Shown here one piece after another: positions 1 to 44,054 of a stretch of DNA of 44,054 nucleotides. The notes below the pieces were generated by a model. The model searched no databases. It was not told where the DNA came from and saw nothing but the letters and a program-made list of their open reading frames with translations. Made by a program: the position numbers and the translations under genes. This DNA is from Mariprofundus sp. (GTDB lineage: Bacteria; Pseudomonadota; Zetaproteobacteria; Mariprofundales; Mariprofundaceae), in contig JAJFLH010000008.1 of assembly GCA_021772775.1 (NCBI GenBank), positions 1-44,054 of the forward strand, read 5' to 3'. The stretch's first letter is position 1, and each line of letters begins with the position of its first letter.

Positions 1-699
1 AAATTCCAAACCGTTATCTTGAGTGATGGTATGCACTCTCTCCTTGAGTGGTGATAACAGCCGTATTTCCATATCAGTAACAAGTTCGGACGTCTTGCGT
101 TCAACTTTGCCAAGTAAGGTGTAAATAGATTTGCGTTCTACCAATGAAACGATGGCACCTTTGTGCCCTTTACCGATGATTGTATCGCTCTCCCAATCCC
201 CGAAGCGGGATTTCTGATCAACAACTGAGGGACGGTTTTCAATGCCTACGCGGTTGGGAATCTTACCTCTCCGGTTGTTTGAACCGTAGCGCTTCTTACG
301 CTGCTTCTGACACCGTAGAAAGCTGTGGAGATCACCACCACTCTTCTTGTCTTCATATACATGTTGGTAGATCCACTCATGGCTTACAGCGCGTTGGCCC
401 TCCAGCCTTAACCTTTTACCTATCTCATCTGGCGACCACTCTTGGCGTATAAGAACGTGTATACGCTGCCAATCCCGCTCAGTGATTCGAGGGCGGGCCT
501 TTGTCTGCCTTCGTTCAACCGCTAAACGATGAGCTTGCTTTGGTCTGTAGCCTCGCAGGCCATGATTGCGTCGTAATTCCCGACTGATGGTCGATTTATT
601 GACTCCAATCAAGCGGGCTATCTCAACCTGCATATGACCGGCTTTCTTAAGCACGGCAATCTGATACCGTTGCTCTTGGGTAAGCTGCGTGTAGTTCAT
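1..699 (-). CDS. IS30-family transposase, 3' end cut by the window edge
   Basis: An uninterrupted reading frame of 233 codons starts at the ATG at 697-699 and runs to base 1 without a stop, so the C-terminus is outside the window. The N-terminus (MNYTQLTQEQRYQIAVLKK) is the helix-turn-helix region typical of IS30 transposases, followed by a second DNA-binding segment around SRELRRNHGLRGYRPKQA. The DDE catalytic core begins with GDWESDTIIGKGHKGA (first Asp) and reaches TQDNGLEF (second Asp) at the edge; the final Glu is beyond the window. No frameshift or stop is visible, so this copy may be functional. The known role is cut-and-paste or copy transposition via the terminal repeats. Confidence 0.93.
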   Translation of the reverse strand, partial: MNYTQLTQEQRYQIAVLKKAGHMQVEIARLIGVNKSTISRELRRNHGLRGYRPKQAHRLAVERRQTKARPRITERDWQRIHVLIRQEWSPDEIGKRLRLEGQRAVSHEWIYQHVYEDKKSGGDLHSFLRCQKQRKKRYGSNNRRGKIPNRVGIENRPSVVDQKSRFGDWESDTIIGKGHKGAIVSLVERKSIYTLLGKVERKTSELVTDMEIRLLSPLKERVHTITQDNGLEF

Positions 700-801
700 T
701 CTTTGTCCTTTGATAAGTCGTGTTTGAAAAGCGCAAGACTGCTACCGCAGCTTGCTCCTTCAAACCCTTATCAAAGTTGCACTTACAAGTTGAATCCGCG
801 G
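1..801 (-). mobile_element. IS30-family insertion sequence, one end only
   Basis: This is one end of an IS30-family element whose other end lies outside the window. It consists of the 5' part of the transposase gene and about 100 bp beyond its start codon. The likely terminal inverted repeat lies around 775-800, where the sequence reads gttgcacttacaagttgaat, the kind of tip seen in IS30-family ends. Between gene and tip there is an imperfect hairpin (tgataag at 711-717 with cttatca at 767-773, and tgtttgaa at 721-728 with ttcaaac at 759-765). The outer boundary is an estimate because the partner end and target duplication are not visible. Confidence 0.75.
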
Positions 802-890
802 TTGATTATATTGCATTTCCATAGCGCTCCATCCTACAGGTGGTGCACTTCGTTATTGAACTTAATGGGTCGGAGCAAGATAACATGTCG

Positions 891-990
891 AATTGTTGGG
901 GTTTATGCTTAAATAACGCCTTGTTCTGGAGTTTAGAAGTACCTTTTTAGGCCAAAATAGAGGCTCTAAGAAACTTGTCGTGAAATAACG
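891..990 (+). repeat. Diverged ~100-bp dispersed repeat, copy 1
   Basis: This segment resembles 7995-8092. The first 25 bases (around gggtttatgc) differ from the other copy at only three positions, and the 21 bases ending tgaaataa differ at three; the middle is diverged with small gaps. It lies beside the IS30 end. I do not recognise the family; a small non-autonomous mobile element or a shared transcript-end element would fit. Confidence 0.55.
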
Positions 991-1099
991 TCCGTCCCAC
1001 CTTGCTTATGTCAAACAACGCATAGCTTCCTGACATAATAAATTCTACTGCCTATTCGTAGGAGATGAGCTGAAATGAGTCCTATCTAACGACTAAAGT

Positions 1100-1160
1100 T
1101 TACAATTGGACGGTTGTTAAGCTTACAATTGGACGGTATAAAACTTTACAATTGGACGGT
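1100..1160 (+). repeat. Three copies of a 15-bp motif at exact 23-bp spacing
   Basis: The motif TTACAATTGGACGGT occurs at 1100-1114, 1123-1137 and 1146-1160, each start 23 bp after the last, ending 32 bp before the ATG of the ATPase gene. Exact spacing near two helical turns suggests protein-binding iterons on one face of the DNA. Alternatively, this could be the multi-repeat end of an IS21-type element, whose ends commonly carry several copies of a terminal sequence. Confidence 0.7.
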
Positions 1161-1192
1161 GGTTAGCTTTACTATCAGCCGAGGTGACAGAC

Positions 1193-2434
1193 ATGAACTA
1201 CCCACGCTTACTACAGCAGCGCTTAGAAGAGGCGTTAGATGATACTCCCGTAGTGCTTATTCATGGGCCGCGCCAGTGTGGAAAGACTACACTAGCAAAA
1301 AAGGTTGGTGAGCTACGTGGGTATACCTACCTATCCTTTGATGATGTGAACCTGGTTGCTGCTGCTAAAGCTGATCCTATCGGCTTTGTAGATCGTTTAG
1401 CAGATAAAGTGATCCTGGATGAAATACAGCATGTGCCCGAGCTGTTTAGCTCAATTAAACATGCCGTAGATAATATGCGTACCTCAGGACGTTTTTTGCT
1501 TACAGGCTCTGCCAATGTGATGCTATTGCCTAAGCTTTCTGATTCCTTGGCTGGTCGTATAGAGATCATTCATTTGCATGCGCTATCTCGATGTGAAATG
1601 GAAAGTAGTGGCAAAGGGCTATTGGAGCAGCTTTTTAGCGGGGAATATACAGTAGGAGTATTGGAGAAACTTGGCCCAAAGCTGGCGGAATATGTGGTTG
1701 AAGGCGGATTCCCGGAGCCCTTACAAAGAGCAAGTGCTCGGCGCAAAAGGCAGTGGTATAAGAATTATATTGATACCTTGGTACAGCGTGACATTAGAGA
1801 TCTAGCGCGTATCAGTAATTTAGAGGCAATGCCAAAGCTTTTACAACTTGCAGCAAACCAGAGTGCACAACGGCTGAATAAGGAGGCGCTTGCATCACCT
1901 TTTCAGATGAGTCGCCAAACAGTGGACTCCTACTTTACGTTGTTACAAAACGTATTTTTGGTAGATGTGTTGCAACCATGGCATAGCAATAGAAGCAAAC
2001 GCCTTATCAAAACGCCAAAAGTACATATGAGTGACACGGGGCTGGCATCGGCTCTGCTGGGGGTGTCTGTTGAGCAACTGGACAGTGACCGAACAATGCT
2101 TGGTCACCTTTTAGAAAGCTTCATCTATAATGAGTTACGACGCCAAGCGAGCTGGAGTGATTCAGATATAAAGTTTTATCATTTTCGGGATAAGGATCAG
2201 TACGAAGTGGATATCGTAATGGTGCAGCATGGTGGAGGAATGGTCGCAGTAGAAGTCAAAGCAGCAGCGACGGTGACGGAGAAAGATTTCAAGGGGCTTA
2301 AGAGGCTTCAGTCTCTAGCTGGGGAATCTTGGACAATTGGCATTGTATTTTTTGATGGTGAGATTCCGATGTCATTTGGTGATGGATTATATGCCATACC
2401 GATTAGTGGCTTATGGGGTAAAGGAATAAGTTAA
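1193..2434 (+). CDS. AAA-type ATPase with DUF4143 C-terminal domain
   Basis: A 413-aa protein of the AAA_14/DUF4143 family. The P-loop GPRQCGKTT lies at residues 25-33 and Walker B VILDEIQ at about 73-79, followed by the sensor-like LLTGSAN. The C-terminal DUF4143 region contains YEVDIVM and VAVEVKAA (about residues 340-365), an arrangement resembling a PD-(D/E)XK nuclease core. Proteins of this family are abundant, mobile and poorly characterised, and are often found in accessory DNA. The ATG at 1193 is preferred over the in-frame GTG at 1184 because GAGG at 1181-1184 then sits at a normal ribosome-binding distance. The upstream triple repeat may regulate it. It sits between an IS end and the nifJ operon, consistent with acquisition. 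Confidence 0.9.
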   Translation: MNYPRLLQQRLEEALDDTPVVLIHGPRQCGKTTLAKKVGELRGYTYLSFDDVNLVAAAKADPIGFVDRLADKVILDEIQHVPELFSSIKHAVDNMRTSGRFLLTGSANVMLLPKLSDSLAGRIEIIHLHALSRCEMESSGKGLLEQLFSGEYTVGVLEKLGPKLAEYVVEGGFPEPLQRASARRKRQWYKNYIDTLVQRDIRDLARISNLEAMPKLLQLAANQSAQRLNKEALASPFQMSRQTVDSYFTLLQNVFLVDVLQPWHSNRSKRLIKTPKVHMSDTGLASALLGVSVEQLDSDRTMLGHLLESFIYNELRRQASWSDSDIKFYHFRDKDQYEVDIVMVQHGGGMVAVEVKAAATVTEKDFKGLKRLQSLAGESWTIGIVFFDGEIPMSFGDGLYAIPISGLWGKGIS

Positions 2435-2499
2435 AATGGAAAAGCAAACGATCTAACATTCCAGAATGATATGAGAAGGAAAGGCCTTGAATACTACAT

Positions 2500-3513
2500 T
2501 CAGCGCCAAACGCCGTCGGGGGAATCGAAGCTGTTTAGGATTTTGATGTAGTTGGAGCGTTCGAAGGCTGTGGGGTCGGTGGCTTTGGCGTGGCTTACGC
2601 TGCCTTTGAGTTGGGTGACGGATGAATACTCATTTTCCTCCATCCATGACTCTATGCCCTTTAGCACCTCGGTGAGGTGGTCCGGGCCATGACGTAGCAG
2701 GGCTGAACACATATGGGTTACATCGGCTCCGGCCAGTAGCATTTTGATGGCATCGTCGGCGCTGTGAATGCCGCTGGTGGCGGCCAGTGTCAGGTTCACT
2801 CGGCCACGTAATAGAGCGATCCAGCGCATCGATAGGCGGGACTCGACCGATGATGAGAGTTTCAGGCTCGGGATCACTTCCAGTGTGTCGAGATCAATAT
2901 CGGGCAGGTAATAGCGGTTAAACAGTGAGACGCCATTGGCTCCTGCCGACTCAAGCTTCTGCACAAAGTTGCCGACTGAGCTGAATTGAGATGAGAGTTT
3001 CATGATCACAGGGATATCGACCTGCTTTTTGACCTCGGTGAGAATATCTACATAGCGCACTTCCACCGCATCGGATGACTGGGTGATATCGGCAGGCATG
3101 TAATAGACATTCAACTCCAATGCATTGGCACCGGCCTCTTGCAACTGTTTGGCGTGGCGAGTCCAGCCGCTGGGGGTGGTGCCGTTGAGGCTGGCGATGA
3201 CCGGAATCTCAAGGCTCTGTTTTAAACTCTCAAGCTGTTCCAGATAGGACTCCAACTGTGTTTTATAGCTCTCTTCAGCGGGCAGATAACTGGCGGCCTC
3301 AAAGTGACCGATATCTTGAAAATGCATCAGGTGATCGAGGCGTTCTTCGTCTGCATTCACCTCTTCCTCAAACAGCGAGTTCATGACAATGGCTGAAGCG
3401 CCTGCATCTTCGAGGCGTTTGCAGGCATTAAGATCTTTCGCTAACGGAGAAGCAGAAGGCACCAGCGGGTTTTTCAGTTTCATACCCAGGTAAGTTGTGG
3501 ATAGATCAATCAT
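2500..3513 (-). CDS. Dihydroorotate dehydrogenase-like flavoprotein, NifJ partner
   Basis: A 337-aa TIM-barrel protein related to class 1 dihydroorotate dehydrogenases (MIDLSTTYLGMKLKNPLVPSA at the N-terminus, then VIASLNG, ELNVYYMP and VIMKLSSQ strands expected around the FMN). Members of this subfamily are regularly encoded beside pyruvate:ferredoxin oxidoreductase and are annotated as DHOD-like; their true substrate is not established, so pyrimidine synthesis should not be assumed. The start ATG overlaps the nifJ stop by 4 bp, so the two are translationally coupled, with nifJ first. Full length for the family, with no lesion seen. Confidence 0.88.
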   Translation of the reverse strand: MIDLSTTYLGMKLKNPLVPSASPLAKDLNACKRLEDAGASAIVMNSLFEEEVNADEERLDHLMHFQDIGHFEAASYLPAEESYKTQLESYLEQLESLKQSLEIPVIASLNGTTPSGWTRHAKQLQEAGANALELNVYYMPADITQSSDAVEVRYVDILTEVKKQVDIPVIMKLSSQFSSVGNFVQKLESAGANGVSLFNRYYLPDIDLDTLEVIPSLKLSSSVESRLSMRWIALLRGRVNLTLAATSGIHSADDAIKMLLAGADVTHMCSALLRHGPDHLTEVLKGIESWMEENEYSSVTQLKGSVSHAKATDPTAFERSNYIKILNSFDSPDGVWR

Positions 3514-6500
3514 GACTGCTCTCCTTCGTTCTTGCTGTCACTGTAATCCAGGCTGGCCAGCTGTTCATAGTGATGGAATCGCTCCATGACCCCTGCTTGT
3601 GCCTTTTTCATCAGTTCATCAGCAGCTTCTGGGTGAGTGCGCCAGAGCATGGAGAAACGCGCTTCGGTCTGGGCGAACTCTTTGTATGGAATGCTCGGTT
3701 TCTTCGAATCGAGCTGCAGTGGATTTTTACCCTTGGCGACGCGTCTCGGATCGTAACGCAGCAGGTTCATATGGCCGCTATTCACCACCAGTTCCTGTTG
3801 TCTGATGTTATGCGACAGATCGACGCCATGAGCGATACATGGGCTATAGGCGATGATCAGCGATGGGCCATCATAGCTTTCTGCTTCGATGAATGTTTTC
3901 AATGTTTGCAGATCCTTGGCACCGAAAGCGACATGGCCGACATAAACATGTTCATAGGCCATAGCGATCATCGATAGGTCTTTCTTGGCCACCGATTTAC
4001 CGCCGGCAGCAAACTTGGCTACTGCACCAATCGGTGTGGACTTGGACATCTGACCACCTGTATTCGAATAAACCTCTGTATCGAGCACGAGAATATTCAC
4101 ATTGCGCCCACTGGCCATGAGATGATCCAGACCTCCGAAACCGATATCGTAAGCCCAGCCGTCACCACCAATGGTCCAGATACTCTTTTTGACCAGATAA
4201 TCGGCCACCGACTCAAGGTTTCGAGCGGCTTCGTTATCGATGCCTGCAAGCTGCGCTTTCAATAGATCAACACGGCCACGCTGCTCATAGATGCCCGGTT
4301 CATTCGATTGATCAGCCTGCAAGATCTCATTGATCAGTTGAGCATCGAGATTCAATCCGGGCTCTTGCAGTAGTTGCAGGGCAAAATCACGATGGGCATC
4401 AATAGCGAGTCTAAAGCCGAGCCCGAATTCGCCATTATCTTCAAACAGGGAGTTCGACCATGCCGGCCCTCTGCCATCCTTATTGGTGGTATAAGGCGTT
4501 GTTGGCAGGTTGCCGCCGTAGATGGAGGAGCAGCCGGTAGCATTAGCAATCACCATGCGATCACCAAACAGCTGGGTGGCGAGTTTGATATAGGGTGTTT
4601 CTCCACAGCCCACGCAGGCACCGGAGAACTCAAACAGTGGTTGGGCCAGCATTGCTCCCTTCATGCCATTCCAGCGAATCTGTTCTCGGTCATATTCAGG
4701 CAGAGAAAGGAAAAATTTCCAATTTTTACGCTCCTGTTCTCTGAGTGGTGGTTGAGGAGCCATATTCAGCGCCTTGCGGCTGGCATTGCTCTTATCTTTG
4801 ACCGGGCAGATCTCCACACAGAGGCCACAGCCAGTGCAATCTTCCGGTGCAACCTGATAGGTGATCTGGCTACCCTTCTCAAACTCGCGCCCTTTCACCG
4901 GCACATGTTTGAAACCTTCCGGTGCATCAGCCACAGCATCTTGGCTGAATACTTTCGAACGAATAGCTGCATGCGGGCAGACGAATGGGCATTTGCCGCA
5001 ATGGATACAGATATCCTCATCCCAGACGGGAATTTCGAGTGCCAGGTTTCGTTTCTCATAGGCCGCTGTACCCAAAGGCCAGGTGCCATCATTGGGCATG
5101 AAGCTGACCGGAATGGCATTACCACGCCCGGCAATAATCTCACTGGTGATATTTTTGACGAAATCTGGAACGTGACCAGCAACCGGCGGATGCATGATGG
5201 AGTGGCTTGTTACCTCACGCGGCACCTCAACCCTGTGCAGATGCGCTAACGATGCATCAATAGCAGCAAAGTTACGCTCAACAATCTTGGCACCCTTGCG
5301 GCCATAGGTTTTTTCGACCGCTTGTTTGATCTTGGCAATGGCGTCATCTTTTTCTAATACGCCGGAGATGGCGAAGAAACAGGTCTGCATGACGGTATTG
5401 ATGCGACGGCCCATGCCTGATTCTGTCGCGACCTTATAGGCATCGATGACATAGAATTGCAGTTGTTTGTCGATAATCTGTTGTTGCATCTTTTGGGTCA
5501 GATCATGCCATGCTTCATCGGCGCTATGTGGTGAGTTGAGCAGAAACACACCGCCCTCAGCAGCATGGGCGAGCATATCGTAACGCTCTAGAAATACAGG
5601 TTGATGGCAGGCGATAAAATGGGCTTCATTATTGCCAATCAGATAGGTGGAGCGAATTGCATTAGGCCCAAAGCGCAGATGCGAGATCGTTACTGCGCCG
5701 GCCTTCTTTGAGTCGTAGACAAAATAACCTTGAGCATAGAGATCGGTGCCTTCGCCAATAATCTTGATCGAATTCTTATTGGCTGAAACCGTACCGTCAG
5801 AACCCAGGCCATAGAACATGCAGCGGGTGACGTTGGCGTTGGCAGCCAGAGTGAGCTCGTCCCACTCCAGGCTGCTGTGGCTGAGATCATCATGGATACC
5901 GATGGTGAAATGGTTCTTCGGAGTCTCTTTAAGCAATTCATCAAGCACCGATTTGATCATGCCGGGTGTAAATTCCTTGGAGGAGAGGCCGTAACGGCCA
6001 CCGATAATACGAGGCATGGCGGCAAAACGATCACCACCTTCACCGATATATTCGGCCAAAGCAGTTACGATATCTTTATAGAGCGGTTCGCCATGAGCGC
6101 CGGGCTCCTTGGTACGATCGAGTACGGCAATTTTCTTCACACTGGCAGGTATGGCATCAATCAGATCAGTAGCGGAGAGCGGTCTAAACAGGCGCACCTT
6201 CAGCATACCTACTTTTTCACCACTGTTGACCATCTCTTCCACAGTTTCAATCGCAGCCTCAGCTCCTGACCCCATCAATATGAGCAGCCGTTCAGCATCT
6301 GTGGCACCGTGATATTCAAACAGGTGATACTGCCTGCCGGTCAGTGCTGCAAACTCATCGAAACAGTTCTGTACAATGGACGGCATAGCTTCGTAATAAG
6401 GGTTTACCGATTCACGCCCCTGAAAATAGAGATCAGGATTCTGACTGGTGCCGCGCAGTACTGGCGCGTCGGGGGTCAATGCTCGTTTGCGATGGGCCCG

Positions 6501-7103
6501 GATTAGCGTATCAGGAAGCATGGCTCGCAATACGTCATCGGACGGGACGTGGGCCTCATTGACCTCATGCGAGGTACGGAAACCATCAAAGAAGTGAATC
6601 ACCGGGATACGCGCTTTCAGGGTCACCGACTGGGCGATTAGGGCGAAATCCATCACCTCCTGCACCGAATTGGAGCTTAGCAGGGCAAAACCGGTCTGGC
6701 GCACAGCCATCACATCGGAGTGGTCGCCAAAAATGGAGAGTCCCTGTGCGGCAAGCGAGCGCGCCGCTACATGAAAAACGGCACTGGTCAGTTCACCGGC
6801 AATTTTATACATATTGGGAATCATCAGCAGCAGACCCTGTGACGATGTAAAGGTGGTAGTCAGTGCACCCGACTGTAAAGATCCGTGTACGGTGCCTGCA
6901 GCTCCCGCCTCGCTCTGCATCTCAACCACTTCGGGCACAGCACCCCAGAGGTTCTTACGTCCCTGATTGGACCATGCATCAGACATCTCACCCATGGCTG
7001 ATGAGGGGGTGATCGGATAGATGGCAATTACCTCATTGGTACGATGGGCGATATAGGCTGCGGCCTCATTACCCTCGATGGTCAACTTATGCTCTTTCGA
7101 CAT
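3510..7103 (-). CDS. nifJ: Pyruvate:ferredoxin (flavodoxin) oxidoreductase
   Basis: A 1197-aa single-chain PFOR, the usual length for NifJ. It interconverts pyruvate + CoA and acetyl-CoA + CO2, passing electrons to ferredoxin or flavodoxin in the cytoplasm. In order: the N-terminal pyrimidine domain (AIYPITPSSAMGE), the CoA-binding/gamma regions, two 4Fe-4S motifs (CIHCGKCPFVCP near residue 697 and CTGCGLCVEICP near 755), and the thiamine-diphosphate domain with CVGCGET, ATGCSSIYGGN, GGDGWAYDIGFGG near 980 and a SNTGGQ segment. A strong ribosome-binding site (aggagg, 5 bases before ATG) supports the start. It is the promoter-proximal gene of a two-gene operon. The enzyme is oxygen-sensitive, implying low-oxygen metabolism. 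Confidence 0.97.
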   Translation of the reverse strand: MSKEHKLTIEGNEAAAYIAHRTNEVIAIYPITPSSAMGEMSDAWSNQGRKNLWGAVPEVVEMQSEAGAAGTVHGSLQSGALTTTFTSSQGLLLMIPNMYKIAGELTSAVFHVAARSLAAQGLSIFGDHSDVMAVRQTGFALLSSNSVQEVMDFALIAQSVTLKARIPVIHFFDGFRTSHEVNEAHVPSDDVLRAMLPDTLIRAHRKRALTPDAPVLRGTSQNPDLYFQGRESVNPYYEAMPSIVQNCFDEFAALTGRQYHLFEYHGATDAERLLILMGSGAEAAIETVEEMVNSGEKVGMLKVRLFRPLSATDLIDAIPASVKKIAVLDRTKEPGAHGEPLYKDIVTALAEYIGEGGDRFAAMPRIIGGRYGLSSKEFTPGMIKSVLDELLKETPKNHFTIGIHDDLSHSSLEWDELTLAANANVTRCMFYGLGSDGTVSANKNSIKIIGEGTDLYAQGYFVYDSKKAGAVTISHLRFGPNAIRSTYLIGNNEAHFIACHQPVFLERYDMLAHAAEGGVFLLNSPHSADEAWHDLTQKMQQQIIDKQLQFYVIDAYKVATESGMGRRINTVMQTCFFAISGVLEKDDAIAKIKQAVEKTYGRKGAKIVERNFAAIDASLAHLHRVEVPREVTSHSIMHPPVAGHVPDFVKNITSEIIAGRGNAIPVSFMPNDGTWPLGTAAYEKRNLALEIPVWDEDICIHCGKCPFVCPHAAIRSKVFSQDAVADAPEGFKHVPVKGREFEKGSQITYQVAPEDCTGCGLCVEICPVKDKSNASRKALNMAPQPPLREQERKNWKFFLSLPEYDREQIRWNGMKGAMLAQPLFEFSGACVGCGETPYIKLATQLFGDRMVIANATGCSSIYGGNLPTTPYTTNKDGRGPAWSNSLFEDNGEFGLGFRLAIDAHRDFALQLLQEPGLNLDAQLINEILQADQSNEPGIYEQRGRVDLLKAQLAGIDNEAARNLESVADYLVKKSIWTIGGDGWAYDIGFGGLDHLMASGRNVNILVLDTEVYSNTGGQMSKSTPIGAVAKFAAGGKSVAKKDLSMIAMAYEHVYVGHVAFGAKDLQTLKTFIEAESYDGPSLIIAYSPCIAHGVDLSHNIRQQELVVNSGHMNLLRYDPRRVAKGKNPLQLDSKKPSIPYKEFAQTEARFSMLWRTHPEAADELMKKAQAGVMERFHHYEQLASLDYSDSKNEGEQS

Positions 7104-7452
7104 AACCGCCTCCTAGTGTAGATCAGAGAGGAGTTTAACTGATATGGAGGGTTTTGGTAACTGTTCCACTGAGCCGATTACGATTTCCTTGTTGTGAATA
7201 AGGTAGCGATATTGGTATCTCTATGCTGCCTCGCTTTCTGTTTGGCTTTTTGCATCTGTGGAGTATTGATTTACCAAAGCCCTCCAAAAAGCTTTCAACG
7301 GGTGGAGGCAAACGTATCTGCTCCGGAGTTAAGGGGTGGCCCTCATGACTGTCACGCTTAATGTTCAATGAAGGCTTGAAATGCATAATAAAACAATAGG
7401 TTATGCTGTTTTAGGTCTCATTGAACATGACAGCACTTGATCCATATACGTC

Positions 7453-7472
7453 ATTCCCGCAAAGGCGGGAAT
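7453..7472. repeat. attcccgc-type palindromic dispersed repeat, copy 1
   Basis: An 8-bp inverted repeat attcccgc/gcgggaat with a 4-base loop, preceded by tc and followed by ccagcc. It matches the core of the repeat at 15819-15846, and short palindromes with this core are common intergenic repeats in many proteobacteria. Confidence 0.75.
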
Positions 7473-7649
7473 CCAGCCTTTTGCCCGATCATGTCGGATA
7501 TGACAAGGTGAATGGCGTAGTCAGAAAGGGGCCCCTGGGGTACAAAATCATTTAAATGGGATAGTGCTTATCTTTTTTCTCTTTAGGCGCTTGATGAATA
7601 GATTGGGTTCCAATGCATGCCGCATTCCTGCTACGTATGCGTTTATTAA

Positions 7650-7781
7650 TCAAGAAGCCCATGGGTTGTAGTTAAAGGCGAGCTGTTTTCTTCTATATGA
7701 CTTCCATTTATGAATGGCTATTACGGATAGCCCCGCTAAAACTATGATAATCATTGCTAGTGATAATATGTCAATATTCAT
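7650..7781 (-). CDS. Possible 43-aa single-pass membrane protein
   Basis: An open frame of 43 codons from ATG at 7779-7781 to TGA at 7650-7652. The predicted product has a short acidic start (MNID), a hydrophobic stretch (ILSLAMIIIVLAGLSVIAI) long enough to span the membrane, then a basic segment HKWKSYRRKQ and an aromatic tail FNYNPWAS. That layout (N-out, positive-inside) is that of a genuine small inner-membrane protein. The weakness is the lack of a clear Shine-Dalgarno sequence upstream. I do not recognise a family. Confidence 0.4.
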   Translation of the reverse strand: MNIDILSLAMIIIVLAGLSVIAIHKWKSYRRKQLAFNYNPWAS

Positions 7782-7994
7782 AATAATCTTAGAACAGATG
7801 AGGGTGTTTGTTCATGACCCCTTTCTCTTATCCCACTCCTTTATTTGTAATTATGTGCTTTATCTGGAGTTGATATTACAACACTTGACCCTGTAAAAAT
7901 GTGATTCTACATCACAATTATTGCCATTAATTTATCATAAAACCATTACATTTGGCTTTAGAGGGGCCTAGTTGCTCGGCTAAGTTACGAATTG

Positions 7995-8092
7995 AATTAT
8001 TAGGGTTTATGCTAAAATAGCCTCTGCTGTAGGTTTTGGAAATAAACTTTGAGCCCATAAATATAGGTATTGAGAAACTTATTGTGAAATAA
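7995..8092 (+). repeat. Diverged ~100-bp dispersed repeat, copy 2
   Basis: Counterpart of 891-990, with near-identical outer blocks. Its right end overlaps the last codons and stop of bioD (stop at 8079-8081), so the repeat supplies the final residues of BioD or has been captured at the gene end. Confidence 0.55.
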
Positions 8093-8753
8093 GAGGATGC
8101 TTTTGGCGTAAATCAAGGACTTCTTCACCGTGATTCAGGGGGTGAACTTGGCAGCCGTTATGCAGAAACGGCTCAATGGCTTTTCGAGTTGGGGTGATCC
8201 ATTTATTGAATTCTGCTTTTGGGGCGTTGAAGAAGATGCGGGCGGGTGAGCGGCCCATCTGTTTTAATTTTTCCAGTGTTAACAGGGTTTGATTGATAGC
8301 ACCAAGTTTGCAGCCTACGACTAGCCAAACTTCGGCTTCCGGTAGTGCTTCAATCCAGTCAGAAACCAGCCACTGATCAGTGACCGGAACCATCAGGCCA
8401 CCGACTCCTTCAATTAGGCAAGTTTCAACTTTAGTAGATTCCTCATTGCACCACTGCACCAGTTGATCCGTATCAACAGAGTGATCTTCTGCTGCGGCGG
8501 CTTGTGAGGGGGCGGCTGGCAGGGTGTAACTCAAGAGGTTGATCAGTCCGGCATCATTTAAGCCCTGAGCTTCAAGCAGGGCTACAATGTCGTCATTCAA
8601 ACCAGCTTCATTCAAACCACAGGCGATGGGTTTCAGGGCTTTGGCGTGTTTACCCTTGTTTAGCAGCATACGCAGAGTCGATGCTGTGACCCAGGTTTTA
8701 CCTGCATCTGTATCCGTTGCCGTAATAAAAACGGTCTGTTTAGAGCTGATCAC
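8079..8753 (-). CDS. bioD: Dethiobiotin synthetase
   Basis: A 224-aa ATP-dependent enzyme that closes the ureido ring on 7,8-diaminopelargonic acid using CO2, the penultimate step of biotin synthesis. The P-loop appears as TATDTDAGKTWV near the N-terminus, the second conserved segment as KPIACGL, and the substrate loop as EGVGGLMVP. The gene begins with GTG at 8751-8753, which directly abuts the TGA of bioC (TGAGTG). Because an in-frame stop lies immediately before it, no upstream start is possible. Last gene of the bioFHCD operon. The C-terminus lies inside a dispersed repeat. Confidence 0.95.
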   Translation of the reverse strand: MISSKQTVFITATDTDAGKTWVTASTLRMLLNKGKHAKALKPIACGLNEAGLNDDIVALLEAQGLNDAGLINLLSYTLPAAPSQAAAAEDHSVDTDQLVQWCNEESTKVETCLIEGVGGLMVPVTDQWLVSDWIEALPEAEVWLVVGCKLGAINQTLLTLEKLKQMGRSPARIFFNAPKAEFNKWITPTRKAIEPFLHNGCQVHPLNHGEEVLDLRQKHPLISQ

Positions 8754-9665
8754 TCAGAGGCCATCTATTCTTACATCGCCATCAGTCCGGATAGGGATCA
8801 TGCCATCACTGTGTTCATAACCTGCATCTTTATACCATGCCTGGGCATAGAGCGCTTCGAATGTGGCACGAATGCGCCCATCCTCATTGCGATGTTTTTC
8901 GCTGTATTGCTCTTCCAGTTTTCGGATCAAGGCACGGCCATAGAGGCCGCTTTTGCGACCGCGAATGGCAGATGCTGATGCACCTAAACCTTTGAGTTCG
9001 CGTACGAGTGAGATGGTGTCCGGGTAGGTCAGGGTGAACAGGTCGGCATCGGTCACAGGCATTTCAATCGCGACTTTCATCATCGAATCACCAAGACTCA
9101 TCACATCGGGGAAGGGTAAGACTAAACCGGCATTGGGCGGATCAATTTCTGCCAGTGTTTGACGCAATTCAAATAGGGTGCGACGACCAAATGTGGAGAA
9201 GAGCATTAAACCATCCGGTGCGAGTACGCGGCGCATTTCCCGCATCATATCGGTCGGGTCGGCGATCCACTGCATGGCTAAATTGGAGCAGACCAGATCG
9301 AAGCTGCCATCCTTGAAAGGCATGGCGGTAGCATTGCCAACGCTGTGCAGATGGCGACCATACCATGGCATACGGCGGTTATGCGATTGGCGTGTTGTTC
9401 TCACCATCGATTCTGAAAGGTCTGCGGCTGTAATATCGGCCTTTTTATATTTTTCACGCAGCAGGCGGGTGAAATAACCGGTGCCACAACCGACATCGAG
9501 AATGCGCTTGGGCTCTATTTTGGTGAAGTTGAGGTGGGCAATCAGACGGTCGCCAATCTCACGTTGCAACACAGCATGTTCATCGTAGCTGCCGGAGGCA
9601 CCTGAAAAGGAGCGTTTGACCTGATTGGTATGGATATGCGATTGATTCACTGTTGTTGCCACCAT
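8754..9665 (-). CDS. bioC: Malonyl-ACP O-methyltransferase
   Basis: A 303-aa class I SAM-dependent methyltransferase. In the BioC-BioH pathway it methylates malonyl-ACP so that fatty acid synthesis can build the pimeloyl chain. The N-terminus has the BioC signature region VKRSFSGASGSYDEHAVLQ, followed by SAM motif I ILDVGCGTGYFTRLL and the SNLAMQWI motif typical of BioC. It is about 50 residues longer than E. coli BioC, mainly at the C-terminus. Overlaps the end of bioH by 19 bp and abuts bioD, so coupled translation is likely. Confidence 0.94.
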   Translation of the reverse strand: MVATTVNQSHIHTNQVKRSFSGASGSYDEHAVLQREIGDRLIAHLNFTKIEPKRILDVGCGTGYFTRLLREKYKKADITAADLSESMVRTTRQSHNRRMPWYGRHLHSVGNATAMPFKDGSFDLVCSNLAMQWIADPTDMMREMRRVLAPDGLMLFSTFGRRTLFELRQTLAEIDPPNAGLVLPFPDVMSLGDSMMKVAIEMPVTDADLFTLTYPDTISLVRELKGLGASASAIRGRKSGLYGRALIRKLEEQYSEKHRNEDGRIRATFEALYAQAWYKDAGYEHSDGMIPIRTDGDVRIDGL

Positions 9666-10384
9666 GTTTGAAGTGTTTGATTAAATTGTTCCGGCTGCGT
9701 TAAGAATGGAGCGTGGCCGCAGTTGCCAAAGAGCTGAAGTCGAAATGTGGGGGGCTGGATCTGTTCAGCCAGCCAACGGCCTGCCTCAACGGGTACCACG
9801 GCATCATTTTCACCATGCATGAGCAGTGTGGCTTGTAGGATATCTGAAATAAGTGGGCGCAAATCAAGCTGTTCGAGCAGTTTAAGCCCCTCTTCCAGAC
9901 CGGATGGGCTGACGCCTTTCTCTCTGTCTATGGCCGCTTTGGCAATGGCATTATAATCTCTGCGGTTGATCTCTTCACCATGCAACATCAGCGCAAAAAA
10001 ACGACTCAATGCTTTTGGTGACCCTGAAGATATAGCCACTTTAAATCCTTCAAAAATTTCATCTGAACTGCCATGCATCCAGCCATTCGATGCTTTGAAA
10101 CGTGGTGTGGTGGAGACTAGTGCGAGTGCTGCAATGCGATTCGGGAAAGCTGCTGCAATCTGGATAGCCAGCATGCCACCCAACGACCAGCCAACCAGCA
10201 GGCAAGGTTCTTCTGGCAGTTGTTCAGCGATTGCATTCACCCATTGATCAGCGTCTGCATCTTCCGCTCCGCCATGGCCAGGCAGGTTCAAAAACAGTGC
10301 ATCGGGGAATTGTTCACGCTGCATGAACCAGATCTGTTGAGACTGGGCCCAGCCATGCAGGAATACGAGGGGTCTATTGTTCAT
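9647..10384 (-). CDS. bioH: Pimeloyl-ACP methyl ester esterase
   Basis: A 245-aa alpha/beta hydrolase that removes the methyl ester from pimeloyl-ACP methyl ester, ending the chain-building phase begun by BioC. Seen: FLHGWAQSQQIW near the start, the nucleophile elbow GWSLGG, the acid in LLMHGENDAVVP, and the histidine in GNCGHAPFLTQP. I chose the ATG at 10384, giving MNNRPLVFLHGW, because it overlaps the bioF stop as ATGA; an in-frame upstream codon would add eight residues lying within bioF. Confidence 0.93.
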   Translation of the reverse strand: MNNRPLVFLHGWAQSQQIWFMQREQFPDALFLNLPGHGGAEDADADQWVNAIAEQLPEEPCLLVGWSLGGMLAIQIAAAFPNRIAALALVSTTPRFKASNGWMHGSSDEIFEGFKVAISSGSPKALSRFFALMLHGEEINRRDYNAIAKAAIDREKGVSPSGLEEGLKLLEQLDLRPLISDILQATLLMHGENDAVVPVEAGRWLAEQIQPPTFRLQLFGNCGHAPFLTQPEQFNQTLQTWWQQQ

Positions 10385-11517
10385 TTTTCTAACAGGCCTT
10401 TCAGGCAACAGCTGAGCTGTTCAATCTGCTCAGAGCTATGGCTTGCGGTAATGGTAAAGCGCAGTCGTGCTGTACCTTCCGGTACGGTGGGGGGTCGAAT
10501 AGCAGGTACAAAGAAGCCGGCATCGCGCAGCTTGGTAGCCAAAGAGAGTGCCTGCTCATCACTGCCAATCATTAAGGGCTGAATCGGGCTATAGGAGTCC
10601 ATAAAGCCAAGTTTTGCGGTCAGCTGTTTAAACTGGGCGAGGTTTTGCTGTAACTGTTGCCGTTCTTTGCCGCGCTGAATCAGTACAAGGGATGTTTCTG
10701 CTGCTGTGATCAATGCTACAGGCAGGGCGGTGGAATAGATCATACTGCGCTGGCGTTGGCGCAGTCCCTCTATCATTTCGCAGTTACCGAGAATAAAAGC
10801 ACCATAACCACCAAATGCTTTGCCGAACGTACCCACCTCAATCAGGCGTGACTGTTTTGCAATATCGCAGCTTGCCGTGATGCCTTTACCATCCGGGCCC
10901 ATACAGCCGATACCATGGGCATCATCAATGACCAGCAGGGCATCGTGGTTCTCAGCTAGTTCAAGCAGTCTGCAGGCATCAGAAGCGTCACCATCCATGC
11001 TGAATATACCATCGGAAAGGATGATGCGGTGTTTGGCGCTATGTTTGTTTAATAGTTGATCGAGCTGTTCTGTGTCGAGATGTTTAAATCGATGCGTGGC
11101 CGCACCGGAAAGCCTTGCACCATCCACCAAGGATGCGTGATTGAGACGATCTGAAAAAAGATGTGTATGGCGGTTGGCCAGTGTCTGTAACAGGCCTAGA
11201 TTGGCTAGCATGCCGGAACCAACAATCATGCAGGCTTCATAGCCTTTCCATGCCGCTAGCTTCTCTTCTAAGCGATGCAGCATCGGATGATCTCCGGAGA
11301 CTAGGCGGGATGCGCCACTGCCAACTCCGTCCGCCAATGCGCCCTGCGCACCCATGCAGACAGCCTCATGATTGCTTAAACCCAGATAGTCATTGCTGGC
11401 GAAATTGACCAGCACTTGACCATCGACGTGAATCAATACGCCCTCACGCCGAGAGGCGAGGAAACGGCGGCGACGACTGTCGCTCACATCAGCAAACCAA
11501 TTGCGTGCATCTGTCAT
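10381..11517 (-). CDS. bioF: 8-amino-7-oxononanoate synthase
   Basis: A PLP-dependent alpha-oxoamine synthase of about 378 residues from the chosen start, condensing pimeloyl-ACP with alanine, the first committed step of biotin ring assembly. Seen: NFASNDYLGLSNH near the N-terminus, GSGASRLVSGDH, the DDAHGIGCMG region binding the cofactor, and the PLP-lysine motif TFGKAFGGYGA. The frame stays open upstream to 11619, but the ATG at 11517 (MTDARNWF) gives the family's usual length and leaves a 19-bp gap to the divergent comF gene. First gene of bioFHCD. Confidence 0.94.
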   Translation of the reverse strand: MTDARNWFADVSDSRRRRFLASRREGVLIHVDGQVLVNFASNDYLGLSNHEAVCMGAQGALADGVGSGASRLVSGDHPMLHRLEEKLAAWKGYEACMIVGSGMLANLGLLQTLANRHTHLFSDRLNHASLVDGARLSGAATHRFKHLDTEQLDQLLNKHSAKHRIILSDGIFSMDGDASDACRLLELAENHDALLVIDDAHGIGCMGPDGKGITASCDIAKQSRLIEVGTFGKAFGGYGAFILGNCEMIEGLRQRQRSMIYSTALPVALITAAETSLVLIQRGKERQQLQQNLAQFKQLTAKLGFMDSYSPIQPLMIGSDEQALSLATKLRDAGFFVPAIRPPTVPEGTARLRFTITASHSSEQIEQLSCCLKGLLEK

Positions 11518-11536
11518 ATCCGGCATGCTGGTAGGC

Positions 11537-12292
11537 ATGGACAAGCTGTCAACCAAAGGTGTGCATTGGGTTAACCGATTAGGCGATCTGCTGTTTCCTC
11601 CCGTATGTCTTTTTTGCAAAGAACCGGGGCCAGTTGATGCGCCTTGTTGTGCGAGCTGTTTACAGAAGATCCAAATTTGGCCGCATGCCAGTTGTCTCTC
11701 TTGTGGACGGGAGCTGCCTGAATCGATGCTGCCGGGGCCATGCGGTCATTGTTTGCAAAAGCCTCCTGCCCAATCTCAAACGCATAGTCTGTATCGTTAT
11801 CATGGGCCGGTACGTGATGCGGTGCTGGAGTGGAAGCTGCAAGGTCACGATGCGGCTGTCTCCTGGTTAGTGCAGGCGGCAATGCCCCGGTTGCGTGAAC
11901 TGATTACTCAGGATGCCCTGTTACTGCCCGTACCGATGCCGTTATCTCGCATGCGTATACGCGGCCAGCATCATGCGGCGAATCTGTGTCGCTGGCTGGC
12001 TGCTGATATCGGCTGTGGCTGGGATTGGCGTCTATTGCGGCGAATTGGTGAGCAACAGCGACAATCTGCTCTGAGTGGAAGTGCACGGCGGAAAAATTTA
12101 AATAAGGCTTTTGCTCTTGCCGCCGACTACAAGCAGCGCTGGTCAGATATTTCATCCACTCCGGCATCGGTTTGGGTGATCGATGATGTCCTAACGACAG
12201 GATCGACATTACACTTCGCCGCCAAAGCCAGCTTAAAGCTGGGTGTAGAGGTAAATGTGTTGTCTCTAGCGCGTACATCATACAGAGGATAG
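11537..12292 (+). CDS. comF: ComF-family phosphoribosyltransferase-like protein
   Basis: A 251-aa ComF/GntX-type protein. The N-terminal half has Cys pairs of a zinc ribbon (CLFC, CCASC, CLSCGRE and CGHC), and the C-terminal half has a type I phosphoribosyltransferase loop (VIDDVLTTGSTL). Family members are linked to DNA uptake or use of external DNA in several bacteria; the biochemical reaction is not settled. Two other in-frame ATGs lie upstream (11501, 11525); 11537 is chosen because GGTAGG lies just before it and the protein then begins MDKLSTKG, but spacing is tight and 11525 is possible. Divergent from bioF; likely cotranscribed with grxC and the carbonic anhydrase. Confidence 0.88.
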   Translation: MDKLSTKGVHWVNRLGDLLFPPVCLFCKEPGPVDAPCCASCLQKIQIWPHASCLSCGRELPESMLPGPCGHCLQKPPAQSQTHSLYRYHGPVRDAVLEWKLQGHDAAVSWLVQAAMPRLRELITQDALLLPVPMPLSRMRIRGQHHAANLCRWLAADIGCGWDWRLLRRIGEQQRQSALSGSARRKNLNKAFALAADYKQRWSDISSTPASVWVIDDVLTTGSTLHFAAKASLKLGVEVNVLSLARTSYRG

Positions 12293-12301
12293 GTTTTCGA
12301 C

Positions 12302-12568
12302 ATGGCTAATATTGAACTATATTCAGGTGATTTTTGCCCTTATTGCGTCAAGGCAAAATCACTACTAAAAAAGAAAGGTCTCGAATTTTCAGAGTATAAT
12401 GTAAAACGAGATATCAAACGACAGGCCGAAATGCAGCAACGTGCACCGGGCTCACGCACGATTCCACAGATCTTCATTAATGATCGTCACGTGGGTGGTT
12501 GTGATGAGCTCTATGCGCTGGAGAAGCGTGGTGAGCTAGATAATTGGTTACAGTCGGATGTCGATTAA
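12302..12568 (+). CDS. grxC: Glutaredoxin 3
   Basis: An 88-aa dithiol glutaredoxin with the redox motif CPYC at residues 12-15, the TIP cis-proline segment (SRTIPQIFIN) and the glutathione-binding GGCDEL. It reduces disulfides and mixed glutathione disulfides in the cytoplasm. The length matches GrxC. It lies 9 bp after comF, and its TAA shares a base with the ATG of the next gene (TAATG), so the two are probably coupled. Confidence 0.95.
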   Translation: MANIELYSGDFCPYCVKAKSLLKKKGLEFSEYNVKRDIKRQAEMQQRAPGSRTIPQIFINDRHVGGCDELYALEKRGELDNWLQSDVD

Positions 12569-13227
12569 TGTGTGATCCGGCTCAGCTTTTAGAAAACAAC
12601 CGTGATTGGTCTGCACAAAAACTGTTGGATGACCCCACGTTTTTTGAGCGACTGTCAGGCCTCAATTCGCCGGAGTTTTTGTGGATTGGTTGCTCGGACA
12701 GTCGGGTTCCGGCCAATGAGATTGTTGGACTCGAACCTGGGCGTGTGTTTGTGCACCGGAATGTCGCCAATCAGGTGGCACATACTGATCTGAACTGTTT
12801 GTCGGTAGCACAATATGCAGTGGATGTGTTGAAGGTGAAACACATTATTATTACCGGCCATTATGATTGTGGTGGGGTGCGTGCAGCCATGGGCGGTCAG
12901 CACCACGGCATTGTAGATAACTGGATTCGCAGTATCCGCGATACCTATATGCTGCATCAGAATGATCTGGAATCGATGGATGAACAGCAGCGCATGGATC
13001 GCTTGTGTGAACTCAATGTGATCCGCCAGGTCGATAATATATGTCATACTCGTATTGTGCAGAATGCTTGGGAGAGAGGCGATGCGTTGACGGTGCATGG
13101 CTGGATTTATCGCCTCAAAGATGGTGTGTTACATGATCTGCAGGTCACTAAAACTTCACCGCAAGATGTTGCACCATTATATAGGGTGACCAATGCAGAG
13201 GGTTGTGCGTGGCCTCCGGCCAGTTGA
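12568..13227 (+). CDS. can: Beta-class carbonic anhydrase
   Basis: A 219-aa zinc enzyme interconverting CO2 and bicarbonate. Zinc ligands and the catalytic dyad are visible: CSDSRVPANE (Cys, Asp-Arg) near residue 42 and GHYDCGGV (His, Cys) near residue 100. The start ATG at 12568-12570 overlaps the grxC stop by one base; an in-frame start eight codons earlier would lie inside grxC. Length and motifs match the E. coli Can group. Supplying bicarbonate would serve the carboxylations of this genome (for example BioD uses CO2), but no direct link is shown. Confidence 0.94.
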   Translation: MCDPAQLLENNRDWSAQKLLDDPTFFERLSGLNSPEFLWIGCSDSRVPANEIVGLEPGRVFVHRNVANQVAHTDLNCLSVAQYAVDVLKVKHIIITGHYDCGGVRAAMGGQHHGIVDNWIRSIRDTYMLHQNDLESMDEQQRMDRLCELNVIRQVDNICHTRIVQNAWERGDALTVHGWIYRLKDGVLHDLQVTKTSPQDVAPLYRVTNAEGCAWPPAS

Positions 13228-13324
13228 GTTTGTCAGTACTGAGTTCTAATGACGAATAGTTTTCAACGGTTTTTACTGCGTAAGAGGTAATGCTATCAAC
13301 TGGGTGAAGTTTCAGAGGATAGAT

Positions 13325-13753
13325 TTAGTCTGGAGTTGCTTGGGGTCTCTCATATTCGAGAATGGCATCGGTAAAAGCCAAGAGATCATTCAGGCCGGTT
13401 TCAATCATAGCTCGGACAATCGCTAAATTCACTTCCTAGTATTCGTGAATTACCGTATTACGGAAACCAACCATATGCTGCATCTTGGTGGAGAGATGAT
13501 CAGAAATAATATCTTTTTTGCATAACAGAACAAACGCATCGCGGCTGCCAGAGGGGATGCCAAACTTATGTTGCTTGATCAGCACATTGGCAAGATCAAT
13601 GGATTGTTCACAGGCACGTGTAATATTCAGAATTGCAGCATCCTGGCGGCTAAAGTTTTGGGCAAAAGAGTCTCCTGCAAGCTGGAACTCCTCTTTCACA
13701 CGTTCGATACAACGGTGAATACTTTGAACTTTATTGATCATGACATCATTCAT
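13325..13753 (-). pseudogene. hepT: HepT-type HEPN toxin interrupted by an in-frame amber stop
   Basis: The frame encodes 105 residues and stops at TAG (13436-13438), then stays open in the same frame for 37 more codons to TAA at 13325. Read through the TAG, the product is 142 residues, the usual HepT length, and the downstream part (EVNLAIVRAMIETGLNDLLA) is a normal HepT C-terminus. The HEPN RNase motif RX4HXY is R98, H103, Y105; the stop follows Y105 directly, and a CAG-to-TAG change is the simplest origin. In the Shewanella HepT/MntA pair this tyrosine is the residue AMPylated by MntA. The ATG overlaps the mntA stop (ATGA). Loss of the last helix probably inactivates the toxin. Confidence 0.8.
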
Positions 13754-14088
13754 ATATTGTACGCTCGCTTGCTCTTAAAAAAGGACTCTAACACGTCAGC
13801 ACGTTCATCATTCAGTTTTTGATAATAGGAAATGGTGAACATCTCAAATTCATCGGCAGCATAGCTGTCAGCGCAATAAATTCGGCGATCTTCAGCAATA
13901 ATCTCTTTTTGCAAAACAGTCGATACCTGACGTAGATTAATCAGGTCAACATCACTCTCGCCTCTTTCTGCCGGAGTACTCCACGAACCAAAGAGGTAAA
14001 TTGCCTGAGTTTCGGGAAAAACCGATAAACATCTCTGTACAATATTTTCAGCCATGATGTTTGGGAGGGGCGGACTCGTTGCACACAT
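13750..14088 (-). pseudogene. mntA: MntA-type nucleotidyltransferase antitoxin with internal deletion
   Basis: A 112-residue product carrying the minimal nucleotidyltransferase motif GSX10DXD (G34, S35, D46, D48; YLFGSWS...SDVDL). Family members are about 130-140 residues. Here the strand SDVDL runs straight into INLRQVSTVLQKEII, which in relatives follows a second VDL strand some 35 residues later. The region between the two aspartate strands, and so the third acidic residue, is missing. This looks like an in-frame deletion between two SDVDL-like stretches. The ATG at 14088 is chosen because GGAGGG lies 8 bases upstream. It precedes hepT with a 4-bp overlap. Confidence 0.75.
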
Positions 14089-14236
14089 GATTGCACCCTC
14101 CATGACAACTTGAAACGCTGACAATCAACTTTCCAACAGTGCTCTTCAACTACGAGAGTGCGCTGACTGCTTGCGTGCAGATGCTTAATATAATGACCTG
14201 TTTCCTGCCAAGGGCATCACTGAATGTTGCGGAGAA

Positions 14237-14265
14237 TTCAGCGCTCAACAAAGCTGAGCGCTGAA
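14237..14265. terminator. Strong inverted repeat downstream of hemC
   Basis: A perfect 11-bp stem TTCAGCGCTCA/TGAGCGCTGAA with a 7-base loop, five bases beyond the hemC stop. No clear U-tract follows on either strand, so an intrinsic terminator is probable only by position; an RNA-stabilising 3' stem is the alternative. Confidence 0.55.
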
Positions 14266-14270
14266 AGCAT

Positions 14271-15197
14271 TTACTCTTGAGATGCGTAGAGGGCTTCCAA
14301 AATTGGACGAGCGCCGGCATCGAGGACTTCATCGGCCAGAGCAATGCCAAGTGCTTCACCATCAGCACGACTGCCGCTTGTTTCACGTTCAATCAATACC
14401 GAACCATCAACAGCGCCAACTAGGCCTTTCAAATGCAGCTGATCACCATCAAGGGTCGCGTAGGCTGCGATTGGCACCTGACACCCACCTTCAAGCCTGG
14501 CCAAAAAGGCGCGCTCCGCTCTTGTTCTATCGACTGTATCTGTATCATTAAGCTGATCGATTAATGCATTGATAGCATCATCTGCATCACGCGTCTGTAC
14601 ACCTAGTGTACCCTGTGCAACGGCTGGTAACAGTAGCTCAGTATCAACGAACTGATGCATCTTATCCTGCATGCCCATACGGCATACTCCGGCTGCCGCA
14701 AGAATCACCGCATCAACTTCTTCACCGAGCTTGGAGAGACGAGTCTGAATATTGCCACGAATAGAGACGAACTTAAAATGCGGGTATTTACGGGCAATCT
14801 GAGCAATACGACGCAGACTCGATGTACCAATAGTAGCCCCTTCAGGAAGCGTATCCATGCCACCACCTGTAATCGTAGCAATCGCATCGCGAGGATCTTC
14901 ACGTTTGGGATGGGCACGAATGCTGGTTCCGGCCGGTAGTTCAGTTGGTACATCTTTCATAGAATGGACGGCGATATCAGCACGACCATCCAATAGGGCT
15001 TCATCAATCTCTTTGGTGAACAGACCTTTGCCGCCAACTTTAGCTAGGGGGACATCGAGGATTTTGTCGCCACGGGTGACAACTTTCACCAGCTCGGTAG
15101 TTACTGTCGGGTCAAGTCGCTCCAGTTCAGCAGCAATATAATCAGCCTGCCACAAAGCAAGCGGGGAACGACGGGTAGCAATACGAATAAGGGACAA
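14271..15197 (-). CDS. hemC: Hydroxymethylbilane synthase (porphobilinogen deaminase)
   Basis: A 308-aa cytoplasmic enzyme that polymerises four porphobilinogen units into hydroxymethylbilane in haem synthesis. Seen: IATRRSPLALWQADYIA at the N-terminus, the GLFTKEID and AVHSMKDVPTE segments of the active site, the SSLRRIAQ motif, and the cysteine of LEGGCQVPIAAYA that carries the dipyrromethane cofactor. Full length and intact. It lies 39 bp downstream of rsmD on the same strand, so cotranscription is plausible. Confidence 0.97.
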   Translation of the reverse strand: MSLIRIATRRSPLALWQADYIAAELERLDPTVTTELVKVVTRGDKILDVPLAKVGGKGLFTKEIDEALLDGRADIAVHSMKDVPTELPAGTSIRAHPKREDPRDAIATITGGGMDTLPEGATIGTSSLRRIAQIARKYPHFKFVSIRGNIQTRLSKLGEEVDAVILAAAGVCRMGMQDKMHQFVDTELLLPAVAQGTLGVQTRDADDAINALIDQLNDTDTVDRTRAERAFLARLEGGCQVPIAAYATLDGDQLHLKGLVGAVDGSVLIERETSGSRADGEALGIALADEVLDAGARPILEALYASQE

Positions 15198-15236
15198 GGG
15201 AACCTCCAGAGTTATGCGAACGGTAACGCTAAGATC

Positions 15237-15770
15237 TCACTTTCTCAAAAGAAAATGCAAACTGCTATCACCATAGCGCCTGGAGTCCTGACAAATCCAG
15301 CCCTGCGGCCAAACAGGCTCATAACGCGAGGACTCTTCAATGACCAGCTGTTGGCAGCTTATGTCATGCTGATCGAGAAGTTGAATCATTTTTTCAGCTT
15401 CACCCTGCGCATAAGGCGGGTCAGCAAAGATGAGATCAAATGAAGAACCTGCGAGAAATTTCAGCGCTTTCTCAACACTGGTCTGTTGAATATCCCAATG
15501 ATTTTCCAGTTTCAATAACTGGCGGCTCTGTTTGAGGCCTTTGATGGCGATGTGATTGTGCTCAATTGATGTGGCTGACTTTGCGCCACGTGACAATGCT
15601 TCCAGAGCGATAATGCCGGAGCCTGAAAACAGATCGAGCAGATCAAAACCGTCAACAGGCCCGAGCATATTGAATAAAGCTTGCCGCACCTTGGATGGTG
15701 TAGGTCTCAAGCCCGGCACATCTGCCACCGCCACAATACGACTTCGCATGCTACCTGCAGTAATGCGCAT
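15237..15770 (-). CDS. rsmD: 16S rRNA (guanine(966)-N2)-methyltransferase
   Basis: A 177-aa RsmD-family enzyme that methylates G966 of 16S rRNA. Seen: MRITAGSMRSR, the RPTPSKVRQALFN segment characteristic of RsmD, SAM motif I LLDLFSGSGIIALEAL, and the N6/N2-methyltransferase motif ADPPY. Length matches the family. It precedes hemC on the minus strand, with a palindromic repeat between it and the M16 peptidase genes. Confidence 0.95.
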   Translation of the reverse strand: MRITAGSMRSRIVAVADVPGLRPTPSKVRQALFNMLGPVDGFDLLDLFSGSGIIALEALSRGAKSATSIEHNHIAIKGLKQSRQLLKLENHWDIQQTSVEKALKFLAGSSFDLIFADPPYAQGEAEKMIQLLDQHDISCQQLVIEESSRYEPVWPQGWICQDSRRYGDSSLHFLLRK

Positions 15771-15818
15771 TTAGGTCTCCCGTAACGTCTATGAAGTAGA
15801 TTAATGAGGCTACACTGC

Positions 15819-15846
15819 CGTCATTCCCGCTTTCGCGGGAATGACG
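15819..15846. repeat. attcccgc-type palindromic dispersed repeat, copy 2
   Basis: A perfect 12-bp stem CGTCATTCCCGC/GCGGGAATGACG with a TTTC loop, followed on the plus strand by tgttttt. It shares its core with the repeat at 7453-7472. It lies between the ends of the M16 operon and rsmD, and may act as a processing or termination signal for the M16 transcript although the T-run is on the other strand. Confidence 0.8.
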
Positions 15847-15878
15847 TGTTTTTCAACAGACAGCGAAACATCAGTTGA

Positions 15879-17219
15879 TTAGTCTGTTGATGGGGGTATC
15901 GCTTTCAAAGCTGATGCTGGTCCAACACGTACACGGTTCCACTGTTCTGGTTTGAGGTATTTCGCGGCCTGAGCTTTCACTTGTGGCAATGTCACAGCCT
16001 GCACGCGTTCCGTCCAGCGACTCAGATAATCCAGCGGCAGGTTATACAGGCCAATCATCGCCATCAGACCGACACGTTCACGGTTGGAGTCCATACGTTG
16101 CGCAAAGCTGCCAATCAAATTCTCTTTGCTGGCTTTCATCTGTTTGGCCTTGATTTTACCTGTCGCCATAGAAGCAATGACATCACGTACGACTTGTTCA
16201 GCTTCTCCAGCCTGATCGGCACGCGTTTGCAAGGTGATTACGAATGGGCCAGCCACAGCCAAAGGTATAAAATAGGAGTAGACACCGTAAACTAAACCGC
16301 GTTTTTCACGCACCTCCTCCATCAAACGGGAGCCGAAACCACCACCGCCAAGGATATGGTTCAACACAAAGGCGGGGAAGAAGTCTGCATCTCCACGTGG
16401 AGGTCCTAAACGCAATAGCTGCACCAGCATCTGTGTGGTTGGCAGAACCACGTTATGTTCCTGACCAGCAATGGCTTTGGGGGAAGCAATATCGTAGAGG
16501 CCTTTGTCGGCTTTACCTCTCCAGCCTGCAAGGCGAGAGTTTAAAAGAGGTAATAATTCATCCATGTCAATGTCACCACTGACTGCCAATACAGCGCCCT
16601 CTGGTTTGATTTGGGCACGATAGAGGGCTTTTAGATCGGTGATCTTAATACGAGCCAGTGTTTCCATGCTACCGCCAGAGCGGTGTCCATAAGGGTGGCC
16701 GGAAAATAACAGAGCAGCTGCCGCTTCTGAGGCCTGCACCCCCGGCTCCTCTTTCTCTTTCTGTGCGGAGGCAATCGAATCCTGTTTCATGATAGCAAAA
16801 CGTTTTTTGTTCCAGCCCGGCTCTAATAAGGATTCAGCAAAAGCATCGAGCCCTGGCTCCAAAGCCTCTTTTAAGACTGTTAGTGAGAGCTTGAAATCAT
16901 CGCGACCACTGCTGGCTCCCATACGAATAGCATCGGCATCGAGTAGATCGGCCCAAGCGCTGAAATCGTGTTTGGCAGTATGATCGGACAACATGCCCGC
17001 CAACAGGCTAGCTGTACCCGCTTTCTGCGCTGCATCAAAGCGACTACCAGCTGGCATGACTAACTGCATCGCCACCATGGGTACATTGTGTGCTTCCATC
17101 AATAGAACTCGCACACCGTTATCCAGCTTGCCTTCCTGAATGAAAGCCACGGCCTGTGATGTAGAAACAAAGAGAAAAAGAGACAGACAGAGAGAGATTA
17201 TAAATCTGTTTAGTATCAT
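15879..17219 (-). CDS. Exported M16-family protein lacking the zinc motif
   Basis: A 446-aa insulinase-like protein with an N-terminal signal peptide (residues 1 to about 24, ending QAVA). Where active M16 peptidases have HXXEH, this one has LLAGMLSDHT, so it should not bind zinc. It keeps the C-terminal R/Y motif region (FGSRLMEEVREKRGLVYGVYS) that contributes to substrate binding. This is the non-catalytic half of a heterodimeric M16B pair whose active partner is encoded just upstream with a 4-bp overlap. The likely site of action is the periplasm. Confidence 0.92.
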   Translation of the reverse strand: MILNRFIISLCLSLFLFVSTSQAVAFIQEGKLDNGVRVLLMEAHNVPMVAMQLVMPAGSRFDAAQKAGTASLLAGMLSDHTAKHDFSAWADLLDADAIRMGASSGRDDFKLSLTVLKEALEPGLDAFAESLLEPGWNKKRFAIMKQDSIASAQKEKEEPGVQASEAAAALLFSGHPYGHRSGGSMETLARIKITDLKALYRAQIKPEGAVLAVSGDIDMDELLPLLNSRLAGWRGKADKGLYDIASPKAIAGQEHNVVLPTTQMLVQLLRLGPPRGDADFFPAFVLNHILGGGGFGSRLMEEVREKRGLVYGVYSYFIPLAVAGPFVITLQTRADQAGEAEQVVRDVIASMATGKIKAKQMKASKENLIGSFAQRMDSNRERVGLMAMIGLYNLPLDYLSRWTERVQAVTLPQVKAQAAKYLKPEQWNRVRVGPASALKAIPPSTD

Positions 17220-18544
17220 GATTTCACCTCAGGCATCATTATTCCAGTGGTTGAGCGCTCCGGCTTTAGCCAGCGCGCCACCGCTTTTTGAATATCTTCG
17301 GCACTGACGTTTCGGATGGCCGCTAGCCATTGATTGCGATTGTCTGCGCCGATACCGACGACTTCCAGATGACCAATCTCTTTGGCACGCAGATAGAGTG
17401 AGTCCTGCGCAAACACATTGGCGGCAGTAATATTGCGTTTGGCTGCGGCCAACTGCTTTTCACTAACCGGTTTGTTCGCCATATCAGCAAGCAGTGCCCA
17501 TAGCGCTTTCTCAAATGCAGCAGTGGTCTGTTTCGGCCCGAGCAGTCCATAGGCATACCACAGGTCGATACCCATGGCTGAATAATCATATCCGGCACTG
17601 GCACTGAATGCTAAACGCTGTTTATCGACAATTTCACGTGTCATGCGGGCGGAACGGCCACCAGCCAAGATGTGGGAGGCCAGAGCCAGGGATGCGGCTT
17701 CGTTGTCGTTTTTACCCGGTTTCCATACAGGTACTGGAATGGTTACAGCCAACATCGGCAGTTGGGCGGGCAGTGTGACCTGTATACGTTTAGGGCCAAA
17801 GGGTTCCGGCTCTACCGGATTAAAGCGGGGGGGAACGGGACGGGCTCTCATTTTTCCAAAAGTTTTGCCTACGGTCTTTTTCATCTGCTCAAAATCGACA
17901 TCACCAACGATGACGACGATGGCATTATTGGGGACATAGTGTTTTTTATAAAAAGCTTTTACATCTTCAATGGTCAGCGCCTGCAGATCTTGCATCCAAC
18001 CGATCACCGGATTGCGATAAGGGTGCAGACGCAATGAAGCAGCGGAGAGCTCTTCAAACATGCGAGAGTTTGGATCATCTTCCGTGCGCATGCGACGCTC
18101 TTCCATGATCACCCGAATCTCTTTCTGAAAATCTTCGTCACGCAGCTTCAGATTGGCAAAACGTTCGGCTTCCATCTTCAATACTTCTTTGACACGTGCG
18201 GAAGGAACTGTTTCAAAATAGGCAGTGTAGTCGGTGCTGGTGAAGGCGTTGTCATTGCCGCCCATGGCAGAGATGCGTTTACTGTATTCGCCCGCAGCCA
18301 GCTTTTTAGAGCCTTTGAACATCATATGTTCAAACACATGCGCCAAACCTGTTTTTCCGGGAATCTCATCACGCCCACCGACTTTCAACCAGATTTGAAC
18401 CATGGCGACAGGGGCTGAATGATCTTCTTCAACAATCAGTTTGGCTCCGTTTTTAAACGTGGCCTGTTGCAATTCTCCTGCATTGGCAGTCGATATCAGA
18501 AGGCCCGCAAATAGCATATATATAGCGATCAAACGCAATAACAT
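17216..18544 (-). CDS. Exported M16-family zinc metallopeptidase
   Basis: A 442-aa processing-peptidase-like enzyme. The ATG at 18544 is chosen because GGAGG lies about six bases before it; the product then starts with a signal peptide (MLLRLIAIYMLFAGLLISTA). The inverted zinc motif HVFEH is at residues 69-73 with a third ligand expected near the EERRMR segment around residue 150. With the overlapping downstream subunit it should form a two-part periplasmic peptidase degrading small unfolded peptides or processing exported proteins; the natural substrate is unknown. Confidence 0.93.
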   Translation of the reverse strand: MLLRLIAIYMLFAGLLISTANAGELQQATFKNGAKLIVEEDHSAPVAMVQIWLKVGGRDEIPGKTGLAHVFEHMMFKGSKKLAAGEYSKRISAMGGNDNAFTSTDYTAYFETVPSARVKEVLKMEAERFANLKLRDEDFQKEIRVIMEERRMRTEDDPNSRMFEELSAASLRLHPYRNPVIGWMQDLQALTIEDVKAFYKKHYVPNNAIVVIVGDVDFEQMKKTVGKTFGKMRARPVPPRFNPVEPEPFGPKRIQVTLPAQLPMLAVTIPVPVWKPGKNDNEAASLALASHILAGGRSARMTREIVDKQRLAFSASAGYDYSAMGIDLWYAYGLLGPKQTTAAFEKALWALLADMANKPVSEKQLAAAKRNITAANVFAQDSLYLRAKEIGHLEVVGIGADNRNQWLAAIRNVSAEDIQKAVARWLKPERSTTGIMMPEVKS

Positions 18545-18662
18545 AGATCCTCCAAAGGATAAGATATTCAAGCAGCCGGGATATTGATGTAAACTATATT
18601 ACGAATCAATGAAGCCCTGCCCCTTGCCATCCCGCTACAAATTCAATTGGAATTCTTACACT

Positions 18663-19130
18663 TTAGTTTTTTTCGTAAACCGTAGTCCCCCAAGCCATTT
18701 TCGGCCACTTAGGATCAACATCCACAAAACTGTATTTGCCATTTATTTTGAGGTTACACCCCTCTATGCATTCCACCACCATATTATACACCATCATCTT
18801 TTCTTTACCGCCCTTATTCGCTAATGGGTACATAACAGGAGAATCATCTTTCACCTCTATTCCCCAGCGGTGCCTTGAATGTGAACCATTAGCATAAGTA
18901 AAATCTAAAGTGCCATCAGCATTGATAATATACGATGCAACATACGTTTTCCCATTATGACTCATGGAGTGAGAATATTTCCCAAAAAAATTTGTTTTCG
19001 GCTCAATTGCACAATGCGGCTTGCCAGAAAGTTTAAAGCCTATCTCACACTCAGCCCTCGCTTGATGAACAATGCACATCACTCCTGAAAGGAGTAACAC
19101 TAAGCATTTAACATTATTAATTCTTTTCAT
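18663..19130 (-). CDS. Exported protein of unknown function
   Basis: A 155-aa protein with a signal peptide ending HQARA, followed by a mature part with cysteines at ECEIGF, PHCAIE and ECIEGCNL, which could form two disulfides. The sequence is rich in beta-strand-like alternation (TYVASYIINADGTLDFTY). A strong ribosome-binding site (GAGGTGA) supports the start. I recognise no family. It is the last of a long minus-strand run of small exported proteins and is separated from the others by a broken transposase. Confidence 0.75.
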   Translation of the reverse strand: MKRINNVKCLVLLLSGVMCIVHQARAECEIGFKLSGKPHCAIEPKTNFFGKYSHSMSHNGKTYVASYIINADGTLDFTYANGSHSRHRWGIEVKDDSPVMYPLANKGGKEKMMVYNMVVECIEGCNLKINGKYSFVDVDPKWPKMAWGTTVYEKN

Positions 19131-19294
19131 CTAATCACCTCGTCATTATTTATTATGGCTTTGAAGGGGCTGATAAACATTGGCGAGTAGGTTCGCATGC
19201 TCCCGGAGGACTTAAGGTAGCAGTTCCAAGCCTAGTCGGAGATACACAGTTGCAACAACTGGAGATGGAAAGTTTAGATCTACCAACAATTTTC

Positions 19295-19940
19295 TTAGTC
19301 GCACCAAGCTAACCTATTTATTCCAATATGCCTTCATCAAAACACACCCCATTATCCATGCTTAGAAGGTCCTTTTCAGCATCAAAACGAGTATTGTAAG
19401 AAGCGGCTGGTTCTCGCAGAACATAGGCTTCGCAATTTTCTTTCACCGTCCGCCCTAAAACTTCTACACCAAGCTGATGCTTTAACTGTTCCACAAATTT
19501 CTTACTTCCAACACATACAGCCTCTGTCCACTTCTCCTGCCGTATATTACTATCATTCGTTAACTGCCAACTCAATCCAATCTTTATGATAACCCACTGA
19601 CTGTTGATCATTATGCATACCACATAGCCCAATCAACTTTTCCCGATCAATCAAACGATAACGCAAAGGTGGCTGTTGAATCTCGCCATATCCGCTATGA
19701 ATCCATTTTGATGGATGATTCACAACTCCTGCTCGAATCATGTTCATATCAATATAAAAAAGGCACCTCATCAAGTGCTCTCCACATTCAACCGCAGTGG
19801 CGTGATAACGATTAGTTCGCGGCATGGCTCCTCCCTTAGAAGCGCCTTTTTCATATCAAAAAGGTACCTCTAAGCTCTTATCTCTACCATATACAGACCA
19901 TTCATCCTTTTACTTCAACACTTTACCTTGGTGCGACTAA
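19295..19940. mobile_element. Decayed RAYT-type element bounded by a 14-bp inverted repeat
   Basis: TTAGTCGCACCAAG at 19295-19308 and its exact complement CTTGGTGCGACTAA at 19927-19940 flank a broken IS200/RAYT-like transposase; beyond one mismatch the match continues for three more bases on the inner side. The 646-bp unit looks like a whole degenerate insertion whose ends are still preserved. No target duplication is obvious. Confidence 0.65.
19318..19825 (-). pseudogene. REP-associated (Y1/IS200-like) transposase, truncated and frameshifted
   Basis: Two overlapping frames give one protein's C-terminal half. The first (19825 down to 19553) reads RYHATAVECGEHLMRCLFYI and DMNMIRAGVV, a hallmark of the Y1 transposases called RAYTs; the second (in frame to 19318) continues RQEKWTEAVCVGSKKFVEQL and ends with the family's C-terminus. 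The switch lies near 19555-19565 and needs a single frameshift. The N-terminal HUH nuclease domain is absent. Such enzymes act on REP palindromes; this copy cannot be active. Confidence 0.85.
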
Positions 19941-19962
19941 ATCCAACTCTTCAAACACGCAC

Positions 19963-20508
19963 TTATTGTCCTGCCGGTAAACGCTCTAGCTTTCCTTCTG
20001 GAAGGTGAAATGAGTAAAAATACATTCCCTCGGTCTTTGAGTCTTCATAGGATTCACTTTCCAGGTCAAAATGGCTGCGTAGAATCACCACATCATCCTT
20101 CTGCCACTTATGCAGACCGGCCTCTCCGGGGTTACCACTAAAACCCGTTAATGCCTCCACCTGATCTGTGGATTTCAACAAAAGTGGCAGATCATAAATC
20201 GCAATAGCAAGATGACCTTCTTCTGCATAACTGACTGCAAGATAACTACCGGCTGGAGAGATAAGGAATTTGTCAAAGCTGAAACCAGGCACGCCAAAAA
20301 CAGACAGCGATTCTAGTAGCCTATAAGACTTCCACTTTTCGTTAACCACAAACCACAGATCACCCCGATTCACAGTCATCAACAAACAGAGTTTTTCACC
20401 ATACTCACTTTGCGGCAACGGCTGGCAGGACATAGGAAATTGCTCATACTCCATCGCCCATAATTGTGAGCTATACAGCAATAAGGAGAGCAGGAGAAAC
20501 TTCTTCAT
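19963..20508 (-). CDS. Exported protein of unknown function
   Basis: A 181-aa protein with a signal peptide (MKKFLLLSLLLYSSQLWA). The mature part holds two N-terminal cysteines (MSCQPL, EKLCLL) and WD-like beta segments (LISPAGSYLAVSYAEEGHLAIAIYDL), suggesting a fragment-sized beta-propeller-like fold, although this is only a visual impression. The ATG overlaps the stop of the upstream small gene, which ends in a polyglutamine run, so the two are translationally coupled. Confidence 0.75.
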   Translation of the reverse strand: MKKFLLLSLLLYSSQLWAMEYEQFPMSCQPLPQSEYGEKLCLLMTVNRGDLWFVVNEKWKSYRLLESLSVFGVPGFSFDKFLISPAGSYLAVSYAEEGHLAIAIYDLPLLLKSTDQVEALTGFSGNPGEAGLHKWQKDDVVILRSHFDLESESYEDSKTEGMYFYSFHLPEGKLERLPAGQ

Positions 20509-20654
20509 TGCTGTTGCTGTTGCTGTTGACGCTGCAGTTCTTCAGCATGATGTAAATCATCTGATGAATGAATGTAATTACATATCTTCTCTATTTTATC
20601 ACTTGACTCAGAATCAAGTTCCTCTGCCATTTTCAGAGTTTGGTTTTTTTGCAT
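20505..20654 (-). CDS. 49-aa acidic protein ending in seven glutamines
   Basis: A small soluble protein starting at the ATG at 20654 (AGGAG seven bases upstream), 49 residues, charged and helical (MAEELDSESSDKIEKICNYI), ending LQR followed by seven Gln encoded by CAACAG repeats. There is no signal peptide. The stop codon overlaps the start of the following exported protein. The repeat tract could change length by slippage, which would shift the stop and break the coupling. Unrecognised family. Confidence 0.6.
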   Translation of the reverse strand: MQKNQTLKMAEELDSESSDKIEKICNYIHSSDDLHHAEELQRQQQQQQQ

Positions 20655-20760
20655 AATAAACTCCTGAGTTTGTAATTTTGAGTACCTGCGGTGACCGAAG
20701 GCAACACCCTTGGTGCGCTGCACCCCAAGGCATTAGGTGAATCGAGCGTGCCCCTCCCGG

Positions 20761-20802
20761 CCTCCCCTAAAGGGGAGGGGATAAATGCCTCTCGGCATTT
20801 AT
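20761..20802 (-). terminator. Tandem hairpins between the FGE-like gene and the next gene
   Basis: Two adjacent perfect hairpins: cctcccct/aggggagg with a 2-base loop (20761-20778) and ataaatgcc/ggcatttat with a 4-base loop (20781-20802), 34 bases beyond the stop of the FGE-like gene. No long U-tract follows, so termination may be partial. Confidence 0.55.
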
Positions 20803-20835
20803 GAAAAGGGAAAAAGCACAAAGTAAAAAGTGAAA

Positions 20836-21567
20836 TCAGTCCTGGACGAGACGAAAGCCGAGAATGCCGTAGTCGCGATCACCGGAATCACTCCCGTTAC
20901 GGTTCGCCGAACGCATGATATACGGATTGTAGTCCCAGGAGCCGCCGCGCAAAACACGCTGACTGCAACTACCGCTCTCTACTGCACTACCATCAACAGG
21001 GGCATTGAAGTAGCCATTCTTATAGCAGTCCTGCACCCACTCCCGGACATTGCCGTGCATATCATGCAGCCCCCAAGGGTTCGGGCGCCGACTGCCAATC
21101 CGATGTGTACGTTCACCACTATTATCTTCAAACCACGCATACTTGCCTGCCTCGGAATCACTATCGCCCCAACTCCACTTTGTCTTCGTACCAGCGCGAG
21201 CGGCATACTCCCATTCAGCTTCTGTCGGCAAACGATAGTGCTTACCTGTCTTGCGGTTCAGTTTTGCAATAAACTGTTGTATATCGTCCCAGCTTACTTT
21301 CTCAACAGGGTTGAAATCCCCTTGAAACCCACTTGGGTTATCCCCCATTACCGCGTACCACTGATCTTGCGTAACCTCGTACTTACCCATCTTGAACGCT
21401 TTGATGCGTACTGTACGAACCGGAGACTCATTATCATCCCCATCGTAACTTCCCATCGAAAAGCTGCCAGCTGGAATATTTACCATCTCTATCGTGATGG
21501 CATGCGATAGCTGGGGAAAAACAAATAGCCCAGCCAATAGCACAAAAATCAATCGAATTTTCTTCAT
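20836..21567 (-). CDS. Exported SUMF1/FGE-fold protein without catalytic cysteines
   Basis: A 243-aa protein with a signal peptide (MKKIRLIFVLLAGLFVFPQLSHA) and a complete formylglycine-generating-enzyme-type domain: IPAGSFSMGS, KYEVTQDQWYAVMG, RLPTEAEWEYAARAG, GLHDMHGNVREWVQD, RVLRGGSWDY and a final LGFRLV. Where true FGEs have the active-site cysteine pair near the C-terminus, this protein has YIMRSANR and LGFRLV, so sulfatase activation is unlikely. Such non-catalytic SUMF1 domains often act as binding or lectin-like modules. The start at 21567 is preferred over longer in-frame options because it gives a clean signal peptide with GGAGAG upstream. It follows the 243-codon exported protein after 23 bp. 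Confidence 0.88.
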   Translation of the reverse strand: MKKIRLIFVLLAGLFVFPQLSHAITIEMVNIPAGSFSMGSYDGDDNESPVRTVRIKAFKMGKYEVTQDQWYAVMGDNPSGFQGDFNPVEKVSWDDIQQFIAKLNRKTGKHYRLPTEAEWEYAARAGTKTKWSWGDSDSEAGKYAWFEDNSGERTHRIGSRRPNPWGLHDMHGNVREWVQDCYKNGYFNAPVDGSAVESGSCSQRVLRGGSWDYNPYIMRSANRNGSDSGDRDYGILGFRLVQD

Positions 21568-21590
21568 CTCATTACTCTCCATGACTACAT

Positions 21591-22322
21591 TCAACCTCTC
21601 GGCCCGATCGCAGTAGCTTTGTTGCAATGTGGCGAATCTGGGTTCGTATTACAATGTGACCTCAAAGAGCGCTCAATTTTTCTGGTTCGCTCACGCAAGT
21701 AACCCATACCTTTGTCTAAAATACTACGCTCCACCTGCTCTACACCAGCATCTGCGCAAATATTAGTGATCGCTTCATCGGCACGCTCGGCAGCTGATGT
21801 GTAATTCCGACCATTCACCCTGTATCGATAAACTTTGGAGCTTTCAGTGCCAAGAATCTGGATTTTACCTTTTACAGCCTTCTCTTCAGAGCACTGCAAA
21901 GAGATGCCTGTAAACTTCTTCTCCAACATCTCGGTTTTACAGATAACTGTTCCATCACTGTTATAGGAAGAAATAGAAAATTGCCCTCTACAGGCCGCAT
22001 ATTTAAAATCGGTCCCTTCCGGGATGGTATAGGGGTTATAATTCTTTTCGCCCGGCTTGTAGAAGGTGCTCCAACGGTAGAATTTACCTCCACCACAGAG
22101 GTACTTTTCTCTGGTAGAACTGGTGTGACACCATGCAATCGTAACAACCTCATCACAGGTATTCATAATGTATGGGGCTTCCTTTTTGCTTGATTTGTAC
22201 TGCTTTCCCATCCCAACAGAAACACAGGAATAAGCATCACCATTTTCAGCAGAGATAACCGGAGAAGAAAAAGCAAAGAACAGCACACCTGTAAGCAACA
22301 GATTCAACAGTTTATATTTCAT
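21591..22322 (-). CDS. Cysteine-rich exported protein of unknown function
   Basis: A 243-aa protein with a signal peptide (MKYKLLNLLLTGVLFFAFSSPVISA). The mature part carries about nine cysteines, including the segment NTCDEVVTIAWCHTSS, CGGGKFYRWSTFYKPGEK and YAACRGQFS; the spacing resembles small secreted domains with N-C-x-W-C patterns found in other bacteria, without a name I can give. The C-terminus is basic and ends HCNTNPDSPHCNKATAIGPRG. A strong Shine-Dalgarno (GAGAGGAGA) precedes it. Confidence 0.75.
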   Translation of the reverse strand: MKYKLLNLLLTGVLFFAFSSPVISAENGDAYSCVSVGMGKQYKSSKKEAPYIMNTCDEVVTIAWCHTSSTREKYLCGGGKFYRWSTFYKPGEKNYNPYTIPEGTDFKYAACRGQFSISSYNSDGTVICKTEMLEKKFTGISLQCSEEKAVKGKIQILGTESSKVYRYRVNGRNYTSAAERADEAITNICADAGVEQVERSILDKGMGYLRERTRKIERSLRSHCNTNPDSPHCNKATAIGPRG

Positions 22323-22452
22323 TATTGTTATCTCCTCTCACCACCATCATAGACATCAAAAACAAACACCTTGCCCGCATTCACAGACAAGGTGACCTCC
22401 AGCAATAAAATTGGGTATATTTAAAGCCTGTTCAAGGAGACTTGCTTTCCTA

Positions 22453-22863
22453 TCAATTATTTCTCAAATGGACTTTTACCAGCTTGTATCCACTTCTTTT
22501 CCTATGAGCCAAATATTCATCCAAGCTGTCTTCAGCCTCTGCTCTTGTTTTATAGCAATGAGATTCTGATCCATTCTTACTTACATTATGTTGAATTTGT
22601 ACCTTCTTAAAAAACTGCGATCCTGGGTACCGGCCATTTCCGCCCTCATCAACGATGACATTGGAATAAAAGGCAATATTTTTAATTTTCTTTTTTGTAT
22701 CCCTTGAGACTTGACATATATTTTTCGGGCTACTGCTAAGTTTTTGTGTGCAAGAAGCCCACACATAAAGATAGCCTGTTTCTCCGTAGGAGCATCCAGC
22801 CAATGCTGTCGATGACTGAAAGCCCAACATTAAACCTACAACCAACAAAATATATTTCTTCAT
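22453..22863 (-). CDS. Small exported cysteine-containing protein
   Basis: A 136-aa product with signal peptide MKKYILLVVGLMLGFQSSTALA followed by GCSYGETGYLYVWASC. The mature part is strongly basic (KKKIKNIAF, HRKRSGYKLVKVHLRNN) with four cysteines. A near-consensus ribosome-binding site (AGGAGG) lies before the ATG. I recognise no family. It is in the run of exported proteins on the minus strand. Confidence 0.72.
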   Translation of the reverse strand: MKKYILLVVGLMLGFQSSTALAGCSYGETGYLYVWASCTQKLSSSPKNICQVSRDTKKKIKNIAFYSNVIVDEGGNGRYPGSQFFKKVQIQHNVSKNGSESHCYKTRAEAEDSLDEYLAHRKRSGYKLVKVHLRNN

Positions 22864-22907
22864 TTTTCCCTCCTAAATTCCTCTTTATTATTCAACACTA
22901 CAATCGA

Positions 22908-23237
22908 TTATTTATGCCATTGATCCACAGCAACAGAAAACTGAACTCTGGAAACTGCCTGTTCTGATGATTTTAGTTTGCCACCCAGATTAGCCTCAAA
23001 TACTGCCAGCTTCATCTTGGCTCCTCCCTGCCCTTCATCAGAAGTCTGTGTCGTTACAGCCACATCAAAATGCACGCCTTTGCCGCCACCTTGATCCTGA
23101 CCTGGAGATAGTGAATAAAGACTTTCATCAGCACCAGTGCTTTTTTTACCCTCCGATGTGGAAACTCTTCGGTTTGCATCAAGAACGCCTTTCGAAATCT
23201 GAACCAGTGTTTCTGATATAAAGTTTTCTAAATCCAT
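22908..23237 (-). CDS. Small cytosolic protein, possibly trypco2-like
   Basis: A 109-aa protein without a signal peptide. The start MDLENFISETLVQISKGV is an amphipathic helix, a Gly/Ser/Gln-rich linker follows, then beta strands FDVAVTTQT, KMKLAVFEANLGGKL and SRVQFSVAV. This helix-linker-strand order resembles small proteins that co-occur with proteases and conflict systems (trypco2-type), but I cannot confirm the family by eye. It is one of the few non-exported products in this gene run. Confidence 0.65.
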   Translation of the reverse strand: MDLENFISETLVQISKGVLDANRRVSTSEGKKSTGADESLYSLSPGQDQGGGKGVHFDVAVTTQTSDEGQGGAKMKLAVFEANLGGKLKSSEQAVSRVQFSVAVDQWHK

Positions 23238-23291
23238 CTATTCCTCTCCTCTTTTTAAATCATACGGATTAACTAACAGGCGATTATTTAC

Positions 23292-23960
23292 CTAAAAAGC
23301 ATCGCCTCCGGCATTTTGAATTTCTCTGGCCTTCTGTTGGGCAATCAGAGGTTTATGGTAGAAGTAAATCATACAAGAGCGATCCCAAGGCCTTACGAGT
23401 CTAATCTGCACACCTTCAGGAGAAATTAGCCAATAGATCCTATGGAATTCAGGATGTCGTAATTCGCCATTGATATCGAGCTCATGTGTATCTCGATACC
23501 CTCCAGCTTTTGAATAGGTTTCTCGCAATATATAAATCTCGCCATTACGATCCTCCCTATTTTCCATGCTTTGTTTCTTGTCCACTTCTCTTACATCGAT
23601 CTTCAATAGCGGATATTTCGACAGAAAATAGCTATGGAGCTGCTTAACCTTATCGCCACAGCCACCTAATCCAGATCCGTTAACTTCAATCACGCGATTC
23701 ATATCATCAACATGGACACTATAGTCATCGAATATTGGATGAACCTTGGGAGGGGTTATATCGTAATATAGACCAGAGTCTGTCTTTGTTGACAATCTCA
23801 ACTTACCCCGAAAATCCTCATATAATTTTGGAGCCGTCACCCCTAGCTGGATACCAAATGGCTTCATATATCCGGGTACAGAATCTGCATGCGCATGCAA
23901 TGGAACCAATACGCCAAACAATCCTAACAAAGCAACAAACACTGACATCTCTTTTTTCAT
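23292..23960 (-). CDS. Exported protein of unknown function
   Basis: A 222-aa protein with a signal peptide (MKKEMSVFVALLGLFGVLVPLHAHA) and a mature part containing FGIQLGVTAPKLYEDFRGKL, a segment like those in small periplasmic proteins with a substrate-independent repeat of the type FGIKLG. Two single cysteines (LGGCGDK, RSCMIYF) could pair. Good Shine-Dalgarno (GGGGAG). It starts about 370 bp downstream of the neighbouring gene, with a perfect AT-rich palindrome between. Confidence 0.72.
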   Translation of the reverse strand: MKKEMSVFVALLGLFGVLVPLHAHADSVPGYMKPFGIQLGVTAPKLYEDFRGKLRLSTKTDSGLYYDITPPKVHPIFDDYSVHVDDMNRVIEVNGSGLGGCGDKVKQLHSYFLSKYPLLKIDVREVDKKQSMENREDRNGEIYILRETYSKAGGYRDTHELDINGELRHPEFHRIYWLISPEGVQIRLVRPWDRSCMIYFYHKPLIAQQKAREIQNAGGDAF

Positions 23961-24328
23961 CTCAAACTCCCCTGATATTAACTTTGTACTTGCTAATGAA
24001 ATACCTTAACGAATTCAACTTTCACCCACAGAACCCGACACCAGGCATACAAATCCATATTCGACATAGAATGCTCCACATTAGATATAGATTGTAAGAG
24101 CGCTATCGCCCCTTTTGTCTGGTAAGAACTGAATTACTTTGGACTTTGAAATAGGCTCAGGATTTTTATTTTGCTGATTCTCTTTTCATTTAATCGAACC
24201 AGCGGAATAAAACCATGCAAATTAACATCATTATATAGCATAAATATGCTATATAATGGTAACTAGAAGTGGATATTGTCTTTCCTAGGAGGGAGGCTAG
24301 CAAACCACAAACTTGCAGCCCCCCTTAT
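23961..24328. other. Intergenic region with an AT-rich palindrome
   Basis: About 370 bp without a supported gene. It contains the 30-bp perfect palindrome at 24229-24258. Most of the remainder is AT-rich and would serve as promoter region for the exported protein at 23292-23960. Confidence 0.5.
24229..24258. promoter_or_regulatory. Perfect 30-bp AT-rich palindrome
   Basis: Arms of 14 bases, CATTATATAGCATA and its complement, separated by AA. No U-tract follows. It lies between two minus-strand exported-protein genes and could be a regulator binding site or a cruciform/hairpin at a transcript end. Confidence 0.6.
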
Positions 24329-24742
24329 TTAGAATCCCCAGAGCTTCTTCTTCCAGTCTGGAACGGCTCTCACATGCGGTTTATCTTTTATAGCATTATT
24401 ATAAGCTTCATCCATGGTAAAAAATTCAAATACTTCTCTACATTTATGCCGACCTAAATCAACTTTAAAAATTGGGGTATACAAATAATAAGCTTCTCCC
24501 CCTAATTTTCGAGTATCGACCAAAACAGGGGCATACCCCATGAACTCCCCCGTAGACAATGTTTTTGATCCAATACTTCGCTTTAACCTTTCAGGTTTTG
24601 TCTCAATATGCTTTTTATATTCCAGACCCACAGATTGGTAACAATAGTTGTGCTCTCCAGCATGGACATCTCCCAGCAAAACCATGCAAGCTGTTAACCC
24701 CATGCACCCGAAAACAAACCGCCTTCTAATTTCCATAAACAT
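24329..24742 (-). CDS. Small exported protein of unknown function
   Basis: A 137-aa product from the ATG at 24742 (preceded by AGGGGA), with a signal peptide (FVFGCMGLTACMVLLGDVHA). The mature part has two cysteines (HNYCYQSVG, RHKCREVF), tyrosine-rich segments and a tryptophan-containing end WKKKLWGF. Unrecognised. A GTG one codon upstream could also start it. Confidence 0.7.
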   Translation of the reverse strand: MFMEIRRRFVFGCMGLTACMVLLGDVHAGEHNYCYQSVGLEYKKHIETKPERLKRSIGSKTLSTGEFMGYAPVLVDTRKLGGEAYYLYTPIFKVDLGRHKCREVFEFFTMDEAYNNAIKDKPHVRAVPDWKKKLWGF

Positions 24743-24823
24743 CACTTCCCCTATAAAGTTTCTTCTTTTTCCCCTCTTGACATAAAAAACAGGGTTAAGC
24801 TTTTATATTTCTACTAAGGCTGA

Positions 24824-25078
24824 TCATTCATCCCTATAGTAAGCCTTGGCCGTACAGGTATACATAACATCATCTTTATAACAGCTACACCTACTCACAT
24901 CCACCACTCGCCCATGATATGCAGCCATGCCCTCAGCATGCTCTTGCGCCCTGTTGCATGCCTTGCCTTTACTGTCGCCAACGCCCTCACCTCGCTTGGT
25001 TCCATCGTATGCAAAAGCTTGTTCTCCAGCAAACATCGCTACGGAAAATACTGCTGCTAATATTAATGTTCTTTTCAT
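24824..25078 (-). CDS. 84-aa exported cysteine-containing protein
   Basis: Start at the ATG at 25078, preceded by GGGGAAGG. Signal peptide MKRTLILAAVFSVAMFAGEQAFA, then a 60-residue mature domain with GDSKGKACNRAQEHAEGMAA, and CSCYKDDVMYTC at the end. The four cysteines suggest a small disulfide-bonded fold; similar short exported proteins with an ACxxA..A..A helix occur in other bacteria. The function is unknown. The 290 bp upstream of it (25079-25367) show no convincing gene. Confidence 0.72.
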   Translation of the reverse strand: MKRTLILAAVFSVAMFAGEQAFAYDGTKRGEGVGDSKGKACNRAQEHAEGMAAYHGRVVDVSRCSCYKDDVMYTCTAKAYYRDE

Positions 25079-25367
25079 TCGGTCCTTCCCCTTATTTCCT
25101 AGTTTAATTTGAATAACTTTACCCATTTTACTTACCCCCTGCTCTTATAAAAAAAGCATAACCACGCAGAAAAGTTACATTCCAGCAGTCTACTTTGAAT
25201 GCCATTACCACGGAGCATATTTTCCAGTGGGAGTAACTGCATGCCACCTATAACAGTAATATAAACTGCGATTCTTCTTAGACCGCTCCACTTCTTCAGA
25301 ACGTGAACTTGAACCAATAGGGTCAGACTTGATTGATTCATTATAGTTAAACTATTAATTATTTATT

Positions 25368-26297
25368 TTACGCAAACTTCTCTGCAAAATATGAATACAC
25401 ATCACTGTTTTTATCAGGTGATGTCAGAAAAATGGTATGACCTGAAAAACCCAGCTTTTTCATACCGGTAAAATCTTTATATGCAGGTGAACCACTCTCC
25501 GTCTGTTTGGGCACATTACCTAAACGCTGGTTATGCAAAGATTGATGATTATATATATTTGATACTTCAAGAACCTTGTCGTGTTTGTTAGTCGTCACGA
25601 CAACTGAATCCCCTTTTTCAATCGCATCCACCCATTCTCGGTGACCATCATTATCCGCATCTGCTTGATGGACAATGACGTTATCAAAATATGATAATGA
25701 ATCCTTCAAGTTTTGATGTTTATGAGAATTCTCCAGCACAAATGCACCCAGGCTATGGCTAACAAAATGTGCTTTTACATTGGCTGCATGAAAAGCATCT
25801 TCCGCAATATTCAGAGCTGCAGACAGGTCAGGAGCAGAAGAGACCGCATTCTTCTTGGCTTTCTTATATTGTTTGAGTTTATTTTTTAACTGTCTCGATC
25901 CATAGATCAGCACATTAGGCTGGCGCGGAATATAATTCAGAATAGCGCGTATTTTACCGTGATGAACGGAAGGCCAGGAAAAGGCCAAAACATTCACATC
26001 ATATAACTTTCGCAGCTCAAAACATTTCTTCAGGTTTTTATCCAGCGTCTGATTATTTCCATGAATAAAAAACACCCATGGTTTATCATTATCTGAAGCA
26101 ACAGCATCCATGATAAACTGTCGCTCATCACCCTGATCAACCAGCGCCAATCTGTACTTCCCTTTTCTACTGCCCTCTGTGACCGCTGCACATCTGAGTC
26201 GGTGTGGAGAAGTGGTCATACGATTCTTAAATAATGTTGCACCTTTTCGGGAAGGACGAACTCCCCGATTCGTGATTAATATGATGTCACCTGCCAT
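25368..26297 (-). CDS. DUF900-like alpha/beta hydrolase
   Basis: A 309-aa cytosolic protein with no signal peptide. The alpha/beta hydrolase core is visible: oxyanion strand WVFFIHGNNQT near residue 74, LAFSWPS near 104, nucleophile elbow SHSLG with Ser182, an acid likely within HQADADNDGHREW near 212, and a final His in GFSGHTIF. This is the order of the DUF900-type hydrolases, some of which are toxins or lipases. The start is supported by AAAGGAAAG six bases upstream. It faces the LuxR/hydrolase fusion across a 130-bp divergent promoter region and heads the minus-strand exported-protein run. Confidence 0.82.
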   Translation of the reverse strand: MAGDIILITNRGVRPSRKGATLFKNRMTTSPHRLRCAAVTEGSRKGKYRLALVDQGDERQFIMDAVASDNDKPWVFFIHGNNQTLDKNLKKCFELRKLYDVNVLAFSWPSVHHGKIRAILNYIPRQPNVLIYGSRQLKNKLKQYKKAKKNAVSSAPDLSAALNIAEDAFHAANVKAHFVSHSLGAFVLENSHKHQNLKDSLSYFDNVIVHQADADNDGHREWVDAIEKGDSVVVTTNKHDKVLEVSNIYNHQSLHNQRLGNVPKQTESGSPAYKDFTGMKKLGFSGHTIFLTSPDKNSDVYSYFAEKFA

Positions 26298-26395
26298 ATA
26301 TGCTTTCCTTTAAGAAATAGTTATTGATTTGCATAACCAGCCTCCCTAGCCAAATTCCACCGCATGAAATGTATCTCACATGCTTAAATCTCCTA

Positions 26396-26411
26396 CCCCT
26401 CAATTGAGGGG
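26396..26411. promoter_or_regulatory. 16-bp perfect palindrome over the ribosome-binding region
   Basis: CCCCTCAATTGAGGGG is fully self-complementary and ends in the GGGG of the Shine-Dalgarno of the downstream gene (ATG at 26428). It could be an operator for autoregulation by that gene's LuxR-type HTH or an RNA hairpin hiding the ribosome-binding site. Confidence 0.6.
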
Positions 26412-26427
26412 GGAATGGTTTTATGCC

Positions 26428-28128
26428 ATGCTTCCAACCATGAGTGCGCAATCCCAAATCCAGGCTTATGATGCTTTAACGAGCTTGATCTATGACACAG
26501 CCATCGATCAATCGCTATGGCCTAAACTGCTGGAGCAGGTCTCTGAAAGTCTGCATCTGCTTGAAGAAGCCGATGTAGAGAAGTTTTTAGCACAGCACTT
26601 TGATCGTGCGCTTCATCTCAATAGTCAAACCAATGGACAACAGACAAAAAACAGTGCCCTGCAGGATATAATTAACCGTTTGCCGATAGCTGTATTTGTT
26701 GTCAAAGCTGATGCCTCCCTGTTTATGAGCAATGAATTGGCTCAACAGCTCATTGATCAAAAACAGATCACGCTGAATACATGCAATGAACTCTCATCCT
26801 TCAGCAAAAACACAACTGAGAAGCTGCATCGCATCATCAACAATTGCTCAAGAGATAAGCAGGGTGGCGAATACATCTCTGTGAGCAAAGGAGAGAGTGG
26901 GTCCCTTAGCTTATGGGTCAGCTCTACAGACACACTGCATTGCGAAATATCCGATGAACGACTTGTCACGATTTATGCATCGCCAAAACAAGGTAATAGT
27001 GTTGCATCAATAGAGATGCTAATGCAGGCATATTCACTGACCCGAACAGAATCACGACTGCTGCAGGCATTAACTGGATCCAGTCATAATCTGGCTGAAG
27101 CGGCCAACAGTATCGGTGTTAAACACCATACCGCACGCGGTTACATGAAGAACATCATGCTTAAAACCAGAACCAATAGTCAGCCTGAGCTTCTTAAGCT
27201 CATACTGACTGGACCAATTCCACATGCAGATATAAAGCAAACACTGCAAACAAGCGTTAGTGAACCCAAGCCCTGCCTGACCATTAAGCTGTTTGATGGG
27301 CGTCAGCTGGCATACGCTGAATATGGTGATCCGAAGGGCTTCTCCGTCATTTACTGTCATGCTCTTTTGGGCAGTAGACTGGAATGTGATTTCAACACCC
27401 AGGCATTAGTTCATAACAATATACGTTTAATTGCACCAGACAGGCCGGGCTTTGGGTATTCTGACAGCTTACCTGATCGTGATCCGCTACTTTGGTATAA
27501 AGATATTGAAGAACTTACCGATCAATTAGGGATAGATAAGTTCTCTGTATTAACCTTTTCAGGCGGTTCTCTTTACGGACTGATTCTGGCTCGGGCTATA
27601 CCCGAACGTATTCAACAGCTCAGCCTTGTTTCGAATGTTGGTCTTAACCTGACAGATAAAGAGTTGGAATCTACCCGACCATTCAATCGTCGCATGCTCA
27701 AGCTGGCCAGAAAAAGGCCTTCTATTTTCCGATTGATGTTACGCATCATGAGTATTTCTCTAAAGCATAATATCACGCAATACATTGAAGTTAATCACGG
27801 CTCTCTCTGTGAGAGTGACCATCATATTATTGAAAGTGAGCGCTTCTCAACATTAAAAAAATCGTATGCCGAATGCATTCGGCAAGGTACGAATGAAATG
27901 GCCTATGAAGCCATATCATACACTCAGCATGTAGATATTACGCTCTCAGATATCACTGTCCCTACAATGATCTGGCAAGGCAGAGAAGATCACATTGCTC
28001 CTCTTCCAATTATTCAGCGCGTGATTCATGAGCTGCCTAACTCAGAAGCAAACATCATTGATCATGAAGGGCACTATCTGCTATTCACGTACTGGCACGA
28101 GATCATCAAACAGCTGAAAACAAGCTAA
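26428..28128 (+). CDS. LuxR-type HTH regulator fused to an alpha/beta hydrolase
   Basis: A 566-aa fusion. Residues 1-190 form a sensor-like region (YDALTSLIYDTAIDQSLWP, then a PAS-like stretch RLPIAVFVVKADASLFMSNE). A LuxR/GerE HTH follows at about 205-258 (LTRTESRLLQAL, HHTARGYMKNIMLKT). Residues from 285 to the end are an alpha/beta hydrolase with Ser378 in TFSGGS, Asp521 in GREDH and His549 in HEGHY, so the triad is complete. Family precedent: regulators of this architecture exist, in which the hydrolase domain may sense or degrade an ester-like ligand. The ATG at 26428 is preferred to longer frames because of GAGGGGGG upstream. The end overlaps the convergent gene by 4 bp. Confidence 0.85.
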   Translation: MLPTMSAQSQIQAYDALTSLIYDTAIDQSLWPKLLEQVSESLHLLEEADVEKFLAQHFDRALHLNSQTNGQQTKNSALQDIINRLPIAVFVVKADASLFMSNELAQQLIDQKQITLNTCNELSSFSKNTTEKLHRIINNCSRDKQGGEYISVSKGESGSLSLWVSSTDTLHCEISDERLVTIYASPKQGNSVASIEMLMQAYSLTRTESRLLQALTGSSHNLAEAANSIGVKHHTARGYMKNIMLKTRTNSQPELLKLILTGPIPHADIKQTLQTSVSEPKPCLTIKLFDGRQLAYAEYGDPKGFSVIYCHALLGSRLECDFNTQALVHNNIRLIAPDRPGFGYSDSLPDRDPLLWYKDIEELTDQLGIDKFSVLTFSGGSLYGLILARAIPERIQQLSLVSNVGLNLTDKELESTRPFNRRMLKLARKRPSIFRLMLRIMSISLKHNITQYIEVNHGSLCESDHHIIESERFSTLKKSYAECIRQGTNEMAYEAISYTQHVDITLSDITVPTMIWQGREDHIAPLPIIQRVIHELPNSEANIIDHEGHYLLFTYWHEIIKQLKTS

Positions 28129-28730
28129 AATTTATAAGCCACTGTTCCTGCAACACTCCAGATAGCAGCCTTGGCCGCACTCCCGGCATTTACATTTTTC
28201 CAGTACTGCACCCACTCGGCTCCCACGAGAACTTTATCAGCAAGCTTGTATTCAGCTCCCACACCATAACTAAAACCAACATTATTCACTGCCGATGGAG
28301 CAATGATAGGAAGAGAATTCTCACCCGTTATTTTCGCAGTAGTCGCCCCAAGAAGGCCATAAGCCTGAAAGTCGGCAGCCAACTCTAACTGCGGCTTGGC
28401 CAATAATGAGAAGATATAATTGGTAGAGATGGAAAAGCTGAACGGAACAGGGCTCGGAATAACACCAACCATCGTGCCTGCAGGATATAGAGCTGAACCT
28501 TTTCCAGATGTTCTACCCAGGCGCATCTCAACAGCCAGGTTCTCGTGAACATCCAAGCCTAATTTCACATAACCACCGAACAGAGAGTTTCTCTGATTCA
28601 CGCCCGGCCGATCATATTCCAGGCCGTACATACCAAGCCCGATGCCAATATTTGGCTTAAGTTCCAATGCAAATGCATGTGTACTGGGCATCAACAACGA
28701 TAACGCAGCAATCAAAAAATATTTCTTCAT
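28125..28730 (-). CDS. Outer-membrane beta-barrel protein
   Basis: A 201-aa protein with a signal peptide (MKKYFLIAALSLLMPSTHAFA) followed by alternating amphipathic strands with glycine and aromatic ends (IGIGLGMYGLEYD, FGGYVKLGLDV, ENLAVEMRLG, FSYGVGAEYKL, LVGAEWVQYW) and a C-terminal Phe (VAGTVAYKF), the outer-membrane insertion signal. It resembles OmpA-type eight-stranded barrels of the opacity/OmpW kind. It lies 30 bp after the ABC-F gene on the same strand and its stop overlaps the stop of the facing gene. Confidence 0.85.
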   Translation of the reverse strand: MKKYFLIAALSLLMPSTHAFALELKPNIGIGLGMYGLEYDRPGVNQRNSLFGGYVKLGLDVHENLAVEMRLGRTSGKGSALYPAGTMVGVIPSPVPFSFSISTNYIFSLLAKPQLELAADFQAYGLLGATTAKITGENSLPIIAPSAVNNVGFSYGVGAEYKLADKVLVGAEWVQYWKNVNAGSAAKAAIWSVAGTVAYKF

Positions 28731-28760
28731 CACTTCTCTCTCTCAGTTCAATTAAATATT

Positions 28761-30353
28761 TTAGCGCACGCCCTGAGACTTCAGATACTCCTCGTAAGTG
28801 CCATGATAATCGACGATGCCATCGGCTTTGATCTCTATAATTCGTGTGGCGACGGAGGCGATGAGTTCGCGATCATGACTGACAAAGATCAGTGTGCCTG
28901 GATAATTTTCCAGCGCGATATTCAGGGATTCAATGAACTCCATATCCATATGGTTGGTTGGTTCATCCAGCAGCATCACATTCGGATTTTGGAACATGAA
29001 TTTACCAAACAGCATGCGCCCTTTTTCACCACCGGAAAGTGCTTTGACGGATTTATTGATATCATTTTGGGAGAATAGCATGCGTCCGAGATTGCCACGT
29101 ATCTCCTGTTCGCCATGCTCTTCTCTTTTCCACTGTGCCATCCAGTTGAATAGAGACAGGTCTTCAGCAAAATCTGCAGAGTGATCCTGAGCATAATAAC
29201 CCTGTTTCACATTTTCCGACCATTTGATCTCACCTGAACTGGCTTCCAAGTCACCGGCCAAACAACGTAGGAGGGTGGTTTTACCAATACCGTTTGAACC
29301 AATTACAGCAACACGTTCACCCACCTGAACCGTCAGATCAAAGTTTTTAAACAACGGCTGCTCATCAAATGATTTACTCAGTTCTTTCAACCGGAGTGCT
29401 ACACGATAAAGCTTTTTATCCTGAACAAAACGCATATAAGGACTGACACGGCTTGAAGGTTTCACCTCATCGAGTTTGATCTTATCCAGTTTTTTTGCAC
29501 GCGATTGAGCCTGAGTGGCCTTGGATGCATTGGCTGAGAAGCGACGTACAAAAGCTTGGAGTTCTTGAATCTCCTCTGCTTTCTTGGCATTGGCTGTTAG
29601 TAGCTGTTCCTGCACCAGAGCTGCCGCTTCCATATAATCATCATAGTTGCCCGGATAGACGCGTAGCTCGCCATAATCCAGGTCGGCCATGTGAGTGCAT
29701 ACACTATTGAGGAAATGACGGTCATGCGAAATGATGATCATCGTACTCTTACGTTCATTGATCACGCCTTCCAACCAGCGAATCGCATTCAGATCCAGGT
29801 TATTGGTCGGCTCATCAAGTAGAATAATCTCAGGATCACCAAACAGAGCTTGCGCCAGCAGCACGCGCAGTTTCATGCCGGGCGCAATGGATTTCATCAG
29901 ATTATAGTGATCTTCTACCGGGATACCCATGCTGATCAGCAGATCACCTGCATCAGGCTCCGCACTATAGCCATCCAAGTCGGCAAATTCGCTTTCCAGA
30001 TCACCTGCACGCATGCCATCTTCTTCACTCAGCTCTTCCTGAGAATAGAGGTGATCGCGCTCCTCTTTGATCTTCCAGAGCTTTTCATGCCCCATCATCA
30101 CGGTATCCAAGACGGTATACTCTTCAAATGCGAAATGATCCTGGCGTAACTTACCGAGCCGTTCATGCAGATCGATGCTGACGTTACCTGCTGTTGGCAC
30201 CAGATCACCACCGAGAATTTTCATAAAGGTGGATTTGCCACAACCATTGGCACCAATCAGCCCATAACGATTGCCATCGCCAAATTTCATTGAGATGTTT
30301 TCGAACAGGGGTTTATCCCCGAATTGCATGGTAATACCTGATGTAGAGATCAA
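28761..30353 (-). CDS. ybiT: ABC-F family ATPase, YbiT type
   Basis: A twin-ATPase ABC-F protein acting on the ribosome in translation, not a transporter. Two nucleotide-binding domains are visible: [15 protein letters not shown] and [11 protein letters not shown] in the first, [24 protein letters not shown] and [12 protein letters not shown] in the second, with the charged linker between. The frame is near-identical in layout to E. coli YbiT (for example [20 protein letters not shown]). The frame is open to 30407. I chose the TTG at 30353, which gives [11 protein letters not shown] after the start, the same length as E. coli YbiT, and has a GGAA nearby; ATG at 30386 is the alternative. Confidence 0.93.
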
Positions 30354-30490
30354 TGGACTATTCCGTGAGACATAAGATTTAACCATGCAATGGTCGCTGC
30401 AGAGCATGGCTTAAAAGAGGCGCAGCATAATCTTGACTATAATATATACAAGTTAGAGCTTTTTTATCGCATCTCCATGCATCGGATGAT

Positions 30491-30976
30491 TTAGTTAACA
30501 GTATATTCCGTGACTGTTTCATAACGCGCGATCTGATGTTTGATGGCGTCTCTATATTGCTCGATCTCAATCCAACTTATGGCTGAATCAAGTTCACTGT
30601 TTCGTATCACACGTATTTCATCCAGGTCGTCTTCTTTTGCTGCTGCCTGATAAATTTTGGCTAAACCAAAGCTGGCGGTACTTACGGCAACAATGGCAAG
30701 TTTGGCATTTTTTCGAAATTGCGCTTTTTTAATACGCTTAGCGGCTGAGAAAATCCCTTTAAAGGATAGCTCTTGGGTCGATATGTTTTTGCACATGGCA
30801 CATAAGGCAATCTTTCCTGGCCTGCTGTACTGGTCTTCCAGAAGCCTTGATATGAGGGCGTGCAATTGTTCATCGGTCACGCTCCCATGCAGGATAATTA
30901 ACATGAAATTATGCTCATTATAATGTTCGAAATGAATGCCTATGATCAGCTCCTGTCTAACTATTCCACCTATCAT
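30491..30976 (-). CDS. STAS/SpoIIAA-like protein
   Basis: A 161-aa protein. The layout is a first strand LIILHGSVTDEQL, a helix ALISRLLED, a middle strand KIALCAMCKNI, a basic segment AAKRIKKAQF, then KLAIVAVSTASFGLAKIYQAAA and RVIRNSELDSAISWI. This is the order of the SpoIIAA/STAS-like family found beside various regulators. The start is uncertain, since no strong ribosome-binding site precedes the ATG at 30976. The gene is on the minus strand upstream of the ABC-F gene and may share its transcript. Confidence 0.6.
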   Translation of the reverse strand: MIGGIVRQELIIGIHFEHYNEHNFMLIILHGSVTDEQLHALISRLLEDQYSRPGKIALCAMCKNISTQELSFKGIFSAAKRIKKAQFRKNAKLAIVAVSTASFGLAKIYQAAAKEDDLDEIRVIRNSELDSAISWIEIEQYRDAIKHQIARYETVTEYTVN

Positions 30977-30985
30977 TAATAGCAC

Positions 30986-31431
30986 AAACTTTATTCAATA
31001 GCAGAAAAAATTTTCGCCTATATGTCGTGACCTTCACTAAGAGAGCGCTGATATCTCTAGATCACTTCAATGAGGCGTGGGCTTTATTGCAATCATTCCT
31101 CATCTCGGTTGAGAAGCTGAATGTGGAGAGAGACTGTGTTGAGATAAATCATTTTTTATCACATGCTTCTACTGCCACTTGCATTGAAAAACTTATGCCC
31201 TTAAGCTCTAAGCAATGCTCCGATTGAAGGGTGTAGCTAGGGCTCTGCTTCATTGCAGGGCTCTCTAATGAATCATGGAGGGACTCTCGGCATGATGAAA
31301 AGCGGTGAATTTATGAGGCGCCGACAGCAAGATGAATGTCGGCTGTTGTGTGTTCACATTGTATTGTGTGGCGGTGAGTTCTTTCCACATATCCCGGTTA
31401 TTGTGTGAACGCGCATGGATAGCACTCAATA
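30986..31431. other. Gap before the kinase operon
   Basis: About 445 bp forming the divergent region between the STAS-like protein and the histidine kinase operon. It holds a duplicated octamer agggctct (31230-31262) and a possible small ORF at 31292-31408. A 66-codon frame at 31027 starts with GTG and lacks a ribosome-binding site; I do not call it. Confidence 0.4.
31292..31408 (+). CDS. Possible 38-aa leader or small protein
   Basis: An open frame of 38 codons beginning ATGATG, with GGAGGG nine bases upstream, ending TGA at 31406-31408, 23 bp before the histidine kinase start. The product (MMKSGEFMRRRQQDECRLLC and on to VIV) is basic then hydrophobic, with three cysteines. The ribosome-binding site is better than that of the kinase itself. 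It could be a leader peptide or chance. Confidence 0.3.
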   Translation: MMKSGEFMRRRQQDECRLLCVHIVLCGGEFFPHIPVIV

Positions 31432-33399
31432 ATGCAAGATCCGACTGCAAATGAGGCCTTAGACCTCTACACATACATTGTAGATGCCAGCGATGATTTC
31501 ATGAATATCATCGATAGCGATTATTGTTATGTAGCAGTCAGTGATCCTCTATGTAAGGCCTTTCAACGTTCACGCGAAACACTTATCGGCAAGAGTGTTG
31601 CAGAGATATGGGGAGATGCACTCTTTGAGGATGGTATCCGCGCCAGACTGGATATGTGTTTTGAAGGTAGTCTGATCGAACATGAATTTGAATTTTCTTT
31701 TTTAGGTAAGGGATTGCGCTGGTATAGCAGCAGATTTACGCCTTATCGCGATCAACAGGGCTCTGTCACACATGTGGTGGTTATCAGCCATGATATTACT
31801 GAACGTGTGAAATCCAGACGGGCTCTGCAGGAGAGTAAGGACAGGCTGGAGTTTCTACTTCATTCGGCACCGGTGATTATCTACAGTCGCGAAGCAGATG
31901 ATCCCTGGCCTATAAATTTCGTGAGTCAAAATATTCGTGATCACCTTGGGCATGATGAAGCAAAATTTCTGAATGAGGTCAACGCATGGCGAGACCAGCT
32001 GCACCCGGATGATAGGGCGGGCTTATATGAGGCGCTTAGCACGCTTTATCAGCATGGTCGCAGTAAGCTTGAATACCGTGTTCAGGATAATAATGGTAGC
32101 TGGCACTGGTTGTGTGACGAAATGGTGCTGGTAAAAGATGCTCAGGGTCATCCCTGTGAGATCGTAGGTTCCTGGATTGACGTTAGCGAGCGTATCGAAG
32201 CCGAGCAGGAGCGAAGGAAGCTACAGGCTCAGATGGAACATAATCAGCGTCTTGAATCGTTGGGTGTGTTGGCCGGTGGCATTGCACACGACTTTAATAA
32301 TATTCTTGCCGCGATTATGGGAAACGCGGCAATGGCGTCACTCGAATTGGATAACAGGCCGAAGAGTGCCAGTAAATATATCGAGAGCATCATGCTTTCC
32401 AGTGAAAAGGCCGCTGAACTATGCAGGCAGATGCTGGCCTATTCAGGTAAGGGTAGTTTTGATGTCAGGCCGATCAACCTCACCACTCTGGTTGAAGAGA
32501 CACACAGGTTGCTGGAGATATCAATCCCTAAAAATGTGAGCTTAAAGCTTGATTTGGATAAGGCATTGCCATCTATAGAGGCCGATGGTGCTCAGATGCA
32601 GCAAATTGTTATGAATCTGGTGATCAATGCCTCTGATGCGATTGCCGAGAAACTGGGCACGATTCGTGTCCAGACGGGAGTTATGCAGGTGGACAATGCA
32701 TACCTCACCAGCACTTATCTGGATGATGATTTGGCTGAAGGAGACTACGTTTACCTTGATGTGGCCGATACCGGATGTGGTATGGATAGACAGACGCAGG
32801 CGGGCATTTTTGAACCCTTTTTTACGACCAAGCCTACCGGGCGTGGATTGGGCATGAGTGCAGTGCTGGGCATTATACGCAGTCACTATGGTGCGATTAA
32901 GATAGATTCCAAAGTGGGTGAAGGCACGACATTCAGAATAGTGCTGCCGGTTAGTATTAGCAATCAGTCAGATCTGTCGAGTGAGTCATCAGATGAGGCT
33001 GAGCAGATGCGATGTCTGGGCACGGTCTTGTTGGTCGATGACGACGAAGATGTGCGTACTATGGAGGCTCAGATCTTGGAGAGCATGGGCTTTCGTGTAT
33101 TGGAAGCTGATGATGGTGAGAGTGCTATTGAGGTTTACCATCAATATGGCAAGGAAATTGCTGTAATCCTGCTGGATATGGCCATGCCTAATATGGATGG
33201 AATGACATGTTTCAGTGAGCTAAAACGGATGAATCGTGATGTGAAGGTGATTCTATCAAGTGGTTATAGCCAGGCAGATACAGGTGAATGGTGTGCTGGA
33301 TTGAGCGGTTTTATACAAAAGCCATACCGGCCCGAGATGCTGAAAAATATGTTACTAGAAGTGATAAATACGAGTGAGCGTGGTTCGAATATAGATTGA
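31432..33399 (+). CDS. Hybrid PAS histidine kinase with receiver domain
   Basis: A 655-aa sensor kinase with no clear TM segment, so probably cytosolic. Two PAS domains lie at about 10-125 and 135-260 (EFEFSFLGKGLRWYSSRFTPY, then HWLCDEMVLVKD), followed by a dimerisation domain with His286 in LAGGIAHDFNNIL, the ATPase boxes (QIVMNLVINASDAI, DTGCGMD, GRGLGMSAVLGIIRSH), and a receiver domain with Asp582 in LLDMAMPNMDG and the acid pair VDDDED. It heads a five-gene operon with a coiled-coil protein, an envelope protein, a GTPase and a cyclase; no separate DNA-binding regulator is present, so the phosphoryl target is unknown. Confidence 0.93.
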   Translation: MQDPTANEALDLYTYIVDASDDFMNIIDSDYCYVAVSDPLCKAFQRSRETLIGKSVAEIWGDALFEDGIRARLDMCFEGSLIEHEFEFSFLGKGLRWYSSRFTPYRDQQGSVTHVVVISHDITERVKSRRALQESKDRLEFLLHSAPVIIYSREADDPWPINFVSQNIRDHLGHDEAKFLNEVNAWRDQLHPDDRAGLYEALSTLYQHGRSKLEYRVQDNNGSWHWLCDEMVLVKDAQGHPCEIVGSWIDVSERIEAEQERRKLQAQMEHNQRLESLGVLAGGIAHDFNNILAAIMGNAAMASLELDNRPKSASKYIESIMLSSEKAAELCRQMLAYSGKGSFDVRPINLTTLVEETHRLLEISIPKNVSLKLDLDKALPSIEADGAQMQQIVMNLVINASDAIAEKLGTIRVQTGVMQVDNAYLTSTYLDDDLAEGDYVYLDVADTGCGMDRQTQAGIFEPFFTTKPTGRGLGMSAVLGIIRSHYGAIKIDSKVGEGTTFRIVLPVSISNQSDLSSESSDEAEQMRCLGTVLLVDDDEDVRTMEAQILESMGFRVLEADDGESAIEVYHQYGKEIAVILLDMAMPNMDGMTCFSELKRMNRDVKVILSSGYSQADTGEWCAGLSGFIQKPYRPEMLKNMLLEVINTSERGSNID

Positions 33400-33418
33400 T
33401 ATTACCTAGGGAGAGAAT

Positions 33419-33994
33419 ATGACAGCAAAATCCAATGATGCAGAAAACAACAGTACAGCGGCGGCAGGTGAACTCGCTGGGGTTGGTAACGTCGACCAGA
33501 TTAGAGATATTATTTTCGGATCACAAATGCGTGATTATGAGAGCCGCTTTCAGCGTTTGGAGGAGAGGCTTCTCAATGAATTAACAACGATGCGAAATGA
33601 GACAGGCAACCGTGTGGATTCACTGGAATCGTATATGCGAAGCGAATTGGATGCGCTGAATAATAGGTTGGGCAAAGAACGCGACGAACGTGAGGCTGAT
33701 GATAAAGAGTTGTCGGAAGACCTGAAGAAACTCTCCAAAGAGCTGCTGAGGAAACTGAGTCATCTGGATGATTCTGTTGCAAGCCAGAACCGTGATCTTC
33801 GTGAGCAGCTACTGACTCAGTCCAAATCACTAAGTGCCGATATAAACTCAACACGGGAGCAGTTAAATAGTGCCCTAGTACAGGCCACAAATGAGTTGCA
33901 GCACAGTAAAACAGACCGTGCTTCGCTGGCTGAACTATTATCTGAAATGGCACTGCGGTTGAAAGACGAATTTCCTCTGCCTTCCGGTAAGTGA
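33419..33994 (+). CDS. Coiled-coil protein of the GTPase/OmpA operon
   Basis: A 191-aa highly charged protein with heptad repeats over residues 40-165 (RFQRLEERLLNELTTM and many similar), consistent with a long parallel coiled coil. The N-terminus (DAENNSTAAAGELAGVG) is low-complexity; VDQIRDIIFGSQ at 25-36 precedes the coil. No signal peptide or TM. The adjacent gene (24 bp downstream) begins with a segment LKELLLGEE resembling DQIRDIIFGSQ in its role as a short helix, suggesting a paired docking site, which is inference. Good Shine-Dalgarno (GGGAGAG). Confidence 0.75.
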   Translation: MTAKSNDAENNSTAAAGELAGVGNVDQIRDIIFGSQMRDYESRFQRLEERLLNELTTMRNETGNRVDSLESYMRSELDALNNRLGKERDEREADDKELSEDLKKLSKELLRKLSHLDDSVASQNRDLREQLLTQSKSLSADINSTREQLNSALVQATNELQHSKTDRASLAELLSEMALRLKDEFPLPSGK

Positions 33995-34018
33995 ATCGAG
34001 GAGTAGCTGCGTCAGCAG

Positions 34019-36682
34019 ATGTCTGATCAGCAGGTGAAAAACAGCGATGGGGATGATTCGTGCAAGCAGAATGGTGATTTTAATCATCTGAAAGAGTTGC
34101 TGCTGGGTGAAGAGTCCCGCCAGATCGCAGTTTTAGAAGAACATTTGGAAAATCCCGAGTTACATGCCGCAGATATGGGGCGTGTATTGCATAAGGCTGT
34201 GCAGATCAATCAGCAGCAGGAGCCGGGAGCACTGGCCGATGCTCTGGCTCCAGCAGTTGAGTCATCATTGTATGCTTCGGTGCGTAAGGATCCCGATAGC
34301 CTTGGTGATGCACTATTCCCCGTCATGGCACCGGCAATCAGGAAATCGATTATCTCCATTATGCACGGTATGGTGCAGTCGCTAAACCATATGTTGGAAA
34401 ATTCATTCAGCTTTCAGGGTTTGAAGTGGCGACTGGAGTCGATGCATACGGGTAAGTCCTTCGCCGAGATTGTCATGCTGCATACGCTGGCCTATCGCGT
34501 TGAGCAGGTCTTTCTGATTCATAAGGCGGATGGGCTGCTGTTACAGCATGTCAGTTTTATGGAGGAAGATACGCAAAATGCGGATTTGGTCTCCAGTATG
34601 TTGACCGCTATTCAGGACTTTGTACGGGACTCATTTCAGGTCGAGGCAAACGACTCCATAGAAAAACTGAGTATGGGTAATATGGTAGTCCACATTGAAG
34701 CGGGCTCCAAAATTGTGTTGGCCGCAGTTGTACGTGGTAATGCACCGGCCGAATTTACCGAAACGTTGCAGCAACGGTGCGAATTGATTCACAAACAGAT
34801 GGCTGGGGCGCTGGAGGCCTTTGATGGCGATGCATCGGTGTTTAATGCGGTGCGCCCTGATATGGAATCGTGTCTGCTGTCGCAAACGGCATCCACACCG
34901 ACAGGCTCTAATCTCAAGGCCAAGCTGATGCTCTCTGCGCTGGCACTGGCACTGGTCGGCTGGTCGGTTTGGGGTTGGTATCAGGCAGACCGCGAACAGA
35001 AGCTGATACGGGCACTCGATGCCCTACCTGGTTTTGTTGTGATTCGTAGTGGAGATGAGCAGGGCGCTCTACTTATTGCAGGTTTGCGTGATCCGCTTGC
35101 AGATAAACCGGATAAGTTGCTGCATCAATATGGATTCTCTAATGATGATGTGAGATTGATCTGGACACCCTATCAGTCGCTGGAGCGGGCGATGCAAATT
35201 CGCCGGGCTAGAGCAGTGCTCAAGCCTGCTGCAAAGACACGGCTCAACATTGATCAGAGTAAATTAATTGTCAGTGGTGTTGCGCAGAGCTCATGGCTTG
35301 AGCGGGCCAGAGCCTTACAGCCAGCTCTGCCTGGCATTAGCGAGATTCGCAGTGATCAGTTGGTGCTCAGCGATTCGCCTGAATATCTACTGCAGGAGGC
35401 GATCAAACAGTTGCAGCCACCGACAACAGTTCGCTTGAGTATCTCGGGTGAGACACTGATAGCTAAGGGCAAGGCACCAGACGCATGGCTGAAAAAGGCC
35501 GCAATCGTGATGAATATTGTGCCAGGCATTAAGGTTTATGATGGCTCGGCGATGATCAATATGGAGGCCGATGACTATCTGTTAGCCGAATCTGTCAGGC
35601 TGCTTAATCCACCCTCATCGGCTCGATTACATGTTTATCAGGGCATTCTCGCTGCCAGCGGAAAGGCCTCACAGCAATGGGTTGAGAGGACTGCTTCGGC
35701 AGCTGCTCTTGTTCCCGGCATCAAGGCATATGATGATTCGAAGCTGGTAAATACGCAGTCAGATGTATATCTGTTAAGCGAATCTATTCGTCTGCTTAAG
35801 CCACCATCATCGGTGCGACTAACTGTTGATCAGGGTATTCTAATTGCCACAGGTAAAGCTTCGTCCCGATGGGTGAAAAAAGCATCCAGGGCACTGCATA
35901 TCGTCGATGGTATCAATGGCTATGATTATTCTAATTTGGTGAATACGCGCTCAAATGCGTATCTGTTAAGCCAGGCGAATCGTTTGCTCAAGCCGCCATC
36001 ATCGGTTCGACTGAGCGTTCGGCGGGGTAGGCTCGCCGCCAAAGGTGTGGCATCGACGAGATGGATTAATAATGCCAGAAAGCGGGTAAAAAGAATCGCA
36101 GGTATAAGATCCTTTGATACGAACGAGTTAATCGATGTCGGATCGAATGCATACCTTTTGGCTAAGATAAAGCGCGAGCTGCAGCCGCCAGCAACAGTGA
36201 CCTTAAAACTGAATAAACGTGAACTCATCATATCCGGTATCGCTACAACGGCCTGGGCACAAAGGATCGGTAAATTGATCCTTCATATTGATGGTGTGGA
36301 TACGGTGTGGCAGCAGGATCTGGTGGTGATAGAGAAGGCTCTAGCGACGCTGAAAAGAATGTTACTGAATGCAGATTTACGATTTGTGGCCAATACGAGC
36401 CAGTTGATGGATGGTGAAACATCCAAGATTCAACGTTTGGCCAAGCAACTGATGAAACAGGCTGACTTGATGCGCATCACGCAAGCCCATGTGCAGATTA
36501 CTGGCTATTCAGGGCTTTTGGGGGAGCAGGCTGAAGTGCTGGCGCTGAGCAGAGCGGAAATGGTAAAACGCGAATTGATGAAACATGGTTTAACATCTAA
36601 GCGGGTGAAGACCAGTGGTCAGAAGACGCAGAATGAGGGTTGGGCTGCACGTTTAGATCTGGTTTGGAGGGCTTTACCATGA
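34019..36682 (+). CDS. Single-pass envelope protein with six 64-aa repeats and OmpA-like end
   Basis: An 887-aa protein. Residues 1-295 are cytoplasmic, with GMVQSLNHMLENSFSF and then YRVEQVFLIHKADGLLLQHV and DFVRDSFQVE, an alpha/beta layout like roadblock/longin domains that bind small GTPases. One TM helix lies at about 301-322 (LMLSALALALVGWSVWGWY). Residues 400-763 are six tandem 64-residue repeats with core L(K/Q/N)PP(S/A)(S/T)xRL...GILxASG and a following W-containing helix. The C-terminus (about 785-887) resembles OmpA (QITGYSGLLGEQAEVLALS, AEMVKRELMKHGL) but lacks the Asp and one Arg that bind diaminopimelate. The gene overlaps the GTPase gene (ATGA). Confidence 0.82.
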   Translation: MSDQQVKNSDGDDSCKQNGDFNHLKELLLGEESRQIAVLEEHLENPELHAADMGRVLHKAVQINQQQEPGALADALAPAVESSLYASVRKDPDSLGDALFPVMAPAIRKSIISIMHGMVQSLNHMLENSFSFQGLKWRLESMHTGKSFAEIVMLHTLAYRVEQVFLIHKADGLLLQHVSFMEEDTQNADLVSSMLTAIQDFVRDSFQVEANDSIEKLSMGNMVVHIEAGSKIVLAAVVRGNAPAEFTETLQQRCELIHKQMAGALEAFDGDASVFNAVRPDMESCLLSQTASTPTGSNLKAKLMLSALALALVGWSVWGWYQADREQKLIRALDALPGFVVIRSGDEQGALLIAGLRDPLADKPDKLLHQYGFSNDDVRLIWTPYQSLERAMQIRRARAVLKPAAKTRLNIDQSKLIVSGVAQSSWLERARALQPALPGISEIRSDQLVLSDSPEYLLQEAIKQLQPPTTVRLSISGETLIAKGKAPDAWLKKAAIVMNIVPGIKVYDGSAMINMEADDYLLAESVRLLNPPSSARLHVYQGILAASGKASQQWVERTASAAALVPGIKAYDDSKLVNTQSDVYLLSESIRLLKPPSSVRLTVDQGILIATGKASSRWVKKASRALHIVDGINGYDYSNLVNTRSNAYLLSQANRLLKPPSSVRLSVRRGRLAAKGVASTRWINNARKRVKRIAGIRSFDTNELIDVGSNAYLLAKIKRELQPPATVTLKLNKRELIISGIATTAWAQRIGKLILHIDGVDTVWQQDLVVIEKALATLKRMLLNADLRFVANTSQLMDGETSKIQRLAKQLMKQADLMRITQAHVQITGYSGLLGEQAEVLALSRAEMVKRELMKHGLTSKRVKTSGQKTQNEGWAARLDLVWRALP

Positions 36683-37182
36683 GTCGGATATTACAAAAAA
36701 AGGTCTGTTTACTGGGTGCCTTCGCGGTTGGAAAGACCAGTTTGGTTAGCCGTTTTGTGAACGGTATTTTTTCCGATAAATATCTCTCTACGATGGGCGT
36801 TAAAATAGACCGGAAAAGCCTGCAACTTGATGATGTGACCGTGAATATGATGCTGTGGGATGTACATGGTGAGGAGTCCGTTAAGAAGGTGCCCGCCGCC
36901 TATATGCGAGGTTCAGCGGCTTATCTACTGGTCATTGATGGCACACGTAGTGCAACTGTGGATACTGCTCGTGAGCTGCATGCGCGCATGCGTGCTGAAG
37001 TGGGCGATGTTCCTTTTGTGGTGTTGTTGAACAAGGTGGATCTTAAAGATGAATGGGAACTCTCTGATGCGGATGTGGCAACGATTCGTGAAGAGGGCTG
37101 GGAGTGTCTCATGACAAGTGCTTGCACAGGCGAGAATGTGGAGGCGGCATTTATACGTCTGGCCGATCAAATGATCGCGTGA
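36679..37182 (+). CDS. Ras/Rab-like small GTPase
   Basis: A 167-aa cytosolic GTPase. P-loop GAFAVGKT (13-20), switch I Thr38 in STMGV, switch II WDVHGEE (61-66), NKVD (118-121) and TSA (146-148). Family knowledge: in Ras/Rab the DxxGQ glutamine drives hydrolysis; here it is Glu65, so intrinsic turnover may be low and a partner may supply the missing chemistry. No C-terminal lipidation site is visible. The start ATG overlaps the previous stop, tying it to the envelope protein; a frame opening at 36640 would lie within that gene. The 2-bp gap to the cyclase supports a shared function. Confidence 0.93.
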   Translation: MSRILQKKVCLLGAFAVGKTSLVSRFVNGIFSDKYLSTMGVKIDRKSLQLDDVTVNMMLWDVHGEESVKKVPAAYMRGSAAYLLVIDGTRSATVDTARELHARMRAEVGDVPFVVLLNKVDLKDEWELSDADVATIREEGWECLMTSACTGENVEAAFIRLADQMIA

Positions 37183-37184
37183 AC

Positions 37185-38195
37185 ATGCCGGAGCCATTGC
37201 TCAACTATCTGGCGGAGATGCAGATTTATCGGCTCTCCCCAGCCTGGGCAAAGCTGGATGAGGCATGTCACTGTATAGTCGAGTGTGGCGGTGACTGGAG
37301 TAATTTTGATGATGATATTGCAGTGCATCGGGGCGCTGTAGTTGAAGAGAGTTTTATTTATCTCTGTGGTCAGAGTTTTGATGAACCTTTCCTGCTGCCT
37401 CAAATGGAGTTCAAAGAGAACCGCTTTACGAATGTCCATTTTTTTCGGGCGGAGAGTATTGCCTGGTTGCTGTTTTTGGATGTAACAGAACAGACTTTAA
37501 TGCAGCAGTTACAGCAGCAGAATGCCAATGAGTTGAGTCTGCTGCGTGACCAGCAGCGCAGGGTCTTGGATCGTTATGTCGGCGGTGCTGTTACTGAGCG
37601 CAGTATTGAGGGGCGTTTAACCTTTGATGCGGCTGGTGAGCGGCGCAATATATCTACCATGTTTATCGATCTGCGCAGTTTTACGATATTCAATCAAAAG
37701 TATGATCCACAGCATGTAATGGATGTATTGAATCAGTATATGAATAAGATGCTACCGCCCATTCTCGATGAATTTGGTCTGGTCGACAAAATCACCGGCG
37801 ATGGTGCGATGACAGTTTTTGGTGTACTCAATGAACAGGAAGATAGTGCTCTTTTAGCTTTTCGCGCGGCACTGCGTATTCAGCGTGAGATCTCAACGAT
37901 GAATGATCTGCGTCGTCAGCAGGGGGATTACATCATGGACGTTGGCATAGGCATTGGTAGTGGTGAAGCTGTGTTGGGTATTCTTGGTGCCCATGATCGT
38001 CGTGCATTTACAGTGATTGGGCCACATGTGAATTTAGCCGCCCGACTTGAAGGTGAAGCTAAAGGTGGTGAAATTCTTGCAGATGAAACAACTTTTCTGA
38101 CGGTTCAACATCTCATTGATAGTCATGAATGCAGATCTATTGAGTTGAAAGGAATCGGTGCAAGCCAAGTCTACAATTTACGCTATTCGAAATAG
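37185..38195 (+). CDS. Class III adenylate/guanylate cyclase
   Basis: A 336-aa protein: N-terminal PAS-like region (residues 20-105, ending WLLFLDVTEQ), a short coiled coil with QQQNANELSLLRDQQRR, then the cyclase catalytic domain. Metal-binding Asp162 (MFIDLRSFT) and Asp206 (KITGDGAMTVF), the purine-binding Lys202, and the NLAARLEGE segment near the C-terminus are present. Adenylate versus guanylate specificity cannot be decided by eye. The ATG at 37185 is chosen; a GTG at 37179 would overlap the GTPase stop. The last gene of the operon; an HD protein faces it. Confidence 0.92.
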   Translation: MPEPLLNYLAEMQIYRLSPAWAKLDEACHCIVECGGDWSNFDDDIAVHRGAVVEESFIYLCGQSFDEPFLLPQMEFKENRFTNVHFFRAESIAWLLFLDVTEQTLMQQLQQQNANELSLLRDQQRRVLDRYVGGAVTERSIEGRLTFDAAGERRNISTMFIDLRSFTIFNQKYDPQHVMDVLNQYMNKMLPPILDEFGLVDKITGDGAMTVFGVLNEQEDSALLAFRAALRIQREISTMNDLRRQQGDYIMDVGIGIGSGEAVLGILGAHDRRAFTVIGPHVNLAARLEGEAKGGEILADETTFLTVQHLIDSHECRSIELKGIGASQVYNLRYSK

Positions 38196-38233
38196 GCAGA
38201 GTGCCATAAAGAGCTTTAATGTATGCGGTTTAT

Positions 38234-39088
38234 TCAGTCGTTGTTAGGTGATGGAGCATCAAGATGTTCAACGCTGAATACATGGGCATGTAAATTAGCA
38301 ATCCACTGACGCCCATCCTGTGTCGCTTTCAGATATGGCATGACCGGTTCGATATGTGGATTGGCTTGGTTCCAATAAAAACCCGAATAATTGTGGCGCA
38401 GATCCCAGGGGGTTTCATAATTAAATTTTTTGTTCCAGCCAAGCTGCTCAAACTCAAAAAAGAGAGCAGGAATTTTGTTTAAATAACTTGGATCACCCAG
38501 TTGTCCCAGCATATCGGCTGCACGCACCAGCACACCTAATCCATCCGGATCATCCGGCACTTCATCAGCGGGAACAGGAAAGCGGGTCATCTCAATATAT
38601 CTGGCAATACGATCGACATCGATGTTGCGGCTGTTGCGGCCAAAGCGCTCCCGAACAAAGACCTTTCCCCTATCCACATGGTAGGGCGTTAATTGTGCAT
38701 CTGTTGCGGTTTCAGGTAACTCAATGCTTTCACCAGATTCAGAAATGACAAAGTTATTACCTGAATCAGCCCGGCAAATACCTTTGCAGTAGCCGATATC
38801 GTGAAAGAGCATGGCCAGTGTGCAGTGCAGCCAGTCTTCAGCCGAGATGCCACCATGAATAAGTTGTTTGCCGTGTAAAATGGATTGTCCGGCAACGGTT
38901 ACCATTACGGTATGTTCAAGGTCATGATAAAGCATATCACTGTTTGCAATATTCTCTAATGAGAGGCGTGCTGCCCAGGATGCAACCTCGCCATAAGGGA
39001 TTTCCGTATCACCATAGTTGAGATGGTAATATTGTTCAAGCTGGGAACAAAAAGCGTCAATAACAAGTGATTCGGGGCTAAGTAACAT
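38234..39088 (-). CDS. HD-domain phosphohydrolase, possible cyclic-nucleotide phosphodiesterase
   Basis: A 284-aa protein with HD metal ligands at His55/His59 (YHDLEHTVMV) and His96-Asp97 (LFHDIGYCKG). The first motif, YHxxxH, matches the start of the HNxxH of class I cyclic-nucleotide phosphodiesterases rather than a generic HD domain. The ATG at 39088 is chosen with CAGGA upstream; a longer TTG start is less likely. It ends 39 bp from the stop of the cyclase, convergent with it, so a role in degrading its product is attractive but inferred. Confidence 0.75.
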   Translation of the reverse strand: MLLSPESLVIDAFCSQLEQYYHLNYGDTEIPYGEVASWAARLSLENIANSDMLYHDLEHTVMVTVAGQSILHGKQLIHGGISAEDWLHCTLAMLFHDIGYCKGICRADSGNNFVISESGESIELPETATDAQLTPYHVDRGKVFVRERFGRNSRNIDVDRIARYIEMTRFPVPADEVPDDPDGLGVLVRAADMLGQLGDPSYLNKIPALFFEFEQLGWNKKFNYETPWDLRHNYSGFYWNQANPHIEPVMPYLKATQDGRQWIANLHAHVFSVEHLDAPSPNND

Positions 39089-39106
39089 AGGCATCCTGTT
39101 GATCAA

Positions 39107-39641
39107 AGAGATTGATGTAGAACCTTTACCTAAAAACTAAGTTTCAACGGTAGTAGCCATCTGCTGTTAGGGCAAGCCCCTATTCAGACGAATTGGCAGA
39201 GGAATATGATCGTGAGGCAAGTCATATCAGGCCGTATCTGTTTAGCCGATTGCACGCCGTGGAAACAAAGCAAAGTTAATGAACCGACGATCACTATGAT
39301 ACTTAAAGCTTCATCTGTGTTGCATCGCCCAGTTGAGAATACAGCCGCTCTACCCTGGCAAAATATAATTGCTGAGACAGATCTGAAGGGGGAATGTAAT
39401 CAAAACCAAAGCCTCACATCCCTCGCTAGCAGGCAGGCAACCTTAGTCTGTCTAGATGGAGAAGAGCGGCGGAGCGCGACCGGCTATACACACCAAGATT
39501 GGGTACCCGGATGAGAGCAAGCGGCGCTACCCCGCCGCGCGATAGGATTTATTCAAAATAATCGGGGCTCCTACGATCACTGACACATCAATTTACTATA
39601 ACATTTCAGCCAAGCAGAGCATAAGTACAAATAAAGGGTTT
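39107..39641. other. Intergenic region without a supported gene
   Basis: About 535 bp. A 102-codon plus-strand frame (39206-39514) lacks a ribosome-binding site and a credible protein. A second plus-strand frame around 39165-39285 (ELAEEYDREASHIRPYLFSR) reads like a real protein end, but it has no start signal and stops in the same region; it may be a relic. A small GC-rich inverted stretch lies near 39510-39540. Confidence 0.4.
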
Positions 39642-40586
39642 TTATTCACTCATTTGTTTGAGTACCGCATTCCATGCCATGGCTAAATTGGTGCGATTAT
39701 ATCCGCCGCCACCGAGAGCAATGACACGAGCTTGGCAGAATTCATCGGCGATATTGCAGAGGCAGGCTGTTGCATGAGCGTGAGCGTATGGCGTGAAGGC
39801 CATGTGGGTGATGGGGTCACCTTCAATGGAATCGGCACCGCATTGCAGGATGATGAACTCTGGTTTGGATTGTCGGATAAAGGCCTCTGCTTCGGGCCAT
39901 GCAGCCATGAAATCATCATCGTTAGCGCCGGGGCGCTGCGGTAGATTCAGTTTTGTTCCTTCGGCATCTCCCTTGCCTGTTTCGTTGGCACAACCGGTGC
40001 CAGGATAGAGATGGGCGCCATCCTCGTGCATATCAACAATGCAGAGGTCTGCATCGTCTTCGAAGGCATAAAAAACACCATCACCATGATGGGCGTCGAT
40101 ATCGACATAAGCGATGCGTTTGACACCGTACTCGCTACGCAGGGTTTCAATCAGTACGCCTGCATCGTTAAATACACAGAATCCTGCCGCCATATTACGG
40201 CGAGCATGATGCAAGCCAGCTATGGGTACAAAACAGCGGCAATGGGTTCCGTTGATGATCTCTTCTACTGCCGCTAATACTGTGCCGACAACCGTAGCAG
40301 CTGCTTCATAGATGCCTTTGAAAGCAGGGGTGTCACCGTAATCGAGATAAGCTTCACCGGATTTAGATCGGGCGATGACACGATCAACATATTTAGGTGT
40401 ATGAAAGCGTTCAATCTCTTCTCTGCTGGCCATGAAGGGCTTGGCAATGGAGACTTGTTGATTCAGCCCCTGCCGCACTGTTTCTTGCCAGAAAGCATCC
40501 ATACGATCAGCCCCGAAGGGGTGATTCTCACCAAAACCGTAACGGGCTAGTTTTGCGCCAATGTATAGCTGAACTTTGAAGTGCAT
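39642..40586 (-). CDS. Histone deacetylase-family protein
   Basis: A 314-aa member of the HDAC/AcuC/acetylpolyamine amidohydrolase superfamily. Seen: the zinc ligands DIDAHHGDG (Asp and His) and CGADSIEGDP (Asp), the catalytic His pair in AGLHHARR, and GGGGYNRTN near the end. Such bacterial enzymes remove acetyl groups from lysines, polyamines or small molecules; the substrate here is unknown. It starts MHFKVQLYIGAKLARYGFGENHP. It is divergent from the DUF4442 gene across an 80-bp region. Confidence 0.93.
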   Translation of the reverse strand: MHFKVQLYIGAKLARYGFGENHPFGADRMDAFWQETVRQGLNQQVSIAKPFMASREEIERFHTPKYVDRVIARSKSGEAYLDYGDTPAFKGIYEAAATVVGTVLAAVEEIINGTHCRCFVPIAGLHHARRNMAAGFCVFNDAGVLIETLRSEYGVKRIAYVDIDAHHGDGVFYAFEDDADLCIVDMHEDGAHLYPGTGCANETGKGDAEGTKLNLPQRPGANDDDFMAAWPEAEAFIRQSKPEFIILQCGADSIEGDPITHMAFTPYAHAHATACLCNIADEFCQARVIALGGGGYNRTNLAMAWNAVLKQMSE

Positions 40587-40666
40587 AGAGCTACTATAGT
40601 TAGTTTATATGTGAGTTTCAGTTTTAACTGTTCAGTATAAGCAAATTAATCATAAGCGGAGGTTTT

Positions 40667-41155
40667 GTGCGCAGTAGTATTCATATGTTAAACAGGCTCA
40701 AATTTCTTTCGGTCAAACGCCGCTTTGAACTGTTTCCACCTTATTTTCTGATGCGCGTTAAAGTTTTAGAGCTATCAGATGACTGGAGTATGGCTCGCAT
40801 TCAATTACCGTTGAACTGGGTGTCGAGAAATGCTGCGGGCAATATGTTTGGTGGTTATCAGGCCAGCCTGGCCGACCCTGTGCCTGCTCTGGCTTGCTTG
40901 AAGAAGTTTCCGGGCTACCGCATAGCGACTAGAAAATTGGAGATTGATTTTATTCGGGTGGGTAGCTCGAATTTGACGCTACATTTTGATTTTGATGAAC
41001 AGCAGGAAGAGTTGATCCGGCAAGAGCTTGAGCAGCATGGACGCTCTACACCATGCTTTAAGATGAGCTACGTTCGTGAAGATGGAAAAGTCTGCACTGA
41101 AATCAACAACAGTGTGGCTATCCGGCCTAAGGGTTATGTGAGCAAACATGAATAA
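40667..41155 (+). CDS. DUF4442 hotdog-fold thioesterase-like protein
   Basis: A 162-aa protein of the PaaI-like hotdog superfamily: FPPYFLMRVKVLELSDDWSM, NWVSRNAAGNMFGG and YRIATRKLEIDFIRVG define the fold. DUF4442 proteins are thought to act on acyl-thioesters, but the substrate is unknown. The GTG start at 40667 is preferred because CGGAGG lies just before it; an in-frame ATG six codons later (40685) is the alternative. Confidence 0.88.
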   Translation: MRSSIHMLNRLKFLSVKRRFELFPPYFLMRVKVLELSDDWSMARIQLPLNWVSRNAAGNMFGGYQASLADPVPALACLKKFPGYRIATRKLEIDFIRVGSSNLTLHFDFDEQQEELIRQELEQHGRSTPCFKMSYVREDGKVCTEINNSVAIRPKGYVSKHE

Positions 41156-41190
41156 AGCAGGTCGTTAAAAGGTCATGGTAGGATATGTAG

Positions 41191-41342
41191 AATGAAGTGT
41201 TTGAAGAAAACATCAGCGCAGCACTAAGAGCTGGTGTTTTCGATATTCCTTCTTTTGTCTTGCAGCCAGCATCGGACGCCGCGAACTGTTATTTACTTTG
41301 GATCAAATGGAGCTCTTAGCTAGCGCCTCTGCTCACGATTAG
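41191..41342 (+). pseudogene. Remnant of a DsbA/HCCA-isomerase-type protein, frameshifted
   Basis: Just after the DUF4442 gene, a frame reads NEVFEENISAALRAGVFDIP SF (a GVFxxPSF turn as in DsbA-family 2-hydroxychromene-2-carboxylate isomerases). After one frame change the other frame gives RRELLFTLDQMELLASAS, which matches the family's C-terminal (F)GQDRLELLxxA pattern, then a stop at 41340-41342. So only the last third survives, with a frameshift near 41275. The evidence is by pattern only. Confidence 0.5.
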
Positions 41343-41352
41343 AAGCAGCTTA

Positions 41353-41634
41353 TTATAGGTAGAGACAAAGGTAAGCGGTTTGGCCAATGGCGCGGACAGA
41401 GAAACTCAGGTCTTTCTCAACAATAAACTCATCACCAGCGTTATTGGTGACCCATTCGGTTGAACCGGGCAGTTTTACTTCCAGTTTTCCAGAAGTAACT
41501 GACATGATCTCTTTAGTCGCGGTAGCAAACTCATAATCACCCGCTGCCATTACGCCGATGGTGGCAGGCCCTGTAGCTGTTTCAAAAGCGATGGACTTTA
41601 CTTTGCCATCAAAATATTCATTGGTTTTAAACAT
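41353..41634 (-). CDS. ppnP: Pyrimidine/purine nucleoside phosphorylase
   Basis: A 93-aa cupin-fold enzyme of the YaiE/PpnP family (DUF1255), which phosphorolyses several nucleosides. Seen: the start [14 protein letters not shown], the [15 protein letters not shown] segment, and the cupin strand [12 protein letters not shown] with the conserved FxV ending [18 protein letters not shown]. The length matches the family (about 94). It lies 93 bp downstream of the LexA-like repressor on the same strand. Confidence 0.94.
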
Positions 41635-41727
41635 GGGATATCTCCATAAATAGTTCAGATCATCAACGCTACCACCGCAGCTTGTTGCAGTTCAATCTGA
41701 AGCAGGATTTAGTATTGCGGGAGCTGC

Positions 41728-42300
41728 TTAGAATTTACGAAACTGGCCTACGACTTCACCATAAATATCGAGTGAAGTCTCCGGATAGATATTGGGGTAG
41801 TCCTTATTGGCAGGCTCAAGGAAAGGGCCTCTATTGCCTGTTCGTAAATATTTGATGGTAAAATCACCATCGACAATGGCGACTACAATTGTGCCAATAT
41901 TGGGATTGGTAGTACGTTCAACAATAAGAAAGTCACCGTGATGAATGCCAGCATCAATCATCGATTCACCGCGTACTTCCACTAAGACAGTGCTGGATGG
42001 GTTTTTAACCAGATAATCATCAATGGTGATTGCATCACCCAATGCTTCAGTGGCAGGGCTGGCAAAGCCTGCAGGCGCCACGCCAACATGCGGGCGGGCA
42101 AAAAACATATTGGCTGGCGACAGACGCCCACCTGGTCCCTTGCTGATGTAACCGGCAAAAATCATGCGGTCAATAAACTTCACTGCACCCTGTTTACTTA
42201 CACCAACAAGCATTGCGATCTCCGCATAAGATGGGATAAAGCGATGCAGCGCGTAATAGTCTTGCAGTCGTCCGAGATAGAAGGGGTCTTTGTTCACCAT
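41728..42300 (-). CDS. LexA-type S24 autoproteolytic repressor
   Basis: A 190-aa protein: N-terminal winged-helix HTH (LHRFIPSYAEIAMLVGVSKQGA), an Ala77-Gly78 cleavage site in VAPAGFA, Ser113 in RGESMIDAGIHHGD and Lys150 in DFTIKYL, the catalytic dyad of self-cleavage. The architecture is LexA. It may be the SOS regulator itself or a second paralogue; a genome-wide search would decide. No Shine-Dalgarno is visible before the ATG. A candidate operator lies 15 bp upstream (42315-42326), suggesting autoregulation. Confidence 0.9.
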   Translation of the reverse strand: MVNKDPFYLGRLQDYYALHRFIPSYAEIAMLVGVSKQGAVKFIDRMIFAGYISKGPGGRLSPANMFFARPHVGVAPAGFASPATEALGDAITIDDYLVKNPSSTVLVEVRGESMIDAGIHHGDFLIVERTTNPNIGTIVVAIVDGDFTIKYLRTGNRGPFLEPANKDYPNIYPETSLDIYGEVVGQFRKF

Positions 42301-42314
42301 GGAGATAGTATGGT

Positions 42315-42326
42315 GTACGTTCGTAC
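42315..42326. promoter_or_regulatory. Candidate LexA operator
   Basis: GTACG-TT-CGTAC, a 5-bp inverted repeat, lies 15 bp before the repressor's start codon. Its placement in the repressor's own leader is what an autoregulated LexA would use; the sequence differs from the E. coli and Gram-positive SOS boxes. Confidence 0.5.
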
Positions 42327-42444
42327 GCTTGGCAAGATGTTTTAACAGATGGGCAATTTCTTAAGCGCGGTATTAAAGCTAAAACATCATGAATGGATTG
42401 TACTCAATCGCCCTCGCTGATAGAAAGCGCACCTCGAAAAGATG

Positions 42445-42520
42445 GGGCGCTTAGCTCAGCTGGGAGAGCAACGGCCTTACAAGCCGTAGGTCGCAGGTTC
42501 GAGCCCTGCAGCGCCCACCA
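42445..42520 (+). tRNA. tRNA-Val (anticodon UAC)
   Basis: A 76-nt cloverleaf. The acceptor stem gggcgct (42445-42451) pairs with agcgccc (42510-42516), and the terminal ACCA is encoded. The anticodon loop cttacaa (42476-42482) gives UAC at 42478-42480, reading GUA and related valine codons. D and T arms are regular (T loop ttcgagc). Confidence 0.96.
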
Positions 42521-42593
42521 TTTTAAATGTGTCAAAAGTTAAAAAAGAGGCCGCTATCTGTGTTTGTGCTGCGAGGAAGCTTGGCAGCAGGGG

Positions 42594-43604
42594 TTACCAG
42601 TCAGATAAGATCCTCTTTTTTCTCTCTTCTTTTACAGCTTCCAGCATGAGTGTGGACTTATAGATAACACCATGAGAAGCCGTAGAGCCTTCCCCGATCA
42701 GGCGATGCTCGATGACTGTATCGTCTGTTTCCCATTGTGAATGATATGCTAAGTGGCCAGCAGTTAAAGCATCGCCCCACTTTTTCTTATTGTTCTTAAA
42801 CTCTTTATTTTCCCACAGCACATCATCAATCACAGGCTGGCCATATTTGCTGGTGAGCATGTTTTTAATCACATTATAATCTGCGATATATAAGTTTTTA
42901 TCATCATGCATCTCTTGAAGGATGTATTGACCTTGAGAAAGCTTGCCGTTGACGAATTCGTAATTGGTTAGCACGGAGAATGGACCAACAAAATTCTTAT
43001 AGAAGAAGTGCCCCTCTTTTGAAGGACTGGGTTTACCTTTGAGCTTTATAATTTCTGTTCTGCTATCTCCCCAGGTCGATCCTCTAAAGTTGGATACTTT
43101 AGCAGAGCCTGCGGAAGAGAGTTCCCCTCTGCTTTCAATAGCCGCTTCACCATCAGCCGTTGTGGTTAACTCCTCTGCTGCCTGCGGGGTTGCTGTGTCA
43201 ATGAAGCCTTCGACAGGATCATCCTGAAATTTGCACTGGCCAAATTTAGGCGGAAGCTCTTTAGGCGGCTGGCCTGTTTGTGTTGTTGTAATGACTCTGG
43301 CTGCTTGAAGTGTTGCGGTATCAATAGTGATCGCAGTGACGATAGACATCCATTGAAGTTCATTTGTGATGTGATAGGAGACCCTGTTTCCAGAAAATAT
43401 CGCTTCTGCTACAGAGGGGGCACCATCGCTGCTTGTGTGGGTTATTTGAGCGCTATCTTCATCAATATCAACAGCATAATCGAAAGCAACATCATCAATC
43501 ATCTCATGACAACTTAGTTTTATACGTTCTGCATTCGCTACGCCAATAAAAACTAGCGATAGGGAAAATACCAATAATGAGTTAAAAAAATTTAGTGATT
43601 TCAC
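42594..43604 (-). CDS. Exported protein with a folded C-terminal domain of unknown function
   Basis: About 336 residues from a GTG at 43604 (GAGGG upstream; earlier GTG/TTG codons are possible). Signal peptide (FFNSLLVFSLSLVFIGVANA), a variable mid-region with threonine-rich stretches (TITTTQ-like), and a C-terminal domain beginning FRGSTWGDSRTEIIKLKGKPS, followed by YEFVNGKLSQGQYILQE and SKYGQPVIDD. This FRG.xWG.S...V...EG pattern occurs in many exported bacterial proteins of unknown function. It is encoded opposite the tRNA and ssrA. Confidence 0.82.
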   Translation of the reverse strand: MKSLNFFNSLLVFSLSLVFIGVANAERIKLSCHEMIDDVAFDYAVDIDEDSAQITHTSSDGAPSVAEAIFSGNRVSYHITNELQWMSIVTAITIDTATLQAARVITTTQTGQPPKELPPKFGQCKFQDDPVEGFIDTATPQAAEELTTTADGEAAIESRGELSSAGSAKVSNFRGSTWGDSRTEIIKLKGKPSPSKEGHFFYKNFVGPFSVLTNYEFVNGKLSQGQYILQEMHDDKNLYIADYNVIKNMLTSKYGQPVIDDVLWENKEFKNNKKKWGDALTAGHLAYHSQWETDDTVIEHRLIGEGSTASHGVIYKSTLMLEAVKEERKKRILSDW

Positions 43605-43756
43605 CACAACCCTCAATAGACCATTATGAGTATAACTGAAAATATGATAATTGATACTTCTTACGGCACGGACTCACAAGTCATGTTCTCGAATGCAACA
43701 TTAGCGCATATTAAGCGTAATCGAAAGCCTCTTGTATACAGATACTAAGACGATTA

Positions 43757-43775
43757 TTTCCAGAATGTCTGGAAA
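43757..43775. promoter_or_regulatory. Perfect palindrome upstream of ssrA
   Basis: TTTCCAGA-ATG-TCTGGAAA, 8-bp arms with a 3-base spacer, about 55 bp before the tmRNA 5' end and therefore near its promoter. It could be an operator or a terminator for an upstream minus-strand transcript. Confidence 0.5.
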
Positions 43776-43810
43776 CATGCGGTACAAGGCTTGTTCACTT
43801 CTGTCTAAGG

Positions 43811-43816
43811 TATAGC
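43811..43816 (+). promoter_or_regulatory. Candidate -10 element of the ssrA promoter
   Basis: TATAGC at 43811-43816 lies 14-20 bases before the tmRNA 5' end, with a possible -35 (cttgtt or nearby) at about 43790. Spacing is a little short, so this is tentative. Confidence 0.35.
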
Positions 43817-43830
43817 ATACGTGCCTTCAT

Positions 43831-44054
43831 GGGGGCGACTTGGTTTCGACGGAGATACTGAACCCTGTGGGGCATGTCGGGTTGTTGGTCCCGTAAAAAG
43901 CTGGCACTTGCATATAATTGCAAACGACGACGTAGAACTAGCTTACGCTGCGTAAGTTACCCTGCTCTTGAGGTGTCCATCCATTGGGAATCCAGGGTCA
44001 TTTAGATGGAATCGCTACTACAGAACGGAGACTCGTGGTCTGTAGGGTTAAATA
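43831..44054 (+). ncRNA. ssrA: tmRNA (transfer-messenger RNA), 3' part beyond the window
   Basis: Starts GGGGGCGACTTGGTTTCGACG, the conserved tmRNA 5' end. The tag reading frame runs from GCA at 43920 through TAA at 43953-43955, giving ANDDVELAYAA (11 residues after the alanine carried by tRNA). The pseudoknot region follows, and the sequence is cut at 44054 before the 3' acceptor arm. It rescues stalled ribosomes with SmpB and tags the products for proteolysis. Confidence 0.96.
43920..43955 (+). other. tmRNA tag-peptide reading frame
   Basis: GCA AAC GAC GAC GTA GAA CTA GCT TAC GCT GCG TAA: ANDDVELAYAA. The ANDD start is usual, but the end is YAA where most tags have LAA or VAA. The final two alanines needed for ClpXP recognition are kept. 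Confidence 0.85.

Follow-up and report, generated by a model that had tools for sequence, protein, structure and literature searches.

The window, the whole 44,054-nucleotide stretch of DNA that was analysed, is contig C38 of the genome (approximately 3.1 Mb) of a Mariprofundus sp. All six genes of the locus were found where an earlier, sequence-only reading of this DNA had placed them:

31432-33399, plus strand: hybrid histidine kinase (PAS-PAS-HisKA-HATPase-REC by domain search), an optional neighbour outside the core.
33419-33994, plus strand: coiled-coil cytoplasmic protein of 191 aa; its gene opens the core and in relatives directly precedes the envelope gene.
34019-36682, plus strand: envelope protein of 887 aa, with a cytosolic N-terminal region, one transmembrane (TM) helix, six repeats and an OmpA domain.
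34460-34816, plus strand: probable longin/roadblock-type domain, envelope residues about 148-266 (low-confidence fold prediction, Foldseek and profile score).
34913-34981, plus strand: predicted TM helix, envelope residues about 299-321 (from the sequence itself, with the hydropathy maximum at residue 299).
35210-36337, plus strand: six tandem repeats of approximately 64 aa, envelope residues 398-773, predicted to be periplasmic.
36383-36625, plus strand: OmpA domain of the peptidoglycan-binding type, envelope residues 789-869 (Pfam PF00691, 2.4e-6).
36679-37182, plus strand: Rup-type small GTPase of the Ras superfamily (167 aa) with intact G1, G3, G4 and G5 motifs.
37185-38195, plus strand: class III cyclase of 336 aa, the output enzyme, a predicted adenylate cyclase (Pfam PF00211, 8.5e-19, and catalytic residues).
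37185-37589, plus strand: output-protein N-terminal domain (approximately residues 1-135), in which the invariant Gln112 is encoded at 37518-37520.
38234-39088, minus strand (start at 39088 or 39106): HD-domain protein, Npun_R2479-like (NF045583, 352 bits), an optional neighbour.

Domain searches bore out the assignments previously made for the kinase, the GTPase (Pfam Ras, 2e-29) and the cyclase, and also detected the OmpA domain. Spacings between the genes from kinase to cyclase are 19, 24, -4 and +2 bp, as had been claimed, the -4 bp representing an ATGA overlap that joins the envelope and GTPase genes; the convergent gap between the cyclase and HD genes is 38 bp and not the 39 bp given earlier. 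Divergent from the kinase gene lies a gene for a SpoIIAA-like protein (30491-30985, minus strand), which scored just under the Pfam cut-off. The core of the locus consists of four genes (33419-38195), encoding the coiled-coil protein, the TM/OmpA envelope protein, the small GTPase and the class III cyclase.

In a survey of 78 zetaproteobacterial genomes, the GTPase was present in 30, which together contained 31 core loci. One of these loci is a second copy (L068:9867-10208, G032:C20) that is probably decayed, because several internal stop codons interrupt its GTPase. The envelope gene was located directly 5' of the GTPase gene, and the cyclase gene directly 3' of it, in 31/31 loci, while the coiled-coil gene directly preceded the envelope gene in all 25 loci for which the contig was long enough. 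A search at the phylum level (397 genomes), with the GTPase as sole query, yielded 15 genomes outside the class. In each of these 15 GTPase-selected loci, coiled coil and envelope protein were encoded in the same order. An output enzyme was found in 14 of them, L088 having lost its output gene, and was a cyclase in six, a GGDEF-EAL protein in five, a hybrid histidine kinase in two and an HD-GYP protein in one. When a second class was searched with the envelope domain, four more complete systems were found, whose outputs were a cyclase, two histidine kinases and one unclassified protein; two further loci came up in this search, one at the end of its contig and the other lacking a GTPase. Second-messenger enzymes and histidine kinases made up the output in nearly every locus. 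Mapped on the GTPase tree, output type required five changes, the minimum possible, against a mean of 13.7 after shuffling.

These results support the grouping of the GTPase with the envelope protein and the cyclase that the sequence-only reading had proposed. That reading had named rare co-occurrence in other genomes as the result that would speak against the link; the envelope protein was found to adjoin the GTPase in all 31 + 15 loci. Since the core order recurs in related loci, the four-gene arrangement is not a product of chance. Among the readable related loci, exceptions to this order were found in L066 and L067 (second GTPase copies), L088 (without output) and L150 (without GTPase). 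In L146:225-5680 and L150:4127-9393, two envelope-type proteins flank the coiled-coil gene, and in L150 no nearby GTPase was found.

Alignment of the GTPase with its relatives showed conservation of the G1, G3, G4 and G5 residues. Its best sequence match in the PDB was Rab23 (4.6e-23), and the earlier term 'Rab-like' holds as a description of fold similarity but not beyond it. The G3 motif, WDVHGEE, lacks the catalytic Gln: Glu65 (36871-36873) occupies the position of Ras Gln61, and at position 65 Gln was observed in 0/47 distinct sequences, which have Glu, Ile, Val, Ala, Lys or Arg instead. An invariant Gln was found in the output proteins. Gln112 of the window cyclase was kept in 44/44 output proteins that reach this column, across four enzyme classes, and was the sole exceptionless column when 45 output N-terminal regions were aligned, one row being too short to reach it. 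A structural model of the N-terminal domain of the cyclase had a mean pLDDT of 41, with only the long helix 102-135 predicted at moderate confidence. The same Gln-bearing domain occurs in the HD-GYP proteins encoded directly after a second Rup GTPase in two Mariprofundus genomes (L066:8498-10050, L067:9631-11255); the second GTPase of L067 has no adjacent envelope or coiled-coil gene, and L066 ends near a contig end.

Neighbourhoods of this type were defined as those of Group 1 Rup GTPases in a survey of prokaryotic Ras-superfamily GTPases (Wuichet and Sogaard-Andersen, 2014; PMC4316618). They comprise a coiled-coil gene, a gene for a conserved unknown domain, often with a TM helix and an OmpA domain, the GTPase gene and a signalling output, typically a GGDEF/EAL protein or histidine kinase; the GTPase lacks the catalytic Gln and the N-terminal region of the output carries an invariant one (PMC4316618). 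By sequence criteria, the core was assigned to Group 1 Rup because its gene content and order, the missing Gln in G3 and the invariant output Gln all fit this description. The system had previously been called little described. Its type has, however, been known since 2014, and what appears to be new relative to that account is the output by a class III adenylate cyclase, a type unnamed there, the output by an HD-GYP protein, and a probable longin/roadblock fold in the domain then called unknown. A further difference is the array of 64-aa repeats in the envelope protein, as no repeats are mentioned in the 2014 text. A literature search, to which most subscription journals were inaccessible, returned no later experimental work on Rup GTPases.

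Class IIIb adenylate cyclases are recognized by two metal-binding Asp residues, a Lys and a Thr for ATP, and an Asn and an Arg for the transition state. Metal-binding Asp162/Asp206 and transition-state Asn283/Arg287 were present in 35/35 cyclase sequences and Lys202 in 34/35; as the second base-recognition residue, 27 sequences have Thr, five have Asp and three have Ser. The window enzyme has the full class IIIb adenylate cyclase set (D162, D206, K202, T276, N283 and R287). Because its catalytic residues fit the established rules, it is predicted to be a class IIIb adenylate cyclase, while the cyclases of one gammaproteobacterial group are predicted to be adenylate cyclases of class IIIa. Nine class III cyclase domains are encoded in the genome, so that the window cyclase would be one among several. 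In addition, 14 cNMP-binding stretches were found, one of them Crp-like with a canonical FGE...RSA phosphate-binding motif, a cyclic-nucleotide repertoire that is rich for an iron oxidiser.

Residues 1-298 of the envelope protein are predicted to be cytosolic and are followed by the single TM helix, the repeats (two to six copies in relatives) and the OmpA domain. The cytosolic domain could be aligned across 33 loci; among 33 relatives, none had a domain that Pfam or NCBIfam recognized, and a profile search against PDB sequences gave no meaningful match. In a structure prediction built from four close sequences only (mean pLDDT 47, about 60 in the relevant part), residues 148-266 showed, at this low confidence, the element order a-b-b-a-b-b-a of roadblock and longin domains. 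Almost all of the top 50 Foldseek matches of this model in the PDB belonged to the longin/roadblock superfamily (best E 8e-3), among them AP-complex mu and sigma chains, zeta-COP, the Ragulator and Ego3 roadblocks, Sec22b (TM-score 0.66 by target), TRAPP, Ykt6 and MglB. As a negative control, a fold search with the likewise low-confidence model of the cyclase N-terminal domain gave no sensible match (best E 2.0). An earlier, broader profile comparison with roadblock proteins had given a weak signal (P 0.047). Narrowing to the domain and use of shuffled controls made it clearer, yet still modest: against same-class roadblock proteins the domain scored 21.4, with a maximum of 18.0 among 200 column-shuffled controls, and the two profiles aligned in a matching b-b-a register. 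Together, model and profiles suggest that envelope residues about 148-266 are likely to adopt a longin/roadblock-type fold, the usual docking platform of small GTPases.

Beyond the observed gene linkage, GTPase motifs, invariant output Gln and domain layout of the envelope protein, we infer a mechanism in which the Ras-like GTPase is the probable connection between a membrane protein anchored in the cell wall and a cAMP-producing enzyme. The OmpA domain would serve as the peptidoglycan anchor of the envelope protein, whose repeats would either set the reach across the periplasm or serve as a sensor. At the inner membrane, the longin/roadblock-like cytosolic domain would dock the GTPase, with the coiled-coil protein as a putative scaffold. 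GTP-bound Rup would then engage the N-terminal domain of the cyclase, whose predicted Gln112-bearing helix runs into the catalytic domain, and this engagement would switch cAMP synthesis. Wuichet and Sogaard-Andersen proposed that the invariant output Gln acts as a GAP in trans (PMC4316618). Applied to the window, Gln112 would complete the active site of the GTPase in trans, and the output enzyme would therefore also be the GAP that ends the signal. The cAMP could be read by the Crp-like protein encoded elsewhere in the genome. We consider it likely that the core represents a cassette of the Group 1 Rup kind whose output is an adenylate cyclase and that it works in this manner.

The position of the invariant Gln, in the enzyme and not in the GTPase, also accommodates the opposite direction of signalling, since the enzyme would then regulate the GTPase. 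Cyclase or kinase proteins would sense and act as Rup GAPs, and Rup would act on the envelope protein, for example in wall attachment or polarity. The GTPase of the actinobacterial conservon is likewise thought to be the output (PMC4316618). However, the enzyme varies by lineage while GTPase, coiled coil and envelope protein stay, a pattern that looks like a single input module fitted to different effectors, and we regard this reversed direction as unlikely.

The sequence-only reading had included the hybrid kinase and the HD protein in one system with the core. In a six-gene pathway of that kind, the kinase would sense, the cyclase would make the messenger and the HD protein would degrade it. 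The kinase gene is indeed co-oriented with the core across a gap of 19 bp, and in L037, L038 and L039, its closest relatives, both flanking genes also lie close to the core, but these are the only other loci with the kinase directly upstream: in 27/30 other zetaproteobacterial loci it is not beside the core. The HD gene adjoins the cyclase gene only in the window and L037; in L038 and L039 its position has shifted to the upstream side of the kinase gene. It is present in no more than 7 of the 78 genomes, where it is otherwise located on other contigs or, in G008, occurs without any Rup system. Nor did the proposed cyclic-nucleotide phosphodiesterase activity find support. The HD protein scored 352 bits against NCBIfam NF045583 (Npun_R2479 HD metalloprotein; cut-off 400), which makes it a close relative and not a member of a family that has no activity or function on record, and domain and sequence searches gave neither a Pfam match nor a PDB relative. 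Neighbourhood and occurrence thus ruled out kinase and HD gene as core members; they are lineage-specific neighbours and not part of the system, and a six-gene pathway is very improbable. That the core genes are mere co-transcribed neighbours without shared function is disfavoured and deserves almost no credence, as gene order is kept across distant families while the flanks change.

For the preferred reading, in which the envelope protein signals through Rup to the cyclase, the nearest parallels outside Group 1 Rup are found in eukaryotic Rab, Rag and Arf systems and in bacterial MglA/MglB pairs and actinobacterial conservons. With the former, the window shares a Ras-superfamily GTPase and a predicted partner fold that matches the Ragulator, TRAPP, AP and COPI platforms; it differs in the lack of a sequence-level match, in its bacterial envelope setting and in the absence of vesicle traffic. 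On balance, and with somewhat less assurance than for the cassette itself, we favour the view that the Group 1 Rup envelope protein serves a Ras-like GTPase as a transmembrane receptor of the longin/roadblock type, anchored to peptidoglycan. Such a receptor would be the equivalent, at the bacterial cell wall, of the eukaryotic GTPase platforms, and a shared adaptor domain with the Gln would connect it to interchangeable second-messenger enzymes, here an adenylate cyclase. If the longin/roadblock assignment is true, it would account for the contact between GTPase and membrane protein and would place the pairing of GTPase and longin/roadblock domain in envelope signalling. The exchange of outputs (cAMP, c-di-GMP and phosphotransfer) on a single domain with the Gln would point to a general adaptor between GTPase and messenger. 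The locus offers a compact test case that combines a single GTPase with a single wall-anchored partner of probable GTPase-docking fold and an enzyme whose cAMP product is easily read out.

MglA/MglB systems, in which MglB is a roadblock GAP, and conservons resemble the window in that a small bacterial GTPase works with signalling enzymes and with a partner of roadblock type, which in the window is a probable one. MglB is small and soluble, whereas the roadblock-like domain of the window would be fused to a TM helix and an OmpA anchor, and the window GTPase, unlike those of MglA/MglB systems and conservons, belongs to the Rup family. Domain searches gave no roadblock family match at the GTPase locus, which lacks the adjacent MglB/roadblock gene that serves as a criterion for the MglA family. 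Elsewhere in the same genome (G000:C16:22495-24070, L002), genes for a Ras-like GTPase and a roadblock protein lie approximately 1 kb from each other; the two proteins are probably an MglB/MglA pair that does not belong to the Rup system.

Follow-up and report, generated by a model that had tools for sequence, protein, structure and literature searches.

The gene located at positions 34,019–36,682 on the + strand of the window (the whole stretch of 44,054 nucleotides of Mariprofundus DNA analysed here) encodes an OmpA-family membrane protein of 887 amino acids, and structural modelling predicted that its residues 157–291, approximately, form a longin-type domain rather than a roadblock proper. 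Judging from gene order, this protein very probably works together with the Ras/Rab-like small GTPase encoded immediately downstream, because the two genes adjoin across many bacterial phyla. The locus is a Group 1 Rup system, a kind that Wuichet and Sogaard-Andersen (PMC4316618) described in 2014 and for which they could not yet give a function to the domain of the OmpA protein. The system itself was therefore known and, as far as searched, the predicted longin identity of that domain is the new part. A literature search that covered few subscription journals found no paper naming a bacterial longin, and a review table jointly marks "Longin/Roadblock" as present in bacteria (PMC4917890).

Five genes, all on the + strand, look like one operon that runs from a hybrid histidine kinase to a nucleotide cyclase. 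The first gene of this apparent operon (31,432–33,399) encodes a PAS-histidine kinase-receiver hybrid identified with Pfam, and the second (33,419–33,994) a small coiled-coil protein, which the Pfam scan and the neighbourhood count revealed as a conserved upstream neighbour in 77 of 80 loci. They are followed by the gene of the OmpA-family protein (Pfam OmpA, E 2.4e-6), that of the GTPase (36,679–37,182; Pfam Ras, E 2e-29), which was assigned to the Group 1 Rup type by motif conservation, and that of an output protein (37,185–38,195), in which an N-terminal domain with a conserved Gln precedes an adenylate/guanylate cyclase domain (alignment; Pfam Guanylate_cyc, E 8.5e-19). The ATG of the GTPase gene overlaps the stop codon of the OmpA-protein gene by 4 bases, and only a 2-base gap separates the GTPase gene from the cyclase gene. 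The closest relatives in the GTDB genome scan were from Mariprofundus. In addition, a similar N-terminal motif occurs in the coiled-coil protein, where it reads IRDIIFGSQMRDYE..RLEERL, and at the beginning of the OmpA protein (34,019–34,150), where it reads LKELLLGEESRQIAVLEEHL; it is perhaps a docking helix that both have in common.

Group 1 Rup systems consist of a coiled-coil protein, a protein with a conserved domain, a transmembrane helix and an OmpA domain, a Rup GTPase lacking the Gln of the G3 motif, and an output protein whose conserved Gln was proposed to act as a trans-Gln (PMC4316618). All four conserved parts were found here, including the Gln-less G3 and the Gln of the output protein, which was present in 71 of 78 aligned N-terminal domains and corresponds to the codon at 37,518–37,520 of the window. 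The present locus differs from the 2014 description in that the conserved domain is predicted as a longin, a nucleotide cyclase serves as the output and the upstream gene encodes a hybrid histidine kinase.

The OmpA protein is organized as a cytoplasmic N-terminal part, one transmembrane helix, periplasmic repeats and an OmpA domain. Its first 320 residues (34,019–34,980) comprise the entire cytoplasmic part together with the single transmembrane helix. A conserved helical region (residues 14–144, approximately; 34,058–34,450), modelled by AlphaFold2 with a pLDDT of 42–71 in blocks, lies ahead of the predicted longin domain (34,487–34,891). The transmembrane helix (residues 299–321, approximately; 34,913–34,981) is the sole strong transmembrane-like hydrophobic segment of the protein, with the hydropathy maximum in windows starting at residues 299–303. 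Further on there are five repeats of about 64 residues, presumably periplasmic, with PP at residues 467, 531, 595, 659, and 723 (35,387–36,346), and an OmpA domain (residues 789–869; 36,383–36,625; PF00691, 28.2 bits with a cut-off of 27.2), which is presumed to bind peptidoglycan. The three motifs on which the original prediction of a roadblock/longin-like domain was based are all present in this open reading frame: VEQVFLIHKADGLLLQHV at residues 161–178, DFVRDSF at 200–206 and KIVLAAVVRG at 231–240.

Homologues of residues 1–320 were present in 37 of 150 related genomes, and the genome scan gave 532 relatives encoded in GTDB genome stretches, the best 80 of which came from Zetaproteobacteria, Cyanobacteria, Acidobacteriota, Nitrospirota, Desulfobacterota, Verrucomicrobiota, Chloroflexota, Gemmatimonadota, and others. 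An alignment of 70 non-redundant homologues of many phyla showed conservation along the entire region, with a mean column identity of 55%. Such conservation, together with the 532 relatives, indicates that the motif pattern is not due to chance. Invariant residues in the 70 homologues were P101, R108, W137, R138, F148, E150, E162, L166, G172, M194, A197, F201, D204, F206, G220, G240, and P243. The helical region before the longin domain was likewise strongly conserved, and it may be the true binding site instead of the longin domain. Two Dehalococcoidia versions (L050:6268-7281 and L107:6869-7912) stop just past the transmembrane helix, which they retain, and have neither repeats nor OmpA domain. 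The absence of the periplasmic part is expected in Dehalococcoidia, whose cells have no outer membrane. Several Ghiorsea-type proteins also lack the OmpA domain, so the conserved core consists of the cytoplasmic part and the transmembrane helix, which fits a cytoplasmic job.

Two AlphaFold2 models of the domain were obtained. The first was built on residues 1–296 of the window protein with 70 homologues. The second covered the corresponding domain in a homologue from Chloroflexota and used mostly the same sequences. In the first model the N-terminal half was helical and of low confidence, and residues 157–291 were more confident, with pLDDT values mostly of 70–87 and lower in the loops; the domain of the second reached a pLDDT of 82.8 and a pTM of 0.76. 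Strands were predicted at 157–168 and 174–179, followed by a helix at 186–205, strands at 216–219, 222–228, and 232–240, and helices at 244–260 and 272–283. By DSSP, the element order was b-b-a-b-b-b-a-a in both models, with two C-terminal helices, and a short extra helix stood ahead of strand 1. The domain had been proposed to cover residues 150–260, approximately; the models place it at about 157–291, the greater length being due to the two C-terminal helices.

Comparison with solved structures by Foldseek and VIA-align gave Sec22b as the best match of the first model (Z 14.0, 126 aligned residues, rmsd 2.5 Å), next to Ykt6 (Z 13.8), and further matches to Vamp7, Fuzzy, AP sigma, TRAPP, the Lokiarchaeota longin, Mon1-Ccz1, and the SRP receptor. 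For the second model, the match to Sec22b reached a Z of 14.9 over 125 of 128 residues with an rmsd of 2.4 Å. Models without a clear match typically peak at Z 7–8, and the longin matches of these predicted structures are well above that level. The roadblock Ego3 matched the first model with a Z of 10.0 against 14.0 for the longin, and roadblocks in general ranked below longins. Longins differ from roadblocks in having no N-terminal helix and one extra C-terminal helix (PMC10933270); the modelled domain carries two C-terminal helices and, in addition, the short helix ahead of strand 1. The predicted model superposed on solved longins across the whole domain, both C-terminal helices included. 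The proposed roadblock/longin class agrees with both models, and within it a longin-type domain is predicted rather than the roadblock proper, because of the two C-terminal helices, the alignment of about 125 of 128 residues with longins and the lack of a match to the Pfam model Robl_LC7.

At sequence level, no Pfam longin model scored above its cut-off in scans of the protein, of the 70 homologues or of the consensus, and by this measure the domain belongs to no named Pfam longin family. Robl_LC7 matched neither the protein nor appeared among the families listed for the 70 members; this model did detect two real roadblocks elsewhere in the same genome, which served as a positive control. In an NCBIfam scan of the protein, neither longin nor roadblock models exceeded the cut-off, and a search of PDB sequences with the family profile gave nothing convincing for the cytoplasmic part. 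Fuz_longin_1 (PF19036) produced ten short sub-threshold hits in 9 of 25 genomes, none of them reported as spanning the domain, and since this model scored in control genomes as well, the hits were treated as chance.

Faint sequence support for the roadblock/longin superfamily came from profile comparison. With the first subfamily alone, the hhalign comparison with roadblocks was not significant, its positive control (robA against robB) not being a clean one as both share members. When the profile included a divergent second subfamily, it could be aligned to MglB-type roadblocks in the structural register along 70 columns, with a score of 26.9, a P of 0.0025 and an HH probability of 12%, above all of 200 column-permuted controls. 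The top three of 924 scored sequences (896 background ORFs and 28 roadblocks) were roadblocks, and the difference between roadblocks and background was significant by the Mann-Whitney test (p 7e-6), the sequences being related to one another. Single sequences of Ykt6 and Sec22b did not match the profile significantly; the alignment of Sec22b was nevertheless in register.

The original prediction also named the adjacent Rab-like GTPase as the partner, and the genomic distribution agrees with this. Among the best 80 of the 532 relatives, a Ras/Rab-like GTPase gene adjoined the OmpA-protein gene in 79 loci belonging to many phyla, and the lone locus without it was at a contig end. A second, strongly diverged subfamily of longin proteins, with ORFs of 740–1270 amino acids beside a Rup-type GTPase, was recovered from cyanobacterial genomes (L158–L181) by profile search, and here the GTPase gene adjoined in 21 of 24 loci. 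In the 150 related genomes, both genes were present in 34, the OmpA protein alone in three, the GTPase alone in one and neither in 112 (Fisher p 4.6e-29, a value that overstates independence because the genomes are related). Three of the four single cases lie at contig ends, namely two of the three with only the OmpA protein and the one with only the GTPase. In the remaining one, G105 (L144:3444-5617), a shortened longin-OmpA protein was found with a coiled-coil gene and without a GTPase nearby, an arrangement that may reflect decay or another partner. No roadblock genes were detected in the flanks of the 80 loci or in the window. The G3 motif of the GTPase of this locus reads WDVHGE, and the Glu that had been noted in place of the catalytic Gln was confirmed as the rule (WDxxGE), with Glu in 68 of 79 aligned GTPases and Asp at this position in five. 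Two loci (L046 and L055) have two GTPase genes near the longin gene, and two genomes of the same genus carry a second Rup-type GTPase outside the operon (G001:C1:593064-593546 and G015:C26:164705-165190).

From the observed gene anatomy, conservation and genomic linkage, a mechanism can be proposed in which the longin-type domain would lie on the cytoplasmic face of an inner-membrane protein whose opposite end would enter the periplasm through the repeats and the OmpA domain. The longin domain would dock the Group 1 Rup GTPase at the membrane and, depending on the state of the envelope, which the OmpA protein would sense, would shift the nucleotide state of the GTPase. Once loaded, the GTPase would control the output protein, a nucleotide cyclase in this locus, by way of the conserved N-terminal domain of that protein, and this same domain, carrying the candidate trans-Gln, would complete hydrolysis. 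As a whole, we consider it probable, with some room for doubt, that a membrane-anchored longin docks the neighbouring GTPase and alters its nucleotide state according to the envelope. Direct binding between both proteins is the step in which we are fairly confident. The orientation in which roadblock/longin dimers bind small GTPases is conserved, and most of these dimers function as GEFs, occasionally as GAPs (PMC10933270). For the longin domain studied here, an effect by nucleotide exchange has slightly less than an even chance, a role as passive anchor is possible but tentative, and activation of the GTPase appears unlikely. A common fold is by itself no proof of function, and the longins of SNAREs and adaptor subunits have roles other than GTPase regulation. 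Because a trans-Gln candidate already exists in the output protein, our analysis favours a membrane-bound platform for the GTPase, with exchange factor as its most likely activity.

Three other explanations were weighed. The domain might be a true MglB-type roadblock and the missing GAP of the Glu-containing GTPase, a possibility suggested by the common roadblock/longin core, the weak profile similarity to MglB-type roadblocks, the presence of Ego3 (Z 10.0) among the structural matches and the fact that the Group 1 Rup GTPases have no G3 Gln and their GAP was unknown in 2014 (PMC4316618). However, Robl_LC7 was not listed for any of the 70 members although it finds two roadblocks in this genome, longins matched about 4 Z units higher and were aligned across both C-terminal helices, and no coupling of MglB to Rup was seen in the 2014 survey (PMC4316618), all of which makes this explanation improbable. 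Even more improbable is a generic PAS/GAF-like sensor of small ligands that does not contact the GTPase, the genes being merely co-regulated. Longins do have a PAS-like fold (PMC3521125), but nearly all the structural matches were longin, adaptor, TRAPP or roadblock chains and not PAS or GAF, and the linkage to the GTPase outlasts very deep divergence and the loss of the periplasmic part.

It could also be that the longin domain purely anchors or localizes the GTPase or the coiled-coil protein at the membrane, as the SRX longin domain of the SRP receptor does, leaving the nucleotide state unaltered, and that the Gln of the output protein stimulates hydrolysis. The SRP receptor chain matched the domain with a Z of 9.6–9.7, the two copies that lack a periplasmic part still have the transmembrane helix, and the Gln proposed as trans-Gln (PMC4316618) was conserved in 71 of 78 output proteins. 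Even so, we regard an exclusively anchoring function as rather unlikely, and the platform with exchange activity continues to be the preferred interpretation.

Among other systems, eukaryotic longins (Sec22b, Ykt6, Fuzzy, the TRAPP core, Mon1-Ccz1, and SRP receptor alpha) match the predicted fold over the whole domain with Z values up to 14.9, and according to the PDB titles several of the matched chains bind Rab-type or related GTPases. Unlike them, the domain described here is bacterial, has no significant sequence match and is followed by a transmembrane helix, periplasmic repeats and OmpA; moreover, it is present as one longin per chain, and DENN, SNARE or TRAPP parts were not detected. 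A Lokiarchaeota longin (PDB 8yqg), prokaryotic too, matches with a Z of 10.8–11.3. The Asgard archaeon MK-D1 does not, as a rule, combine GTPase genes with roadblock or longin genes in operons (PMC10933270), whereas here GTPase and longin genes are adjacent and nearly always together.

The 2014 description of Group 1 Rup left two questions, the nature of the domain of the OmpA protein and the regulation of a GTPase without catalytic Gln. The longin assignment offers a concrete answer to the former and a testable one to the latter, and the original suggestion of a roadblock-like GTPase partner, which was a good one, is partly supported, namely as to superfamily and partner. Roadblock/longin families are thought to be archaeal in origin (PMC10933270). 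If true, a longin linked to the GTPases nearest to Rab in many bacterial phyla would shift the placement of the longin-Rab partnership, for which longin and Rup GTPase would provide a small soluble test system. It is conceivable, but doubtful, that this is an ancient and widespread bacterial membrane switch, in which a deeply diverged longin pairs with the bacterial GTPases nearest to Rab/Ras/Rho, rather than an archaeal or eukaryotic invention, converting here the envelope state into a second messenger with the longin as exchange factor.

Finally, the MglB roadblock, a GAP acting with MglA, shares with the predicted domain the core fold, a small-GTPase neighbour and a faint in-register profile similarity, and differs in that the domain has another helix arrangement, a Rup instead of an MglA GTPase, a membrane anchor and no Robl_LC7 match. 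Roadblock genes occur elsewhere in the same genome (L151:3629-5736 and L150:2250-4578). One set adjoins an MglA-like GTPase (GTPGQ), and the other adjoins genes which, by eye, resemble those of a metallo-beta-lactamase-fold protein and a globin. The same genome has, as a result, both kinds of GTPase system, Rup and MglA-like.
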